From positions 1 through 64,000 of the forward strand of contig NZ_JACXXG010000002.1 of the NCBI RefSeq assembly GCF_014764705.1: a stretch of DNA of 64,000 bases, in the 5' to 3' direction. This DNA comes from Stutzerimonas kunmingensis (GTDB taxonomy: Bacteria > Pseudomonadota > Gammaproteobacteria > Pseudomonadales > Pseudomonadaceae). Below the pieces are notes generated by a model. That model made no database searches. It saw only the letters and a list, made by a program, of their open reading frames with translations, and was not told the DNA's origin. Shown piece after piece: positions 1 through 64,000 of this stretch (position 1 is the first letter of the stretch; the number at the start of each line of letters is the position of its first letter). The translations under genes were made by a program, and so were the position numbers.

Positions 1-85
1 TATAACTGAACAGCTCGTTTTGTTTGAGGTCGAGTCCACGCATCGGCTTGGGCTGGCTTCGGCAGAAGAGGATGGCCGCCATTTT

Positions 86-114
86 GCCAGAGCCACGCGG
101 GCTCTGGCTTTTTT
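86..114 (+). terminator. Intrinsic terminator of a transcript entering from the left edge
   Basis: A perfect 9-bp stem (GCCAGAGCC / GGCTCTGGC) with a 5-nt loop is followed by six T residues on the + strand. The stretch before it (1-85) shows no convincing gene, so the transcript it ends must start near or beyond the left border. The structure itself is clear; what it terminates is unknown. Positions 115-280 show nothing else I can support. Confidence 0.8.
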
Positions 115-280
115 CAACGGCCTGCTAATACGTCTGCTGGACAGGTTTCGCGCGTTTTGGATCTCGTCGCAGCGATGCACCGTCGATACGGTGCCTCGCT
201 TGCTCAGGATGGCTCTACGTCGGGCCTTTCAGGGCGACTGCGAGGCGTTCCTTGGGTCTGAAAGTTCCTTGGCCCCTGCA

Positions 281-350
281 GCTATAGCAAAAGGCTTACA
301 AGAGGCTGCGGCGTTCGACCCTTTTACCTACCAAGGCGTGTAATTAATCT
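281..350 (+). promoter_or_regulatory. Promoter region of Rsm-type sRNA copy A, with GacA-box half site
   Basis: CTTACA at 295-300 is the right half of the GacA upstream activating sequence known for Pseudomonas rsm genes (TGTAAG-N6-CTTACA); the left half here (283-288) is degenerate. The block GGCTTACAAGA is kept in copy B, while the 40 nt after it differ between the copies. A TA-rich stretch (TAATTAATCT, 341-350) could be the -10 region. Spacing of half site to presumed start, roughly 50 nt, resembles rsmY. Assignment to GacA is inference. Confidence 0.5.
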
Positions 351-351
351 A

Positions 352-463
352 CACCCACTCTGAAGCGCAGGACGCGCTCAGGATCAGGAAGATCGACCAT
401 CGCCAGGACGGCAATCGAAGGGAATTCGAAAAGGTCAGAAAAAACCCGCTTCGGCGGGTTTTT
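352..463 (+). ncRNA. rsmX: Rsm-type (RsmX-like) CsrA/RsmA-titrating small RNA, copy A
   Basis: A noncoding stretch of about 110 nt folds by eye into four successive small hairpins that each expose GGA in the loop: GCGC-AGGAC-GCGC (364-376), GAUC-AGGAA-GAUC (382-394), GCC-AGGAC-GGC and CGAA-GGGAA-UUCG. It ends in an intrinsic terminator, AACCCGC-UUCG-GCGGGUUUUU (444-463). Serial GGA loops are the signature of RsmX/Y/Z RNAs, which sequester the translational repressors RsmA/RsmE under GacS/GacA control. Copy B at 1345-1456 has the same architecture at about 88-90% identity over the last 121 nt, and its differences mostly keep the stems. The 5' end is estimated. RsmX fits better than RsmY/Z because tandem near-identical copies are known for rsmX, but the subfamily is an inference. 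Confidence 0.82.
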
Positions 464-586
464 GCTTTTCTGACGTATTCATATGCCGCTGGCGCTGAAC
501 GTCGACCGCGCGTATTTGCGACATTCAGAATTCGCACCATTATTTCCCGATCATGGGAAAAGCCATTGCGTCAGATATTACGGACG

Positions 587-617
587 AAAAAAAGCCCCGC
601 CGAAGCGGGGCTTTTTT
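587..617 (-). terminator. Bidirectional intrinsic terminator after the cold-shock gene
   Basis: GCCCCGC (594-600), loop CGAA, GCGGGGC (605-611), with an A run before and a T run after, so it works in both directions. It lies 13 nt past the stop codon of the minus-strand csp gene and would also stop any read-through from sRNA copy A. Confidence 0.9.
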
Positions 618-629
618 GTATCAGGCGTC

Positions 630-842
630 TTAGGAGACTTGAACCTGATCAGCCTGCATCCCTTTCTGGCCTTTGGTAGCCATGAAAGAGACCGCTTGGC
701 CTTCGCTCAGGCTTTTGAAGCCTGTGCTTTCGATTGAACGATAATGAACGAACAGATCTTCGCTGCCATCGGTCGGCGTAATAAAGCCGAAACCTTTTTC
801 ATCGTTGAACCATTTGACTGTGCCATTTTGACGAGTAGACAT
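630..842 (-). CDS. Cold-shock domain protein (CspA/CapB family)
   Basis: A 70-residue single cold-shock domain protein. Both RNA-binding motifs are present: RNP1 (KGFGFITP, around residues 16-23) and RNP2 (DLFVHY, around 33-38), plus the usual NGTVKWFN start. Proteins of this family bind single-stranded RNA and DNA and melt secondary structure, acting as RNA chaperones in the cold or in stationary phase. ATG at 842 was chosen because it gives the usual length and has GGGAGA just upstream; the open frame extends further upstream only without family similarity. A likely promoter at 988-1015 would give a long leader of about 140 nt, as known for cspA-type genes. Which paralogue it is (capB, cspA, cspD) cannot be decided here. 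Confidence 0.95.
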
Positions 843-984
843 GAGTATCTCCCAAGGTGTTTTAAGGCTGCAGCACTGAAGCATTCGGTGCCGAGACTGA
901 GAAGCGAGAAGCAAAACGAACCGAGGAGATGAAACAGAGAAACATCATGCCGGGTGTCGAAGTGTTAATTGCGAAGCAGTGGGG

Positions 985-1160
985 GCGAATATACGTAGAT
1001 TTAAATATATGTACAGCTTTTATTTGCGATTTAAATAAATCGGCTCCTTTAAGTAAGCTCGCGAATTCAAATATTTAGGGTTTAACTAGTTGTTAATCAT
1101 CAATATTGTATGAGCTATGGAGGCAAGAGAAATAATTCAACAAATGTTCCACGCTAATAA
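985..1160. other. AT-rich island upstream of the cold-shock gene
   Basis: In a window of well over 60% GC, this stretch is dominated by A and T, with runs such as ATTTAAATATATG and GATTTAAATAAAT. No gene is visible. Such islands in pseudomonads are typical binding regions for the H-NS-like proteins MvaT/MvaU. That role is inferred from composition only. Confidence 0.5.
988..1015 (-). promoter_or_regulatory. Candidate sigma-70 promoter of the cold-shock gene
   Basis: On the minus strand TGTACA (1015-1010) and TATATT (993-988) are separated by 16 nt. Transcription would start near 981, leaving a leader of about 140 nt before the ATG at 842. Long structured leaders are usual in cold-shock mRNAs. 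The call rests only on motif match and position. Confidence 0.4.
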
Positions 1161-1274
1161 TTCGTAGCGGGAGCATCGCTTGCCGACAAAGCAGCGGGGG
1201 TGCGTGGCCGCGCAAAGGCGCCTTCTGTCCCGCCAGGCTGGTAAGCGAGACAGTGAAACGACACGTTCGTTTTA

Positions 1275-1343
1275 GCGATAGCGAAAGGCTTACAAGAATT
1301 CCGGTTTTTGGCTCTTCATTGCCTGCGGCCTGATGATTAATCT
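1275..1343 (+). promoter_or_regulatory. Promoter region of Rsm-type sRNA copy B, with GacA-box half site
   Basis: CTTACA at 1289-1294 sits in the same context as in copy A, and ATTAATCTA follows at 1336-1344 as a possible -10 region. Between these two conserved blocks the sequence differs from copy A, which suggests that the blocks are under selection. GacA control is inferred. Confidence 0.5.
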
Positions 1344-1344
1344 A

Positions 1345-1456
1345 AGCCCACTCTGAAGCGCAGGACGTGCTTAGGATCAGGATGATCGACCACCGCCAGG
1401 AAGGCAGCCGGAAGGATTCGGATAGGTCAGAAAGAACCCGCTTCGGCGGGTTTTTT
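1345..1456 (+). ncRNA. rsmX: Rsm-type (RsmX-like) CsrA/RsmA-titrating small RNA, copy B
   Basis: This is the second copy of the RNA at 352-463 in the same orientation. The same four GGA hairpins are visible: GCGC-AGGAC-GUGC (a G-U pair replaces G-C), GAUC-AGGAU-GAUC, GCC-AGGAA-GGC and CCGGA-AGGA-UUCGG (redrawn stem, same loop), then the terminator AACCCGC-UUCG-GCGGGUUUUUU (1435-1456). Changes that keep pairing while leaving the GGA loops intact argue for a functional RNA rather than a decaying duplicate. The terminator can also serve the minus-strand hybrid kinase that ends at 1528. The 5' end is estimated. Confidence 0.82.
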
Positions 1457-1527
1457 GTTGCCCGCGCCATGCGCATCAAGCGCAGATCGGTGATCTTTAA
1501 GCGGCGGTGGAGGGCCGGTCGGCAACG

Positions 1528-3477
1528 TCAGGCTTCGTCGAGCAGACCGCGGATCTTGATCAGCAGGTCTGCACCTTCGAACGGCTTGAGTACCAGCTCC
1601 ATGCGCTCATCGACAAAGCCCTCGCGACTGGATGCGCTCTCCGCATAGCCGGTCATCAGCACCACCGGCAATGTCGGACGCTCGCGGCGTGCCCATTCGG
1701 CCAGCTGGCAACCGGAAAGACGGGGTAGCCCGACATCGCTCAGCAGCAGGTCAATCGACGGGTCGGCCTCGAGCAGAGACTGGGCGGTTTCCACGTCTCC
1801 CGCCTGGCTGCAGCGGTAGCCGGCTTCGATCAGCGTCTCGGCGATCAGCATGCGCACGCTGGGCATGTCTTCCACCACCAGCACGTGCTCGTGGCCGACC
1901 AGCCGCATCGAACTATCCGGCGCTGCGGCGGGCGTCGCTGCCTGTTCGCCGTTGGCGGCGGGCAGCAGGAGGGTGACTTCGGTTCCGGCGCCGAGCGTGC
2001 TGCGAATGCTCGCATCGCCACCCGACTGCAGGGCAAACCCGTAGATGCTCGACAGGCCCAGCCCTGTGCCGCGGCCCTGCGGCTTGGTGGTGAAGAAGGG
2101 GTCGAAGACCTTGTCCAGCACGCCGGGCTCGATACCCGTTCCGTCATCGCTCACGCACAGACCTATGTAGCGCCCTGGCGCGAGTTCCGCCTTCTGGCTG
2201 CCATCCGAGGGAAAGGTACTGATGCGGATATGCCCGCCTTCGGGCAACGCATCGCGGGCGTTGATCACCAGATTGAGCAGGGCGCTCTCGAACTGGCTGA
2301 CGTCCACGCGCGCCACCGCGGGCTCGGCGGTGAAGTCGAAGGTCAGTGTGATGCGCTCGCCGATTGTGCGCCGCAGCAGGTCTTGCAGCGAGCGGATGCG
2401 TTCGTTGATATCCAGCGCCCGTGCATCCAGCGGCTGTTTGCGAGCGAATGCCAGCAGGCGATTGGTCAGCGACGCTGCACTGCGCGCCGAGCTGAGCGAG
2501 GCATCGGCAAAGCGCAGCACGCTGTCGGCGCGGCCTTCGATGATGCGCTGCTTCATCAGCTCGATGCCGGTGATGATGCCGGTGAGCAGGTTGTTGAAGT
2601 CGTGGGCGATACCGCCAGTGAGTTTGCCCAGGGCGTCCATCTTCTGCGCCTGCAGCAGCTGCTCTTCGGTGCGCGCTCGCTCGGCGACCTCGTGGGCGAG
2701 CTGACTGGTGGTAGTCGCGATTTCCTGGCGCTGTGCGCGTTCACGCAGACGCTGTTCGGTTACGTCCTCGACGAACACCAGGCCCAGGCCCTGTGCGCGG
2801 TACGGGGAAATCTGCCACTCGGTCTCGCGGGTCTCGCCGTTGACCTGCATTTGCAGCGGCGTATGCCAGCGCTCGCCGGCCTGAAGATGTGCGCTCAGCT
2901 CGGCGAGAATCGTCTCCTGCCCGGCGGCGACGCTTTGCGAAAGGGGCGAAGCCGGGCTGGCACCGCCAATCAGCAGTTCGAACGCGTGATTGCACTCGTG
3001 CAGCTGCAACTCGGCGTCGAGCACCGCGATGGGCGCGGCGACATGGAAGAAGATTTCCCGGAAGCGCGCCTCGCTGTCACGCAGTGCGCGCTCGGTATCG
3101 CGCACCCGCAGCAGGGTGCGCAGCGTCGCCAGCAGCACGTCGGGGTCGACCGGGTGGATCAGGTAGGCATCGCCGCCGGCATCGAGGCCGGTGATGATGT
3201 CGTTGGTCTCGATGGAGGCGGCGGACACGTGAATCAGCGGCAGCAGGGCGGTGTTCGCATCGGCGCGCAGCTGGCGGGCGATGTCGAAGCCGCTCATGTC
3301 CGGCAGGTTGACGTCGAGGATCAGCGCATCCGGCGCGGCGTTGGCCACCAGTTCCAGGCCTTCGCTGCCAGTGCCGGCTTCCAGCACCTGATAGCCATGG
3401 CGTTCCAGTACCCGGCGCATCGCATAGCGCGTCGGCGCGTTGTCGTCGACGATCAACAGACGGCTGTCACGCTCCAT
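1528..3477 (-). CDS. Hybrid histidine kinase, receiver-PAS-kinase-receiver (stressosome output)
   Basis: A soluble 649-residue protein. Order: N-terminal receiver (LLIVDDN start, phospho-acceptor Asp in LILDVNLPDMSG, around residue 55), a PAS-like domain (around 140-250), a histidine kinase core with H-box [14 protein letters not shown] (around 290), a HATPase domain (DDGTGIEPG; GTGLGLSSIYGF), and a C-terminal receiver (LLLSDVGLPRLSG, MTGYAES). No membrane segment or DNA-binding domain is seen, so the output must pass to another protein. ATG at 3477 was chosen over a codon 18 nt upstream because GGAG lies at the right distance. It overlaps the kinase gene before it by 11 nt and is the last gene of the rsbRST operon. 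The same H-box type occurs in the hybrid kinase at 14907-17468. Confidence 0.9.
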   Translation of the reverse strand: MERDSRLLIVDDNAPTRYAMRRVLERHGYQVLEAGTGSEGLELVANAAPDALILDVNLPDMSGFDIARQLRADANTALLPLIHVSAASIETNDIITGLDAGGDAYLIHPVDPDVLLATLRTLLRVRDTERALRDSEARFREIFFHVAAPIAVLDAELQLHECNHAFELLIGGASPASPLSQSVAAGQETILAELSAHLQAGERWHTPLQMQVNGETRETEWQISPYRAQGLGLVFVEDVTEQRLRERAQRQEIATTTSQLAHEVAERARTEEQLLQAQKMDALGKLTGGIAHDFNNLLTGIITGIELMKQRIIEGRADSVLRFADASLSSARSAASLTNRLLAFARKQPLDARALDINERIRSLQDLLRRTIGERITLTFDFTAEPAVARVDVSQFESALLNLVINARDALPEGGHIRISTFPSDGSQKAELAPGRYIGLCVSDDGTGIEPGVLDKVFDPFFTTKPQGRGTGLGLSSIYGFALQSGGDASIRSTLGAGTEVTLLLPAANGEQAATPAAAPDSSMRLVGHEHVLVVEDMPSVRMLIAETLIEAGYRCSQAGDVETAQSLLEADPSIDLLLSDVGLPRLSGCQLAEWARRERPTLPVVLMTGYAESASSREGFVDERMELVLKPFEGADLLIKIRGLLDEA

Positions 3478-4339
3478 CGGAAGGCTCCGTATCAATCGCC
3501 AGAGGCAGAACTACATAGAACTCCGAGCCCTTGCCTGGTTCGCTTTCCACACCGACACGGCCGCCGAGCAGTTCGGCGAAACGCTTGCATAACGCCAGGC
3601 CGAGGCCGGTGCCGCGCAGGCGCTTCTGCAGCGGCGAGTCGACCTGGGCGAAATCTTCGAAAAGCCGGTCGTGCAGCTCGGGGGCAATGCCGATACCGGT
3701 GTCGCTGACGGCGAAGCGGACCTGCTGCGGGTTTTCCATCCGTGCCGACACGCGCACCACCCCCTGGGGCGTGAACTTCACCGCGTTGGAGATGAAGTTG
3801 CGCAGGATCTGCGCCAGCTTCTTGTCATCGGTATAGAGCCGCGGAATGCCTTCGGGCTCTTCGAAGATGAGGTCGATCGGCGAGCCCTCGACGATGGGGC
3901 GGAACATGCCGCGCAACGCCGAGAACAGGTCGAGCATGTCGAACCACGCCGGGGAAATGCTGACGCGGCCGGCTTCGATCTTGGCCAGGTCGAGCAGATC
4001 ATCGACCATCTCGCTCAGCTCGCTGGCGGCCGAGCTGACGAAACGCACCTGCGTGTGCTGTTCCGGGCTCAACGGGCCGTCCAGTTCGTCGCTGAGCAGG
4101 CGGGTGATGCTGAGGATCGAGCCCAGCGGCGTACGGAACTCGTGGCTCATGTACGACAGGAAGCGGCTCTTCAGGTCCGAGGCCTGGCGCAGCTGCTCGG
4201 CCTGGGTGTCCAGCTCGGCATACAGCGCCAGTACACCCTGATTGGTTTCTTCCAGTTCGGCGCGCAGCGATTCATTCGCCCGGCGCAGCTGTTCGAGCTG
4301 GCCGGCGTCGCCGGTCTCGGGGGACGTCGGATCAGCCAC
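3467..4339 (-). CDS. Soluble sensor histidine kinase of the stressosome operon
   Basis: A 290-residue kinase without membrane segments. An N-terminal coiled coil (residues 10-55, rich in Glu, Leu and Arg) leads into the HisKA domain with H-box SHEFRTPLGSI (around 67-77), then HATPase with N-box NFISNAVKFTP, G1 DTGIGIAP and G2 GTGLGLALCKRF. It would autophosphorylate and hand phosphate to the receivers of the hybrid kinase that overlaps its 3' end. The start is GTG at 4339, supported by GGAGG 6 nt upstream and an 8-nt overlap with the phosphatase gene. Lack of a sensor domain fits control by a cytoplasmic partner such as RsbT; that link is inferred from operon order, as in the Vibrio-type stressosome operons. 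Confidence 0.9.
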   Translation of the reverse strand: MADPTSPETGDAGQLEQLRRANESLRAELEETNQGVLALYAELDTQAEQLRQASDLKSRFLSYMSHEFRTPLGSILSITRLLSDELDGPLSPEQHTQVRFVSSAASELSEMVDDLLDLAKIEAGRVSISPAWFDMLDLFSALRGMFRPIVEGSPIDLIFEEPEGIPRLYTDDKKLAQILRNFISNAVKFTPQGVVRVSARMENPQQVRFAVSDTGIGIAPELHDRLFEDFAQVDSPLQKRLRGTGLGLALCKRFAELLGGRVGVESEPGKGSEFYVVLPLAIDTEPSDGA

Positions 4340-5342
4340 GGGGAGCCTCCAGATTGAGTGCCAGCACGGTCACGTCGTCGCGACCGCGGCAGAAGTCGCG
4401 ATGCAACAGTGCGGCGATGATGGCCGGGTGACGGTGAACGAGACCGGGGTAGTCGCGCAGATTCCAGCGTGTTTGCAGGCCATCACTGTAGAGCACCAGC
4501 AGCCGCGCCTCACCCAGCGGATAGTCGAAGACATGCGCCTTGCGAAAGCGCACGCCGACGATGCCAGGATGCGAGGCCAGGCCACGCGAGCCCTCGCTAG
4601 CGATCAAGCTGGCGCCGATATTGCCGATGCCGGCGAAATCCAGCGTCTGACGCTGGCCGTCGAAGTGCGCGATGGCTGCGGCGCCGCCACGAGTGCCGTT
4701 CATCGCCTGGTGCATATTGCTGAACAGGGCGAAGGGGGAATCCAGCGGGGATTCTGCAAACGCCACCGCACCTGCCAGTGCGGCCTGTTGGGCAAGCTCA
4801 CCATGGCCGATGCCATCGATGACCAGGGCACTGCAGCGCTGCCCATCGAAGGCCAGCTGCCAGGCGTCGCCACAGGCTGTTTCGCCTGGATAGGGATGCT
4901 GACTGACGCCGTAGCGCCACGGCGGCGGCTGCACGCCGCGAGGAAACAGCTGCGCCAGCACCACCGAGCCGCGGGCATCGGAATAGGCGTCGAACACCTG
5001 GGCCTGACGCGCCAGCGCGCCGAGCCCGATGCCCTGGGTGCCGCGGGTGGAAAAGCCGTCGGTCAGGCATTGATCGAGGTCGAAGCCCGGACCGCGGTCG
5101 ACCGCGATGATTTCGACGCCGCGCCCCTCTCGTCCAGGAATTAGGCGCAGGTGCAGTTCGCCGCGCCCGGCGTGCTTGAGCAGGTTACTGCCCAGCTCGG
5201 TGGCGAGCAGGGCGACGCGCCCGGCATCGGTGGTGTCGAAGTCGTGCTGTTCGGCCAGCCGCTGGGCGACCCGGCGGGCGTGGCCGATCTGGCTGTTGTC
5301 TTCGATCAGCTGGACTTGGGTGACGCTTCCCTGAACGTTCAT
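4332..5342 (-). CDS. rsbX: RsbX-like PP2C phosphatase with N-terminal RsbW/RsbT-type ATPase domain
   Basis: A 336-residue fusion. The first ~135 residues are a GHKL kinase-like domain (ELGSNLLKHAG N-box; DRGPGFD; GTQGIGLGALARQ). The rest is a SpoIIE/PP2C phosphatase with metal-binding aspartates in GETACGDAW, VIDGIGHGE, YSDGLQTR and RGRDDVTVLAL. In Bacillus, RsbX dephosphorylates RsbR and RsbS and resets the stressosome; that role is inferred here from position after rsbT and from the domain. The fused ATPase domain is absent from Bacillus RsbX but known from Gram-negative stressosome clusters. ATG at 5342 forms an ATGA overlap with rsbT; a GTG two codons earlier is a weaker alternative. Confidence 0.88.
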   Translation of the reverse strand: MNVQGSVTQVQLIEDNSQIGHARRVAQRLAEQHDFDTTDAGRVALLATELGSNLLKHAGRGELHLRLIPGREGRGVEIIAVDRGPGFDLDQCLTDGFSTRGTQGIGLGALARQAQVFDAYSDARGSVVLAQLFPRGVQPPPWRYGVSQHPYPGETACGDAWQLAFDGQRCSALVIDGIGHGELAQQAALAGAVAFAESPLDSPFALFSNMHQAMNGTRGGAAAIAHFDGQRQTLDFAGIGNIGASLIASEGSRGLASHPGIVGVRFRKAHVFDYPLGEARLLVLYSDGLQTRWNLRDYPGLVHRHPAIIAALLHRDFCRGRDDVTVLALNLEAPRG

Positions 5343-5743
5343 GTCCACCGCGTGATGGTGATTCGGGTGCCCGCGCCGACCGTGCTGTCGAGTTCGAACT
5401 CGTCAACCAGCCGCTTGGCGCCGGTCAGCCCCAGGCCGAGGCCGCTACCGGACGTCCAGCCGTCGGTCATGGCCAGCTTGATGTCGGCGATGCCCGGGCC
5501 TTCGTCGCGGAAGGTCAGGCGCACGCCGACCCGCGTGCCATCCTCGATCAGCTGCCAATCCATGTCGCCACCGCCGCCGTAGACCACGGTGTTGCGCGCC
5601 AGCTCGCTGACCGCCGTGACCAGCTTGGTCTGGTCGATCAGGCGCATGGCGCATTCCTGGGTCAGCTTGCGCACGGTCTGCCGCGCCAGCACGACATCCT
5701 GTTCGAGGCGCACCGGCTGGCTGCCGCTGCTGCGCACGATCAT
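5339..5743 (-). CDS. rsbT: RsbT-type serine/threonine kinase, stressosome switch protein
   Basis: A 134-residue single-domain GHKL kinase. The N-box (SELARNTVVYGGGG, around 46-59), G1 box (RDEGPGI, around 78-84) and G2 loop (GSGLGLGLTGAKRLVD, around 97-112) are all intact. RsbT phosphorylates RsbS and RsbR in the stressosome, is released, and then activates a downstream partner. In Bacillus that partner is the RsbU phosphatase, but no RsbU is present; the neighbours are instead an RsbX-like protein and two kinases. The start overlaps the rsbS stop (ATGA). Family assignment is strong because of gene order rsbR-rsbS-rsbT and size. Confidence 0.93.
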   Translation of the reverse strand: MIVRSSGSQPVRLEQDVVLARQTVRKLTQECAMRLIDQTKLVTAVSELARNTVVYGGGGDMDWQLIEDGTRVGVRLTFRDEGPGIADIKLAMTDGWTSGSGLGLGLTGAKRLVDEFELDSTVGAGTRITITRWT

Positions 5744-6102
5744 TGCGCGGCCACGCGGGCGCGCAGCAGCTGCATGCCGCGCTCGACGTTCAATGCGGTG
5801 CTGACACCAGGGAGGTCGAGACCGAGTTCGACCAGGGTGATGGCCACGGCCGGCTGCATGCCGACCACTACGGTCTCGGCATCCATGATCCGCGACAGGC
5901 CGGAGATGGTGCCGATCATGCGGCCGATGAAGGAGTCGACCATGTCCAGTGCGGAGATATCGATCAGCACGGCCTTTGCCGACGTCGCGCTGATGCGTTC
6001 GGCCAGGTCGTCCTGCAGGGTCATCGCCAGTTGGTCGTGCATGTCGACCTGGATGGTGACGAGCAGAAACTCGCCCATCCGCAGAATGGGTATGCGATCC
6101 AT
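5740..6102 (-). CDS. rsbS: RsbS-type stressosome scaffold (STAS domain)
   Basis: A 120-residue single STAS domain. The sequence LIDISALDMVDSF carries Ser57, matching in position the serine (Ser59 in B. subtilis RsbS) phosphorylated by RsbT, followed by the typical GMQPAVAITLVELG segment. RsbS and RsbR build the icosahedral stressosome core that holds RsbT inactive. ATG at 6102 overlaps the rsbR stop by one base (TAATG), which fixes the start and argues for translational coupling. Family assignment is firm. Confidence 0.95.
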   Translation of the reverse strand: MDRIPILRMGEFLLVTIQVDMHDQLAMTLQDDLAERISATSAKAVLIDISALDMVDSFIGRMIGTISGLSRIMDAETVVVGMQPAVAITLVELGLDLPGVSTALNVERGMQLLRARVAAQ

Positions 6103-6992
6103 TAGACGGCCTTCGTCACGGTGAGGCCGGAACGGCGCAGGGCCAGGGCCAGGGCGTCGGCCAGGCTGGCCTTGGTGACGATGCCTTGCAGGTCCAGGCC
6201 CAGGTGCACGATGGTCTGCGCGATCTGTGGACGCACGCCGCTGATGATGCAGTCGGCACCCATCAGGCGAATCGCGGTGACCGTCTTCAGCAGATGTTGG
6301 GCGACCAGGGTGTCGACCGTCGGCACACCGGTGATATCGATGATGGCGATTTCCGAACCGGTATCGACGATGCGCTGCAGCAGCGACTCCATCACCACCT
6401 GGGTGCGCTGCGAGTCGAGGGTGCCGATCATCGGCAGGGCGAGCACGCCGTCCCACAGCTTGACCACCGGGGTCGACAGCTCCAGCAACTCTTCCTGCTG
6501 ACGCTTGATCACTTCTTCGCGGGACTTCTGGAAGGTGCGCACGGTGTACAGCCCGAGGCTGTCGATCAGCTCGGATACCGCCCACAGCTGCTCGGCGAAT
6601 ACTGCCGGTTCGTTGGCGTATTCGCTCTGCAGCAGGGTCATCAGCGGACGCTTGATGGCGAAGATGAAGCCCGCGGTCTGTTGCGAATCCATGCCAAGCA
6701 GGGCGCGGCTGCGCGAGAGTTTTTCCAGGTACAGGCGCATGCTGTCCCAGGCCGGACCGTTGATATCGGCCGAGCCGTCTGCCGTTCCGCTGATCAGCTG
6801 ACGGATGAAGTCGACGGTCTGCTGGGCCAGTTCTTCGGGCTTGACGTTGTGATAGCCGCCCAGATTCTGCAGGTCGGACTTCCAGCTGCTGAGCAGTTCG
6901 GCCTGATTGCGAGTAATGGTGTCGGTGGTACGTTGCAGCAGGGCCGCCATAGGTCTAGCTCCGGATTTGATTTGATCGTCCATGTTCACCAT
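6102..6992 (-). CDS. rsbR: RsbR-type stressosome sensor (globin-like N-domain plus STAS)
   Basis: A 296-residue protein with a helical N-terminal half (about 1-155), a linker helix (about 150-180, RTFQKSREEVIKRQQEELLE) and a C-terminal STAS domain (about 185-290). Thr228 (PTVDTLVAQH) and Ser194 (TLDSQRT) sit 34 residues apart, the same spacing as the RsbT targets Thr205 and Thr171 of Bacillus RsbRA; the latter position is Ser here. The N-domain is the sensor part and in this family has a globin-like fold. Whether it binds heme, as in Vibrio, cannot be judged without a structure model. First gene of the operon; ATG at 6992 has no clear ribosome site, and a second in-frame ATG lies 9 nt downstream. 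Confidence 0.92.
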   Translation of the reverse strand: MVNMDDQIKSGARPMAALLQRTTDTITRNQAELLSSWKSDLQNLGGYHNVKPEELAQQTVDFIRQLISGTADGSADINGPAWDSMRLYLEKLSRSRALLGMDSQQTAGFIFAIKRPLMTLLQSEYANEPAVFAEQLWAVSELIDSLGLYTVRTFQKSREEVIKRQQEELLELSTPVVKLWDGVLALPMIGTLDSQRTQVVMESLLQRIVDTGSEIAIIDITGVPTVDTLVAQHLLKTVTAIRLMGADCIISGVRPQIAQTIVHLGLDLQGIVTKASLADALALALRRSGLTVTKAV

Positions 6993-7146
6993 GGCGCATT
7001 AGCAAGAGTAGATATCCACCTTGCTGCGATGTTCCGCGCAGCCGGCCGCAGTCGCCTGCTTTCGGGAAATTCCCGACGGAAAAGCTGGGAGATACTAGCA
7101 AATGGATATTAGCCAGGCGTGAGATTCGTTGCGCTCGATTCGCGCC

Positions 7147-8046
7147 TCAGCCAGGCGCCACGGCGTCGATCTGTTCGATCAGCCATTGCAGCGCCGAGTC
7201 GTTCTGTCGCTGTGCGACGCTGACGATATCCAGCGCGAAGGTGCCGAGATCGAACGGCAGATCGAAGGTTTGCAGGGGTAGCAGCGTGGCGAAATAGCGT
7301 GCCAACTGGGTCGGCAGTACGGCAGCGAGGTCGCTGCTGGCGACGATATGCGCGGCCTGCAGGTAGTTCGGCGTGGTGTAGACAACCTTGCGTTCAAGCC
7401 CTTGGGCTTCCAGCCACTGGTCGACCATGCCGCGGGTCTGGCCACCATGCACCCACAGGTGGCGCAGGCGCAGAAAGGCATCCAGATCCAGCCCCGCCAT
7501 CAGCAGCGGGTGGTCGCGCCGCACCGCCACCTGCAGCGTCTCGCTGGCCCAGCGACGTACGTGAAAGCGTGACGGCACCTCGAGAAAGCGCCCGAGCACC
7601 AGGTCGACCTCGCCGTTGTCCAGCGCTTCGACCGGCAGCGTCGGCGTCAGGTGCTGGATCGCCAGCTGGATGCCGGGTGCGTGCTCGGCCAGCCGCCGCA
7701 TCAGCGCGGGCATGCAGATCAGCTCGACATAGTCGGTCACGGCGATGCGGAAACGCTGGTGGCTGCGCGCCGGATCGAAGGCTTCGCCGGCAATCAGGCT
7801 GTGCTCGATCTGCTGCAGCGCATGGCGGATCGGTGCTTCCAGTGCCAGCGCCCTTGGTGTCGGCTGCATGGCTCGGCCGGCACGCACCAGCAACGGGTCG
7901 TCGAGTAGTTCGCGCAAGCGGGCCAGGGCATTGCTGACCGCCGGCTGGCTGAGCGACAGCCGCTCCGCCGCCCGCGAGACGTTGCGCTCGCGCAGCAGGG
8001 CGTCCAGCACACGGAGCAGGTTGAGGTCGAAGTTGTAGATATTCAT
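7147..8046 (-). CDS. LysR-family transcriptional regulator
   Basis: A 299-residue LTTR. The N-terminal winged helix (DLNLLRVLDALL..., recognition part SRAAERLSLSQPAVSNALARL at about residues 20-40) is followed by the periplasmic-binding-protein-like effector domain. It is divergent from the fatty-acid oxidation genes starting at 8149, the classic arrangement for a LysR regulator and its target. ATG at 8046 gives the standard MNIYNFDLNLL start; ATG at 8064 is an alternative. The effector is unknown; an acyl-CoA or alcohol-derived ligand is a guess from the neighbours. Positions 6993-7146, between it and rsbR, hold no gene and must contain the stressosome promoter. Confidence 0.92.
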   Translation of the reverse strand: MNIYNFDLNLLRVLDALLRERNVSRAAERLSLSQPAVSNALARLRELLDDPLLVRAGRAMQPTPRALALEAPIRHALQQIEHSLIAGEAFDPARSHQRFRIAVTDYVELICMPALMRRLAEHAPGIQLAIQHLTPTLPVEALDNGEVDLVLGRFLEVPSRFHVRRWASETLQVAVRRDHPLLMAGLDLDAFLRLRHLWVHGGQTRGMVDQWLEAQGLERKVVYTTPNYLQAAHIVASSDLAAVLPTQLARYFATLLPLQTFDLPFDLGTFALDIVSVAQRQNDSALQWLIEQIDAVAPG

Positions 8047-8055
8047 TTGGTGAAT
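8041..8055. promoter_or_regulatory. LTTR-type palindrome over the regulator start codon
   Basis: ATTCA-TTTGG-TGAAT is an exact 15-bp palindrome containing the T-N11-A pattern typical of LysR binding sites. It overlaps the ATG of the LysR gene and lies about 95 nt upstream of the divergent dehydrogenase gene, so it could serve both autorepression and activation. Function inferred. Confidence 0.5.
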
Positions 8056-8148
8056 CCGAAACATCACAAGACTAAATTTCAAAAATAGTAGCGTCTTCGT
8101 CTATGGTTGGTCTCCAGTTTTTCCAGCCTTGCAACGAGGACAGCTGCA

Positions 8149-9387
8149 ATGAGCCAAGACCGCTTCGATATCCAGACCGCCGCCGTGATCGGGGCGGGCA
8201 CCATGGGCCGCGGGATCGTCATGAGCCTGGCCAACGCCGGCGTGCAGGTGCGCTGGCTGGACAACAACCCCGAGATGCTGGAACAGGCGCTGGGCGTGGT
8301 GGCCGACACCTACGCGCACAACGTGCGCCAGGGGCGGATCGACGAGACTCAAGCGGCTGCGCGCTGGGCCTGCATCAGCAAGGCCGCGGATTACCAGGCG
8401 CTGGCCGATGTGGATCTGGTGATCGAGGCGGTCTACGAAAACCTCGAACTCAAGCAGCAGATCTTCCGCGAGCTGGACGGTATCGTGAAGCCGGCCGGCA
8501 TCCTCGCCAGCAACACCTCGGCGCTGGATATCGACGCCATCGCTGCAGTCACCAATCGCCCCGAACAGGTCGTAGGCCTGCACTTCTTCAGCCCGGCGCA
8601 CATCATGAAGCTGCTGGAAATCGTCCGCGGCGCGAAGACCTCCAAAGCCGTGCTCGACGCCTCCACCGCGCTCGGCAAACGCATGGGCAAGGTCAGTGTG
8701 GTCGCCGGCAACTGCCCGGGCTTCATCGGCAACCGCATGCTCGCCACCTATGTGCGCGAGGCGCGGATGATGCTGCTCGAAGGCGCCTATCCGCATCAGG
8801 TGGACGCCGCGCTGCAGGGCTTCGGTTTTGCCATGGGCCCGTTCCGCATGTATGACGTGGTCGGTATCGACCTGGAGTGGCGCGCCCGTGAACTGTCCGG
8901 CAAGGGCCAGGATGAGCCTGAGGTGCAGGTCGACAATCGTCTGTGCGAGCTGGGCCGCTTCGGCCAGAAATCGCGCATGGGCTACTACCGCTACGCCGAG
9001 GGCAGCCGCCAGGCCGAGCACGATCCTGAAGTGGACGCGCTGGTGCAGCGTGAGTCCGAGCGGCTCGGTTATGAGCGTCGCGAGATTGGCAGTGAGGAAA
9101 TCCTCGAGCGCTGCCTGCTGGCGCTGGTCAATGAGGGCGCGAAGATTCTGCAGGAAGGCATGGCCGAGTCCAGTACCGACATCGACACCGTCTATCTCAA
9201 TGGCTACGGCTTCCCGGCTGAAGTCGGCGGGCCGATGACCTGGGCCGATCGTCAGGGCCTGCCGGCCATTCGTGATCGCCTGAATGCTCTGGCCGAGCAG
9301 CACGGCGAGCACTGGAAGTCTGCCGAGCTGATCGACAGCCTGGCCACCCTTGGCGGCCGCTTCGCCGACCACAAGAAGGAGGCTTGA
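8149..9387 (+). CDS. 3-hydroxyacyl-CoA dehydrogenase, NAD-dependent
   Basis: A 412-residue monofunctional enzyme of beta-oxidation that oxidises 3-hydroxyacyl-CoA to 3-ketoacyl-CoA. The Rossmann motif AAVIGAGTMGRGIVMSL is at residues 11-27; the catalytic region includes VVGLHFFSPAHIMKLLEI and VAGNCPGFIGNRML. Two C-terminal dimerisation-type domains follow (about 190-285 and 305-400). No enoyl-CoA hydratase domain is fused, unlike FadB. ATG at 8149 has GAGGA 8 nt upstream; the open frame begins earlier without support. The next gene starts 2 nt after the stop. Confidence 0.93.
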   Translation: MSQDRFDIQTAAVIGAGTMGRGIVMSLANAGVQVRWLDNNPEMLEQALGVVADTYAHNVRQGRIDETQAAARWACISKAADYQALADVDLVIEAVYENLELKQQIFRELDGIVKPAGILASNTSALDIDAIAAVTNRPEQVVGLHFFSPAHIMKLLEIVRGAKTSKAVLDASTALGKRMGKVSVVAGNCPGFIGNRMLATYVREARMMLLEGAYPHQVDAALQGFGFAMGPFRMYDVVGIDLEWRARELSGKGQDEPEVQVDNRLCELGRFGQKSRMGYYRYAEGSRQAEHDPEVDALVQRESERLGYERREIGSEEILERCLLALVNEGAKILQEGMAESSTDIDTVYLNGYGFPAEVGGPMTWADRQGLPAIRDRLNALAEQHGEHWKSAELIDSLATLGGRFADHKKEA

Positions 9388-9389
9388 GC

Positions 9390-11180
9390 ATGGAATACAA
9401 GGCCCCCCTGCGTGACATGCGCTTCGTGCTGCACGAGCTGTTCGACGCCACCGGCCATTGCGAGCTGCTCGGCAACGGTCTGGACCGCGAGCTGATCGAC
9501 GGCGTGCTGGAAGAAGCGGCGCGCTACACCGGCGGCGAGATCGCGCCGCTCAATCGCAACAGCGACGAAGAGGGCGTGACCCTGGAAAACGGTGAGGTCC
9601 GCACGCCGCAGGGTTTCGTCGAGGCCTACAAACAGTACGTCGACAACGGCTGGGCGAGCATGACCGGGCCCACCGAATATGGTGGCCAGGGCTTCCCGCA
9701 GCTGGTCGCCAGCAACTTTCACGAGATGCTGATGGGCGCGTCGCTGTCCTTCCGCATCTACTCGGGCCTCACCGAGGGCGCGGTGCTGGCGCTGTACAAG
9801 CACGGCAGCGACGAGCTGAAAAATGCCTATCTGGAAAAGCTGGTCAGCGGCAGTTGGAGCGGCACCATGTGCCTCACCGAGCCGCAGGCGGGCACCGATC
9901 TCGCGCTGCTGCGCACCAAGGCCGAACCCCAGGCGGACGGCAGCTACAAGGTCAGCGGCAGCAAGATATTCATTTCCGGCGGCGAGCACGACATGAGCGA
10001 GAACATCGTGCATCTGGTGCTGGCGCGCCTGCCGGATGCACCGGCCGGTGTTAAAGGCATCAGCCTGCTGCTGGTGCCCAAGTTCATCGCAAATGCCGAT
10101 GGCACGCCGGGCGTTCGCAACGCGCTGTCCTGCGGTGCCGTCGAGCACAAGATGGGCATCAAGGGCGCGGCCACCTGCGTGATGAACTTCGATGGCGCCA
10201 CCGGCTGGGTCGTCGGCGAGCCCAACCAGGGCCTGGCGTGCATGTTCACCATGATGAATGACGCGCGCTTCCAGGTCGGGCTGCAGGGCCTCGGAATCGC
10301 CGAGCAGGCGTATCAGGGTTCGCTGGCCTATGCGCGTGAGCGTCTGCAATCGCGCGGACTGGCTGGCGCGCAGCATCCGGACAAAGTGGCTGACCCGATC
10401 ATCGTGCATCCGGACGTGCGGCGCATGCTGCTCACCCAGAAGACGCTGGTCGAAGGCAGCCGCATGCTGGCGGCCTACTGCGCCCGCCAGCTGGACCTCG
10501 AACACGGCCATCCAGAGTCGAGTTACCGCAAGGCGGCGAGCAAGCGCGCGGCGCTGCTGATCCCCATCGTCAAGGCGTTCTTCACCGATATGGGCCAGGA
10601 AGTCGCCAGCCTCGGCGTGCAGGTCTACGGTGGCCACGGCTATATCCGCGAGTGGGGCATGGAGCAGTTGATGCGCGACAGCCGCATTACCCAGCTCTAC
10701 GAGGGCACCAATGGCATCCAGGCGCTGGACTACATCCGCCGCAAGCTGCTCGGCGATGGCGGTGCAGAGCTGTCGGCGTTGCAGGCGGAGTTCAGTGAGG
10801 TCTGTGATCGGCAGATCGACCGGCCGGCACTGCACGACATGGCCAGCAAGGTGCAGGCACGTATCGGCGAATGGCGCGAGCTGAGTGCCGAGATCATTGC
10901 GGTGACCGGGCGCGATCCGCAGGAGATCGGCGCGGTTTCGGTGGATTTCCTCCAGTACTCCGCCTATGTCTTATTGTCCGGGCTGTGGCTGCAGGCCGCG
11001 GCGAGCGCACAGGATGCGCTGGAGCAGGGGACCGGTGAAGAGGCTTTCTATCAGGCCAAACTGGCCAGTGCGGATTTCTATCTGCGTCGTGTACTGCCGC
11101 GTGCTAGTGCGCATCGGGAAGCGATTCAGGGTGGGGCCGAATGTTTGATGGCGCTGCCGGAGACGGATTTTGCGTTTTGA
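9390..11180 (+). CDS. Acyl-CoA dehydrogenase, long form
   Basis: A 596-residue FAD enzyme catalysing the first step of beta-oxidation. The N-terminal extension (MEYKAPLRDMRFVLHEL) and length are typical of the roughly 600-residue class with an added C-terminal domain. Visible motifs are MCLTEPQAGTDLALLRTKA (FAD/substrate region, around 155), KIFISGGEHD, and QLYEGTNGIQALD (around 440), which carries the probable catalytic Glu. ATG at 9390 lies just after the stop of the dehydrogenase gene, with AAGGAGG at 9376-9382, so the two are surely co-transcribed. Substrate chain length cannot be read from the sequence. Confidence 0.94.
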   Translation: MEYKAPLRDMRFVLHELFDATGHCELLGNGLDRELIDGVLEEAARYTGGEIAPLNRNSDEEGVTLENGEVRTPQGFVEAYKQYVDNGWASMTGPTEYGGQGFPQLVASNFHEMLMGASLSFRIYSGLTEGAVLALYKHGSDELKNAYLEKLVSGSWSGTMCLTEPQAGTDLALLRTKAEPQADGSYKVSGSKIFISGGEHDMSENIVHLVLARLPDAPAGVKGISLLLVPKFIANADGTPGVRNALSCGAVEHKMGIKGAATCVMNFDGATGWVVGEPNQGLACMFTMMNDARFQVGLQGLGIAEQAYQGSLAYARERLQSRGLAGAQHPDKVADPIIVHPDVRRMLLTQKTLVEGSRMLAAYCARQLDLEHGHPESSYRKAASKRAALLIPIVKAFFTDMGQEVASLGVQVYGGHGYIREWGMEQLMRDSRITQLYEGTNGIQALDYIRRKLLGDGGAELSALQAEFSEVCDRQIDRPALHDMASKVQARIGEWRELSAEIIAVTGRDPQEIGAVSVDFLQYSAYVLLSGLWLQAAASAQDALEQGTGEEAFYQAKLASADFYLRRVLPRASAHREAIQGGAECLMALPETDFAF

Positions 11181-11206
11181 GTGAGGTTGGAAGGGCGAGT
11201 GCGACA

Positions 11207-11339
11207 GCCCCTCACCCCAACCCTCTCCCCAAAGGGGAGAGGGGGTCGACCGAGTGAGGGCCGGGCCCCGCGGTTGGGCAACAACACAGAACTACCCCCT
11301 CTCCCTCCGGGAGAGGGCTGGGGTGAGGGCGCTTTTTTC
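11207..11339. repeat. Paired REP-like inverted repeat with terminator-like end
   Basis: Two inverted copies of a dispersed-repeat type sequence (CCCTCACCCCAACCCTCTCCC) face each other: arm one at 11207-11243, arm two at 11295-11331. Each arm also has its own short hairpin (CCTCTCCCC-AAA-GGGGAGAGG; CCCTCTCCC-TCC-GGGAGAGGG), and the second is followed by GCGCTTTTTTC. Such paired REP elements sit between genes in many pseudomonads. It separates the acyl-CoA dehydrogenase from the alcohol dehydrogenase and may stop or stabilise the upstream mRNA. Confidence 0.75.
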
Positions 11340-11387
11340 ACGTTGACTGCCTTTGCCAAAGCCGAATAAAAACAATCAGGAGGCAGC

Positions 11388-12551
11388 ATGCATCCGTTCA
11401 GCTTTGCCACAACCGCGCAATTGATCTGTGAGCCCGGCTCTTCTCGCCGTTTGGCTAGCCTCTGCAAGGAGCGCGGGGCGCGTTCCGTATTGGTCGTCAC
11501 CGATCCGGGTATTACCCGTTTCGGCTTGCTCAATGAGGTCTTGCCTGGCTTCGAAAGCGAGGGTCTGCCGGTTGCCGTCTACGACCAGGTAATCGCCGAC
11601 CCGCCTGAACACATCGTCATGACGGCGGTGGAGCAGGCCCGGGCAGTGGGAGCCGATCTCATCATCGGCTTTGGGGGCGGCAGCTCCATGGACGTCGCCA
11701 AGCTGGTGGCGTTGCTAGCGCATCCGGCCAGTGCGCAATCGCTGCAGGACATCTACGGCGTCGGCAATGCCAAGGGCCAGCGCCTGCCGCTGATTCAGGT
11801 GCCGACCACCGCCGGCACCGGCTCGGAAGTCACGCAGATTTCCATCATCACCACTGGCGAAACCACCAAGATGGGTGTGGTATCGCCACTGCTGCTGCCA
11901 GACCTGGCGCTGCTCGATGCCGACCTCACCCTCGGCCTGCCTCCAGCGGTGACCGCGGCCACCGGTATCGACGCCATGGTGCACGCCATCGAGGCCTACA
12001 CCAGCGCACTCAAGAAAAACCCCATGTCCGACCTGCTGGCCCGCGAGGCGCTGCGCCTCTTGGCGGCCAACCTCGACGAGGCGGTGCACAACGGCAGCAA
12101 CCGCGAGGCGCGCCAGGCCATGCTGCTCGGCGCCTGCCTGGCCGGGCAGGCGTTCGCCAATGCGCCAGTAGCGGCGGTGCATGCCTTGGCCTATCCGCTG
12201 GGTGGCCATTTCCATATCCCGCACGGGCTGTCGAACGCGCTGGTGTTGCCGCAGGTGCTGCGCTTCAACGTCAGCGCGGCGACCACGCATTACGGCGAGC
12301 TGGCGCCGATCATCCTCGGCGACCGGCTGCGCACGGACGACCCATCGACCTACGCCGAACAACTGATCGAGGAATTCGAGCAGATGAGCGCGCGCGTTGG
12401 CCTGCCGACGCGGCTGCGCGATGCCGGCGTGCCGGAGGAGATGCTGCCGCAGCTGGCCAAGGAGGCCATGCTGCAGCAGCGCCTGCTGGTCAACAACCCG
12501 CGCGAAGTCACCGAAGCCGATGCGCTGGCGATCTATCAGGCGGCGTATTGA
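11388..12551 (+). CDS. Iron-containing alcohol dehydrogenase (group III)
   Basis: A 387-residue NAD(P)-dependent Fe-ADH. It shows the nucleotide-binding GGGSSMDVAKL (around 95-105), PTTAGTGSEVTQ (around 139-150), and metal-ligand region GIDAMVHAIEAYTS (Asp, His) plus HALAYPLGGHFHIPHG (two His, around 265-280). It would interconvert an alcohol and its aldehyde. ATG at 11388 has AGGAGG 5 nt upstream. It is separated from the acyl-CoA dehydrogenase by the REP-like element but faces the same way, and a thioesterase follows, so it may oxidise fatty or diol-type alcohols feeding beta-oxidation. That substrate is inferred. Confidence 0.92.
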   Translation: MHPFSFATTAQLICEPGSSRRLASLCKERGARSVLVVTDPGITRFGLLNEVLPGFESEGLPVAVYDQVIADPPEHIVMTAVEQARAVGADLIIGFGGGSSMDVAKLVALLAHPASAQSLQDIYGVGNAKGQRLPLIQVPTTAGTGSEVTQISIITTGETTKMGVVSPLLLPDLALLDADLTLGLPPAVTAATGIDAMVHAIEAYTSALKKNPMSDLLAREALRLLAANLDEAVHNGSNREARQAMLLGACLAGQAFANAPVAAVHALAYPLGGHFHIPHGLSNALVLPQVLRFNVSAATTHYGELAPIILGDRLRTDDPSTYAEQLIEEFEQMSARVGLPTRLRDAGVPEEMLPQLAKEAMLQQRLLVNNPREVTEADALAIYQAAY

Positions 12552-12584
12552 GCGCCTTTTTACCACTGCACGCGGAAACCACCC

Positions 12585-13016
12585 ATGCCTGAGCAACCCA
12601 AGCACCTGCGCCACGATTACCGGCATTTTCAGCCGATCACCACGCGCTGGCACGACAACGATATCTATGGCCACGTGAACAACGTCGTCTATTACGGTTT
12701 CTTCGACACCGCGGTGAACAACTATCTGATCCAGCAGGGCGGGCTGGATATCCAGGGCGGTGAGATCGTCGGTTTCGTGGTCAGCTCCGCCTGCGACTAC
12801 TTTGCGTCGATCGCTTATCCGGACGTCATCGAGGTCGGGCTGCGGGTGGCCAGGCTGGGCAACTCGTCGGTGCAATACGAGCTGGCAATCTTCCGCGAGG
12901 GTGAGCAGGAGGCGTGCGCCGCGGGTCGCTTCGTGCATGTCTTCGTTGAACGCGCAAGCAACCGTCCCACCGCCATTCCCGGGCGCTTGCGCGCCGCGCT
13001 GGAAGCCTTGAGTTAA
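12585..13016 (+). CDS. Hot-dog thioesterase, 4-hydroxybenzoyl-CoA thioesterase type
   Basis: A 143-residue single hot-dog domain. The motif TRWHDNDIYGHVNNVVYYGFF (around 20-40), with its Asp followed by GHVNN, is the 4HBT/YbgC-type active-site signature. It would hydrolyse acyl-CoA thioesters, releasing CoA when beta-oxidation backs up. It follows the alcohol dehydrogenase by 33 nt in the same direction and probably belongs to the same transcript. No strong ribosome site is visible, only GGAAA about 8 nt upstream. Confidence 0.9.
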   Translation: MPEQPKHLRHDYRHFQPITTRWHDNDIYGHVNNVVYYGFFDTAVNNYLIQQGGLDIQGGEIVGFVVSSACDYFASIAYPDVIEVGLRVARLGNSSVQYELAIFREGEQEACAAGRFVHVFVERASNRPTAIPGRLRAALEALS

Positions 13017-13044
13017 CCCGCTCGGCGCATACAGCAGAAGCCAT

Positions 13045-13086
13045 AAAAACGAGATCGCCCGGAACGGCTGAGCCGGTCCGGGCGAT
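13045..13086 (-). terminator. Intrinsic terminator of the glycine-zipper gene
   Basis: On the minus strand ATCGCCCGGA and TCCGGGCGAT enclose GGCT/AGCC as an inner stem, and a run of five T follows after CTCG. It lies downstream of the stop codon at 13129. It may also end the thioesterase transcript from the other side, though no T run is present on that strand. Confidence 0.75.
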
Positions 13087-13128
13087 GCGGTGGTGCTGCG
13101 AGACGGCAATGCCTGCCGTCTGCGGCCC

Positions 13129-13590
13129 TCAGTGATGCTTGTGTTTGTGCTTGTAATGACCTTTGGCTTTGCCTGGATGGCCGTAGTAGCGGCGATCATC
13201 CCGGTAGCGACGGTCACGCCGGTAGTCATCATCATCGTCGCCGTAGGCATTGCCGATCGCGCCGCCAGCGCCGCCGCCCACGGCTGCGCCGATCAGCCCA
13301 CCCGTGCTGCCACCGACCTGCTGGCCGATGACATTACCGCCAGCGGCGCCGAGGCCACCACCAATGGCCGCTTCGGTACGGCTGCGTTTGTCCGCACCGA
13401 CCATGCCACCAGCCGCGCCGCCAACGCCGGCACCGATGGTGGCGCCGGTCGAGCCCCCCAGATGCTCTCCCACCACTGAACCCAGTGCACCGCCAAGCGC
13501 GCCGCCGACGGCGGCTTCGGTGTTGCTGCCGGCGAAGGCTGCCGCGCTGAGCAGACTGGTGGATAACAGGAAAATCGAGGCGTACTTCAT
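13129..13590 (-). CDS. Glycine-zipper protein with signal peptide and basic His-rich tail
   Basis: A 153-residue protein with a Sec signal peptide (MKYASIFLLSTSLLSAAAFA, cleavage likely after AFA at 20). It continues with glycine-zipper repeats (GGALGGALGSVVGEHLGG and similar, about 28-115) and ends in a charged segment (DDDDDYRRDRRY) and a His/Lys tail (HYKHKHKHH). Glycine-zipper domains insert into or pack along membranes, so an outer-membrane or periplasmic place is likely. The tail could bind metal or polyanions; that is a guess. No specific function is known to me. It is a lone gene with its own terminator. Positions 13591-13787 upstream hold its promoter and no other visible gene. Confidence 0.85.
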   Translation of the reverse strand: MKYASIFLLSTSLLSAAAFAGSNTEAAVGGALGGALGSVVGEHLGGSTGATIGAGVGGAAGGMVGADKRSRTEAAIGGGLGAAGGNVIGQQVGGSTGGLIGAAVGGGAGGAIGNAYGDDDDDYRRDRRYRDDRRYYGHPGKAKGHYKHKHKHH

Positions 13591-13787
13591 GGAGTGATCC
13601 CGTATGTGGATTGCGCCGCGATCCTCACGCGCCGCTGCGCTTGCGGCAAGAGCGTTCCGATGAAATGCGTGATCCGGTTGGCGTTTGCTAACTATTTGAT
13701 TTCGCTAAGGAACAAGAGGATGTTTCGAATGGTCTCAAGTCGCTTGTGGGGCCTGAGCGCAGCGCCTTTACCCCCTCGGAATCAGCA

Positions 13788-14636
13788 TCAGCCTTGCGCG
13801 CGCACCGCTGCGGCAGGGCTGTAGATCCGCGGCGGGCTGTGCTGTGGCAGGTGGATGAGGTTGAGGTTATGCCGCTGCGCCCACTGGGCGGCCAGGCCGG
13901 TGGGTGAAGACAGGCTTACCAGCGCTGGAATCCCGGCCCGCTGAACTTTCTGCACCAGCTCCAGGCTGCAGCGGCTGGTGACGATCGCCAGGCCGCCGGC
14001 CGCTGCACAGCCGGAGCGGGCCATGGCGCCGATCAGCTTGTCCAGCGCGTTATGCCGTCCGATATCCTCGCGGCCCAGGCGGATCTCGCCGTTGGCGTCC
14101 ATGAGCAATGCGGCGTGCACCGCCCCGCAGTCGCGCCCCAGCGGTTGAAACGCTTCGATTCGTTGACGCAGGTCCTGCAACCAGTGCGAGGGCGGCAGTG
14201 GTGCTGCCGGCATGATCGGCAGGCGCGGCAGTGCCTGCTCCAGCGCTTCGACCCCGCAGAGCCCGCAGCTGCTGTTGCCGGGTAGCTGGCGGCGTTGCAG
14301 CTTGAGGCGCCAGAATGCGCGGCTGGCGATGTCCAATTCGGCGCGCCGCGCACTGCCGCTGCCGTGCAGGCGAATGTCGTAGATATCATCCAGCGACTCG
14401 ACGAAGCCATTGGCCAGGCTGAAGCCAACCACGAAATCTTCCAGATCGGCCGGCGAGATCATCATCACCGCCTGGCTCAGCCCGTTGTAGGCGATCGCCA
14501 GCGCGCACTCCTCGGCAAGATCGACTGCGCATTGCGCGACATCGTCGATCGGCTGGTAGCAGTAACGCTGGCTGGCACCGGCAGGTGGTTGCGCGGCAGC
14601 GGCGACGCCGGCATTCAGGCGAGACGGGGCGTTCAT
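13788..14636 (-). CDS. fdhD: FdhD, sulfurtransferase for formate dehydrogenase molybdenum cofactor
   Basis: A 282-residue FdhD protein. The CxxC-containing motif SSCGLCGVEALEQ (around 121-133) carries the cysteines that pass sulfur from IscS to the bis-MGD cofactor of formate dehydrogenases. REDIGRHNALDKLIG (around 195) and SRCSLELVQK (around 222) are further family motifs. Its likely client in the window is the FdhF/YdeP-type molybdoenzyme at 38030-40402, which is not adjacent. The first ~20 residues (Ala/Pro rich) are variable. Positions 14637-14906 upstream show no gene. Confidence 0.95.
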   Translation of the reverse strand: MNAPSRLNAGVAAAAQPPAGASQRYCYQPIDDVAQCAVDLAEECALAIAYNGLSQAVMMISPADLEDFVVGFSLANGFVESLDDIYDIRLHGSGSARRAELDIASRAFWRLKLQRRQLPGNSSCGLCGVEALEQALPRLPIMPAAPLPPSHWLQDLRQRIEAFQPLGRDCGAVHAALLMDANGEIRLGREDIGRHNALDKLIGAMARSGCAAAGGLAIVTSRCSLELVQKVQRAGIPALVSLSSPTGLAAQWAQRHNLNLIHLPQHSPPRIYSPAAAVRAQG

Positions 14637-14906
14637 CGGCGATTCGGTCCAGTTAGTCGCCTGTTTGGCAGGTTCGGTTGGTCAATTTCGGCGTCCATGG
14701 CCCCGATACTGGGTTGCTGCTCCTCGCCATAACCCCCTATGACTCGTCGCAGCGCTTTGTCTCGGCCATTTACATCCGAACCTGCCTCAACCCACTCACC
14801 GCACAGGTCACGAGGTCTGATGAGACCGGCGTTCTGCATCGCTGCAACTGCAGTGCATGCTCGCGGCCGGCGGATAGAGTTATGACCCCAGCCGGCCGCG
14901 GACGAT

Positions 14907-17468
14907 TCACCGCTGGTCGCTATCCGCCAGCATGTCGCGTACGCGCTTGGCCAGCGCATCGAGGTTGAACGGCTTGCTGATCATGTCCATGCCCGGTTCG
15001 AGGAAGTCCGCGCTGGCGGCCTGCTTGGCATAGCCGGTCATGAACAGCACCGGCAGATCGGGACGATGCTGGCGCGCGACATCCGCCAGTTGCCGGCCGT
15101 TCATGCCGGGCAGTCCGACGTCGGTGACCAGCATGTCGATGGTGGGCGTGCTCTCAAGCAGGCGGATCGCCGCATTGCCCTCGGCGGCTTCCAGCGTCTG
15201 ATAGCCGAGCATCTGTAGCACGTCGATGACTAGCAGGCGCACCGCCGGATCATCCTCGACCACCAGGACGGTTTCGCCTTGCTGGGCCTGAAGCGGGCCG
15301 TCGTCTTCGCCGGCTGGCGCGACGCTGACGCCTTGGTCCTCGAATACGGGAAGGTACAGGCTGACCTGGGTGCCTTCGCCCGGTTCGCTGGCGATCTGGA
15401 TATGGCCGCCGGCCTGCCGGGTGAAGCCGTAGACCATGGAAAGGCCGAGCCCGGTGCCCTGGCCGATGGGTTTGGTGGTGAAGAACGGTTCGAAGACGCT
15501 GGCCAGCACCTTGGGGCTCATGCCGCAGCCGCTGTCTGTCAGGCAGAGGATGACGTAGCGCCCGGCGGCCAGATCGCCCACATCGCCCTGCCTGTACAGT
15601 TCGACATTGCGAGTTTCCAGCAGCAGGGTGCCGCCGTCAGCCATGGCGTCGCGGGCGTTGATGACCAGGTTGAGCAGCGCGCTTTCCAGCTGGTTTTCGT
15701 CGCTGGAAACCGGCCACAGACCTTGCTGCAACTGATTGCGGATCTGGATATGGCGGCCCAGCGTGCGGCTGAGCAGGTCGTGCATCGATTCGATCAGCTG
15801 ATTGAGTTCGACGCGCTTGAGGTTCAGTGGCTGACGCCGGGCGAAGGCGAGCAGGCGGTGGGTCAATGCCGCGGCGCGATTGGCCGAGGTGACCGCGGCA
15901 TCGATGAAGCGCTGGGTTTCGCCGTGGCGGCCGGACTGGATGTAGCGCTGGATCAGGTCCAGGCCGCCGATGATGCCGGTCAGCATGTTGTTGAAGTCGT
16001 GGGCGATGCCGCCGGTCAGCTGGCCGACTGCTTCCATCTTCTGCGCCTGACGCAGCGCTTCCTGTGCCTGCTCGCGGCTGGCCATTTCCTTGAGCAGGCG
16101 TTCGTAGACTTCCGCCAGGGCCTGAGTGCGCTCCTGAATACGGCTTTCCAGTGTCTCGTTGAGTTCGCGCAGCGCCTGTTCGGCGCGCCAGCGCTCGGTG
16201 ACATCCAGCGCCATGACGAAGAAGCCGAGCACGTTGCCCTGGCCGTCACGGCGCGGCAGGTAGTGCACCAGCATGCGTCGGGGCTGGCCGTCACGGTGCG
16301 GGCTATGGGCCTCGAAGGTCACGTCGCGGCCGGCGAGGGCATCACGGATGCTTGTCTGGCGCTCGGCATAGCCACGTTCACCGAGCACTTCGCGGGCAGT
16401 CTTGCCCAGCAGCCATTCGGTCGAGTGGCCGAACCAGTCGGAGTAGTAGCGGTTGTTGAAGCGAAAACGTTCCTCGGCGTCGACGTAGCCGATGAGCACC
16501 GGCAGTGCGTCGGTGACCATCTTCAACTCGGCTTCGCTCTGGCGCAGGGCATCTTCGCTGGCCTGCTGTCCGGTGATGTTCATCACTGCGCCGGGGAAGC
16601 GCTGTGGCCAGCCCTGCTCGTCGCAATGGCAGCGCCCGCGCGCCAGCGCCCAACGGGTGACGCCGTCGTCGCTGCGCAGCCTGTAGCGCTCGTCGAGCGT
16701 ACCGCGCTCGACGATGCAGCGCTCCAGCGCGGCGCGCAGGCGTGGCACGTCGTCGGGATGGACATGATCGAAAAAGGCTTCGCTGCTCAGGCCGTTCGGC
16801 CCGGACTGGGCCACCGGCAGGATGCGGGAAAGCTCAGCTCCCGCCGGAATCTCGCTGGCCTGGATGGCCCAGTCCCAGATGCCGATCAGATCGCTGGCCT
16901 CGAGCGCCAGTTGCAGGCGCTGTTCGCTGGCGCGGTGCACCTCGGCGCTGAGTTTGTAGTGCAGGGCGGTCTGCGACAGGCGGGTTTCGGTGCGCACGCG
17001 TTCGCTGGTCTCGCTGAGGCACAGCAGCAGACCGCCGATGCCGTGCGAGGCGTTGCGAATGGGGCTCAGGGCGAGGTCGAACCAGGCTTCCACCGGAGCG
17101 CCATCGCGTTCGATGACCAGTTGCTGATTGCGCAGTACCCGTGGCTCACCGCGGCGGGCGGTGTCGCAGGCCGGCTCCAGCAGGGCCCAGGTCGCGCCCC
17201 AGCGGTGGCAAGCGGGCTGGCCGAGTTCGGCCGGGTGGCGATCGCCGATCAGTGCGGCGTGGGCGTCGTTGTACAACTGCAGCGCCTGGTCGCCCCAAAG
17301 GATGCACATCGGCAGGGGCGCTTCGAGAATGGTGTCCAGCAGCAGCCGTAGCGAAGCCGGCCAGGCGTCAGGAGTTCCGAGCGCAGTCGCACCCCAGTCA
17401 TGCCGGCGGATTCGCTCACTCATCTCGCTGTGACTATGGGGCCAGAATTCGGCGCCTACTGCTGCCAT
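14907..17468 (-). CDS. PAS hybrid histidine kinase with C-terminal receiver
   Basis: An 853-residue soluble hybrid kinase. An N-terminal PAS-like sensor region (about 20-165) is followed by two further PAS/PAC modules (about 185-310 and 315-430), a coiled linker, a kinase core with H-box [14 protein letters not shown] (around 493), HATPase motifs ([21 protein letters not shown]) and a receiver ([13 protein letters not shown], acceptor Asp in [19 protein letters not shown]). No membrane segment is seen, so the signal is cytoplasmic or the ligand diffuses in. It has no adjacent response regulator. Kinase core and receiver closely resemble those of the stressosome hybrid kinase at 1528-3477, so the two may share a phosphotransfer partner. 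Signal unknown. Confidence 0.9.
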
Positions 17469-17637
17469 GTTGCTTCCTATCGATCATCCGTGGGCGAACT
17501 ACGAGCGGCAGGGCATGTGCTTCGCACCGCTGCGCTGTTTCGATGCGTGCCGGCCCGGGCTCGTCCTGAGCCGGTTCCCGCCGACGGCAACTGTTGCGTA
17601 GTGTAAAGCTTCCGGCTGCCGAAGGCAGCGCCAGCCG

Positions 17638-18318
17638 TCACGCTGGACCGCCGTGCAGGCTGCGGATCAGGTCGAGGTAATCGTCAACCGCGGCGAATTC
17701 CTCGGTGTCCTTCGGTGCGCTGCGACTGTCCGGCTCGCGCACCGCCAGCAGATGCGCGATGCCGAAGCGCTGCGCACTACGCAGGATCGGCAGGCTATCG
17801 TCGATGAACAGTGCACGTGCGGGCTCGAACTCCAGATCCTGGCGCAGTGCGTGCCAGAACTGCGGCTCCTCCTTCGGATAGCCGTAGTCGTGGGAGCTGA
17901 TCAGGCGGTCGAACCAGGGCGCCAGTTCGATCTTCTCCAGCTTCAGCGACAACGAGTCGCGGTGCGCATTGGTGATCAGCACCACGCGCTTGCCGGTCTG
18001 GCGCAACGCGGCGAGAAATTCGTCGGCATTTGGTCGAAGGGCGATCAGCTCGGCGATCTCGCGTTTCATGTCGCGGATCGGCAGGTTGAGTTCGCGGGTC
18101 CAGTAGTCCAGGCAATACCAGGTGAGTTTGCCGACGTGCTCGTTGAACAGTGGTGCCAGTTCCAGCTCGGCCATGGCGCGGCTGATGCCGTGCAGCTCGG
18201 CGTAGCGTTGCGGCAGCAGTTCGAGCCAGAAATGATTGTCGAAATGGAGATCCAGCAGCGTGCCGTCCATGTCGAGCAGGACGGTATCGATGTCGGACCA
18301 GGGCAGGTTGGCGGTCAT
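17638..18318 (-). CDS. yrfG: GMP/IMP nucleotidase, HAD superfamily (YrfG)
   Basis: A 226-residue HAD phosphatase. The motif DTVLLDMDGTLLDLHFDN (around 10-28) carries the nucleophile and acid/base aspartates; motif II is LITNAH and motif III/IV is around KEEPQFW and FIDDS. YrfG proteins dephosphorylate purine nucleoside monophosphates. It is divergent from nudE, with about 119 nt between the start codons, the same neighbours as in other pseudomonads. Substrate assignment follows the family. The 169 nt on its far side (17469-17637) contain nothing visible. Confidence 0.88.
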   Translation of the reverse strand: MTANLPWSDIDTVLLDMDGTLLDLHFDNHFWLELLPQRYAELHGISRAMAELELAPLFNEHVGKLTWYCLDYWTRELNLPIRDMKREIAELIALRPNADEFLAALRQTGKRVVLITNAHRDSLSLKLEKIELAPWFDRLISSHDYGYPKEEPQFWHALRQDLEFEPARALFIDDSLPILRSAQRFGIAHLLAVREPDSRSAPKDTEEFAAVDDYLDLIRSLHGGPA

Positions 18319-18437
18319 GTGCGGGCTCGCGTCAGCGGTGTATGGACGGGACGGCGTCGGTCAGCTGGTCGCAAAGCACTCACGGCCAGCGCAAAAAGCC
18401 GGGTTATGATAGCCGCTCGCGTTTCCAGGAGTTTCCC

Positions 18438-19004
18438 ATGCGCCAGAAACCCACCGTGCTAGCCCGTGAGATCGTCGCCAGCAGCCGACTGTTCCGTGTC
18501 GAGGAGCTGCAGCTGCGTTTTTCCAATGGTGTCGAGCGCACCTATGAACGCCTGGTCGGCAAGGGCAGCGGTTACGGCGCGGTGATGATCGTGGCGCTGG
18601 CCGATGCGGAGAACGCACTGCTGGTCGAGGAATATTGCGGCGGCACCGACACCTATGAGCTGTCGCTGCCCAAGGGCCTGATCGAGCCGGGTGAAGACGT
18701 ACTCGAAGCGGCCAACCGCGAACTCAAGGAGGAGGCTGGCTTCGGCGCGCGCCGCCTGGAGCTGCTCACCGAGCTGTCGTTGTCGCCCGGTTACATGAGC
18801 CAGAAGATTCAGGTGGTGCTGGCGCGCGATCTGTATCCGGAGCAGCTGCCCGGCGACGAGCCGGAGCCGATGCGGCTCGACAAGGTCAACCTGCACGAAC
18901 TGTCCAGTCTGGTGCAGCATCCGCAGTTCAGCGAGGGGCGCGCATTGGCCGCGTTGTACCTGGCCAAGGATCTGTTGACCCAGCGCGGAGAGTTCGGCCA
19001 ATGA
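18438..19004 (+). CDS. nudE: ADP compounds hydrolase NudE (Nudix)
   Basis: A 188-residue Nudix hydrolase. The Nudix box is complete: GLIEPGEDVLEAANRELKEE followed by AGF (about residues 76-98). NudE cleaves ADP-ribose, Ap3A, NADH and related dinucleotides. ATG at 18438 has CAGGAG upstream; the frame is open further upstream without similarity. It overlaps cysQ by 4 nt (ATGA), so the two are translationally coupled. Confidence 0.93.
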   Translation: MRQKPTVLAREIVASSRLFRVEELQLRFSNGVERTYERLVGKGSGYGAVMIVALADAENALLVEEYCGGTDTYELSLPKGLIEPGEDVLEAANRELKEEAGFGARRLELLTELSLSPGYMSQKIQVVLARDLYPEQLPGDEPEPMRLDKVNLHELSSLVQHPQFSEGRALAALYLAKDLLTQRGEFGQ

Positions 19005-19819
19005 GTCATCCCTATCTGTCGTCGGTCATCGATCTGGTGCGTCAGGCGGGCGAGGCGATCCTGCCGCACTGGCGCAGCGAGCTGGATGTCCAGAACAAGA
19101 CCGACGAATCGCCGGTGACCGTCGCCGATATGGCTGCGCATCAGGTGTTGCTGGACGGCCTGCTGGCGCTGGATAGCGCCATCCCGGTGCTGTCCGAGGA
19201 GGATTGCGAGGTGCCGCTGAGCGAGCGCGCCGGCTGGACGCGCTGGTGGCTGGTTGACCCGCTGGATGGCACCAAGGAATTCATCGCCGGCAGCGAGGAG
19301 TTCACGGTCAACGTCGCGCTGATCGAGGCGGGCAAGGTGCGCTTCGGCGTGGTCGGCCTTCCGGCATCCGGACGCTGTTACTACGGCGGCGAGGATTTCG
19401 GCGCCTGGCGCAGCGAAGTGTCCGGCGCGACTCAGCCGCTGCGCGTGCGCCAGGAGCCGGAGGAAGCGTTTACCGTGGTCGCCAGCCGGCGCCACAGCAG
19501 TCCGGCGCAGGAGCAGCTGTTGAGTCGTCTGGGCGAACGTTTCGGTGAGCTGGCGCTGGCGAATGTCGGCAGTTCGCTGAAATTCTGCCTGCTGGCCGAA
19601 GGTGCTGCGGATTGCTACCCGCGCCTGGCGCCGACCTCGCAGTGGGATACCGCTGCCGCGCAGGGGGTGCTGGAAGGTGCCGGTGGCGAGGTGCTGGATG
19701 TCAGTGGTGCGGCGCTGCGCTATGACGCGCGGGAAAGCTATCTGAACCCATCTTTCCTGGCCCTGCCCAGAGGCGTCGACTGGCGCGACTGGCTGATCGA
19801 ACTGGCCAATCGCGAGTAA
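19001..19819 (+). CDS. cysQ: 3'(2'),5'-bisphosphate nucleotidase CysQ
   Basis: A 272-residue inositol-monophosphatase-fold enzyme. Metal-binding motifs are present: LSEED (around 63-68) and the WWLVDPLDGTKEF box (around 82-94), with WDTAAAQGVLEGAGG (around 214) completing the site. CysQ removes the 3' phosphate from PAP, a product of sulfate assimilation. It is coupled to nudE by an ATGA overlap, consistent with both clearing toxic nucleotide by-products. Confidence 0.93.
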   Translation: MSHPYLSSVIDLVRQAGEAILPHWRSELDVQNKTDESPVTVADMAAHQVLLDGLLALDSAIPVLSEEDCEVPLSERAGWTRWWLVDPLDGTKEFIAGSEEFTVNVALIEAGKVRFGVVGLPASGRCYYGGEDFGAWRSEVSGATQPLRVRQEPEEAFTVVASRRHSSPAQEQLLSRLGERFGELALANVGSSLKFCLLAEGAADCYPRLAPTSQWDTAAAQGVLEGAGGEVLDVSGAALRYDARESYLNPSFLALPRGVDWRDWLIELANRE

Positions 19820-19895
19820 CCCGGCGCGCCTGCCTGGAGCGGGCATTGCGCCGATTGAGCAAGCCGTCGCAGATGCGTGCAATGTAATCCTTCGC

Positions 19896-20348
19896 TTATT
19901 TGTGCAGCACGAACTGCCCGGTGAAGCGCACCGCGTCACGGCCGTCGGCCGCCAGGATGCGGCTTTTCAGCTCCAGCCGCGAACGGCCACGGCGACGATA
20001 GATCGATTCGAAGCGCTCCCAGGCCTCGGGGCTCGGCGCTGAACAGATGGCGATTGCATCGTCCACCACCGGCAGCGGGTACTCGATCTGCCCTTCGTGG
20101 ATGACGATGTGCCCATCCTCGATGCCCGCCTCGCGCAGCCGCAGATGCAGCCAGCCCCAGCCTGCCAGCACCGAAGCGCAATACAGACTGCCGCCGAACA
20201 TACTGCTCTTGTGGTTGATGTTCGGCTGCAGCGGTACCTGCAGGCGCAACTCGTGGTTTTCCCACTGCTCGACGCGCAGCCCGAGCGAGCGGGTCAGCGG
20301 AATGTCGTGATGGAGGATGGCTTCCAGGTAGCGGCTATCGCGGCTCAT
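19896..20348 (-). CDS. YiiD C-terminal-type thioesterase
   Basis: A 150-residue hot-dog protein of the family found as the C-terminal domain of YiiD. Visible motifs are NINHKSSMFGGSLYCASVLAGWG (about 44-66), containing the conserved N-H-K...FGGS segment, and the acidic IHEGQIEYPLP. A thioesterase activity is presumed from the fold; the substrate is unknown. ATG at 20348 was chosen because the family starts shortly before the LEAILHHDIPLT segment; the upstream extension of 21 residues does not look like protein. Stand-alone gene, converging with cysQ. Confidence 0.85.
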   Translation of the reverse strand: MSRDSRYLEAILHHDIPLTRSLGLRVEQWENHELRLQVPLQPNINHKSSMFGGSLYCASVLAGWGWLHLRLREAGIEDGHIVIHEGQIEYPLPVVDDAIAICSAPSPEAWERFESIYRRRGRSRLELKSRILAADGRDAVRFTGQFVLHK

Positions 20349-20530
20349 GCCGGGGAGGTTCCTAAACGTTACGAAGATACAGACAGACGCCAAGCATGAC
20401 TCCTGAGTCACGCTTTGGCCAGTCCGTTCAGGCTATCCGTGGCGACGAATCCGGGCACGCCGCGCTGCTGTCTGCGGTGTTCCGCATCGGTGCTGGCGGG
20501 TGCAGCGGCGATGTTCGATGGTGCGCCGCG

Positions 20531-20932
20531 TCAGCCGGCGGTTTTGCTTCGGTAGGCGCAATAACCTGGGCGCGGGCCGATACGCGGGTGGTTGCGGCAG
20601 GTGTCCGGGCGCTTGGCATAGACCGTGCAGAGCCGGGTCTTGCGGTCCAGATAGAGACAGTCGCCATTGGCCAGGCGGGTCAGCGTGAAGATCTCGTGCT
20701 TGTGATTGAAGTGCTCGACGATGCCCGCCTTGCTCAGGCGCTTGGCGATGTTCTTCGCCGGCTCGTCGCGCTCGAAGGCATCGACCAGCTCCAGCCGGAT
20801 CAGGTCGTCGATGCGTACCTCCACCGGCAGGGTGCAGCAGGTCGCATGGCAGTCGCGGCACAGGCCGGCGCTGTAGCGTACCCAGGTTTCCAGGCGTTCC
20901 GGGTCGGCGGAGGCGATCAATCTTGTCTTCAC
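20531..20932 (-). CDS. YkgJ-type cysteine-cluster protein
   Basis: About 133 residues with the cysteine pattern of the YkgJ/UPF0153 family: CRDCHATCC (around 24-32) and CLYLDRKTRLCTVYAKRPDT followed by CRNHP (around 91-117). These cysteines probably bind a metal ion or Fe-S cluster. No biochemical role is established. The start is a GTG at 20932, since no ATG exists in the right region; an upstream extension is possible but lacks similarity. Divergent from glgP. Confidence 0.8.
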   Translation of the reverse strand: MKTRLIASADPERLETWVRYSAGLCRDCHATCCTLPVEVRIDDLIRLELVDAFERDEPAKNIAKRLSKAGIVEHFNHKHEIFTLTRLANGDCLYLDRKTRLCTVYAKRPDTCRNHPRIGPRPGYCAYRSKTAG

Positions 20933-21085
20933 GGGCAGTCTTCGGTGCGTTCGGGCGCGCGGATCATAACGAGTCGCGCGGCGATTACCAGCGTCTTCCG
21001 ACGGCGGCGACCGGACGGGCGGTAGCGCAGATGTAAAGGAAACCTGCAACGCTTTTTCTGGAATGTCGAATGGAGGTGAACGGGC

Positions 21086-21139
21086 ATGGCTGCCGCGAGT
21101 CCCTCTTGTGTGTCTTCGCTAACCGAGGTCTGTCCATGA
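21086..21139 (+). CDS. Putative 17-residue leader peptide coupled to glgP
   Basis: ATG at 21086 is preceded at ideal distance by GGAGGTGA (21071-21078), the best ribosome site near the glgP start. The frame runs 17 codons (MAAASPSCVSSLTEVCP) and its TGA overlaps the glgP ATG as ATGA. The layout suggests translational coupling of glgP to a short upstream ORF. An alternative is that glgP itself starts at the in-frame ATG at 21070, with this ORF accidental. No attenuator hairpins were identified. Confidence 0.4.
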   Translation: MAAASPSCVSSLTEVCP

Positions 21140-23586
21140 CGCAGGAAACAGCCATTGCCACCGCTGAAGAAATTGCCGCTTTCCGTGAGCGAGTGTTGCG
21201 CAAGCTCACCTACTCGGTTGGCAAGGATCCGGAGAACGCCTCCGATTACGACTGGTTCCATGCGGTAGCCTTGGCTACTCGCGACAGCACCATCGACCGC
21301 TGGATGGATTGCACGCGCGAGGCTTACACCAGCGGGCAGAAGCGGGTTTATTACCTCTCTCTGGAGTTTCTCATCGGCCGCCTGCTGGTCGACAGCCTGA
21401 GCAACCTCGGCCTGTTCGACGTGGCGCGTGAAGCGCTCGCCGGGCTCGACGTGGATATCGAACGCATCCGCCTGCTGGAGCCTGACGCGGCGCTCGGCAA
21501 TGGCGGCCTCGGCCGGCTCGCGGCCTGCTTCATGGAGAGCATGGCGACCCTCGGCGTGGTCTCCCATGGTTACGGCATCCGTTATGACCACGGCCTGTTC
21601 CGCCAGGCCATCGTCGATGGCTGGCAACACGAGCAGACCGAGACCTGGCTGGATTTCGGCAACCCCTGGGAGTTCGAGCGCTCCGAGGTGAAGTATCTGA
21701 TCGGCTTCGGCGGCAGCGTCACGGCGGCCACCAACGAGAAAGGCGAGGTCCAGCACTTCTGGCACTGGGCCGAAGGGGTACGGGCGATCGCCTATGACAC
21801 CCCCATCGTCGGTTGGCGCGGCGCCGGGGTGAACACGCTGCGCCTCTGGCGTGCGCGACCCGAGGCGGATTTCCATCTGGCGCGCTTCAACGCCGGTGAC
21901 CATATCGGTGCAGCGGCCGAAGAGGCCCGCGCCGAAAGCATTTCACGGGTGCTCTATCCGGCCGATAGCACCGAGGCCGGGCAGGAGTTGCGCCTGCGCC
22001 AAGAGTATTTCTTCGTCGCCGCCTCGCTGCAGGACCTGCTGCGTCGCCACATCAAGCAGCGCGGTTCGCTGGACAGCCTGCCCGACTACACCGCCATCCA
22101 GCTCAACGACACCCACCCGGCGATTGCCGTGGCCGAGCTGATGCGCCTGCTGGTCGACGTGCACAGCTACGAGTGGCAGCACGCCTGGCGGCTGACGACG
22201 GCCACGCTGTCCTACACCAACCACACGCTGCTGCCCGAAGCGCTGGAAACCTGGCCGGTGGGCCTGATGGAGCGCCTGCTGCCGCGGCACATGCAGATCA
22301 TCTACCTGATCAACGCCTACCATCTCGACCAGCTGCGCGAGCGCGGCGTCCACGATGCCGAGCTGCTGCGCTCGGTATCGCTGATCGAGGAAGATCACGG
22401 TCGCCGGGTGCGCATGGGCAATCTGGCCTTCCTCGGTTCGCACAGCACCAATGGCGTATCCGGGCTGCACACCCAGCTGATGCGCAAGACCGTGTTCACC
22501 GATCTGCACAGCCTTTACCCGCAGCGGATCAACAGCAAGACCAACGGTATTACCTTCCGCCGCTGGCTCTACCAGGCCAATCCGCAGCTGACCCAGTTGC
22601 TGGTGGAGCATGTCGGCGAGGAGGTGCTCGATGAGCCGGAAACCCGCCTGCGCGAGCTCGAACCCTTTGCCGAACAGGCCGCGTTCCGCCAGCGCTTCGC
22701 CGAACAGCGGCTGGCCAACAAGCGTCATCTGGCTAATGTGATCCAGGAGCGGCTGGGCATCAGCGTCGACCCGACCGCGCTATTCGACGTGCACGTCAAA
22801 CGCATCCACGAGTACAAGCGCCAGTTGCTCAACCTGCTGCACACCGTCGCGTTGTACCAGGCGATTCGCTCCGATCCGGGCGGCAACTGGGTGCCGCGGG
22901 TGAAGATCTTCGCCGGCAAGGCGGCGGCGAGCTATCACCAGGCCAAGCTGATCATCAAGCTGACCAACGACATCGCCAATACCATCAATGCCGACCCCAC
23001 CGTGCGCGGCCTGCTCAAGGTGGTGTTCCTGCCCAACTACAACGTCAGTCTGGCCGAGGACATCATCCCGGCGGCGGACCTGTCGGAGCAGATTTCCACC
23101 GCCGGCCTGGAGGCTTCGGGTACCAGCAACATGAAGTTCGCCCTCAACGGGGCGCTGACCATCGGCACCCTGGACGGCGCCAATGTGGAGATGAGCGAGC
23201 AGATCGGCCTTGAACACATGTTCATCTTCGGCCTTACCGCGCAGCAGGTGAATGTGCGCAAGCAGGCCAACGAGTACAACGCCGAAGCCATCATCGGCGC
23301 TTCGCCGCGGCTCAGCGAAGTGCTCTCGGCGATTCGTGGCGGTGCCTTCTCGCCGGGTGATCCGGGCCGCTACACCGGGCTGGTGGATGGCATCAGCTGG
23401 CACGACACCTTCATGGTCTGCGCCGATTTCGAGGCTTACTGGCAGGCGCAGCTGGATGTCGAGGAGTGCTGGCGTGATCCGGCACGCTGGTGGCGTTCCT
23501 CTGTGCTGAACACCGCCCGCACCGGCTGGTTCTCGTCGGACCGCACCATTCGCGAGTACGCCCGGGAGATCTGGAAAGTGCTGTGA
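21136..23586 (+). CDS. glgP: Glycogen/starch phosphorylase
   Basis: An 816-residue family-35 glycosyltransferase that releases glucose-1-phosphate from alpha-1,4-glucans. Hallmarks are LEFLIGRLLVDSLSNLGL (about 75-92), ALGNGGLGRLAACFMESMAT (about 120-140), HVKRIHEYKRQLLN (about 555) and the pyridoxal-phosphate site EASGTSNMKFALNGALTIGT (about 657-676), whose Lys binds the cofactor. ATG at 21136 matches family length and has GAGG 8 nt upstream; a longer form from 21070 cannot be excluded. No other glycogen genes are in the window; fbp, a gluconeogenic enzyme, follows after 183 nt and has its own leader region. Confidence 0.95.
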   Translation: MTQETAIATAEEIAAFRERVLRKLTYSVGKDPENASDYDWFHAVALATRDSTIDRWMDCTREAYTSGQKRVYYLSLEFLIGRLLVDSLSNLGLFDVAREALAGLDVDIERIRLLEPDAALGNGGLGRLAACFMESMATLGVVSHGYGIRYDHGLFRQAIVDGWQHEQTETWLDFGNPWEFERSEVKYLIGFGGSVTAATNEKGEVQHFWHWAEGVRAIAYDTPIVGWRGAGVNTLRLWRARPEADFHLARFNAGDHIGAAAEEARAESISRVLYPADSTEAGQELRLRQEYFFVAASLQDLLRRHIKQRGSLDSLPDYTAIQLNDTHPAIAVAELMRLLVDVHSYEWQHAWRLTTATLSYTNHTLLPEALETWPVGLMERLLPRHMQIIYLINAYHLDQLRERGVHDAELLRSVSLIEEDHGRRVRMGNLAFLGSHSTNGVSGLHTQLMRKTVFTDLHSLYPQRINSKTNGITFRRWLYQANPQLTQLLVEHVGEEVLDEPETRLRELEPFAEQAAFRQRFAEQRLANKRHLANVIQERLGISVDPTALFDVHVKRIHEYKRQLLNLLHTVALYQAIRSDPGGNWVPRVKIFAGKAAASYHQAKLIIKLTNDIANTINADPTVRGLLKVVFLPNYNVSLAEDIIPAADLSEQISTAGLEASGTSNMKFALNGALTIGTLDGANVEMSEQIGLEHMFIFGLTAQQVNVRKQANEYNAEAIIGASPRLSEVLSAIRGGAFSPGDPGRYTGLVDGISWHDTFMVCADFEAYWQAQLDVEECWRDPARWWRSSVLNTARTGWFSSDRTIREYAREIWKVL

Positions 23587-23769
23587 TGGCCGGCGCGCCG
23601 GAGGGTCATCCGCTGGCGCGCAGCCACAAATGGCGAGGGTTGCCGACCGTGCTGGCAATCTGGTCGCCGCTTCGCTGAACTCTGTAGGGGGCGGACCTGT
23701 CTGAGGGAAGTTAGTTTTCCTACGGCCTGCTAAACTGCGCGGGTTTATCCTTCCTCCGGAGTCATTTCC

Positions 23770-24780
23770 ATGTCACGCGTAACCCTCAGTCGCTACCTCA
23801 TCGAGCAGACTCGCAGTAACAACACGCCTGCTGATCTGCGCTTTCTCATCGAGGTCGTGGCACGAGCGTGCAAGGAAATCAGCCACGCGGTATCCAAGGG
23901 CGCCCTCGGTGGCGTACTGGGTAGCGCCGACAGCGAGAACATCCAGGGCGAAGTGCAGAAGAAGCTCGACGTGCTCTCCAACGAAATCCTGCTGGAGGCA
24001 AACGAGTGGGGCGGCCACCTGGCCGGCATGGCGTCCGAGGAAATGGACAACGCCTACCAGATTCCCGGCAAGTACCCGAAGGGTGCCTATCTGCTGGTCT
24101 TCGACCCGCTGGACGGCTCGAGCAATATCGACGTCAACGTCTCGGTCGGCACTATCTTCTCCGTGCTGCGCTGCCCGGATGCCTGTTTCAGTCAGAACGA
24201 CGCACTCGGCGAGGAAGCCTTCCTGCAGCCGGGGACCAAGCAGGTTGCCGCCGGCTACGCCATCTACGGCCCGCAGACCATGTTGATTCTGACTCTCGGC
24301 CACGGCGTGATGGGCTTCACCCTGGATCGTGAGCTGGGCAGCTTCGTGCTTACCCACGAGAACCTCAGCGTTCCGCAGAGCACCGCCGAATTCGCCATCA
24401 ACATGTCCAACCAGCGCCACTGGGAAGAGCCGGTGCAGCGCTATGTCGGCGAGCTGCTGGCCGGCAAGGACGGCCCGCTGGGCAAGAACTACAACATGCG
24501 CTGGATCGCCTCGATGGTGGCCGACGTGCATCGCATCCTCACCCGCGGCGGCCTGTTCATGTACCCGCGTGACAACCGCGACCCTTCCATGGCCGGCAAG
24601 CTGCGCCTGATGTACGAGGCCAACCCGATGGCGATGATCGTCGAGCAGGCCGGTGGCGCCGCCACCAACGGTACGCAGCGCATCCTGGAAATTCAGCCGG
24701 AGTCCCTGCACCAGCGCGTGCCGGTGTTCCTCGGTTCGAAGGAAGAAGTCGAGCGCGTCACCGGCTACCACCAGGGCTGA
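23770..24780 (+). CDS. fbp: Fructose-1,6-bisphosphatase, class I
   Basis: A 336-residue FBPase that removes the 1-phosphate of fructose-1,6-bisphosphate in gluconeogenesis. The metal-binding box [19 protein letters not shown] (about 113-131) and the active-site segment [15 protein letters not shown] (about 281-295) are intact. ATG at 23770 has CGGAG 8 nt upstream. Positions 23587-23769 hold its promoter and no visible gene. A DUF924 gene begins 3 nt after the stop, so the two are likely co-transcribed. Confidence 0.96.
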
Positions 24781-24783
24781 CCG

Positions 24784-25386
24784 ATGCAGGCGCCCTGGCA
24801 GGACTTGCTCCACTGGTGGTTCGGCCAGGGCACCAGCGCCAGCGAGATCGCGGCTGAAAAGCAACGACTCTGGTTTGGCTACCGCGCAGAACAGGACGAC
24901 GAGGCGCGCCAGCGCTTCGGCGCACTGGTCGAACAGGCTCTGAACGGCGAGCTGCAGGACTGGGCCGAATTGCCCGAGGGCTGGCTCGCGCTGGTGCTGC
25001 TGCTCGATCAGCTGCCGCGCATGATCCATCGCAACACGCCGAAGGCTTTCGCCGGCGACGAGCGCGCCCAGCACCTGGTTCGCGATGGCCTGGCCCACGG
25101 CGGCGACATGCTGTTGGCGCCGATCCAGCGCGTGTTCATCTACCTGGTGCTGGAGCACGCGGAGAACCTAGCAACCCAGGATCTGGCCGTCGCGCAGTTC
25201 ACGGCCTTGCGCGACATTGCCGACGAGTCGGAACAGCCGCTGTTCGTCGACTTTCTCGACTATGCCGAGCGCCACCGCGAGGTGGTCTCCCGCTTCGGCC
25301 GCTTCCCGCATCGCAATGCAACTCTCGGCCGCGAGGCCAGCGACGCCGAGCGACTATTTCTGGAGCAGCCGGGCTCGTCCTTCTGA
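24784..25386 (+). CDS. DUF924 family protein
   Basis: A 200-residue protein of the DUF924 family, all-helical and cytoplasmic. Family features are LLHWWFG near the start, LALVLLLDQLPRMIHRNTPKAFAGD (about 68-92, the conserved DQ-hR-NhaRGT-like block), VFIYLVLEHAEN (about 118) and RFPHRNATLGREAS near the end. Some describe a TPR-like fold. No function is established. It follows fbp by 3 nt, an association seen in other pseudomonads, without a known mechanistic link. Confidence 0.9.
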   Translation: MQAPWQDLLHWWFGQGTSASEIAAEKQRLWFGYRAEQDDEARQRFGALVEQALNGELQDWAELPEGWLALVLLLDQLPRMIHRNTPKAFAGDERAQHLVRDGLAHGGDMLLAPIQRVFIYLVLEHAENLATQDLAVAQFTALRDIADESEQPLFVDFLDYAERHREVVSRFGRFPHRNATLGREASDAERLFLEQPGSSF

Positions 25387-25467
25387 GCGCGGATGCCATT
25401 TCCGGCCAAGGCTCCGCGGCACCGCTTCCGCGGGGCATTGAACCTTAGAACAAGCAAGGAGCTCGAT

Positions 25468-25722
25468 ATGCCATTGCGTACCCCATTGCTGATTGCCTGC
25501 GTCGTCCTGCTGGCTGGCTGCAGTCCGATCACCCAGGAAAACTTCGCCAAGCTCAAGCCCGGCATGGAACGGGTGGAAGTCGAGCAGTTGCTCGGCAAAC
25601 CCTCCGAATGCGCCGGTGCGCTGGGGATGTCGAGCTGCACCTGGGGCGAGAAGAATCGCTTCATCAGCGTCCAGTTCGCGGGCGACAAGGTGATGATGTT
25701 TTCCGGCAAGGGGCTGAAATAA
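25468..25722 (+). CDS. Small lipoprotein with BamE/SmpA-like domain
   Basis: An 84-residue lipoprotein. A short signal peptide ends in the lipobox LLAGC (Cys at about residue 18), so the mature protein starts at that Cys. The rest (FAKLKPGMERVEVEQLLGKP...CTWGEKNRFISVQFAGDKV) has the layout of the BamE/SmpA-like fold: LKPGM-turn, helix and strand pairs. The role is unknown; small proteins of this type are often outer-membrane anchored. ATG at 25468 has AAGGAG 6 nt upstream. blc follows 27 nt later. Confidence 0.85.
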   Translation: MPLRTPLLIACVVLLAGCSPITQENFAKLKPGMERVEVEQLLGKPSECAGALGMSSCTWGEKNRFISVQFAGDKVMMFSGKGLK

Positions 25723-25749
25723 CTGCTGATGTAACTCAGGAGAGATCCC

Positions 25750-26286
25750 ATGCGTGCGAGTGTCGTTGCCCTGCTGTGCCTGATGCTGTTGAGCGGCTGC
25801 GCAGGAGGCGGGCGCGAACAGCCCCCTGAAACGGTCGGCGAGGTCGACCTTCAACGCTATCAGGGGACTTGGTACGAGCTGGCGCGCTTGCCGATGTTCT
25901 TTCAGCGCAATTGCATACGCTCCGAAGCGAAGTACCAGTTGCAGGCCGATGGCAGCGTGGCGGTGACCAACCGTTGCGAAACAGAAGACGGCGACTGGCA
26001 GGAGGCCAAAGGCGAAGCGGTGCCGCAGGAAGCCGGTATTACCGATCGGCTGTGGGTGCGCTTCGACAACTGGTTCAGCCGGCTCTTTCCCGGTCTGACC
26101 AAGGGCCACTACTGGGTGCTCTATCTGGACGAGGGCTACAGCACTGCGCTGGTCGGCAGCCCGGATCGCAAGTATCTCTGGCTGCTTGCGCGGGACACCG
26201 AGATCGACCAGGCGACCCGCGATCGCCTGCTCTCCGAGGCCGAGCGGCGCGGTTACGACACCAGCGAACTGATCTGGCGCCAGTAA
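25750..26286 (+). CDS. blc: Outer-membrane lipocalin lipoprotein Blc
   Basis: A 178-residue bacterial lipocalin. The signal peptide ends in the lipobox LLSGC (Cys at about 17). The lipocalin signature GTWYELARLPMFFQRNC (about 38-54) and the later YWVLYLDEGYSTALVGSPDR (about 120-139) and YLWLLAR strands are clear. Blc proteins are anchored in the outer membrane and bind lysophospholipids or fatty acids, and are often stationary-phase or envelope-stress induced. Same direction as, and probably in one transcript with, the preceding lipoprotein gene. Confidence 0.93.
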   Translation: MRASVVALLCLMLLSGCAGGGREQPPETVGEVDLQRYQGTWYELARLPMFFQRNCIRSEAKYQLQADGSVAVTNRCETEDGDWQEAKGEAVPQEAGITDRLWVRFDNWFSRLFPGLTKGHYWVLYLDEGYSTALVGSPDRKYLWLLARDTEIDQATRDRLLSEAERRGYDTSELIWRQ

Positions 26287-26299
26287 TCGTTTGGCCTGC

Positions 26300-26725
26300 T
26301 CAGTCCCATTCCAGACGCGCCAGCTGCCATTCGCCTCGGTCCTGGCGCCACTCGAGTCTGACCTGATAATGCCCCGCCTGCTGCGGCAGGAGTGATTCGG
26401 CGCCGGCGAGCGTCACCTGTGCCTCGGTATGGCCGCGATCGGGATAGGTCGGATCGACCCAGCTGCGCTGGCTGAGGGCGATTACCCGGACATTGCGATG
26501 GCGCAGGAACATCAGCGTTGCCGTGCGCCGCGCCCATTCCTGATCGTACTGCCGCTGCGCCTGGAAATCTGCGTGCAGCAGTTCCATCAGGTCGCCGACC
26601 TGCTTGTTCTCCAGGGTCGTCTGCAACTGCTCGGCGGCCTGCTGCAGCGCCGCTTCCGGGTCGTCCCGGCCGCAGCCGGCCAGAGTCATTAATAGCGCCA
26701 GTGCCGCTATTTTCCATGCTGACAT
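26300..26725 (-). CDS. Putative lipoprotein, NTF2-like
   Basis: A 141-residue protein with a signal peptide ending in the lipobox LAGC (Cys at about 18), so it is probably membrane anchored. The mature part (ALQQAAEQLQTTLENKQVGDLMELLH... then strands RVIALSQRSW, QVTLAGAESLL, YQVRLEWRQD) looks like a one-helix plus curved-sheet NTF2-like fold. Function unknown. ATG at 26725 has GGAG 6 nt upstream. Convergent with blc and divergent from pip. Confidence 0.8.
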   Translation of the reverse strand: MSAWKIAALALLMTLAGCGRDDPEAALQQAAEQLQTTLENKQVGDLMELLHADFQAQRQYDQEWARRTATLMFLRHRNVRVIALSQRSWVDPTYPDRGHTEAQVTLAGAESLLPQQAGHYQVRLEWRQDRGEWQLARLEWD

Positions 26726-26803
26726 GCTCAACTCCGTGAACCTCGTTATGATGCCGCTAACGTCATGGGGGCCAGCCGGCCCGCCGCAGATCAGGAGTGT
26801 GCC

Positions 26804-27775
26804 ATGCAGACCTTGTATCCGGAGATCAAACCCTACGCCCGACACGAGCTGGCGGTGGAAGAACCGCATGTGCTCTATGTCGACGAGAGTGGGTCGCCGG
26901 ATGGTCTGCCCGTATTGTTCGTCCATGGTGGTCCCGGCGGCGGCTGCGATGCCCTCAGCCGCCGCTTCTTCGATCCGACCCTGTACCGCATCATCACCTT
27001 CGATCAGCGTGGCTGCGGACGTTCGACGCCCCATGCCAGCCTGGAGAACAACACCACCGCACATCTGATCGCCGACATGCAGCGCATCCGCGAGCATCTG
27101 GGCATCGACAAGTGGGTGCTGTTTGGTGGTTCCTGGGGCTCGACGCTCTCCCTGGCCTACGCGCAGAGCTATCCCGAGCATGTGCATGCGTTGATCCTGC
27201 GAGGCATCTTCCTCTGCCGTCCGCAGGACCTCGCCTGGTTCTATCAGGAAGGCGCCAGTCGGCTATTCCCGGACTACTGGCAGGACTTCCTCTCGCCGAT
27301 TCCGCTGGAGGAACGCGACGACCTGATGCAAGCGTTCTACCGCCGTCTCACCGGCAACGACCAGATCGCTCAGATGCACGCCGCCAAGGCGTGGTCCTGC
27401 TGGGAAGGTCGCACCGCCACGCTGCGGCCGAATCACAACGTGGTCGAGCGGTTTGCCGATGCGCACCGGGCGCTGTCGATGGCGCGGATCGAATGCCACT
27501 ACTTCGTCAATCAGGCCTTTCTCGAGCCGGATCAGCTCTTGCGCGACATGCCGAATATCGCCCACCTGCCGGGCATTATCGTGCACGGCCGTTACGATGC
27601 CATCTGCCCGCTGGACAATGCCTGGGCGCTGCATCAGGCGTGGCCGAACAGCGAGTTGCAGATCATTCGCGACGCCGGGCATTCGGCGGCGGAGCTAGGT
27701 ATTACCGATGCGCTGATACGGGCGACCGGTGAGATCGCCCACCGCTTGCTCGATCTGCCTCCGACAGACGCCTGA
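26804..27775 (+). CDS. pip: Proline iminopeptidase
   Basis: A 323-residue alpha/beta hydrolase (peptidase S33) that removes N-terminal proline. The oxyanion-hole motif HGGPGGGC (about 38-45), the QRGCGRS segment (about 69-75), nucleophile GGSWGSTLSL (about 106-115), Asp in GRYDAICP (about 263) and His in DAGHSAAE (about 292) form the full active site. ATG at 26804 has CAGGAG upstream. It precedes dtd by 15 nt, a pairing conserved in pseudomonads. Confidence 0.95.
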   Translation: MQTLYPEIKPYARHELAVEEPHVLYVDESGSPDGLPVLFVHGGPGGGCDALSRRFFDPTLYRIITFDQRGCGRSTPHASLENNTTAHLIADMQRIREHLGIDKWVLFGGSWGSTLSLAYAQSYPEHVHALILRGIFLCRPQDLAWFYQEGASRLFPDYWQDFLSPIPLEERDDLMQAFYRRLTGNDQIAQMHAAKAWSCWEGRTATLRPNHNVVERFADAHRALSMARIECHYFVNQAFLEPDQLLRDMPNIAHLPGIIVHGRYDAICPLDNAWALHQAWPNSELQIIRDAGHSAAELGITDALIRATGEIAHRLLDLPPTDA

Positions 27776-27790
27776 CGGAGCCGCCCAGCG

Positions 27791-28228
27791 ATGAAAGCAT
27801 TGATCCAGCGTGTCCGTCAGGCACGGGTCGAGGTCGCAGGCGACGTGGTCGGTGCCATCGATCAGGGCTTGCTGGTGCTGGTGGGCGTCGAGCGCGAGGA
27901 CGATCATGCCCGTGCCGACAAGCTGTTGCACAAGCTGCTCAACTACCGCGTCTTCAGCGACGAGCAGGGCAAGATGAATCGCTCGCTGAAGGATATCGAT
28001 GGTGGCCTGTTGCTGGTATCGCAGTTCACCCTGGCGGCCGATACTCGCAGCGGGCTGCGGCCGAGTTTCTCCAGCGCCGCGCCACCAGTGCACGGCGAAG
28101 CGCTCTACGACTACCTGCTGGCCCAGGCGCGCCAGCAGCATCCACAGGTGGCCTGCGGGCGTTTCGGCGCCGAGATGCAGGTGCATCTGGTCAACGACGG
28201 TCCGGTGACCTTTCTCCTCGAAAGCTGA
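27791..28228 (+). CDS. dtd: D-aminoacyl-tRNA deacylase
   Basis: A 145-residue DTD that hydrolyses D-amino acids from mischarged tRNA. The active-site motifs SQFTLAAD (about 77-84, family SQFTL) and the cross-subunit Gly-cisPro type motif NDGPVTF (about 136-142) are present, and the N-terminus [13 protein letters not shown] is typical. Full length. Probably co-transcribed with pip. Confidence 0.97.
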
Positions 28229-28238
28229 CGCGCGTGAA

Positions 28239-28658
28239 TCAGTGCCGGACCGGTTCCAGGTCGTTCTCGCGCAGCCAGGTGATCGCGTACTCGCGCAGCT
28301 GCACGGTCTGGTAGTCCAGCCAGGCCTCTCTCACCGCAGGGAAATCCTCCAGCTTGAAGTCGAAGGTGCGCAGCGGCTTGCGGCCGTTCAGCGCACTGCT
28401 CAGCACCGCGTGGGCGATCGGGTCGTGTTGGGTGAAGAGGAAGGCCTCACGCATCGCCATGGATTGCGCGAGCTCCAGCGGTTCGATGTGCAGATAGCGA
28501 TCCTGCTGTACGTCGTATTTCTCCATGACGCCGGGGGCTGGCTCGCTGGGAAAAACGGCGCGGATGGCACCGCTTTCCAGGTCCAGGTAGTACTCGGCGC
28601 TGTCGCGTCCATCCAGAGCGTACTCCAGACGGTGCATGTCGATGGTCAATGGTCGCAT
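28239..28658 (-). CDS. UPF0158 family protein
   Basis: A 139-residue protein that resembles the UPF0158 family: an N-terminal helix (MHRLEYALD), the YYLDLESGAI strand pair, a DRYLHIEPLE segment, and a C-terminal block with F-D-F-K-LEDFPAVREAW and EYAITWLREN. No function is known. ATG at 28658 was picked because the preceding frame does not look like protein. Convergent with dtd; positions 28659-28831 show no gene. Confidence 0.75.
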   Translation of the reverse strand: MRPLTIDMHRLEYALDGRDSAEYYLDLESGAIRAVFPSEPAPGVMEKYDVQQDRYLHIEPLELAQSMAMREAFLFTQHDPIAHAVLSSALNGRKPLRTFDFKLEDFPAVREAWLDYQTVQLREYAITWLRENDLEPVRH

Positions 28659-28831
28659 GGCAAGAACGGCTCTTTTAGGGATTCGTTGGAGTGTCGAGGC
28701 CGCAGCGCAGACGCACTGAAGCGTGAGCAGTCCTAATCTGTGACTCCCTTGCACCGGGTGGGTGCGTTACGTTCATCGGGGCGCATCGGTCAGGTGGCGA
28801 ACGGTGACGGTGGTGAGTCAGCCGTTCAGGC

Positions 28832-29539
28832 TTAGAACAGTCTGGCCAGCAGCGCGCTGACCGCCGTTTCCACGCGCAGAATGCGCTCGCCCAACTGAAC
28901 CGGCCGCAGGCCGGCGGCAGCCAGTTTGTCTACCTCGTAGGGGATCCAGCCGCCTTCCGGGCCGATCGCCAGGGTGACAGGCTGCGTTACGGCACGGGGG
29001 CAATGGGGAAAATCGCCGGGATGGCCGACCAGCCCCAGGGTGTCTGCGGCAAGCTGAGGCAGGCGATCCTCGACGAAGGGCTTGAAGCGCTTCTCGATAA
29101 TGACCTTCGGCAGGACGGTGTCACGCGCCTGTTCCAGGCCGAGGATCAGCTGCTCGCGGATGGCGGCGGGCTCGAGGAATGGCGTTTGCCAGAAGCTTTT
29201 CTCGACGCGATAGCTGTTGAGCAATACCAGCCGCGGCACGCCCATGGCGGCCACGGTCTGCAGCACGCGGCGCAGCATCTTAGGTCGTGGCAGCGCCAGT
29301 AGCAGGGTCACCGGCAGCTTCGCCGGCGGTGGTTGGTCGAAGCTGACCTGCAGCTCTGCCTCGTGAGCATCCAGGCGCAGGAGCTGTCCGCTGCCCATGT
29401 TGCCGCCCACGCGGCCAACTCTGAGCTGCTCGCCCGCCTCGGCGCGATGGACCTGCTGCAGATGAGTCAGGCGCCGGTCACGCAGCAGCACGCGGTTATC
29501 GGCGACGAAATCGGCCGCGTCGAGCAGCAGCAGGTTCAC
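28832..29539 (-). CDS. rsmE: 16S rRNA m3U1498 methyltransferase RsmE
   Basis: A 235-residue SPOUT methyltransferase that methylates U1498 of 16S rRNA. The N-terminal PUA-like part ([20 protein letters not shown]) is followed by the trefoil-knot motifs [15 protein letters not shown] (about 188-202) and [16 protein letters not shown] (about 215-230). It starts with GTG at 29539, which overlaps the tatC stop (GTGA), so it is coupled to tatC and is the last gene of the tat operon. Confidence 0.95.
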
Positions 29540-30339
29540 GGGCGCGGCGCGGGCGGCTGGTCGCCGGGTTCTGCCGCGTCCTGCTCGGCATCGCCACGGA
29601 AATCTTCGTCGCGCTTGTTGATCATGCTGCCGCAGATCACCCCGGCTTCAAACAGCAGCCACATGGGAACGGCCAGCAGCGTCTGCGAGAACACATCCGG
29701 TGGCGTCAGCACCATGCCGACGGCGAAGCAGCCAACGATCACATAGGGACGGCTCTTGCGTAGGGTGGCGACATCGACGATGCCCACCCAGATCAGCAGG
29801 AAGGTCGCTACCGGAATCTCGAATGCCACGCCGAAGGCGAAGAACAGCGTGAGCACGAAGTCCAGGTACTGGCCGATGTCCGTCATCATCGCCACGCCTT
29901 CCGGCGTCACGCTGGCGAAGAAGCCGAACATGATCGGGAACACGACGAAGTAGGCGAAGGCCATGCCGGCGTAAAACAGGAAGATGCTCGACACCAGCAG
30001 CGGCACGGCGATGCGTTTTTCGTGCTTGTACAGGCCGGGGGCGATGAAGCCCCAGATCTGGTGCAGGATGATCGGCATCGACAGGAACAGCGCGACCATC
30101 AGGGTCAGCTTGAACGGCGTCAGGAAGGGTGAGGCGACGCCGGTGGCGATCATGGTCGCGCCTTCCGGCAGATAGGCGCGCAGCGGTGCGGCGACCAGCG
30201 AGTAGATCTGCTGGGAGAAGTAGAACAGCCCGCCGAACAGCAGGCCGATGGCCACGACGCAGCGCAGCAGGCGCTTGCGCAGTTCGGTCAGATGAGCGAT
30301 CAGGGGCATTTCCTGATCATCGATGGAAGACTGGCTCAT
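29536..30339 (-). CDS. tatC: Twin-arginine translocase subunit TatC
   Basis: A 267-residue polytopic inner-membrane protein. Six hydrophobic segments are visible, starting at about 22, 75, 113, 157, 190 and 215. The N-terminal [16 protein letters not shown] and the F-T/TPFKLT...[21 protein letters not shown] loop (about 78-110) are TatC hallmarks. TatC recognises the twin-arginine signal of folded proteins. It overlaps tatB (ATGA) and rsmE. The acidic/Pro tail ([20 protein letters not shown]) is variable. Confidence 0.97.
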
Positions 30340-30758
30340 GGTTCTGGCGATCTGTCGGGGCGAGGGGTAGGTGCGGGTTCAGCAACAGGTGCAGCTGGCG
30401 GCACTTCCGGGCTGGGGCTGGGCGTAACGGCGGCGCCGGTACTGTCCGCAGTTTCGCTCGCCGTGTTTTCGGTCGGCGATGGCGTGGCGGTGCCCGAGCT
30501 GGTGGTCGAAGTCGGCGGCATGATGCTTTGCTTCATTTCCCGCTCCAGGTCGAGGATGCGCTCGTTATGCAGCTGCCGACGGATCTCGTCGGCACCGATC
30601 TCGCGCTCCACCTCGGCCTTGATGTTGCTGAAGCTGCGTTTCAGCCGGCCAACCCACAGTCCCGTGGTGCGAACCGCACCGGGCAGGCGTTCCGGCCCGA
30701 GCACCATCAATGCCACCAGGCCGACCAGTAGCAGTTCGGTGAAACCGATATCGAACAT
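30336..30758 (-). CDS. tatB: Sec-independent translocase subunit TatB
   Basis: A 140-residue protein with one N-terminal membrane helix ([20 protein letters not shown], 2-21), the GPERLP hinge, an amphipathic helix and a long Thr/Pro/Ala-rich tail (about 85-140) of low complexity. TatB pairs with TatC to receive twin-arginine substrates. It overlaps tatC by 4 nt. The GC-rich hairpin at 30786-30818 separates it from tatA. Confidence 0.95.
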
Positions 30759-30785
30759 CAGGACGTGCTCACATCAATAGGGAGA

Positions 30786-30818
30786 GCGGCCGGGCAGCGA
30801 GGGTCGCCGCTCGGCCGC
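30786..30818 (-). other. Intercistronic hairpin between tatA and tatB
   Basis: GCGGCCG (30786-30792) pairs with CGGCCGC (30812-30818), with a further possible stem GAGCGGC/GCCGCTC. No T run follows on the minus strand, so it is not a normal terminator. It could protect the tatA part of the mRNA, which is needed in excess over tatB and tatC. Function inferred. Confidence 0.45.
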
Positions 30819-30829
30819 ATGGAACGTTA

Positions 30830-31063
30830 TCACTGGTCTTTCTTGGTCGGTTCTTCGACCTTGCGCGCCTGCGCGTCAATGGTCTGGTTCTGCTTGTCTT
30901 CGACGCCGGGCTTTTCCTCGTCGGTGCCCATGGATTTGCGGAAGCCCTTGATCGCATCACCGAGGTCGGAGCCCAGGCCCTTGAGGCGCTTGGTGCCGAA
31001 CAACATGATGACGATGAGCAGAATGATCAGGAGTTGCCAGATGCTGATGCCGCCAAAACCCAT
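30830..31063 (-). CDS. tatA: Sec-independent translocase subunit TatA
   Basis: A 77-residue protein with a single N-terminal membrane helix ([20 protein letters not shown], 6-25), the [14 protein letters not shown] hinge and amphipathic helix, and a charged tail. TatA oligomerises to form the transport pore. It follows hisE by 20 nt, so the tat genes are in one run with hisI-hisE. Confidence 0.96.
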
Positions 31064-31083
31064 GGTGATATCTCCGATGTGAA

Positions 31084-31416
31084 TCAGGTTTGCGGACGCG
31101 CGGCTTTTTCCGCGTGTCCGGAGAGACCGAAGCGTCGATCCAGTTCATCCAGCACGGCCTGCGGGTGCTGGCCGAGCGCGGCGAGCATGACCAGGCTGTG
31201 GAACCAGAGGTCAGCGGTTTCGTAGATCAGGTCGCTGGAGTCGCCACTGACGGCGGCGTCCTTGGCGGCGAGAATGGTTTCCACCGATTCCTCACCGACC
31301 TTCTCAAGAATCTTGTTCAGGCCCTTGTGGTACAGGCTGGCAACGTAGGAGCTGTCCGGCGCCGCGCCTTTGCGGGCTTCCAGCACCTCGGCCAGACGGG
31401 TCAGGGTGTCACTCAT
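31084..31416 (-). CDS. hisE: Phosphoribosyl-ATP pyrophosphatase HisE
   Basis: A 110-residue HisE. The MazG-like fold signature [20 protein letters not shown] (about 32-51) and [17 protein letters not shown] (about 62-78) holds the metal-binding acidic residues. It hydrolyses PR-ATP to PR-AMP in the second step of histidine synthesis. ATG at 31416 lies inside the hisI end (8-nt overlap). Confidence 0.96.
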
Positions 31417-31804
31417 GCTTGTGCTCCGCATAGATGGCGTGCGGGTCCTTGAGGACCGGCTCGACGACCTTCCAGGCGCCGTTTTCGAAAACGCGGTAGA
31501 AGCAGCTTTCCCGACCGGTGTGACAGGCGATGCCGCCGATCTGCTCGACCATCAGGATAATCACGTCGGCGTCACAGTCCAGGCGCAGCTCGTGCAGCTG
31601 CTGCACATGTCCGGACTCCTCGCCCTTGCGCCACAGCCGGTTGCGCGAACGCGACCAGTAGATGGCGCGGTTTTCCTGCGCAGTCAACGCCAGGGCTTCG
31701 CGATTCATCCAGGCCATCATCAGCACGCGGCCGGTCTTGTGGTCCTGGGCGATCGCCGGCACCAGACCGTCGGCGTTCCAGTTGATTTCGTCCAGCCAGT
31801 TCAT
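31409..31804 (-). CDS. hisI: Phosphoribosyl-AMP cyclohydrolase HisI
   Basis: A 131-residue HisI that opens the purine ring of PR-AMP, the third step of histidine synthesis. Zinc- and magnesium-ligand motifs are present: [16 protein letters not shown] (about 73-88) and [11 protein letters not shown] (about 94-104), with the substrate loop [18 protein letters not shown] (about 49-66). hisI and hisE are separate genes, as usual in pseudomonads. It starts 50 nt after ubiB. Confidence 0.97.
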
Positions 31805-31853
31805 CGGATTCTCCGCTCAATGGGCCAAGTGTGCCAGCCTGCACCAGGGATGG

Positions 31854-33464
31854 CTATCGGCGCACCACGATGAAGATGCCGGCTACCAGCATCACCCACG
31901 CCGGCCAGGCGGTTACGGCGGTCAGGCTGTCGGCGCTGGCCGCCAGGGTCGCGCCGCTGCCGAGCAGTACGGCGCCGATCAGACGCAGCGGCCAGCCGTG
32001 GTGACGCTCGCGCCAGGGCGGCGGTGGGTTGTTCGCGTGCGGGTGCGCCATGCGCTCGAGCAGCTCGCGGGTCATGTTGGCCAGGTGCGGCAGTTGTTCA
32101 ATCTGCGCGTGCACGTTCTTGATCAGCTGCTTGGGGCTCATGCGCTCGCGCATCCAGCGCTCGAGGTACGGCTGGCCGGTGCTCCAGAGGTCGAGATCCG
32201 GGTACAGCTCACGGCCGAGACCTTCGATGTTGAGCAGGGTCTTCTGCAGCAATACCAGCTGTGGCTGCACTTCCATGTTGAAGCGCCGCGCCACCTGGAA
32301 CAGGCGCACCAGCAACTGGCCGAAGGAGATGTCCTTCAGCGGCTTCTCGAAGATCGGCTCGCAGACGGTGCGGATCGCGGCCTCGAATTCGTTGACCTTG
32401 GTTTCCGCCGGCACCCAGCCCGAATCGATGTGCAGCTGCGCGACCTTGCGGTAGTCGCGCTTGAAGAAGGCCATCAGGTTGCGCGCCAGATAATCCTGGT
32501 CCTCCGGCGTCAGGCTGCCGACGATGCCGAAGTCCACCGCGATGTACTGCGGGCTCCAGGGCTGGTGGGTGCTGACGAAGATGTTGCCGGGGTGCATGTC
32601 GGCGTGGAAGAAGCTGTCGCGGAACACCTGGGTGAAGAAAATCTCCACCCCGCGCTCGGCCAGCTGGCGCATGTCGGTGTTCTGTCGTGCCAGCCCAGCC
32701 ATGTCGGTCACCGGTACGCCGTAGATGCGTTCCATCACCAGCACCTGCGGGCGGCAGTAGTCCCAGTACACCTGCGGCACGTAAAGCAGCGCCGAGCCCT
32801 CGAAGTTGCGCTTGAGTTGGCTGGCGTTGGCCGCTTCGCGCAGCAGGTCGAGCTCGTCGTAGATGGTCTTGGCGTAGTCGTCGACCACTTCCACCAGGTG
32901 CAGGCGGCGCGCGTCGATGGAAATGCGCTCGGCACTGTTGGCCAGCATGAACAGCCAGGCGAGATCCTGGCTGATGATCGGCCGGAGATTCGGACGCACC
33001 ACCTTGACCACCACTTCCTCGCCGGAACGCAGCTTTGCCGCGTGCACCTGTGCCACCGAGGCGGAAGCCAGTGGCTTGCTGTCGAAACGGGCGAAGATTT
33101 CCCCTACCGGAGCGCCCAGCTGGCGCTCGATGAGTGCCGTGGCGACGGCTGAATCGAAGGGCGGCACGCGGTCCTGCAGCCTCGCCAGCTCTTCGGCGAT
33201 ATCTGGAGGCAGCAGGTCGCGGCGGGTGGAGAGAATCTGCCCGAACTTGATGAAGATCGGCCCCAGGCCCTCCAGTGCCAGACGCAGGCGTGCGCCGCGC
33301 GACAGCTCGCTGTGGCGTCGTGGAATCCAGCGCCAGGGCAGCAGGTAGCTGGTAGCGCGCAACCACCACGGCATCGGCAGGTCGAGGATGATGTCATCGA
33401 GGCGGTAGCGGATCACCACCAGCAGGATGCGAAACAGGCGGCGTGCGGCGGCGAACAGCTTCAT
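31854..33464 (-). CDS. ubiB: Ubiquinone biosynthesis ATPase/kinase-like protein UbiB
   Basis: A 536-residue member of the ABC1/ADCK atypical kinase family. The KxGQ motif [17 protein letters not shown] (about 70-86), the Ala-rich nucleotide loop, [11 protein letters not shown] (about 132) and [12 protein letters not shown] (about 286-297), then DFGIVGSL, are family marks. Two hydrophobic helices at the C-terminus (about 495-535) anchor it in the inner membrane. UbiB is needed for the aerobic ubiquinone pathway. It overlaps ubiJ by 4 nt (ATGA). Confidence 0.97.
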
Positions 33465-34084
33465 TCGGGGCGATCTGGATTCAGGTTGAGGGCGAGGCGC
33501 TCGATGCGGGCTTCGAGTCGGTCGAGGGCAAGTTTCATGTCATCCAGCTCGTCGAAACGCGCCTGTGCTTCGGCCTGGCCGACCAGCATCCGCGATTCCT
33601 CGCTGAGGTAGTCGGCAAGGTCCTGACGCAGCGAGTCGGCGCTGTCGCGCACCCAGTCCACTGGGCTGCGCAGGCTGGAGCCGAGCAGCTGTGCGCCGAC
33701 CGGGCCGAGCCAGCGGGAAATTTCGTATTCCCAGTCCAGCTCCAGATCCTGCAGCACCTCAGCGAGGTTCATCAGCAGCCCACTGTCGCCGTCGATCTCG
33801 ACCTCGGGGCCATGCAGCACGGCGGTCTTGTTGCGGCTGACGGCCAGGCGCAAGAGGCTGCTCGCAGGCGCGCGCAGGCGGCAATCGGCATCCGCGCCCC
33901 AGTTGCTGGCTAGGCGCAGGCCTTCGTCGTCGGCAAGGATGAACAGCCGCCAGGCCGGCGCCGTGCAGTCGATTTCGATGATCCGGCCGCTCAGGCGTGC
34001 CAGTCGCGGCAATGCCGTGGGGTCCAGGCGCAGGACACGATTGATGCCACGCTCGGCACCGGCCAGCAGGGCAGCGCGCAACAT
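33461..34084 (-). CDS. ubiJ: Ubiquinone biosynthesis accessory factor UbiJ
   Basis: A 207-residue protein with an N-terminal SCP2 lipid-binding domain (about 10-115; [20 protein letters not shown]) and a C-terminal coiled coil (about 165-200). UbiJ binds ubiquinone intermediates and scaffolds the Ubi complex with UbiK. ATG at 34084 overlaps the ubiE stop by one base (TGATG). Family and context agree. Confidence 0.94.
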
Positions 34085-34854
34085 CAGGGTTTGATGCCGC
34101 GGTGCAGGGCGACGATGCCGCCGGTCATGTTGTGATAGCTGACGCGCTCGAAACCGGCGGTCTCCATCATGCCTTTGAGCGTTTCCTGATCCGGGTGCAT
34201 GCGGATCGACTCGGCCAGGTAGCGATAGCTCTCGGCGTCGTTGGTGATCAGCTTGCCCATCATCGGCAGCAGGCTGAACGAGTAGGCGTCGTAGGCCTTG
34301 GAAAAAAGCTGGTTGGTCGGCTTGGAGAATTCCAGTACCAGTAGGCGGCCGCCCGGCTTGAGCACGCGCAGCATCGACGCGATTGCGTCTTCCTTGTGCG
34401 TCACGTTGCGCAGGCCGAAGGCGATGGTGACCACGTCGAAGTGATTGTCCGGGAAGGGCAGCTTCTCGGCATCGGCCTGAACGAACCTGACGTTGCCGGC
34501 CACGCCCTTGTCCAGCAGCTTGTCGCGGCCGACCTTGAGCATCGAAGCATTGATGTCGGCCAGTACCACCTCGCCGGTGGGGCCGACGATGCGCGAGAAC
34601 TGGCGGGTCAGGTCACCGGTGCCGCCGGCGATGTCCAGGATGCGATTGCCGTGGCGGGCGCCGGACAGCTCGATGGTGAAGCGCTTCCACAGGCGATGCA
34701 CGCCACCGGACATCAGGTCGTTCATCAGGTCGTACTTGGCGGCCACGGAGTGGAACACCTCGGCCACCTTCTGCGCCTTCTGGCTTTCCGGCACGTTCTT
34801 GTAGCCGAAATGGGTGGTCGGTTCTGCGTCATGCGCTTTGCGAGGGTCGGTCAT
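34084..34854 (-). CDS. ubiE: Ubiquinone/menaquinone C-methyltransferase UbiE
   Basis: A 256-residue class I SAM methyltransferase. The SAM motif [15 protein letters not shown] (about 73-87), DINASML, and the UbiE signature [20 protein letters not shown] (about 121-140) with GLRNVTHK are clear. It methylates the ubiquinone ring precursor. First gene of ubiE-ubiJ-ubiB, whose members overlap. Positions 34855-35086 hold divergent promoters for this operon and the small + strand gene. Confidence 0.97.
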
Positions 34855-35086
34855 GTCACTTTCGCCGGAAAGAATGTGCCCGGCATTCTAAACCTAAATA
34901 GGCGGCTGATAAGCGTCGAGCTGGCGGTCGCGGGCAAAAGGGCTAGCGGCGACATGTCGCAGGATGGCGCTGGCGTCAGGCCTGGGGGACAGGGGGTTCA
35001 CTGGCATTAGCAGGCGGGGCGGCCAGGCGATCGACGGCGCCGCTTTGTTATAGTGCGCGCCTTTTCGGGCGCAGCCAGGAGTCCTC

Positions 35087-35362
35087 ATGGCCCAGATCAT
35101 CGTCGAACGTACCCACAATCTTGGCCGCGAGGCCGCACGCGAGAAGGCCGATGAACTGGCCGCACGCCTGGCTCGCGAGTTCGGTGTGAGCTGTCAGTGG
35201 CAGGGCGATGTGCTGGCGGTCAAGCGCAGCGGCGCGGATGGGCGTATCGAAGTCTACGAGGACAGCGTGAAGGTCCTGCTCAACCTCGGCCTGCTGCTCT
35301 CGGCCATGGGCAGCAGCATTCAGGGTCAGATCGAGCGGGCGCTGGACAAGGCGCTGGCCTAA
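35087..35362 (+). CDS. Polyhydroxyalkanoic-acid system family small protein
   Basis: A 91-residue protein resembling the small family found at the end of mcl-PHA gene clusters in pseudomonads (N-terminal IIVERTHNLGREAAREKADELA; C-terminal KVLLNLGLLLSAMGSSIQGQIE). Size and fold suggest a polyketide-cyclase/SRPBCC-like mini domain. Its function is unproven; the name comes from genome context in other species. Here the PHA synthase and phasin genes expected beside it are absent. Promoter -10 TATAGT lies at about 35050. Confidence 0.82.
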   Translation: MAQIIVERTHNLGREAAREKADELAARLAREFGVSCQWQGDVLAVKRSGADGRIEVYEDSVKVLLNLGLLLSAMGSSIQGQIERALDKALA

Positions 35363-35403
35363 GCTGGCGGTCAGCCTGGCGGGCGCCTCGATAAGGTGCC
35401 GGG

Positions 35404-35508
35404 CGTAGGGTGGATGTCGCTTTTTACATCCGCCGCGACTCCAATCGGTGGGCCGCCACCCGGTGGATCGTCACCCGGTGGATCGGTGAAGCGTGATCCA
35501 CCCTACGG
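35404..35508. repeat. Inverted repeat with internal direct repeats, at the PHA-cluster position
   Basis: GTAGGGTGGAT (35405-35415) and ATCCACCCTAC (35496-35506) form an 11-bp inverted repeat. Inside are two direct copies of CACCCGGTGGATCG (35457-35470, 35472-35485). GTAGGGTGGAT-type repeats are common intergenic elements in this genus. It fills the gap between the PHA-system gene and DUF971. Confidence 0.7.
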
Positions 35509-35516
35509 CTTCGCCC

Positions 35517-35891
35517 TCACAACATCAGCTTGACGACCGATTCATTTGGGTCGCGTGACTTGCCGGCGGCCGCCAGTGCCGCGAGATATTCCTCCCACAA
35601 CGTCTGCTGATTCAGCGCGAGGCGCTCCAGGTAATCCCAGGTGAACAGGCCGCTGTCATGGCCGTCGCTGAAGGTCAGCTTCAGCGCGTACTGGCCGGCC
35701 GGTTCGATCTGCTCCAGGCCTACGTTCAGCTTGCCGGTCTGCAGCACCGGATTACCGTGGCCCTGCACCTCGGCCGAGGGTGAATGCACGCGCAGGAATT
35801 CGGCGGACAGCACATGGCGCTCGTCGCTGCCATATTCCAGCTCCAGGGTTTTCGACGCCTTGTGCAGCTTGATTGCGGTGGGGATGCGCAT
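35517..35891 (-). CDS. DUF971 family protein
   Basis: A 124-residue DUF971 protein. It contains LHKASKTLELEYGSDERHVLSAEFLRVHSPSAE (residues 9-41) and the family's FSDGHDSGLFTWDYLERL block (about 73-90). The domain is also found in Fe-S and gamma-butyrobetaine-hydroxylase-type proteins and may bind metal. No defined role. It lies 48 nt downstream of hslU, probably in one transcript with it, as in other pseudomonads. Confidence 0.9.
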   Translation of the reverse strand: MRIPTAIKLHKASKTLELEYGSDERHVLSAEFLRVHSPSAEVQGHGNPVLQTGKLNVGLEQIEPAGQYALKLTFSDGHDSGLFTWDYLERLALNQQTLWEEYLAALAAAGKSRDPNESVVKLML

Positions 35892-35939
35892 GCAACGCTC
35901 CGGAAGAACCGGCCGTGGCGATTGCCACGGCCGCGACGG

Positions 35940-37283
35940 TTAGAGGATGTAGCGCGACAGGTCTTCGTCCTGCGCCAGCTCGCCGAGATGCTCGTTGACG
36001 TAGGCAGCGTCGATGCGGATCGCCTCGCCGTCCTGCTTGGCGGCGATATCGGCAGCGCTGAAGGAAACCTCCTCCAGCAGGCGCTCGAGCAGCGTGTGCA
36101 GGCGACGCGCACCGATGTTCTCGGTCTTTTCGTTGACCTGCCAGGCGATCTCGGCGATGCGTTTGATGCCATCTTCGAGGAATTCGACGTGCAGGCCTTC
36201 GGTCTTCAGCAGCTCGCGGTACTGCTCGGTGAGCGCCGCGTGCGGCTCGGTGAGGATGCGCTCGAAGTCTTCCGGTGACAGCGCCTTGAGCTCGACACGG
36301 ATCGGCAGGCGACCCTGCAGTTCCGGCACCAGGTCGCTGGGCTTGGACAGGTGGAAGGCGCCGGAGGCGATGAAGAGGATATGGTCGGTCTTGACCATGC
36401 CGAGCTTGGTGTTGACCGTGCTGCCTTCGATCAGCGGTAGCAGATCGCGCTGTACGCCTTCGCGGGAGACGTCGGCGCCGCTGGTGTTGCCACGCTTGGC
36501 GACCTTGTCGATCTCGTCGATAAAGACGATACCGTTCTGTTCCACCGCTTCCAGGGCACGGGCCTTGAGGTCTTCCTCGTTGACCAGACGCGCGGCTTCT
36601 TCGTCGCGGATCAGCTTGAAGGCTTCCTTGATCTTCAGCTTGCGGCTCTTCTTCTTGCCCTTGCCCATATTGGCGAAGAGGTTCTGCAGCTGGTTGGTCA
36701 TCTCCTCCATGCCGGGCGGGGCCATGATTTCCACCCCGGCCGGGCTCTCGGCTACTTCGATTTCGATTTCCTTGTCGTCCAGCTGGCCTTCGCGCAGGCG
36801 TTTGCGGAACAGCTGGCGGGTGTTGGAATCGCTCGCCTGCATGGGCTCTTCGGAGAAGCCCACCGGACGTGCTGGCGGCAGCAGGGCGTCGAGAATACGT
36901 TCCTCGGCGGCGTCCTCGGCGCGGTGGCGCATCTTGTGCACCTCCTGTTCACGCAGCATTTTCAGCGCCGCGTCCGCCAGGTCGCGGATGATCGACTCGA
37001 CGTCGCGGCCGACATAGCCGACCTCGGTGAACTTGGTCGCTTCCACTTTCAGGAATGGCGCATTGGCCAGCTTGGCCAGGCGGCGGGCGATCTCGGTCTT
37101 GCCGACGCCGGTCGGGCCGATCATCAGGATGTTCTTCGGGGTGACTTCCTGGCGCAGCTCGGCCGGCAGCTGCATGCGCCGCCAGCGATTGCGCAGGGCG
37201 ATGGCGACGGCACGCTTGGCGTCGTCCTGGCCGATGATATGGCGGTTGAGTTCGTGGACGATCTCGCGGGGCGTCATGGACAT
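35940..37283 (-). CDS. hslU: ATP-dependent protease ATPase subunit HslU
   Basis: A 447-residue AAA+ unfoldase of the HslUV protease. The N-terminus [20 protein letters not shown] and Walker [18 protein letters not shown] (about 57-73), the pore motif [10 protein letters not shown] (about 89-98), Walker [15 protein letters not shown] (about 250-263) and the C-terminal YIL tail that inserts into HslV are all present. ATG at 37283 is two codons before a second in-frame ATG. It follows hslV after an 89-nt gap with a terminator-like hairpin. Confidence 0.98.
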
Positions 37284-37325
37284 TATTTCGTTACTCCGGA
37301 AGGCTGGACGGGGTACAACAGGCGG

Positions 37326-37362
37326 CTTGAAAAACCTAGGCGAGGCAACGCAGCTAGGTTTT
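37326..37362 (-). terminator. Terminator-like attenuator between hslV and hslU
   Basis: On the minus strand AAAACCTAG (37362-37354) and CTAGGTTTT (37339-37331) form a 9-bp stem with a 14-nt loop, followed by further T residues. It sits inside an operon that is normally co-transcribed. It could reduce hslU relative to hslV. The stem is AT rich and may be leaky. Confidence 0.5.
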
Positions 37363-37372
37363 CATCGACCTG

Positions 37373-37909
37373 TCAGATCGCGCTGTCCAGCTCCTCTATG
37401 GTCAGGTTCTGATTGGTGAATACGCAGATGCTGCCGGCGATGTTCAGCGCCGTCTCGGCGATTTCCTGGGCCGACATGTCGGGGCCGGCCTTGAGCAGCA
37501 GTGCCTTGGCCGCGGCCTGGGCGAAACCGCCGCCAGAGCCCATGGCGATCAGGTCGTCCTCGGGCTGCACCACGTCGCCATTGCCGGTGATGATCAGCGA
37601 GGCGTCCTTGTTGGCCACCGCGAGCATGGCCTCTAGGCGGCTCAGGGAGCGGTCGGTACGCCAGTCCTTGGCCAGCTCGACGGCGGCGCGGACCAGGTGA
37701 CCCTGATGTTTCTCCAGCTGCCCTTCGAAGCGTTCAAAGAGGGTGAAGGCGTCGGCGGTGGCGCCGGCGAAGCCCGCCAGAACCTGGCCGTGATAGAGGC
37801 GGCGGACCTTCTTGGCGTTGCCTTTCATGACGGTGTTGCCCAGGGAAACCTGGCCGTCGCCGCCCATTACGACTTTGCCGTTGCGGCGTACTGAAACGAT
37901 GGTGGTCAA
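37373..37909 (-). CDS. hslV: ATP-dependent protease peptidase subunit HslV
   Basis: A 178-residue proteasome-beta-like peptidase. After removal of Met, Thr2 of [20 protein letters not shown] becomes the catalytic N-terminal threonine; Lys and Gly-rich segments ([29 protein letters not shown]) are conserved. Full length. The upstream neighbour is the FdhF/YdeP gene, not the peptidoglycan/argS genes expected from P. aeruginosa order. Confidence 0.98.
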
Positions 37910-38029
37910 AGGAAAGTCTCCACACTGCGGGGCGATGAATGCCCGAATGCGGTTGATATGGGGGACTGCTGCCGGCTTTTCAACGGCTGTCGGCGAGGTT
38001 CATCGACAGCCGTGGTTCTGCACGAGGCG

Positions 38030-40402
38030 CTAGGCAGGCCCGGGTTGTTCGCTGCGCTGCGGGCGACTGGGCTGGCGCGGCACGTCGCCGGCAACCGACG
38101 CGGCAATCAGCTTGCGCAGGCGCACCGGAATCGACTTGGCCGCCGGCACCTTGCTGCGTTCGGCATGGTGCCAGACCGGCAGCAGGGCATTGCATTCCGG
38201 GTAATAACCGGCGCAGCAGCCTTCGGGGATATCGTACGGCGTGACCCGCAACGGGCTGACCGCGCGGTGCACGCCATCGTCGACCACGGTGATCGCCTCG
38301 ATGCGGTCGCCTTCGGCCAGGCCGAGGCGGACGATGTCGTTGCGGTTCATCAGGATCACCGCGCGGGTGCCATGGATGCCGCGGAAGCGGTCGTCGTAGC
38401 CGTAGACGGTGGTGTTGAACTGGTCGTTGCTGCGCAGCGTCATCATCTGCAGCACGTCGTGCTGCTCGTGGCCGTCTTCCTCGGTGTCGGGGTCGGCAAC
38501 CAGCGATGGCGGGTTGATGAAATTGGCTTTGCCGGACTCGGTATCCCAGCGTCGTTCGCTGGCGCCAAGCGGGCGATGGAAGCCGCCGGGCTCCATCATG
38601 CGCACGTTGAAGTCGTGGAAGATCTTCGGGTAGCTCTCGGCAATGGCGTCGCGTATCAGGCTGTAGTCCGCCACCCAGGCGTCCCAGTCCAGCATCGGGT
38701 TGGGTGTCAGTGTGGCCTTGGCCAGCCGCGCGATGATTGCCGGCTCCGACAGCAACAGTTCGCCGGCCGGCTCGGCGGCCCCGCGCCAGGCGCGGATACA
38801 ACCGGTGCTGTCCTCGGTGGTGTGACGCTGCTCGCCGGTGGCCTGACGGTCGATCTCGGTGCGCCCCAGGCAGGGCAGGATGTAGGACACCTCGCCGGTG
38901 ATCAGGTGGTTGCGATTGAGCTTGGTCGACACCTGCACCGACAGCCGCAGCCTACGCCAGGCCGGCTCCATCTGCAGGGTGTCGGGAATGGCGCGGACGA
39001 AGTTGCCACCCAGGCCGATGAAGCCACGGACGCTGCCATCGAGAATGCCCTCGCAAGCCTCCACGGTGTTCACGCCGTCATCGCTTGGCGGCTCGAAGCC
39101 GAACTGCCGGCGCAGATTGTCCGCCGGCACCTTTGCCGCCTTTTCGGTGATGCCGACGGTGCGCTGGCCCTGCACGTTGGAATGACCGCGCACCGGCAGG
39201 ATGCCTGCGCCTTCCTTGCCGATGTTGCCGCGCAACAGCAGCAGGTTGACCAGCATCTGGATGGTCTGCACGCCGTAGCGGTGCTGGGTCAGGCCCATGC
39301 CATAAGGGGCGATCACCCGTTCGCAGCGCGCATAGACGGTCGCTGCCGCTTCCAGCGCGGCGCGGCTGAGCCCCGAACGGCGTTCCAGCTGCGCCCAGCT
39401 GTAGCTGCGGATGCGCTGTTCGAAATCCTCGAAGCCATGGGTGTGCTGCTCGATGAAGTCCACGTCGAGCATGCGCTTGCGACCCTCGGCGACGGCCTGG
39501 TCGTCCATTTCGAACAGCGCCTTGCACATCCCGGCGATGGCCGCCATGTCGCCGCCGATGGCGAGCTGGTGATACTGGGTGCTGATCACCGTGCTGTCTG
39601 GGGTGAGCATCTCGCGCGGCGACTGTGGGTTGACGAAGCGCTCCAGTCCGCGCTCGCGCAACGGGTTGAAGGTGACGATCTGCGCACCGCGTTCACGGGC
39701 TTCCTGTAGCTGATGCAGCATCCGCGGGCTGGAGGTGCCGGTGTTGTGGCCGAAGAAGAACAACCCGTCGGTGTGTTCGAAATCGTTCAGGGTGACGGTC
39801 GCCACCGGCACGCCGATGCTTTCCGGCAGCGCCACCGAGGTGCTCTCGTGGCACATGTTGGAGCTGTCCGGCAGGTTGTTGGTGCCGTACAGCCGCGCCA
39901 GCAGGCCATACATGTAGGCCGTCTCCAGCGCCGCGCGACCGGACATGTAGAACACCACCTGATCGGGGTCGGCCATGGCCTTGAGTTCGGCACCGATCTC
40001 GGCGAAGGCCTCATCCCAGCTGACCGGCCGGTAATGATCGCTGGCGGCGTCGTAGCGCAGCGGATGGGTCAGCCGGCCCTGCTGCTCGAGATCGTAGTCG
40101 CTCCAGTTGAGCAGCTCGCTAACGCTGTGCCTGGCAAAGAATTCCGGGCCGCAGCGCAGCGACGTGGTTTCCCACGCAGTCGCCTTGGCGCCGTTCTCGC
40201 AGAAGGACAGTGGCCGTGACGGATGCGGCTTGGCCCACGCGCAACTGACACAGGCGAAACCGTCGATAGGTTTGTTCTGCTTGAGCAGCAGACCGATACC
40301 GGCCGGCGAAACGCGCTCACGCAGCAGGATGTTGGCGACGGAGTAGGCTGATCCCCAGCCGCCCGCGGGCGCGTGGTAGGGCCTGAACTTGGTCTGGGAC
40401 AC
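38030..40402 (-). CDS. FdhF/YdeP-type molybdopterin oxidoreductase
   Basis: A 790-residue bis-MGD enzyme of the YdeP family, related to formate dehydrogenase H. The N-terminus holds a Cys pattern (GFACVSCAWAKP then SFCENGAKATAWE, about 47-75) like a reduced Fe-S site; later come MCHESTSVALPESIG (cofactor region, about 181) and LRGNIGKEGAGILPVRGHSN (about 391-410). The C-terminal part has the MoCo-binding barrel (FNTTVYGYDDRFRGIHGTR). E. coli YdeP is linked to acid resistance, but its substrate is not known, and formate dehydrogenase activity should not be assumed. GTG start at 40402 has AGGAGA 7 nt upstream. fdhD lies far away, at 13788. Confidence 0.88.
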   Translation of the reverse strand: MSQTKFRPYHAPAGGWGSAYSVANILLRERVSPAGIGLLLKQNKPIDGFACVSCAWAKPHPSRPLSFCENGAKATAWETTSLRCGPEFFARHSVSELLNWSDYDLEQQGRLTHPLRYDAASDHYRPVSWDEAFAEIGAELKAMADPDQVVFYMSGRAALETAYMYGLLARLYGTNNLPDSSNMCHESTSVALPESIGVPVATVTLNDFEHTDGLFFFGHNTGTSSPRMLHQLQEARERGAQIVTFNPLRERGLERFVNPQSPREMLTPDSTVISTQYHQLAIGGDMAAIAGMCKALFEMDDQAVAEGRKRMLDVDFIEQHTHGFEDFEQRIRSYSWAQLERRSGLSRAALEAAATVYARCERVIAPYGMGLTQHRYGVQTIQMLVNLLLLRGNIGKEGAGILPVRGHSNVQGQRTVGITEKAAKVPADNLRRQFGFEPPSDDGVNTVEACEGILDGSVRGFIGLGGNFVRAIPDTLQMEPAWRRLRLSVQVSTKLNRNHLITGEVSYILPCLGRTEIDRQATGEQRHTTEDSTGCIRAWRGAAEPAGELLLSEPAIIARLAKATLTPNPMLDWDAWVADYSLIRDAIAESYPKIFHDFNVRMMEPGGFHRPLGASERRWDTESGKANFINPPSLVADPDTEEDGHEQHDVLQMMTLRSNDQFNTTVYGYDDRFRGIHGTRAVILMNRNDIVRLGLAEGDRIEAITVVDDGVHRAVSPLRVTPYDIPEGCCAGYYPECNALLPVWHHAERSKVPAAKSIPVRLRKLIAASVAGDVPRQPSRPQRSEQPGPA

Positions 40403-40492
40403 GTCGTTTCTCCTGCTGCCAAGGGAGCTTGTCTGTTTACGACGGGGACCACGGCGGATCGTTCAGGACCCTTTGTCACAAGGTTGTACCGC

Positions 40493-40975
40493 TCACTCCA
40501 TGGCGAAGCCGTGCTGGCGCCAGGCCTCGTACACCGCGACGGCCACGGTGTTGGACAGGTTCAGGCTGCGGCTGTCGGGGCGCATCGGCAGGCGCAGGCG
40601 TTGCTCGTTGGGCAGCGCGTCGCGGATCTCCGGCGGCAGGCCGCGGCTCTCCGGGCCGAACAGCAGCGCATCGCCGCGCCGATAGCTGACTTCGTGAAAG
40701 GGCTGCGAACCCTTTGTGGTGAATGCGAACAGCCGCGGGCCGTCCGCGTTTGCGGCGTCGATGCCGATCCGCGCGAGGCAGCTCGGCAGGTCGGCGTGGC
40801 GCTCCAGCGTGGCGTACTCGTGGTAGTCGAGGCCGGCGCGGCGCAGGCGCTTGTCGTCCAGCTCGTAACCCAGCGGCTCGATCAGGTGCAGGTGGCAACC
40901 GGTATTGGCGCAGAGCCTGATAATGTTGCCGGTATTGGGTGGAATTTCCGGTTGGAACAGGATCACGTGAAACAT
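40493..40975 (-). CDS. trmL: tRNA (cytidine/uridine-34 2'-O) methyltransferase TrmL
   Basis: A 160-residue SPOUT enzyme that 2'-O-methylates the wobble base of tRNA-Leu isoacceptors. [20 protein letters not shown] (1-20), the knot motifs [11 protein letters not shown] (about 104-114) and [20 protein letters not shown] (about 129-148) are complete. ATG at 40975 gives the standard length. It is divergent from the small membrane-anchored protein gene. Confidence 0.96.
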
Positions 40976-41027
40976 GCGCAGCACCGAGGTTGAAGACCGG
41001 CGGCATTCTACCGGGGCGCAGGACCCG

Positions 41028-41423
41028 ATGCGCCGCATACGCCGGACCTTTTTCGGTTCGCTGGTGCTGATCGGGCTGCTGGTGGGGCTGATGATCGGCC
41101 GGCTCACCGCGCCGGGGCCGGTGCAACTGGAACTGGTGGAGGTGCAGCCGCAAGGCCTTTCGTTGCAGTTCGACCGCGAGCCCGAGGTATATGACGAGCA
41201 CCTCGAAGGGGCGTTCGCCCTGCTGTTCCAGGCCGAGGGCGAGCCGCAATCCGGACAGCTGCAGATCGACGGCATGCCAGTGGCCTGGCGCGTGCAGCAG
41301 ACCGGGAAGGGCCTGTTGCTGCATCTGGTGGCCGCGCGGCGGCTGCAGGGGCAATGGCACGGCGAACGCCACGATGGTGGCTGGCGTATCGCCGTGCAGG
41401 TGGCGGCCGACAAGCAGCCATGA
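41028..41423 (+). CDS. Membrane-anchored protein of unknown function
   Basis: A 131-residue protein with a basic N-terminus (MRRIRRTFF), one membrane helix ([20 protein letters not shown], about 10-29) and a periplasmic beta-rich domain (about 30-131). No family recognised. A similar gene stands between trmL and ntrC in other pseudomonads. ATG at 41028 has CAGGA at 41018-41022; the ATG at 40974 would overlap the trmL start and add non-protein-like sequence. Confidence 0.8.
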
Positions 41424-41449
41424 TCCAGGTGACGCCCTTGGCAGGGCGC

Positions 41450-41488
41450 TAAAAACGATGAACCCCGCCAGGTGCGGGGTTCATCGTT
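41450..41488 (-). terminator. Intrinsic terminator of the ntrBC operon
   Basis: A 15-bp perfect stem (AACGATGAACCCCGC / GCGGGGTTCATCGTT) with a 5-nt loop; on the minus strand it is followed by five T. It lies 26 nt after the ntrC stop codon. Confidence 0.92.
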
Positions 41489-41513
41489 ACGCTCGATGCA
41501 GTGTCAGCCGCGC

Positions 41514-42946
<1,433 letters not shown>

Positions 42947-42950
<4 letters not shown>

Positions 42951-44029
42951 GCTGATGTGGCTCCTTGTTCCAGCGGTAGGAAGATCGAGAACACGGTGTG
43001 GCCAGGATGGCTCTCGCATTCGATCAGACCCTGGTGCTGACTGATGATGTTCTGGGTGATGGCAAGGCCCAGGCCGGTTCCGTCCGGGCGGCCGCTGACC
43101 ATCGGGTAGAAGAGCGTGTTCTGCAGTTCGGCGGGAATCCCCGGGCCGTTGTCGATGATCTCGATGCGTGTCACCAGGCGATGACGAATATGGCCGATGG
43201 TGAACTGCCGCAGTGTGCGTGTGCGCAGGGTGAGACGGCCGAGGCCCAGCTCGTTCTGCCCGGCCAGTGCCTGCATGGCGTTGCGCATGATATTGAGCAC
43301 GGCCTGGATCATCTGTTCGCGGTCCATCAGGACTTCGGGAATGCTTGGGTCGTAATCGCGCACCAAAATGATGCTTCCCTGGCATTCCGCCTCGATCAGG
43401 CTGGCGACATGTTCGAGCACTTCGTGAATGTTGGTCATCGACAGTGACGGCAGCTTGTTAGAGCCGAGCATGCGGTCGACCAGATTACGCAGGCGGTCGG
43501 CCTCCTCGATGATGACTTCGGTGTAGTCCTTCAGGTGTTCTTCGGGTAGCTCGCGGGCCAGCAGTTGTGCCGCACCGCGAATGCCGCCCAGCGGATTCTT
43601 GATCTCGTGGGCCAGGCCGCGCACCAGCATTTTGGTGGTTTCCTGCTTGGACAGCTGGGCCTCTTCCTTGGTGATGCGCAGCAGGCGGTCGCGCGGCAGC
43701 ACTTCCAGCAACAGCATGGTTTCCTGCCGGGTCAGTACCGGGGTCACCGCGTAGTCCACGGTCAGTGTCTGGCCGGTGGCGGAGGTCAGGGTGGCTTCGC
43801 GCTTGGTGAACGGATGGGCTTCTTCAACCGCCTGGCGCAGGGCCGCCAGGGCTTCCGGCGACTCGGTGAACAGCTCGCTGATGAACTGTCCGTGGCTGCG
43901 TTGGCCGCTGACGGCCAGCAGCATTTCGGCAGCCGGGTTCATGTACTCCAGGCGCAGGCGCGAGTTGAGCAACAGCGTCGCGGTAGTCAGATTGTCGATC
44001 AGCAGGCGTTGCAGGGCTTCGTTGATCAT
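42947..44029 (-). CDS. ntrB: Nitrogen regulation sensor kinase NtrB
   Basis: A 360-residue soluble kinase. An N-terminal PAS domain (about 10-115), H-box GLAHEIKNPLGGIRGAAQLL (about 136-155), N-box and G boxes (DNGPGIPAELQ, GTGLGLAITQNI) are all present. NtrB phosphorylates or dephosphorylates NtrC depending on PII. It precedes ntrC with a 4-nt overlap. Positions 44030-44198 hold the operon promoter; no gene seen there. Confidence 0.97.
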
Positions 44030-44198
44030 GGCTGGTCTGCGTCCGGAAGTTCAGGCAGGAAATGCAAGAACCAAACCAAACGCGCCATTGCGGCGCGGAT
44101 CGGCGTGATGCTGCAGCCCTACGGGCTGTCCGGTGACCCAAATTGGTGACGAGCGATCCGCTCACCTGATGGGCGCACCAAACAGGTGCACCCCATGA

Positions 44199-44828
44199 TC
44201 ATAGAAAGGGCACGAAGGGAATGTCGCGTTTTTCTACCGGCTTGTCCTTTAGCGGGCATTCCGGGCGAACGCCGTAATCGGCCTTCTGGCAAGGATTGAC
44301 CATGCGCCGCTGGGCCAGCGAGGTGCGGATCAGGTGAAAGGGCTGGTTCGCGGTGCGTTGCAGGATGCGCTCCTGTTCATCCACGACAGCCACCGCCAGC
44401 TGATGGGTGCCACGATCGACGTTACTCAAGGCGAAGGAAGTCTGTTCGCCGGGTGCGCCGAACGGCTGGTCATCGAGCAGTACCTGATAGGCGTGGCCGG
44501 GGTGTAGCGTCGGTTCGGCCTGCACTGTGACGCTGACATTGCCGGCGTTGTTGCGGATCGCTTCGTCCGCCGTCGGGCTGAGGATGTGCAACTGATAGAT
44601 GATGCTCGCGGCTTTCGGTGCTGCCGGCTCCGTAGGGCGTGCGGCCGGCATCGGCGGCGCAGGCATGCTGTTGGACGGCTTGAGGTGTACTTCTTCGGCC
44701 GCCTCGCCGGCCGGACGATCGGTGAAGACCCGATTGCCCTCGGCGTCGACATAGGAGTAGACACCGGCGAGGCAGGGCAGAGCGGCCGCCAGCAGTGCGA
44801 TGGCCAGGGTCTGCCGCAGGATGATCAA
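44199..44828 (-). CDS. DUF4124 domain protein, periplasmic
   Basis: A 209-residue exported protein. A signal peptide (LRQTLAIALLAAALPCLAG, cleavage at about 22) is followed by the DUF4124 motif VYSYVDAEGNRVFTDRP (about 23-39) and a beta-sandwich-like region (about 70-165). The function of DUF4124 is not known. The start is an unusual TTG at 44828: its TTGA overlaps the stop of the similar upstream gene, GAGG precedes it, and no ATG keeps the signal peptide. The two genes are homologues lying in tandem between glnA and ntrBC. Confidence 0.85.
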   Translation of the reverse strand: MIILRQTLAIALLAAALPCLAGVYSYVDAEGNRVFTDRPAGEAAEEVHLKPSNSMPAPPMPAARPTEPAAPKAASIIYQLHILSPTADEAIRNNAGNVSVTVQAEPTLHPGHAYQVLLDDQPFGAPGEQTSFALSNVDRGTHQLAVAVVDEQERILQRTANQPFHLIRTSLAQRRMVNPCQKADYGVRPECPLKDKPVEKRDIPFVPFL

Positions 44829-45373
44829 GGAGCAGGCCTCGGAGGCTTTGGACGCAATGCCGGGCTGGAGGTATTCACCCGTTGCACGGTGAACAGCTCC
44901 GGCTGGCTGCGCTGGATGACCTTCTCGCCGCTCAGCACCTCGACGTGCAGGCGATGCTCGCCACGCTCGACATTGTTCAGTTGCAGGGAGGCGGCGGCGC
45001 TGGCGGCCGCCTGAGGAATGCCGTCCAGCACGAAGCGCAAGCTGTGGCCGGGTCGTAGCGGCGGCTCCAGCAGCGCGCTGACGACGAAGGTGCCGTTGTT
45101 GGCGCGCAGGGCTTCTTCATCGGGAATCCCGCTCAGCATCAGTGTCTGGTAAGGGGCCGACTGCGTCTGCTGGCTGTCCGGCAGTGGTGGCGGCGGTTCG
45201 GGCGTGCGGATATTTACCGTATTGGCTGGCGGCAGGTCGACGGTATCGGCCTGGACACCCTCCGGTGGCTGATTGGTGAACACCGTATTGCCTTGTGCAT
45301 CGGTGTACTTGTAGATCTCGGCGAAGGCCGGAAGGCTGAGAATGAACAGCAGGCTGAACAGTGCGCTACGCAT
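44825..45373 (-). CDS. DUF4124 domain protein, periplasmic (tandem paralogue)
   Basis: A 182-residue exported protein. The signal peptide (MRSALFSLLFILSLPAFA, cleavage at about 18) is followed by DUF4124 (IYKYTDAQGNTVFTNQP, about 20-36), a Pro-rich linker and a beta-rich domain with SLRFVLDGIPQ and VERGEHRLHVEV, parallel to LLDDQPFGAP and VDRGTHQLAVAV in the next gene. The pair clearly arose by duplication. ATG at 45373 has GGAG upstream. Position between glnA and ntrBC is conserved in pseudomonads, without a known role in nitrogen control. Confidence 0.87.
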   Translation of the reverse strand: MRSALFSLLFILSLPAFAEIYKYTDAQGNTVFTNQPPEGVQADTVDLPPANTVNIRTPEPPPPLPDSQQTQSAPYQTLMLSGIPDEEALRANNGTFVVSALLEPPLRPGHSLRFVLDGIPQAAASAAASLQLNNVERGEHRLHVEVLSGEKVIQRSQPELFTVQRVNTSSPALRPKPPRPAP

Positions 45374-45495
45374 GGGAGGCTCCGCGGAGTTGGACTGCCG
45401 AAGCCTTGCACTGCGCCGAGTTGCAGGCAAGTGCGATCGGTGGGATTTGCGAGGCGTGACAAGCTGCACGAACCACCGCCGGACTGCAGAAACGA

Positions 45496-45522
45496 AGAAG
45501 GCCACCCGAGGGTGGCCTTCCT
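45496..45522 (-). terminator. Intrinsic terminator of glnA
   Basis: AAGGCCACCC and GGGTGGCCTT form a 10-bp stem with a 2-4 nt loop, followed on the minus strand by a T/C-rich stretch. It lies 16 nt past the glnA stop codon and separates glnA from the DUF4124 pair. Confidence 0.8.
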
Positions 45523-45537
45523 GTCACGCGAGCTGGA

Positions 45538-46944
45538 TCAGACGCTGTAGTACAGGTCGTATTCCAGCGGGTGCACGAAGGTGCGCACCTTGATCTCTTC
45601 CTCGGACTTCAGCTCGATGTAGGCATCGATGAACTCGTCGGAGAACACGCCGCCCTTGGTCAGGAACGCGCGGCCCTTGTCCAGCTCTTCCAGGGCTTCC
45701 TTCAGGCTGCCGCACACCTGCGGGATCAGCTTGCCTTCTTCCGGCGGCAGGTCGTACAGGTTCTTGTCGGCTGCATCGCCAGGGTGGATCTTGTTCTGGA
45801 TGCCGTCCAGGCCAGCCATCAGCAGTGCAGCGAAGCACAGGTACGGGTTGGCAGCCGGGTCCGGGAAGCGCGCTTCGATACGACGGGCTTTCGGGCTGGA
45901 AACGTACGGAATACGGATCGAGGCGGAACGGTTGCGGGCCGAGTAGGCCAGCATGACCGGTGCTTCGAAGCCCGGGACCAGACGCTTGTAGGAGTTGGTC
46001 GACGGGTTGGTGAAACCGTTCAGCGCCTTGCCGTGCTTGATGATGCCGCCGATGAAGTACAGGGCGGTCTCGGACAGGCCGGCATAGCCTTCGCCAGCGA
46101 AGGTGTTCTTGCCATCCTTGGAGATGGACATGTGTACGTGCATACCCGAACCGTTGTCGCCATACAGCGGCTTCGGCATGAAGGTCGCGGTCTTGCCATA
46201 GGCGTCGGCGACGTTGTGTACGCAGTACTTCAGGGTCTGAACTTCATCAGCCTTGGCAACCAGGGTGTTGAACTTCACGCCGATCTCGTTCTGACCGGCA
46301 GTCGCCACTTCGTGGTGGTGAACCTCAACGACCAGGCCCATTTCTTCCATGGCGTTGCACATAGCGGTACGGATTTCGTGGTCGTGATCGCACGGCGGAA
46401 CCGGGAAGTAGCCGCCCTTGACGGCCGGGCGGTGGCCCTTGTTGCCGCCTTCGACATCCTGGTCGGTCATCCAGGAGCCCTGCTCGGAGTAGATCTTGAA
46501 CATCGAGCCGGAGATGTCCGACTTGAACTTGACCTGGTCGAAGATGAAGAACTCCGGCTCCGGGCCGACGAATACGGTGTCACCGATGCCGGTGCCTTTC
46601 AGGAACTCTTCGGCGCGCTTGGCGATGGAGCGCGGATCGCGGTCGTAGCCCTGCATGGTGCTCGGCTCGACGATGTCGCAGACCAGGATCAGGGTCGGCT
46701 CTTCGGTGAACGGATCCAGCACGGCGGTTTCGTCGACCGGCATCAGGATCATGTCGGAGGCTTCGATGCCTTTCCAGCCATGGATGGAGGAGCCGTCGAA
46801 CATCTTGCCGTGCTCGAAGAAGTCTTCATCCTGGGCATCACGAGCCGGAACGGTGACGTGGTGCTGCTTGCCTTTGGTATCGGTGAAGCGCAGATCAATC
46901 CACTTCACATCGTAATCTTTGATCAGTTGAAGCGACTTCGACAT
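45538..46944 (-). CDS. glnA: Glutamine synthetase type I
   Basis: A 468-residue GSI-beta enzyme that makes glutamine from glutamate and ammonia. [20 protein letters not shown] opens the protein; active-site motifs include [12 protein letters not shown] (about 50), [11 protein letters not shown] (about 264-274) and [13 protein letters not shown]-like [17 protein letters not shown] (about 313-329). NLYDLPPEE (about 395-403) carries the Tyr that GlnE adenylylates, so the enzyme is covalently regulated. ATG at 46944 has GGAG 8 nt upstream. A sigma-54 promoter and two NtrC sites lie upstream (47040-47187). Confidence 0.99.
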
Positions 46945-47039
46945 GGTGTTCTCCAAGTGGTGGAAGCGTGACAGTGAGCTTCCGAATCAGGGTGAAGCCG
47001 GGCGGCGATGTTCCGCCAAGGCGACCTGCCTCACAAGGG

Positions 47040-47055
47040 AGCAAATTGCATGCCA
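47040..47055 (-). promoter_or_regulatory. Sigma-54 promoter of glnA
   Basis: TGGCATGCAATTTGCT on the minus strand matches the -24/-12 consensus, with GG and GC exactly 10 nt apart. Transcription would start near 47028, giving a leader of about 84 nt. Confidence 0.85.
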
Positions 47056-47126
47056 GTGCTCTTTCTTGGGACTGCAGGCCGCTTGCAGCGCTGCTGCAGC
47101 GTTTGCGCGTCTCAAAGCGTAGCTGC

Positions 47127-47143
47127 TGCACTGGATTGATGCG
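47127..47143. promoter_or_regulatory. NtrC binding site, promoter-proximal
   Basis: TGCACTGGATTGATGCG resembles the NtrC consensus TGCAC-N7-GTGCA with one half intact. Its centre is about 107 nt upstream of the predicted glnA start, close to the -108 site of enterobacterial glnAp2. Confidence 0.6.
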
Positions 47144-47170
47144 CGGCATTGGTGCGGCTTGCCGGTAATG

Positions 47171-47187
47171 TGCATTCTTTTGGTGCG
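47171..47187. promoter_or_regulatory. NtrC binding site, promoter-distal
   Basis: TGCATTCTTTTGGTGCG is a close match to the NtrC consensus. Its centre is about 150 nt upstream of the glnA start and 44 nt (about four helical turns) from the proximal site, so both lie on one face of the helix. It is also about 100 nt upstream of thiI. Confidence 0.7.
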
Positions 47188-47282
47188 TTCTGCTGCGTTT
47201 GAAGAAAGCGGTTAAATGTTGAGCAGTTTCCGCTATACTCCGCGCCCCTCTTTTCCTGCCACATCGGCGCCGCGCTGTTTCC

Positions 47283-48737
47283 ATGAAGCTGATCGTCAAG
47301 GTTTTCCCCGAAATCACCATCAAGAGCCCGCCGGTGCGCAAGGGCTTCATTCGCCAATTGGCGAAGAACATCCGCACCGTGCTGCGCGAGCTCGATCCCG
47401 ACCTGCGGGTCGAGGGCGTGTGGGACAACATCGAGGTGGAAACCGTGCGCAGCGAGCCGAAGCTGCTGCGCGAGATGATCGAGCGCCTGCGCTGCACGCC
47501 CGGCATCGCCCATTGCCTGGAAGTGCACGAGTACCCGCTGGGCGATCTCGACGACATCGTCGCCAGATGCAAGGCGCACTACGCCGAGCGCCTGCCGGGC
47601 AAGATCTTCGCCGTGCGCTGCAAGCGTGCCGGCAAGCATCCGTTCAGCTCCATGGACGTCGAGCGCCACGTTGGCAGCCAGCTGCGCCAGCAGTGCGGCG
47701 CCGCCGGTATTTCGCTGAAAACACCGGAAGTCGAAGTGCGCATGGAGATCCGCGACCAGCGCCTGTTCGTCGTGCACGAGCAGCATGACGGCATCGGCGG
47801 CTACCCGCTGGGTGCGCTGGAGCAGACCCTGGTATTGATGTCCGGTGGCTTCGATTCCACCGTGGCCGCCTATCAGATGATGCGCCGCGGGCTGATGACG
47901 CATTTCTGCTTCTTCAATCTCGGCGGGCGTGCCCACGAGCTGGGCGTGATGGAAGTCGCTCATTATCTGTGGAAGAAGTACGGCAGCTCGCACCGCGTGC
48001 TGTTCATCAGCGTGCCGTTCGAGGAAGTGGTCGGTGAAATCCTGCAGAAGGTCGACAACAGCCAGATGGGCGTCGTCCTCAAGCGCATGATGCTGCGCGT
48101 CTCGACGCAGATCGCCGAGCGCCTGCACATCGACGCGCTGGTCACCGGCGAGGCGATCTCGCAGGTCTCCAGCCAGACCCTGCCGAATCTCTCGGTAATC
48201 GACTCGGCCACCGACATGCTGGTGCTGCGTCCGCTGGTCGCCAGCCACAAGCAGGACATCATCGACACCGCGTTCGAGATCGGCACCGCCGAGTTCGCCA
48301 AGAACATGCCCGAGTACTGCGGCGTGATCTCGAAGAACCCGACCACCAAGGCCAAGCGCTATCGTATAGAGCACGAAGAAAAGCAGTTCGACATGGCTAT
48401 CCTGGAACGTGCGCTGGCGAATGCCCGCCAGGTCGCCATCGACCGCGTGATCGACGAGCTGGGCCAGGATTTGCAGGTGGAAGAAGTCGTCGAGCCGAGC
48501 GCCGGCCAGGTGATCATCGACATTCGTCACCCCGATGCCGCCGAGGACGAACCGCTCGAGCTGGCGGGCATCGAAGTACAAACGCTGCCGTTCTACGCGC
48601 TGAACAACCGCTTCAAGGAGCTGGATGAAAACCGCCAGTACCTGCTGTATTGCGACAAAGGTGTCATGAGCCGCCTGCATGCTCACCATCTGCTGAGCGA
48701 GGGGCATGTCAATGTACGCGTCTATCGTCCGGCCTGA
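47283..48737 (+). CDS. thiI: tRNA 4-thiouridine synthase ThiI
   Basis: A 484-residue sulfurtransferase for s4U in tRNA and for thiazole formation. It has a THUMP domain (about 60-165), an adenylation domain with PP-loop [13 protein letters not shown] (about 186-198), and a C-terminal rhodanese domain whose [12 protein letters not shown] (about 458-469) carries the persulfide Cys. Presence of the rhodanese Cys means thiazole synthesis is also possible. ATG at 47283. A likely -10 TATACT lies at 47234-47239. Divergent from glnA. Confidence 0.98.
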
Positions 48738-48904
48738 CTCATCGGTGAAACAGCCGGGGCTGCTTGGCGGCAGCATCCGCCACCGCCCTCCCGACCGGCA
48801 CTGATCGCAAGGCCAGGCCGTACAACCCTCGGACAGACTGTCTTCGTCCGGACTACTTCCAGCTTCCAGCCTCAGCTCGAAGCTATCTACAGAGAAAAGA
48901 ATCA

Positions 48905-50725
48905 GTGATCGAGAATCTACGCAACATCGCCATCATCGCCCACGTCGACCATGGCAAGACCACCCTCGTCGACAAGCTGCTGCGTCTGTCCGGTACCCTG
49001 GACCGCAAGGAGCTGGAAAACGAGCGCGTGATGGACTCCAACGACCAGGAAAAGGAACGCGGCATCACCATCCTGGCGAAGAACACCGCGCTGAAGTGGA
49101 ACGGCTACAACATCAACATCGTCGACACCCCCGGCCACGCCGACTTCGGCGGTGAAGTCGAGCGCGTGATGAGCATGGTTGACTCCGTACTGCTGGTGGT
49201 CGACGCCCAGGACGGCCCCATGCCGCAGACCCGCTTCGTGACCCAGAAGGCGTTCAAGGCCGGCCTGCGTCCGATCGTCGTGGTGAACAAGATCGACCGT
49301 CCGGGCGCGCGTCCTGACTGGGTTATCGACCAGATCTTCGACCTGTTCGACAACCTCGGCGCCACCGACGAGCAGCTGGACTTCCCGATCGTCTACGCCA
49401 GTGCCCTGAACGGCATTGCCGGCATGGACCACGAGAAGATGGACGACAACATGGATGCCCTGTTCCAGGCCATCATCGACCACGTTCCGTCGCCGAAAGT
49501 AGACCTCGACGGTCCTTTCCAGATGCAGATCTCGCAGCTGGACTACAACAGCTTCCTCGGCGTGATCGGCATCGGCCGCATCGCTCGCGGCACCATCAAG
49601 GCCAACAGCCCGGTTACCGCCATCGGTGCCGACGGCAAGAAGCGCAACGGCCGCATCCTCAAAATCATGGGCCACTCCGGTTTGCAGCGCGTCGAAGTCC
49701 AGGAAGCCGAAGCTGGCGACATCGTCTGCGTATCCGGCATGGACGAGCTGTACATCTCCGACACCCTGTGCGACCAGAACGCCGTCGAGGCCCTGCCGCC
49801 GCTGACCGTCGACCAGCCGACCGTGAGCATGACCTTCCAGGTCAACGACTCGCCGTTCGCCGGCAAGGAAGGCAAGTTCGTCACCAGCCGCAACATCAAG
49901 GACCGTCTGGAGAAGGAACTGCTGCACAACGTCGCCCTGCGCGTCGAGCCGGGCGACAGCCCTGAGAAGTTCAAGGTTTCCGGCCGTGGCGAGCTGCACC
50001 TGTCGGTGCTGATCGAAACCATGCGTCGTGAAGGCTTCGAGTTGGCCGTTGGCCGTCCGGAAGTGGTGATCATCGAGAACGAGGCCGGCGACAAGCAGGA
50101 GCCGTACGAGAACGTCACCATCGACATCGAAGAGCAGCATCAGGGTCCGGTAATGGAGCAGATGGGTCTGCGCAAGGGCGACCTGAGCAACATGGTTCCG
50201 GATGGCAAGGGCCGTGTCCGCCTGGAATACACCATCCCGGCGCGTGGCCTGATCGGCTTCCGTAACAACTTCCTGACCCTGACTTCGGGCTCGGGCATCC
50301 TGACCTCGACCTTCAGCCACTACGGCGCGATCAAGGCCGGCGAAGTAACCAACCGCCAGAACGGCGTGCTGGTCTCGATGGCCACCGGTACCGCGCTGAC
50401 CTACTCGCTGGAAACCCTGCAGGCGCGCGGCAAGCTGTTCCTGGCGCCGGGCGACGAGATCTACGAAGGCCAGCTGTGCGGCATCAACAGCCGTGACAAC
50501 GACCTGGTGCTCAACCCCACCAAGGGCAAGAAGCTCGACAACATGCGTGCTTCCGGCAAGGACGAAGTCATCGCCCTGGTTCCGCCGATCAAGTTCACCC
50601 TCGAGCAGGCGCTGGAATTCATCGCCGACGACGAGCTGGTGGAAGTGACGCCGAAGTCGATCCGCCTGCGCAAGAAGTACCTCAACGAGAACGACCGCAA
50701 GCGCTTCGAGCGCAGCAAGGTCTGA
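48905..50725 (+). CDS. typA: Ribosome-associated GTPase TypA/BipA
   Basis: A 606-residue translational GTPase. G1 [15 protein letters not shown] (about 11-25), the switch region [11 protein letters not shown]3 [12 protein letters not shown] (about 71-82), G4 [12 protein letters not shown] (about 127-138) and the BipA-specific C-terminal domain are complete. BipA aids ribosome assembly and growth in the cold or under stress. It starts with GTG at 48905, which gives the standard [16 protein letters not shown] beginning. Positions 48738-48904 form a leader without a gene. Confidence 0.97.
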
Positions 50726-50744
50726 CACCGTTGCGAGACAACAG

Positions 50745-50768
50745 AAAGGCGCCTTCGGGCGCCTTTTT
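50745..50768 (+). terminator. Intrinsic terminator of typA
   Basis: AAGGCGCC and GGCGCCTT around a TTCG tetraloop, followed by a T run (50764-50768), 20 nt after the typA stop codon. Confidence 0.93.
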
Positions 50769-50852
50769 GCTGTCTGGCGATTGCCGGGACCGGTGCTCCG
50801 GTGTGGTGATCGGGACAGTTGTCACACTGGCCGGTGGGCGATTTCAGAAAAA

Positions 50853-51001
50853 TTGTACAAGACCTCTGCAAGCAGCGTATTTGAGCCTGCGATATTTCAC
50901 TGCGAACACTGGAGCGCTCTTATTCCGCCGCTTTCGGCCGGCAGTTCGTCGATAAAACTTGTACAAGTAATGTCGCGGCGACATTATGTTGTACAAGTTT
51001 T
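50853..51001. promoter_or_regulatory. TTGTACAA octamers and 48-bp palindrome upstream of the chemoreceptor
   Basis: TTGTACAA occurs three times: 50853-50860, 50959-50966 and 50989-50996. The last two lie in a near-perfect 48-bp palindrome (50954-51001): AAAACTTGTACAAGTAATG on the left mirrors CATTATGTTGTACAAGTTTT on the right around GTCGC-GGCGAC, with one unpaired base. The octamers are 30 bp apart, about three helical turns. This looks like an operator for a dimer-of-dimers repressor. No cognate regulator is recognised. The rest of 50769-51078 holds no gene. Confidence 0.65.
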
Positions 51002-51078
51002 GCCCCGCTCTGAGTATCGCTCGGAGCATCAACGACTGACTGAATGGCTGCCTCGCAGTCTGGCTAGAGGAGTGTTCG

Positions 51079-52715
51079 ATGAACAAGCAGATGTCGGTAT
51101 CCATGCGCCTGGGCCTGGGGTTTCTGGTGATCCTGGCGCTGATGGTGGCGGTCGCCGTGGTCAGTGCGCTCAAAGTCGACGTCATCGACCGCAGCATGAG
51201 CCAGATCAGCTCGCAGGCCGGCCTGAAGCAACGCTATGCGATCAACTTCCGCGGCAGCGTGCACGATCGTGCGATTGCCGTGCGGGACGCCGTCAGTGCG
51301 GCCGATCCGGCGTTCGCCCGTGAGCAGGTGGCGGAGATCGAGCGGCTAGCGCAGCTGTACACCGATTCGGCGCAGCCGATGAAGGCGATGCTTGCGCAGC
51401 CCTCCGCCGATGCCGTGGAAAAGCAGCTGATGCTGCAGATCGAAACCATCGAGACGAAGACAACGCGCTGACCCAGCAGGTGGTCGAACTGCGCTTCAGC
51501 GAGGGCTCGGGGCGCGCCTACGAATTCCTCCTGGAAAACGTCGCCGGGGCCTATAGCGAATGGCTGCGGCTGATCAACGCGTTCATCGATCACCAGGAAT
51601 CGAGCATCAATCAGGACGTGACCGTGGTCCGCGAGACCGCCAGCGGCTTCCTTGCGCTTATCGTCACGGTGACCGGTGTGGCGGTCCTGCTGGGTGTGGC
51701 CATCGCCGTGGTGATCATTCGCAAGCTGCGTTCGACCCTCGGTGCCGAGCCCGACGAGGTGGCGCGCGTGATCGGCAACCTGGCCAATGGCGATCTGGGT
51801 CAGCTGATCGTCACGCCATACCCAGACAGCGTCATGGGTGCGACGGCGAAGATGGCCAGCCGGCTGACCTCGATCATCGCCGAGGTGCGCGCGGCCGCCG
51901 ATGGCGTCGGCGTCGCCTCGGGTGAATTGCGTACCTCATCGGCGAACAGCAATCAGCAGATCCAGCACCAGTCGGCCGAGGCTGAGCAGGTCGCCACGGC
52001 GATCAACCAGATGGCCACGACGGTGAACGAGGTCGCGAGCTTCGCCGCCCGTGCCGCGGCTGCGGCGAAGAGCGCCGACGAGCAGGTCGAGACCGGTACG
52101 CGGATCGTCGGCGAGACGGCCATCTCCATCCATAACCTGGCCAAGGTGCTGGAGAGCGCGACCGAAACCGTCAATCAGGTCTCGGCGCAAAGCGGCGACA
52201 TCGAGAAGATCCTGCAGGTCATCACCGCCATCGCCGAGCAGACCAACCTGCTCGCGCTCAACGCCGCAATCGAGGCGGCCCGTGCCGGCGAGCATGGCCG
52301 TGGTTTCGCGGTGGTGGCCGACGAGGTGCGCTCGCTGGCCAACCGCACGCAGCTGTCGTCCAGCGAGATCAGCGAGATGATCGCCTCGCTGCAGGCTGGC
52401 GCTGGCAGGGCGGTGGAGGTAATGCAGTCGAGCAAGCTGCTGGCGCAGCAGACCGTCGAACAGACGCTGCAGGCGGAAAATGCGCTGACCAAGATTCGTC
52501 AGGAAGTGGGCTCGATCAACGAGATGAACGCGCAGATCGCGACGGCTTCCGAGGAGCAGAGCGCGGTGGCGGAAGAGGTCAACCAGAGCGTCACGCGCAT
52601 CCACGACTCGACTGTCGCCAGTTCCGCTGCATCGAATCAGGTGGCGTCCTCCAGCCAGGACCTGACCATGCTGGCCGAGGAGCTGAATCGGCGGGTCAAC
52701 TACTTCCGCGGTTGA
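51079..52715 (+). pseudogene. Methyl-accepting chemotaxis protein gene with a one-base frameshift
   Basis: Two consecutive reading frames together make one chemoreceptor of about 545 residues. The first (51079-51471) encodes MNKQMSVSMRLGLGFLVILA with TM1 and most of a four-helix-bundle ligand domain, ending abruptly in [10 protein letters not shown]. The second (from about 51453) continues with the bundle, TM2 ([20 protein letters not shown]), HAMP and the signalling domain with the canonical tip [20 protein letters not shown]. Adding one base in GAGAC (51451-51455) restores [16 protein letters not shown], so a single base is missing there. No slippery heptamer or pseudoknot is visible. It is either a recent pseudogene or an assembly error. 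Start has GAGG upstream. Confidence 0.88.
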
Positions 52716-52734
52716 CGCAGCCCGTTCGCCGAAC

Positions 52735-52767
52735 AAAAAAGCCCCGACCGCAAGGCCGGGGCTTTTT
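52735..52767. terminator. Bidirectional terminator between the chemoreceptor and the 2HCT transporter
   Basis: AAAAAAGCCCCG and CGGGGCTTTTT surround a short loop, with A and T runs on the two sides; it sits between the converging chemoreceptor and transporter genes and can serve both. Confidence 0.92.
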
Positions 52768-52787
52768 CATTCCAGGATCACCGTCGC

Positions 52788-54101
52788 TCAGGTAAAGAAC
52801 AGTGGCACCACCACGCTGGAGATCAGCAGGATCAGCGCGCCGCCCAGGCGCGAGGATATCTGTGCGAAGGGCATCAGCGACATGCGACGCGCGGCGGACA
52901 ATACCGCGACATCACCGGTGCCGCCCATGTTGGCCATGCACAGCCCGGCGGTGATCGCCGATTCAATCGGGTAGAAGCCCATCAATTTGCCCACCAAGCC
53001 CGCGCCGAAGGCGGCACCGGCGACCACGGCGAAAACGATCAGCACATAGGTCAGCGAGATGGCGTCGATCACCTGGCCGAGGTCGGTGAAGGCCACGCCG
53101 ATGCCGAACAGCAGGGCGAAGGTCCAGTTGCGCGCGACGAAGCGGAACCACTGGGAGGCGGCGTCGTTGATCGATTCGGGCACCAGGTTGCTCACCTTGA
53201 GCAGCGCCACCAGCACGATCATCAGGGCGTAGGGATGCAGCGGCACGAACTCGCCGAGAATCTGCCCGGCGACGAAGAAGCTCAGCGCCGCGACCAGACC
53301 GACGCCCAGCGCCGGCAGGGTAATAGGCCCTTCCTTCTCGTTGCCGTCCACGCCGGGCATCATCTGGCCGTTGCCGGTCAGCGATGGATAGCGGTTGCCG
53401 AGGCCATTGAGCAGCCCGGCGATGATGATCGCGAAGACGTTGCCCAGCGCCAGGGCGGGCACCAGGATCGAGATGTAGTAGCTGGCCGGCTGGCCGAGCA
53501 GCTGCTCGTAGATCTGGCTCATCGGTACCGCGCCGGCGCCCATGCCGCCGCCCATGATGGGCATGGCGATGACCACCACCGCATCCTGCGGCGAGAAACC
53601 CAGCAGCGCGCCCACGGCCATGGCGAACAGCGCGGCGAACAACACCGAGCAGAGCAGCGGCAACGCGTAGCGCGAGCCGACCTTGACCAGCACCTTGGCG
53701 TCCATGCCGAGGATGCTGCCGGTGATCAGCGCGGCGATATAGAAGTCTAGAAAGCCGCCGCCCTTCATGAAGCTGGCGACGTCATCGGCCACGGCTGCCG
53801 GCAGCCAGCCGGAATAGACCATCGCCGCGGCGCCGAACAGCGCCAGGATCGCGCCGCCGCCGAGGTAGGTCTTGATGATCGGTAGTCGGTCACCGGCGAA
53901 GCCAAGCAGCTCGCCGAGCAGCATCATCACCAGCAGCGCGCCGATCATGCCGCTGGGCAGCGTGTCGGTAGCGATGGCGGCGGCCATGACGAGCAACGCG
54001 ATGGCGAACAGAGGCAACGGCAGGTTGAAGATGCGTTGGGACAGCAGGGGAATGTTCGGGCTGCCTTCAGGCACGGCAGCGCTCAGCGTGGTCCGATTCA
54101 T
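52788..54101 (-). CDS. 2-hydroxycarboxylate transporter (citrate/malate:Na+ symporter family)
   Basis: A 437-residue membrane protein of the 2HCT family (CitS, CimH, MleP). Ten to eleven hydrophobic segments are visible. Two re-entrant-loop motifs mark the two halves: AMPIMGGGMGAGAVPMS (about 180-196) and NMGGTGDVAVLSAARRMSLM (about 397-416), whose conserved Arg contacts the carboxylate in the family. It would import citrate, malate or a related hydroxy-acid with Na+ or H+. It is divergent from a CitA/DcuS-like kinase and its regulator, which very likely control it. Substrate choice cannot be read from the sequence. Confidence 0.92.
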   Translation of the reverse strand: MNRTTLSAAVPEGSPNIPLLSQRIFNLPLPLFAIALLVMAAAIATDTLPSGMIGALLVMMLLGELLGFAGDRLPIIKTYLGGGAILALFGAAAMVYSGWLPAAVADDVASFMKGGGFLDFYIAALITGSILGMDAKVLVKVGSRYALPLLCSVLFAALFAMAVGALLGFSPQDAVVVIAMPIMGGGMGAGAVPMSQIYEQLLGQPASYYISILVPALALGNVFAIIIAGLLNGLGNRYPSLTGNGQMMPGVDGNEKEGPITLPALGVGLVAALSFFVAGQILGEFVPLHPYALMIVLVALLKVSNLVPESINDAASQWFRFVARNWTFALLFGIGVAFTDLGQVIDAISLTYVLIVFAVVAGAAFGAGLVGKLMGFYPIESAITAGLCMANMGGTGDVAVLSAARRMSLMPFAQISSRLGGALILLISSVVVPLFFT

Positions 54102-54227
54102 TGTTGTACTCCTTCGAACGTGGCGGCCAGGCGGCGCACGTACGGGTGATGTTTGCGAATGCGCGGTCGGACAACCACGCCGGGGCTACCTTAAGCAGAG
54201 ATTCTTCGCGGCCAATGTTTGGCGAAG

Positions 54228-54256
54228 TTAAAAAACCATTACGAAACTAAAAAAAG
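54228..54256. promoter_or_regulatory. A-tract control region between transporter and sensor kinase genes
   Basis: Within the 243-nt divergent gap (54102-54344) lies an A-rich stretch with two similar blocks, GTTAAAAAAC and ACTAAAAAAAG, about 10 nt apart. CitB/DcuR-type regulators bind A/T-rich direct repeats, so this is the best candidate operator. The remainder of the gap shows no gene. Confidence 0.4.
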
Positions 54257-54344
54257 TGGAGCCGAGCTTGACCCTGGAGCACAGGGCTGGCTCGATCCGG
54301 CCCTCTAGCGCGGCGCGTCGAGCGTCCGCTCATGCACTGGAGTG

Positions 54345-55958
54345 ATGGCTGTGCGCTTGCGCCTGAATACGCTGATCTCGCTGCTGGTCGCCGTCATGGT
54401 GGTGCTGGCGCTGGCGCTCGCCCTCTGGCTGTTCAACGTGCAGCTGCAGGACACCCTCGAAGAGGGGCAGGCTTCGCGGGTGACCAACCTGGCGCAGAGC
54501 GTCGCCGCACGCACCGATGTGCAGCGAGCGCTGGCCAACCCGGATGCCGAATTCAGTCCCGATAATCCGCTGCAACGGGACATCGATGGCCTGCGCCAGC
54601 GCCTGGGCGTGGACTTCATCGTGGTGATGAACCCGCGTGCCCAGCGCCTGACGCACCCGGAGCCTGCCCGCATCGGCCAGGCCTTTCGCGGTGACGACGA
54701 AGGCCCGGCGCTGACCGGCGAGACCTATGCCTCGCGTGCCGATGGCAGTCTGGGGCGCAGTATTCGCGGTTTCGCTCCGGTGCTGAACGACGAGGGAGCG
54801 GTGCTCGGTGCCGTCTCGGTGGGGGTCACCCTGGCTTCGCTCGGCGAGCTGCTCAAGGCTCATCAGCGCGGCGTGGTGCTCGGTGTACTGGCGTTGATGC
54901 TGGTCACCGCCCTCGGTGCGCACCTGCTGGCACGCTATATCAAGCGCGTGCTGCTGGGGCTGGAACCCTATGAGATCACCTGGCTGGTGGAGGAGCGTCA
55001 GGCGATGCTGGCCTCGGTGCGCGAAGGCGTTCTGGCGGTCGACGACCAGGCGCGCATCACCCTGGTCAACCCCGCCGCCGAGCGCCTGCTGGCCAGCACC
55101 GGCCTCGGCAAACCACCGCTGGGCCGGCCGATCGCCGAATACCTGCCCAACAGTGGCCTGCCCGAGGTGCTGGCCAGCGCAACCGAGCAGCGGGATCGTG
55201 AGTTCAGCCTCAACGGTCGGGCGATCCTCGCCAATCGTGCGCCGATCCGTCATCAGGGCCGGGTGATCGGCGCCATCGCGACCTTCCGCGACAAGAGCGA
55301 AGTCAACGCCCTGGCCGAGCAGCTGACCGGTGTCAGCCGCTATGCCGAAGCGCTGCGGGCGGCGACCCACGAATTCAAGAACAAGCTGCACGTGCTGCTC
55401 GGGCTGGCACAGATGGGTGATCTGGATGCCCTGCGCGCCTATCTGCGCGACCTCGCCGATCACCAGCTGGCGCCGGCGACATCACTGGTCGAGGGGATCG
55501 GTGAACCGGTGCTGGCGGGCTTTCTGCTCGGCAAGCAGAGCGAGGCCCGCGAGCGCGGCATCCTCTTTCAGACGGATGTCGAACACCCGGTGCCGGCCGC
55601 CGTGCCCGAGCAGATCCATGGCCTGGTGACCATCCTCGGCAACCTGCTGGAGAACGCCTTCGAAGCGGTGGCCGACGAGGACGAGCGACGGGTCAACCTG
55701 ACGCTGGACTACGACGAAGCGCTGCTCTCGCTGCACGTGCAGGACAGCGGTGGCGGAATCGAAGCCGCAGTGCGCGAGCAGATCTTCCAGCGCGGCGTAT
55801 CCACCAAGGGCGAGCGGCGTGGCATCGGCCTGGCCGCGGTGCAGGAACAGGTCGAGGCCTGGGGCGGCAGCCTGGCGGTGTATTCCGAGGCCGGTCGTGG
55901 CAGCCTGTTCGAGGTTGAATTGCCCTATCGGAGCGCCGCGGGAGACGTCGAATCATGA
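54345..55958 (+). CDS. CitA/DcuS-type membrane sensor histidine kinase
   Basis: A 537-residue kinase. TM1 (LISLLVAVMVVLALALALWLF, about 9-29) and TM2 (GVLALMLVTALGAHLLARYI, about 180-200) enclose a periplasmic PDC/PAS-like sensor domain with carboxylate-sensor type segments (RLGVDFIVVMNPRAQRLTHPEP...RSIRGFAPVLNDEGAVLGAV). A cytoplasmic PAS (about 215-325), an SpoOB-type H-box with ATHEFKNKLHVLLGL (about 343-357) and HATPase (NLLENAFEAV, GIGLAAVQEQ) follow. Family members sense citrate or C4-dicarboxylates. ATG at 54345 is listed; GTG at 54351 has better spacing to GGAG and may be the true start. It overlaps the regulator gene by 4 nt. Confidence 0.93.
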   Translation: MAVRLRLNTLISLLVAVMVVLALALALWLFNVQLQDTLEEGQASRVTNLAQSVAARTDVQRALANPDAEFSPDNPLQRDIDGLRQRLGVDFIVVMNPRAQRLTHPEPARIGQAFRGDDEGPALTGETYASRADGSLGRSIRGFAPVLNDEGAVLGAVSVGVTLASLGELLKAHQRGVVLGVLALMLVTALGAHLLARYIKRVLLGLEPYEITWLVEERQAMLASVREGVLAVDDQARITLVNPAAERLLASTGLGKPPLGRPIAEYLPNSGLPEVLASATEQRDREFSLNGRAILANRAPIRHQGRVIGAIATFRDKSEVNALAEQLTGVSRYAEALRAATHEFKNKLHVLLGLAQMGDLDALRAYLRDLADHQLAPATSLVEGIGEPVLAGFLLGKQSEARERGILFQTDVEHPVPAAVPEQIHGLVTILGNLLENAFEAVADEDERRVNLTLDYDEALLSLHVQDSGGGIEAAVREQIFQRGVSTKGERRGIGLAAVQEQVEAWGGSLAVYSEAGRGSLFEVELPYRSAAGDVES

Positions 55959-56680
55959 AAGCAGTCATGCGCGTGCTGATCGTCGAGGACGACCCGATGG
56001 TCATGCGCCTGAACGTCGATTACCTGGCCCGGCTCGAGGGCGTCGAGCTGGTCGGCCAGTGCGAGAGCGTGCCGGCCGCGCTCGAGTTGCTGGAGCGCGA
56101 GGCGGTGGACCTGCTGCTGCTCGACGTCTACCTGCGCAATCGCTCCGGGCTGGAGGTGCTGCGCCATCTGCGCGCGCAGGACCGCAACACCGATGCCGTG
56201 CTGATCACCGCCGCTTCGGAGATCGAGACCGTGCGCGCGGCGCAACGCCTCGGCGCGCGGGATTACCTGGTCAAACCGTTCAGTTTCGAGCGCTTCCGCG
56301 ATGCGGTCGAGGCCTGCCGCCGTGCCCGCGATGCGCTGTCCCGCCTGCCGGATCAGCTCGGCCAGGGCGATATCGACCGGCTGTTCAGCCAGGCGCCCGC
56401 CACCGACCTGCGCCGCCCCGGCGACCTGCCCAAGGGGCTGACACCGGCATCGCTGGCGCAGGTGGCGCAGGCGATCCTGGCGCTGGACGAGGACGGTTTC
56501 ACCAGCGAAACGCTGCTGTCTGCCACCGGCATGTCACGGGTATCGGTACGCAAGTACCTCAAGCATCTGAGCGATGCACAGCTGCTGGAAGAATCCTTTC
56601 ACTACGGGCAGATCGGCCGGCCCTCGTTTCGCTATCGCTGCCTGGACCGCGCTGCGTTGCAGCGGCTGGTGCAGGGCTAG
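55955..56680 (+). CDS. CitB/DcuR-type response regulator
   Basis: A 241-residue regulator. The receiver (VLIVEDDPMVMRLNVDYL; acceptor Asp in LLLLDVYLRNRSG, about 57; Lys in YLVKPFSFERF) is followed by a linker and a C-terminal HTH (TSETLLSATGMSRVSVRKYL, about 187-206). It is the partner of the kinase before it (ATGA overlap). The likely target is the divergent 2HCT transporter gene. Its stop codon overlaps the stop of the converging serine hydrolase. Confidence 0.93.
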   Translation: MKAVMRVLIVEDDPMVMRLNVDYLARLEGVELVGQCESVPAALELLEREAVDLLLLDVYLRNRSGLEVLRHLRAQDRNTDAVLITAASEIETVRAAQRLGARDYLVKPFSFERFRDAVEACRRARDALSRLPDQLGQGDIDRLFSQAPATDLRRPGDLPKGLTPASLAQVAQAILALDEDGFTSETLLSATGMSRVSVRKYLKHLSDAQLLEESFHYGQIGRPSFRYRCLDRAALQRLVQG

Positions 56681-57732
56681 GGTTCTGCTGCAGAGGACGG
56701 CTCATGCAGCGCGCCGATGATCCCGCCGAGCAGTCGGTGCAGCGCGTCGCGATGCCCCATGGCGCCGCTGGAGGGCTGCTGGGTGTTGGAGGTCATCACC
56801 ACCGTCATCTCGAGGCCCGGCACCACGTAGACCATCTGTCCGCCATAACCCCAGCCATAGCGGACCGTTTCTCCGCCCAGCTCGGTGATGAACCAGCCAT
56901 AGCCGTAGCCGTGCCCGGTGTAGCGCGAGCGGGTGCGCGGTGTCCAGGACGCTTCTATCCAGTCCTGCGACAGCAATCGCTCGCCGGATGCGCTGAGCCC
57001 GCCGCGGCGGTAGAGCTCGCCGAAGGCCAGCAGCGAGCGTGGCGTCATCGCCATCTCGTTGCCGCCCAGGTAGATGCCCTGCGGGTCGCGCGTCCAGGCG
57101 CTGATGGTGAAGCCGTCGAGTGGCGCCAGCCACTGTCGCGCCAGCTGCAATGTGGATTTGCCGGTGCGCCGCGTAAGGATTGCCGAGAGCAGATGGCTGG
57201 AGCCCGTCGAATAGATCATCGCCGTGCCGGGGTCGGCCTCGAACGGTCGTGCCAGTGCCGCACGAACCCAGTTGCGACTCGCCACCCAGGCGCCGTAATT
57301 GCGCCCGGAGGTCGATCCGAGCCCGGCCTGCATGCTCAGCAGGTTGCCAACCGTCACCTGCTGCAGACGTGGATCGGGCTTGCCGGGCAGGTCGGCTGGC
57401 AGCAGCTCCGCAATGGGCTGCTCGACGCTCTCGATGACGCCCTTGTCGATGGCGATGCCGACCAGTGCGGAAATCACCGCTTTGGACGCGGATTTGATGT
57501 TGCTCGGCGTGGTCGTGCGATGGCCGTGGTAACCGCGCTCGGCAAGGATCTCGCCACGCTGGGCGATGATCAGGGTTTGCAGCTGCTCCAGGCGCTCGGC
57601 CTGCGCGAGTACGGCGGTCAGCCGGGTATCGGCGACTGCCAGCGGGCAGAGAAGGAACAGCATCGCCAGGCAGAGTGCGCGGCGAGGGCGGGGACTCGAT
57701 GGGTGCAGGAGGCGCAGGGCAAGTGAGTGCAT
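56677..57732 (-). CDS. Exported serine hydrolase, beta-lactamase class C/PBP4* type
   Basis: A 351-residue protein with a signal peptide (hydrophobic ALCLAMLFLLCPLAVA, cleavage about 34) and a class C beta-lactamase/esterase domain. The SxxK motif is in IKSASKAVISAL (about 85), the second motif is around YSTG in MIYSTGSSHLLSAI (about 185), and a third-box-like GYGYGWF/WGYGGQ region lies near the end. Proteins like this act as esterases or peptidases; true beta-lactamase activity is unlikely from family alone. ATG at 57732; the frame runs open further upstream without similarity. Ribosome site is weak. Confidence 0.85.
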   Translation of the reverse strand: MHSLALRLLHPSSPRPRRALCLAMLFLLCPLAVADTRLTAVLAQAERLEQLQTLIIAQRGEILAERGYHGHRTTTPSNIKSASKAVISALVGIAIDKGVIESVEQPIAELLPADLPGKPDPRLQQVTVGNLLSMQAGLGSTSGRNYGAWVASRNWVRAALARPFEADPGTAMIYSTGSSHLLSAILTRRTGKSTLQLARQWLAPLDGFTISAWTRDPQGIYLGGNEMAMTPRSLLAFGELYRRGGLSASGERLLSQDWIEASWTPRTRSRYTGHGYGYGWFITELGGETVRYGWGYGGQMVYVVPGLEMTVVMTSNTQQPSSGAMGHRDALHRLLGGIIGALHEPSSAAEP

Positions 57733-57811
57733 GCAGGGTTCGACCCTGGCCTGGCGCCACCGTGCAATCCGGGAGCCGGGCGGCGGTCCGGCTCTCGGAT
57801 GCCGAGCGAGG

Positions 57812-58258
57812 TTACTGGCGAATCCAGGTCTGCGTACGGCCCAGCGCCTCGATGCCGATGTAGCCGCGGACCTCCAGCTTGTCGCCGCCTTCGACCAGCC
57901 TGGCCTTGGCGCGGTAGGTCTTGCCCTTGGCCGGGTCAAGGATGGTACCGTCGCTCCAGGCCTGCTCGCCGTCCGGCTTGAGGTCCCAGAGAATGGTCAT
58001 GCCGGTGATGGGCTGATCCTTGCGCTCGCCGTCGCATTCGCTGCAAACCGGGTTCGGTCCGTGATCCGATTTCAGGATTTCGGCGACCTTGCCGCTCAGC
58101 GTGCCGTCAGCGGCCTGCTGGATTTCGACGATGGACTTGGGCTTGCCGGTTTCGTCGTCGATGGTCTGCCAGCGGCCGGCAGGCGATTCGGCGGCAAAAG
58201 CCAGTGAAGAGAGCGAGAGTGGCAGGGCCAGCAGCAGGGCATTGAAAAGAGGACGCAT
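57812..58258 (-). CDS. DUF2147 family exported protein
   Basis: A 148-residue protein with a signal peptide (LLLALPLSLSSLAFA, cleavage about 22) and a DUF2147 domain: AGRWQTIDDETGKPKSIVEI (about 27-46), a CSECDGERKDQPITGM loop with two Cys (about 74-89) and a final strand RGYIGIEALGRTQTWIR. Function unknown; probably a small periplasmic beta-barrel. ATG at 58258 with GGAG upstream. Confidence 0.9.
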   Translation of the reverse strand: MRPLFNALLLALPLSLSSLAFAAESPAGRWQTIDDETGKPKSIVEIQQAADGTLSGKVAEILKSDHGPNPVCSECDGERKDQPITGMTILWDLKPDGEQAWSDGTILDPAKGKTYRAKARLVEGGDKLEVRGYIGIEALGRTQTWIRQ

Positions 58259-58362
58259 GGTGTCTCCAGTGATGGAAAAGGCAGCGCCGACTCTAGCACC
58301 GGGCATTTGCCTGCACTTGCCCTGGCCGGCTGACCGGTCGGTTCTCGTCGCTTTCGTCATCC

Positions 58363-59313
58363 TCAGTCGTCCTGATCGCGGGATGGCTGGCGCCCGATCG
58401 CGGCCGCCAACGCCAGTGCCACGACCGAGCTGTGTGCGGCGTTGGTGCCGTGGTTGGCTCCCGGAAACAGCTGGAATTCGCTGTGCAGGCCGCGCCCGGA
58501 CAGCCGCTGCAGGCGGTCGATCAGGTCCCGGGCATTGCCGACCATGCGCCGCTCGGCCATATGGCGCTGGCGCGGGTCGTCCATGGCGGCACCCGCCGCG
58601 GGCTGTTCGGCACCGCCAGCCGTGACCAGCAGGCGCGCGGCGACAGGCTGGTCCGCGAGCTGCCGTTCGAACGCTTCGAGCGTGCGTTCGACATAGCCCT
58701 GGTACCACCAGATCGACGGGCTGGCGGCCACATAGCCCTGAAATGCCTGCGGCTTGGTGAACAGTGTGTAGAGGGTGAACAGGCCGCCGTAGGAATGACC
58801 GAACAGGGTCTGCCGTCGGGCGTCGACCGGGTAGCGCTGGGCGATCTGCGGTTTGAGTTCGTCCTCGATAAAGGCCAGAAAGTCATCGGCACCGCCCGAT
58901 GGCGGCGGTTCGCGGCCCGGCAGGCGCTGGCGATCGTCAGCTTTGGGCGTGTAATCCTCGGCGCGCGCTTTGAAGTCGTACAGGGCCTCGCCGGGGTAGC
59001 CGATGCCAACCACCAGTACCGAATCGCGAAGATTAGGGTCAGGCCGATCCTCCAGCGCCTGGGCCTGGATCGCCAGCCCCGGAAACAGGGCATTGCCATC
59101 CAGCACATAGAGCACCGGATAGCCACCCGGCGGTGGCGCGTGTCGCGGCTCCGAGACGAAGATGCGGTAGTCCTTGCCAGTGCGTTGCGAATGCAGGTCA
59201 CGCTGGCTGCTGTGCGGTAGCTGAATTGGCTGCCAGCCGGCTGCTTCCCCGGCGTGTGCCTGTACGGCGGCAAGCCCCAGACTGGCGAGCACGGCGAGCA
59301 GGGCGCCTTTCAT
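58363..59313 (-). CDS. Periplasmic siderophore-esterase-like alpha/beta hydrolase (IroE/Fes type)
   Basis: A 316-residue exported hydrolase of the esterase-D/IroE/Fes family. Signal peptide at about 1-21 (cleavage after AHA). Visible are YPVLYVLDGNALF (about 66-78), VVGIGYPG (about 101), the nucleophile elbow LFGHSYGGLFTLYTLF (about 170-185) and a late His in FPGANHGTN (about 285). IroE-type enzymes hydrolyse the trilactone of enterobactin-like siderophores. It overlaps the DUF2218 gene by 4 nt (ATGA) and lies downstream of a TonB receptor, which supports a role in releasing iron from a xenosiderophore. Substrate is inferred. Confidence 0.87.
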   Translation of the reverse strand: MKGALLAVLASLGLAAVQAHAGEAAGWQPIQLPHSSQRDLHSQRTGKDYRIFVSEPRHAPPPGGYPVLYVLDGNALFPGLAIQAQALEDRPDPNLRDSVLVVGIGYPGEALYDFKARAEDYTPKADDRQRLPGREPPPSGGADDFLAFIEDELKPQIAQRYPVDARRQTLFGHSYGGLFTLYTLFTKPQAFQGYVAASPSIWWYQGYVERTLEAFERQLADQPVAARLLVTAGGAEQPAAGAAMDDPRQRHMAERRMVGNARDLIDRLQRLSGRGLHSEFQLFPGANHGTNAAHSSVVALALAAAIGRQPSRDQDD

Positions 59314-59627
59314 GGCTCGACCTGCCTGTGGCCTGGCGGTAGCGGTCCGTCCAGCCAGTTCACCTTCAGTGCTTCCTCACCCGAGAAGCGATGGAGGTGG
59401 TCGTCGATGACGAAGCGCAGGCGCTTTTCCGCCTCGCCGGCCGCGGCCTGGCAGTCGATCAGCAGTCGCTCGTCATCGGCGAGCATCCGGCACTGGCCGA
59501 AGGCGAATTCGACCTGCGCCTGACGTTCGTCCAGCTGGACTTCGGCCTTGTGCGCGAAGTGTTTGCACAGCCGCATCATGTTGCGTGACGCGCGGGGTGT
59601 CGCCACCTGGGCGTGAAACTGGGGCAT
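59310..59627 (-). CDS. DUF2218 family protein
   Basis: A 105-residue DUF2218 protein. It contains ATPRASRNMMRLCKHFAHKAEV (9-30), FAFGQCRMLADDERL (about 42-56) and the C-terminal WLDGPLP. DUF2218 genes commonly sit next to siderophore-interacting proteins and iron-uptake genes; their role is not proven. It starts 55 nt after the TonB receptor stop and is coupled to the esterase gene by ATGA. Confidence 0.9.
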   Translation of the reverse strand: MPQFHAQVATPRASRNMMRLCKHFAHKAEVQLDERQAQVEFAFGQCRMLADDERLLIDCQAAAGEAEKRLRFVIDDHLHRFSGEEALKVNWLDGPLPPGHRQVEP

Positions 59628-59681
59628 GGTGATCTCCGGAAGTCAGCCGCCGACGCCTACGGGCGCAAGCGGCCAGGTGGA

Positions 59682-61820
59682 TCAGAACTCGTAACGGGCG
59701 CCCACCGTGAAGCTGCGCGACGGGCCGTAGAAGTTGAAGGTGCCGACGCTGCCAACCCGCGAAACGTATTTGCGGTCGAGCAGGTTGTTCACGTCGAAGG
59801 TGCCGGTCAGCTTGTCGGTGATCGGGTAGGACAGCTTGGCATCCACCACTGCATATCCCGGTGCGCTGAGGCGCGGGCTGCCGGCGCGTTCGATGTAGTA
59901 GTCGCTCATCGCGGTCACACCACCACCGATCCCCAGGCCGCGCAGGGCACCGCCGGGCAGGGTGTACTTGGTCCACAGCGAGGCCTGGTGCTGGGGCATC
60001 AGCGCAAAGAGCGCGTTGTCGTCACCGGCCAGGTTCTCGGTCTTCATGTAGGTGTAGCCGGCCAGCACTTCCCAGTCGGGGGTCAGGTAGCCGCTGACTT
60101 CCAATTCGCCACCGCGGATGCGGGTCTTGCCGGTGGCCTCGTAGACGCCGCTGATCGGCGCGCCGCTGTCATCAATGGCGCCGGCCGCGCGGTTCTCGTC
60201 GGTGAGCTGGAAGGCGGTGATGCGCGCGTTCAGGTCGCCGCCGAAATAGCTGCCCTTGATGCCGACCTCGTACTGTTCGCCTTCGCGCGGGTCGATGATG
60301 CGGCCGTCGGCACCGGCCTCGCTCTGCGGCTTGAATACCTGCGAGTAGCTGGCGTAGAGGGAGTGCTGGTCATCCAGATCGAACACCAGGCCGCCGTAGG
60401 GCGTGACATAGCCGGACTCGCGCACATCCTGCGTGGCGCTGCTGTTCTCGCCTTCGAAGCTGCTGACCCGCGCGCCACCGATCAGCGCCAGGCGCTGGAT
60501 CGGGCGGAAGGTCAGCTTGGCGTAGAGGCCGGCTTCGCGCTCGTCGGTTTCGGTCGGTGTGCCGAAGGTGACGTTCGGCTTGCTGGTGTCGCCCGGCTGG
60601 TAGCTGGCGACGTCGATGGCGCCGAGATTGCCGCGGGCGTCCGCGTACTCGGTCTCGTAGCGTTTGAAATCGCTGCCGATGACGAACTCGCTGACCTGCC
60701 CGAGCAGCTCGAACGGCTGGCTGTAGTTGGCATCGACGGCGAGGGTGTCCTGCTCCAGATCGCGGGCGGTGTAGGCCAGGCTGGTCGCGCCGCTGTTGAC
60801 GTTGCGCGCGGTGAAGGCATAGAGGTAATCGGTCGCGCGCCTGGAGCCGCGCACCGCCACGCGACCGTAGCCGCCATTGTCGAAGCGATGGGTCAGCTCG
60901 GCGACGACGTCGGTGCCGCGACTGTCGAAATCACCCCAGTCGGCGCCCAGGTAGGTCGAGCGGCTGAAGTCTTCCAGGCTGCCGTCGATGGCGGCCGGAT
61001 AGCCGTTGTGCGGGAGGATGTCCTTGGTCTGGTGAATCAGCCCGAAAGACATGACGGTGGCGTCGGACAGGTCGATGTCCAGTGCGCCATAGAAGCTCTC
61101 GCTGGTGTTGGCGTTGTAGTCGACCTCGCCGTTAGTGTCGGCGCGGGAGATCACCGTACGGCCGCGCACGCGCCCCTGCTCGTCGAGCGGGCCGGACAGG
61201 TCGGCTTCCAGGTAATGGGTGTCCCAGCTGCCGTAGCGCCCGGTCAGGCTGCCCTGGAATTCGCGGGTCGGGCGCTTGCGCACCATGTTGACGATGCCGC
61301 CCATCTCGCTGGTGCTGTTGAACAGCCCGGACGGCCCGCGCATGACCTCGACCCGATCGAACGGCGACAGCGACGGCAGCGTGCCGTTGATGCTGGCCAT
61401 CGGCGCGGGCAGGCCATCGATGTTGAATTCGTCGTACTCGTAGCCGCGCGCATAGATCGACGAGCGCCCGCTGTCGTTGCTCAGGGTGCGCAGGCCGGTG
61501 GAGTACTTGGCCAGGTCATCCAGGTTCACGAACTGGCGGTCGCGGATGTAATCGCTGGTGTACACGCTGATCGACTGCGGGATGTCGCGCAGTTCGGCCG
61601 GCGTCTTGGTGCCGACGGTGGCGGCCGGCACGGTGTAGCCGCCGCTTTGCTCCGAAGACGGCATGTCGTACAGGCGGTTGCCTTCTACGGTGATGCTCTC
61701 CAGCTGCACCGGTTCGGCCTGGGCGGCGACGCTCTGCGCCAGGGCGCTCAACGGAAATGGGGCGAGCAGGCCGGCGAGCAGCAATGGCCTGAGGCTTGAG
61801 GTGCGGAGAATTCTGTCCAT
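59682..61820 (-). CDS. TonB-dependent siderophore receptor
   Basis: A 712-residue outer-membrane receptor. Signal peptide (about 1-29, ending ALAQS), TonB-box-like stretch VQLESITVEGN (about 38-48), plug domain with IPQSISVYTSDYIRDR (about 80-95), YARGYEYDEFNIDGLP (about 123-138) and VEVMRGPSGLFNSTSEMGG (about 155-173), then a 22-strand barrel ending in VGARYEF with the terminal aromatic Phe. It belongs to the ferric-siderophore group (FhuE/FpvA/FoxA relatives). No N-terminal signalling domain, so no surface-signalling sigma factor is involved. A Fur-box-like site lies upstream and a PchR-like AraC regulator is divergent, so expression is likely iron-repressed and ligand-induced. The nature of the siderophore is unknown. 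Confidence 0.93.
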   Translation of the reverse strand: MDRILRTSSLRPLLLAGLLAPFPLSALAQSVAAQAEPVQLESITVEGNRLYDMPSSEQSGGYTVPAATVGTKTPAELRDIPQSISVYTSDYIRDRQFVNLDDLAKYSTGLRTLSNDSGRSSIYARGYEYDEFNIDGLPAPMASINGTLPSLSPFDRVEVMRGPSGLFNSTSEMGGIVNMVRKRPTREFQGSLTGRYGSWDTHYLEADLSGPLDEQGRVRGRTVISRADTNGEVDYNANTSESFYGALDIDLSDATVMSFGLIHQTKDILPHNGYPAAIDGSLEDFSRSTYLGADWGDFDSRGTDVVAELTHRFDNGGYGRVAVRGSRRATDYLYAFTARNVNSGATSLAYTARDLEQDTLAVDANYSQPFELLGQVSEFVIGSDFKRYETEYADARGNLGAIDVASYQPGDTSKPNVTFGTPTETDEREAGLYAKLTFRPIQRLALIGGARVSSFEGENSSATQDVRESGYVTPYGGLVFDLDDQHSLYASYSQVFKPQSEAGADGRIIDPREGEQYEVGIKGSYFGGDLNARITAFQLTDENRAAGAIDDSGAPISGVYEATGKTRIRGGELEVSGYLTPDWEVLAGYTYMKTENLAGDDNALFALMPQHQASLWTKYTLPGGALRGLGIGGGVTAMSDYYIERAGSPRLSAPGYAVVDAKLSYPITDKLTGTFDVNNLLDRKYVSRVGSVGTFNFYGPSRSFTVGARYEF

Positions 61821-61869
61821 GGGCGGCTCCTGTCGCAGCGGCGGCGACGTGTTGGCAAACGTTCGCGCT

Positions 61870-61893
61870 ACTTAATGATAATGATTTGCATCA
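61870..61893. promoter_or_regulatory. Fur-box-like site between receptor and AraC regulator
   Basis: TACTTAATGATAATGATTTG resembles the Fur consensus of GATAAT hexamers (AATGATAATGATT core). It lies about 50 nt upstream of the receptor ATG and within the divergent promoter region. Confidence 0.75.
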
Positions 61894-61992
61894 AAAGATG
61901 TCGGCGCGTAGTCTGCCACCCAGCCGCTTCGCGAACCTTTGCGGGGCCGAACATTTGCTTTGCAATCCCGTCAGTTCGAGGCGCAGCGCCGC

Positions 61993-62961
61993 ATGAATCA
62001 AGCCGATCACATCATTCGTGGCGATGAGTTGCCGGCCATGAGCAGGCCGGGGCTGCGCCTGCCCAACGAGGATGACGACCGCCTGCTCTACGGCCGGGTG
62101 AAGTGGGCGCAGCTGCGGGATGGCCTGTCGCTGCACTGGTCCGATTGCGAAGAGCTGCAGGATTTCGTCACCGAAAATGTGGTTGGTCCGCGGGTATCGT
62201 TCGTGCTCTTTCTGCAGGGCCAGAGCCGGGTCAGCTATGGCGATCTGTCGCTGACGCTCGGTCAGTCGGCGTCGCAGCGAGCTCCCGAGGGCGTGGCGGT
62301 TTCGATGAACGAGCCCGTGCTGTTCCGCCGCCAGGCGCGCCGCGGCAGTCATATCCGCAAGCTGGTGGTGAGCCTGACGCCGGACTGGTTCGAAGGGCGC
62401 GGGGAGGGCGTCGACTCGAGCGATGGCGCGATCCGCCGCTTCATGGATAGCCACCTGGCGCCGCGCATCTGGAAACCTTCGGCGCGGCTGCTGACCCTGG
62501 CCGAGCAGATGCTCAACCCGCCCGGCTATGACCCGCTGCTTCAGGGCCTGTACCTGGAAAGCCGCGCACTGGACATCGCCTGCGAGGCACTGATCAGCCT
62601 GGGTGATGGCTCGGCGTCGGCGGAACAGGGCCTGCGCCCGCAGGAGTACCGCCGCCTGCAACGCCTCCTCGCGCTCCTCGACAGCGGTGAGGCCGACGAC
62701 TGGACGCTGGAGCGCATCGCCCGGGAGGTGGGCGTCAATGCCACCACGCTGCAGCGGCAGTTTCGCCTGTTCAAGGGCATGACCGTGTTCGAGTACCAGC
62801 GTGCCCGCCGGCTGCAACTGGCGCGGGATGCGTTGGAGCGTGAAGGTGCCAGCGTCAATGAGGCCGCCTGGCGCGCCGGCTACAACAGTCCGGCCAACTT
62901 CGCCACGGCGTTCAAACGCCAGTTCGGCATCAGCCCGCGGCAGGTGCGGGCGAGGGTTTGA
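61993..62961 (+). CDS. AraC-family regulator, PchR-like
   Basis: A 322-residue AraC protein. An N-terminal effector domain (about 1-205) is followed by the two HTH motifs: WTLERIAREVGVNATTLQRQ (about 234-253) and SVNEAAWRAGYNSPANFATA (about 285-304), closed by FKRQFGISPRQVRAR. Divergence from the siderophore receptor and the FKGMTVFEYQRARRLQLA segment match the PchR/YbtA/AlcR type, which use the siderophore as coactivator. ATG at 61993 begins the credible protein; the upstream frame opens at a TTG. Positions 62962-63184 show nothing further. Confidence 0.9.
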   Translation: MNQADHIIRGDELPAMSRPGLRLPNEDDDRLLYGRVKWAQLRDGLSLHWSDCEELQDFVTENVVGPRVSFVLFLQGQSRVSYGDLSLTLGQSASQRAPEGVAVSMNEPVLFRRQARRGSHIRKLVVSLTPDWFEGRGEGVDSSDGAIRRFMDSHLAPRIWKPSARLLTLAEQMLNPPGYDPLLQGLYLESRALDIACEALISLGDGSASAEQGLRPQEYRRLQRLLALLDSGEADDWTLERIAREVGVNATTLQRQFRLFKGMTVFEYQRARRLQLARDALEREGASVNEAAWRAGYNSPANFATAFKRQFGISPRQVRARV

Positions 62962-63184
62962 ACTGGCTGGGGCTGAGTCGGGCAGGATTCGTTGCCGCGT
63001 CCCTTGCCTGATCGGCTCCGGCCATTCGTCGGTTTGCCGCACCGTTAGCCTGTCGCTGCGGATCAGTGGTTGAAGTTTCCCGGCCGAGCGCCGAAAAAGA
63101 AGCATCGCTCGACGAGCAACTGCTGCTCTTCGACGTCACGCTTCGATTCGTTGCCCGGTGCCATGCGCCGTGGGGGACTGCCTC

Positions 63185-63949
63185 ATGAAAACGTCGCTGG
63201 CTCGCCTTTGCAGGCTGTTGCCCGCCCTGGTGCTGTGCTGGGCGCCCGGTGCGATGGCGGGGCACGTCATAACCGCGGTCACCGAAGAGCTGCCGCCCTA
63301 CAACATGACCGTCGATGGCGAGCTGACCGGCATGGGCACCGAGGTGGTGAAGGCGGTACTGGAGGAGGCCGGCGAGGACGTGCGCATCCGTTCCATGCCC
63401 TGGGCCCGTGCCTATGACATCGCCTTGAACAACGAGAACGTGCTGATCTATTCCATCGCCCGCACGCCGCAGCGCGAGCCCTTGTTCAAGTGGGTCGGGG
63501 TGATCGCGCCGACCCGCTGGTTCCTGTTCTCGCTGCCCGGCACCGAGTTCGACCTGAAAACCCTGGACGATGCCCGGCAATACCAGATCGCCACGGTCAA
63601 GGCGGATGTCGGCGAGCAGTATCTGATCGACAAGGGCTTCGCCGTCGGCCGCAACCTGCAGTCGAGCAACAAGTACGAGCACAACTACCAGAAGCTCAAG
63701 GCGGGGCGGGTGGATCTGTGGATATCCAACGAACTCAATGCCCATTACCTGGTGCGCCAGGCCAGTGGCGATCCGAACGAGGCGGCGGTGCCGCAGCTGA
63801 GCCTGGACGACCTTGGCGGTGCGAATGGCCTGTGCATGGCGTTCAGTCGCGACACGCCGGATGAAGTCGTCGAGCGCTTCCGCCAGGCGCTGGCTCGCGT
63901 GCGGGCCGATGGGCGCTACGACGCGATTGTCGCGAAATGGCTGAAATGA
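63185..63949 (+). CDS. Periplasmic solute-binding protein, amino-acid type (SBP_bac_3)
   Basis: A 254-residue exported protein. Signal peptide (LCRLLPALVLCWAPGAMA, cleavage about 25) and a family-3 binding fold: ITAVTEELPPYNMTVDGELTGMGTEVV (27-53), SIARTPQREPLFKWVGVI (about 88-105), and VRADGRYDAIVAKWL at the end. No ABC permease is beside it, and its stop overlaps the next start (ATGA). Orphan proteins of this type often feed a sensor kinase or diguanylate cyclase; the partner gene is cut by the window end. GGGGGA precedes the ATG at 63185. Confidence 0.88.
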   Translation: MKTSLARLCRLLPALVLCWAPGAMAGHVITAVTEELPPYNMTVDGELTGMGTEVVKAVLEEAGEDVRIRSMPWARAYDIALNNENVLIYSIARTPQREPLFKWVGVIAPTRWFLFSLPGTEFDLKTLDDARQYQIATVKADVGEQYLIDKGFAVGRNLQSSNKYEHNYQKLKAGRVDLWISNELNAHYLVRQASGDPNEAAVPQLSLDDLGGANGLCMAFSRDTPDEVVERFRQALARVRADGRYDAIVAKWLK

Positions 63950-64000
63950 ACGACGACTCAACCACCACGATCAGCGAGTCGGTGCCGCGGCCGGTGGGTT
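63946..64000 (+). CDS. Partial gene cut by the window end
   Basis: An ATG at 63946 overlaps the stop of the solute-binding protein gene (ATGA) and stays open for 18 codons (MNDDSTTTISESVPRPVG) to the right border. Coupling suggests a functional partner of the binding protein. Too short to identify. Confidence 0.6.
   Translation, partial: MNDDSTTTISESVPRPVG

Follow-up and report, generated by a model that had tools for sequence, protein, structure and literature searches.

A conserved coil on a histidine kinase as candidate docking site for RsbT in a stressosome operon of Stutzerimonas kunmingensis

The stretch of Stutzerimonas kunmingensis DNA analysed here (64,000 nucleotides, referred to as the window) encodes a Gram-negative stressosome that probably uses a relay of two histidine kinases as its effector, with RsbT docking on a coil of the soluble kinase and thereby switching it; we put the probability of this reading at roughly 0.6. 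The stressosome is a bacterial stress-sensing complex that is best known for the activation of a sigma factor. The coupling of a stressosome to a phosphorelay is not new, as it has already been published for other Proteobacteria (PMC9237108). What is new here is a nearly invariant coil on the first kinase, which has no RsbU_N domain.

The operon and its stressosome core

Six genes on the minus strand, together spanning positions 1528–6992 of the window, were called in the order rsbR-rsbS-rsbT-rsbX-kinase-hybrid kinase. With ATG starts the successive overlaps are 1, 4, 4, 8, and 11 nt, in line with the six-gene operon with overlaps of 1–11 nt proposed by the sequence-only reading. The Pfam domains of the products are, in gene order, RsbRD_N and STAS; STAS; HATPase_c; HATPase_c_2 and SpoIIE; HisKA and HATPase_c; and REC-PAS_4-HisKA-HATPase_c-REC. 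The region 6950–7200 showed neither a sigma-70-like promoter nor a terminator pattern.

The first three genes encode the components expected of a stressosome core. RsbR (6102–6992; 296 aa; ATG 6983 is an alternative start) possesses a C-terminal STAS domain with the phosphorylation sites Ser194 and Thr228, while RsbS (5740–6102; 120 aa) consists of one STAS domain with Ser57. These residues, numbered from the first start, had been pointed out before, and each is present in 91 out of 91 homologues. RsbT (5339–5743; 134 aa) is a GHKL switch kinase with an intact N box and G1 Asp. The kinase boxes described earlier as intact are indeed so, and the catalytic residues recur in nearly all homologues, the G1 Asp of the hybrid kinase and the Lys of its first receiver being the exceptions. 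The N-terminal domain of RsbR, for which a check for haem or another ligand had been advised, probably has a globin-like fold without haem. A haem ligand is unlikely since no invariant or near-invariant His occurs in this domain among 36 aligned sequences (of 50 available non-redundant rows, window included). A majority-consensus His near position 149 was considered and rejected, as the window has Tyr at this site, which moreover lies within the final long helix of the predicted model. Over its full length, the predicted model of RsbR compares with Listeria RsbR (7b0u) at TM-scores of 0.42–0.45.

Directly 3′ of rsbT lies the gene of an RsbX-type PP2C phosphatase (4332–5348; the likely start is ATG 5342, the other candidate GTG 5348). 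According to Pfam this protein is not single-domain, as its PP2C/SpoIIE domain (4353–4844), with 3zt9 and RsbX 3w40 as nearest solved structures, is accompanied by an additional RsbT-like ATPase domain (HATPase_c_2; 4959–5297), which is placed separately from the free RsbTs in our tree. The alignment of the RsbX-like proteins comprised 41 of the 67 available non-redundant rows, window included.

The gene order was conserved in 79 of the 80 loci fetched, 71 of which carry Pseudomonas in their title (counted by eye), and RsbT matches were obtained in 44 out of 56 genomes of the genus. The operon is, therefore, common in Pseudomonas/Stutzerimonas and the organism is no odd case; the earlier remark that the system is little described in Pseudomonas is borne out only to the extent that an open-access library yielded no paper on a Pseudomonas stressosome. 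Sigma-B and RsbU had been stated to be absent, and this holds for the whole genome: no sigma factor of the SigB/F/G type exceeded the curated cut-off (best 136 vs 234 bits) and no match to RsbU_N (PF08673) was obtained, on the kinases of the operon or elsewhere. RsbV is likewise missing among the six genes of the operon; RsbR and RsbS are two of nine STAS matches in the genome. Operon order and catalytic residues support the proposal that the stressosome module is wired to a relay of histidine kinases in place of sigma-B.

Similar operons had been noted for Vibrio, and the published descriptions, as far as available to us, report rsbRSTX followed by two-component genes, without SigB or RsbU, in V. 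vulnificus and V. brasiliensis (rsbRSTX with VvD1/VvD2; PMC9237108, PMC4976288). In those accounts, however, the Vibrio RsbR has a haem globin, whereas here an RsbRD_N domain without conserved haem His is found; RsbX of the Vibrio-type clusters is single-domain according to Heinz et al. (PMC9237108), whereas here it is extended by the RsbT-like domain; and the final gene here, unlike that in Vibrio, encodes a REC-PAS-kinase-REC hybrid. The modules of Heinz et al. (2022), e.g., that of Ruegeria, also have HisKA/REC proteins downstream of rsbRSTX. Their survey, judging from the available portions of the paper, began from globin-coupled RsbR; these portions mention neither the coil nor fusions of RsbT-like domains to kinases, and “Pseudomonas” is absent from the main text (PMC9237108). 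With the B. subtilis operon rsbRSTUVW-sigB-rsbX the operon shares RsbR, RsbS, RsbT, an RsbX-type phosphatase and the phosphorylation sites, but it contains no gene for RsbU, RsbV, RsbW, or SigB, and a histidine kinase that lacks RsbU_N takes the place of the effector. The Moorella stressosome also has a non-sigma effector and provides 3zt9, the nearest solved relative of the phosphatase domain, but its effector, as described in the part of the source at hand, is a GGDEF protein (diguanylate cyclase) with RsbU_N and not a kinase pair (PMC12143880).

The coil of the soluble kinase and its fusions

The soluble kinase (3467–4339; GTG start; 290 aa; His66) has a coil-HisKA-HATPase_c architecture. 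In the place of RsbU_N it carries a coil of 44 residues before HisKA (4169–4300; ELxxTNxGVxALYxELxxxA), the proposed docking site of RsbT, which is nearly invariant in 89 kinases: 15 positions are identical in 88 of them, and the remaining row is gapped at most of the 15. A coil profile matched 14 out of 299 Pseudomonadota genomes at E 1e-5, each time in the gene directly after rsbRSTX, and none of the other 285. The RsbT profile exceeded 200 bits in exactly these 14 genomes, which hold the 14 top RsbT scores; the draw of 299 genomes appears identical for both searches, as judged from totals and genome handles, and the sampled genomes are related, so that these co-occurrence counts overstate the evidence. 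Of 30 RsbT-positive genomes in this set, 16 had no coil match. In 119 genomes of the family the coil scores were bimodal (40 at ≥63 bits, the others at about 25 or less). According to the available text of Heinz et al. (PMC9237108), RsbU_N is absent from most of the proteins whose genes follow rsbRSTX in Gram-negative bacteria. A kinase with RsbU_N was found in one of our loci (L180; 37 bits).

Sister operons encode kinases with an RsbT-like domain fused directly before the coil (L111–L114, of the same genus, and L138, L139, L140, L195, and L196). In L141 and L143 the RsbT-like domain and the coil are found on a kinase core resembling that of the hybrid kinase of the window, and in L182 an RsbT-like domain without the coil motif is present on a HisKA_2/HWE core. 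Ten fused RsbT-like domains form one group (support 100/95) on the RsbT side of a tree that has few columns, many open forks and a long branch for the L182 domain. For this tree five short matches, including a degenerate stretch of L142, were dropped, as were 12 of the remaining 80 rows, which are ordinary kinase ATPase domains; L195 and L196 were not included. The L142 stretch, which precedes an intact coil, gives no HATPase_c_2 match, and on visual inspection both its N box and its G1 motif are lost. In the kinase tree the short form constitutes one clade (98/92) above the forms with a fused domain. Given very long outgroups and only moderate support for the lower nodes (89/79, 82/80), the root, and with it the direction of domain loss, is uncertain.

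Two further candidates were considered. The Vibrio-like kinases of L184–L186 were examined for a degenerate RsbT-like domain at the N-terminus, but hhalign probabilities against the RsbT profile were only 0.1–0.5 (percent scale), and a search of 274 genomes of the class with the L185 N-terminus returned its own genome only; no such domain is claimed. A GGDEF-EAL effector in L181 seemed by eye to share the coil but gave no match at E 0.1 and is kept as a lead only. It ranked 21st of 923 domains reported from 4699 ORFs (E about 1), and one of 4986 scored shuffles was equally good, a figure that flatters the candidate because L181 is one of seven effector N-termini inspected.

Proposed signal transfer from the core to the relay

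On the established B. subtilis scheme, RsbR and RsbS would make up a core that retains RsbT. Upon a signal sensed by the globin-like domain of RsbR, RsbT would phosphorylate Thr228 and Ser194 of RsbR and Ser57 of RsbS and leave, while the RsbX-like phosphatase would reset the core. Freed RsbT would then dock on the N-terminal coil of the soluble kinase and switch its activity, comparable to the ordering of the coiled-coil linker of RsbU by RsbT in B. subtilis. In the latter mechanism, as far as the accessible text describes it, RsbT is also proposed to act on a coil leading into a dimeric effector, but the receptor comprises RsbU_N plus the linker, whereas here it would be a coil only (PMC12143880). 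The soluble kinase may subsequently phosphorylate Asp61 in the first receiver of the hybrid kinase (1528–3495; likely start ATG 3477, otherwise TTG 3495) and so set the latter's own kinase activity.

The homologue alignments show conservation of the kinase His, of the ATP boxes and of the Asp in the receivers, although the G1 Asp of the hybrid kinase is replaced by Asn in 7 out of 90 homologues. REC1 (3121–3456) has Asp61 but His114 where the usual receiver Lys stands, which makes a standard receiver role uncertain because the His replaces the switch Lys. The rows counted at this site fall into 90 of type A (window included), four of type B and four others; L111–L114, which are outside this count, all have His at this motif. 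REC2 (1537–1884, approximate ends; Asp587, Thr615, Lys637) would hand the phosphate to an HPt encoded elsewhere. The search for such a partner, advised by the sequence-only reading, revealed none in the operon and one free-standing HPt in the genome, an HptB-like protein whose gene adjoins REC-SpoIIE and STAS genes; it is the most plausible relay partner, a guess by elimination.

Two rsmX genes occur just beyond the operon, which we do not take as evidence for its output. Judged by eye, rsmX adjoins the operon in 16 of the 18 genomes of the genus whose RsbT is ≥93% identical, being on other contigs in the other two. This arrangement was seen in none of the 26 other RsbT-positive genomes of the genus; in many of these, rsmX either lies on a different contig or gives no match.

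Docking of RsbT on the coil is suggested by the operon order, by the fact that in the genomes sampled and examined the coil occurs solely in genes that follow rsbRSTX, and by the fusions of RsbT-like domains to it. Against it speak that binding of RsbT to the downstream kinase VvD1 was undetected in Vibrio, as reported in the available part of Heinz et al. (PMC9237108), that the L182 fused domain lacks the coil motif, and that more than half of the RsbT-positive Pseudomonadota genomes lack a coil match. Moreover, a fused RsbT-like domain could bind the STAS core instead, and the coil may be a stem before HisKA that is conserved for kinase signalling alone. RsbT, a Ser/Thr kinase, might also phosphorylate the downstream kinase, e.g., at Thr32 of the coil, in transient contact without docking, as Heinz et al. 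already proposed for Vibrio in the text available (PMC9237108). Thr32 is indeed present in 88 of the 89 rows (one row is gapped), and the L181 GGDEF effector has Ser at this site (by eye). We consider this unlikely: the neighbouring N, G, V, A, L, Y, E, and L of the coil vary no more than the Thr does, a pattern that resembles an interface rather than a phosphorylation site, and L142 has kept its coil even though its tethered RsbT-like stretch has lost the ATP-site motifs, which favours docking over phosphorylation.

The occurrence of RsbT-like domains on both the kinase and the RsbX-like protein within the same operons, as if tethering both to the core, might instead mean that fused or free RsbT-like domains bind STAS and that the kinase stays on the core or comes off it as one unit, with the coil as a mere dimer stem. 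This seems quite improbable to us, as it would leave unexplained why the coil is found only after rsbRSTX and why it is so strictly conserved in the kinase of the window, itself without an RsbT-like domain. The PAS_4 domain of the hybrid kinase, finally, would fit kinases that are co-transcribed but independent and answer to this domain, with RsbRSTX acting on an unlinked target; the linkage of the six genes in nearly all loci, the co-occurrence of coil and RsbT at the genome level, and the fused forms render this very improbable.

In a wider view, to which we give somewhat less than even odds, the coil would represent an RsbT receptor of another kind than RsbU_N. The RsbT-like domain, alone or together with the coil, would then be a portable module by which stressosomes have been linked to histidine-kinase cores of at least three kinds and perhaps also, via the coil, to a GGDEF-EAL protein, the tethered domain having been lost in the lineage of the window, where free RsbT would act in trans. 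In an operon that is common in a group which includes harmless laboratory strains, the coil, which among the sampled and examined genomes was seen only behind rsbRSTX and in some cases is joined to an RsbT-like domain, offers a concrete candidate site for the exit of the signal from Gram-negative rsbRSTX stressosomes.

Operon architecture and the missing sigma-B route

The six overlapping genes described at 1528-6992 by the sequence-only reading are indeed present, running from 6992 to 1528 on the minus strand with successive overlaps of 1, 4, 4, 8, and 11 nt. According to Pfam they encode RsbR (RsbRD_N and STAS), RsbS (STAS), RsbT (HATPase_c), an RsbX-like protein (HATPase_c_2 and SpoIIE), a soluble kinase (HisKA and HATPase_c), and a hybrid kinase (REC-PAS_4-HisKA-HATPase_c-REC). 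The phospho-sites named in that reading, Ser194 and Thr228 of RsbR and Ser57 of RsbS, occur in the window and are conserved in 91/91 homologues, as are His66 and Asn185 of the soluble kinase. His298, Asn412, and Asp587 of the hybrid kinase are each found in 89 of 90 homologues (the remaining row being a gap), Asp61 of its first receiver (REC1) in all 90, and the G1 residue Asp451 in 82, with Asn instead in 7. The claimed absence of sigma-B holds for the whole genome: no SigB/F/G-type sigma factor exceeded the curated cut-off (top score 136 vs. 234 bits), and RsbU_N had 0 matches.

A candidate docking site for RsbT on the soluble kinase

A known partner of RsbT is RsbU, which it binds and whose coiled-coil linker it orders (PMC12143880). 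The soluble kinase of the window lacks RsbU_N, and its HisKA domain is preceded by a 44-residue coil. Among 89 kinases, 15 coil positions around the motif ELxxTNxGVxALYxELxxxA hold one residue each in all non-gap rows, and the same 15 are invariant in a 12-row coil profile; comparison with solved structures gave nothing beyond chance (two matches, E 0.3-0.5).

The coil profile matched 14 of 299 genomes of the phylum, spread over seven families, and in all 14 (13 fetched regions plus the window) the coil lies in the gene after rsbRSTX. RsbT matched 30 genomes, apparently of the same 299; those scoring above 200 bits number 14 and coincide with the coil-bearing genomes. No coil match was obtained in the remaining 16 (RsbT at 78-132 bits), nor when 11 fetched regions of these were searched again. 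Fisher's exact test of coil against any RsbT match gives 3.8e-16, related genomes not being independent. Across 119 genomes of the family, 40 coil matches score at least 63 bits and all others at most 25.1; rsbRSTX is present in 15/15 of those high-scoring matches for which the neighborhood was viewed. Three weak matches that were inspected (19.9-25.1 bits) fall in unrelated proteins. The reading frames of the 40 are of two sizes, 25 of 586-634 aa, the size of a fused form, and 15 of 290-339 aa.

Directly ahead of the kinase coil, an RsbT-like ATPase domain is found in loci L111-L114 (four genomes of the same genus) and in L138, L139, L140, L195, and L196, confirmed as Pfam HATPase_c_2 for L111 and L140. 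In L141 and L143 the RsbT-like domain and coil are joined to a kinase core whose best match is the window's hybrid kinase, and in L182 an RsbT-like domain is borne by a HisKA_2/HWE kinase from which the coil motif is absent. A tree was built from 68 RsbT-like domains and has few columns and many open forks; in it, ten of the kinase-fused domains cluster together (100/95) on the RsbT side, and that of L182 has a long branch. Since an RsbT-family domain is tethered to the coil, and the coil is confined to rsbRSTX operons among those examined, the simplest reading is that RsbT would dock on the coil ahead of the HisKA domain of the soluble kinase.

Such a contact could work by binding or by phosphorylation. 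The kinase of L142 (6855-9482) carries a degenerate RsbT-like stretch, in which the N box and G1 motif are absent by eye and HATPase_c_2 has no Pfam match, followed by an intact coil; this favors binding over phosphorylation. The stretch, too short a match to be included in the RsbT-like tree, makes this kinase a possible intermediate in domain loss. Because the short kinases form one clade (98/92) above the fused forms, in a tree whose root rests on long outgroups, the soluble kinase of the window has probably lost a tethered RsbT-like domain.

Receivers and HPt candidate, sensor, and phosphatase

Receiver domains normally carry a Lys where REC1 of the hybrid kinase (3121-3456, minus strand), which retains Asp61, has His114. 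This His occurs in 90/90 rows of operon type A and 4/4 of type B, and in L111-L114; the residues in four further operons are H, H, Q, and A. REC2 looks canonical. An HPt partner, for which the sequence-only reading had suggested looking, is not encoded in the operon, and the genome offers one candidate: its 11 HPt matches lie in five frames, of which a single one, of 136 aa, is free-standing. Its neighbors encode a REC-SpoIIE-HATPase_c_2 protein and a STAS protein, and the three are putative HptB, HsbR, and HsbA; an HptB would accept phosphate from hybrid kinases.

A haem or other ligand in RsbR, raised in the same reading, found no support as far as haem is concerned. The AlphaFold2 model (mean pLDDT 78, pTM 0.54) shows an all-helical N-domain followed by STAS; its best structural match, Listeria RsbR (7b0u), spans the entire length but has a TM of only 0.42-0.45, and the match to the globin sensor 5ohf is weak (E 0.05, TM 0.69 on target, 12% identity). 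As no invariant or near-invariant His exists in 36 aligned N-domains, a non-haem globin-like fold is likeliest, whereas the RsbR of Vibrio bears haem (PMC4976288).

The RsbX-like protein is modeled well (pLDDT 90, pTM 0.90). Its C-terminal half is nearest to Moorella 3zt9 (TM 0.89 on target) and then B. subtilis RsbX (3w40, 0.80), and an RsbT-like ATPase domain makes up the N-terminal half. In the RsbT-like tree, 24 of 25 RsbX-borne domains group together (100/89), separate from free RsbTs, the odd one out being the long-branched domain of L190. L183 (8174-9108) has two consecutive RsbT-like genes followed by a single-domain RsbX, as if the extra domain of RsbX were a separate gene.

Relation to known stressosomes and distribution

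Modules of rsbRSTX followed by HisKA/REC proteins have been reported (Heinz et al., 2022; PMC9237108), and the general kind of the window operon is, therefore, already known. In that study, most proteins downstream of rsbRSTX lack RsbU_N, and binding of RsbT to the downstream Vibrio kinase VvD1 was not detected. We found no published mention of the coil or of the RsbT-like fusions in the literature searched, which is weak evidence of their absence from print. The effectors of the stressosome loci met here are diverse: a kinase with RsbU_N (37 bits) in L180, a PAS-GGDEF-EAL protein in L181, a SpoIIE-type phosphatase in L187, and long hybrid kinases with HPt in L184-L186. The N-termini of the latter kinases are possible degenerate RsbT-like folds (profile comparison not significant). 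That of the L181 protein (9743-11926, after rsbRSTX) weakly resembles the coil: of 4986 scored shuffles one did as well, and the resemblance was not significant in an ORF-wide ranking.

Just past the 3' end of the operon, the window carries two rsmX sRNA genes (Rfam RF02144; 355-464 and 1348-1456, plus strand) with a cold-shock gene between them, an adjacency that, by eye, was seen in no genome outside the clade whose RsbT is 93% or more identical. Pseudomonas sRNA P34 (RF02405, 61 bits) lies at 13490-13820 (plus strand).

Within the genus, RsbT matches 44 of 56 genomes, 40 at 77-100% identity and four divergent ones at 46-53%; that of the window is 100% identical to RsbT of the named locus L031. 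The system had been thought little described in Pseudomonas-like organisms. This stands only as regards the literature searched, since no paper on a Pseudomonas stressosome was found in a partial search outside which the surveys of Pane-Farre and colleagues (2005, 2017; cited in PMC10014275) fell, and the consulted part of PMC8508746 does not treat the Pseudomonas operon; the operon itself is common. Scanning the contigs of named genomes yielded at least 420 confirmed relatives, and the best 80 of these are by title (counted by eye) 71 Pseudomonas, 6 Stutzerimonas, 1 Luteibacter, and 2 metagenome bins. L087, whose contig is labeled Candidatus Eremiobacteraeota, bears the same operon through gene transfer or as a mis-binned contig; L087 and L088 are cut at one end, and L032 and L086 have one split gene. 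The six genes keep their order on a single strand in 79 of these best 80 loci, the exception, L064, stopping ahead of the sixth gene, and the operon is thus an ordinary component of many Pseudomonas genomes.
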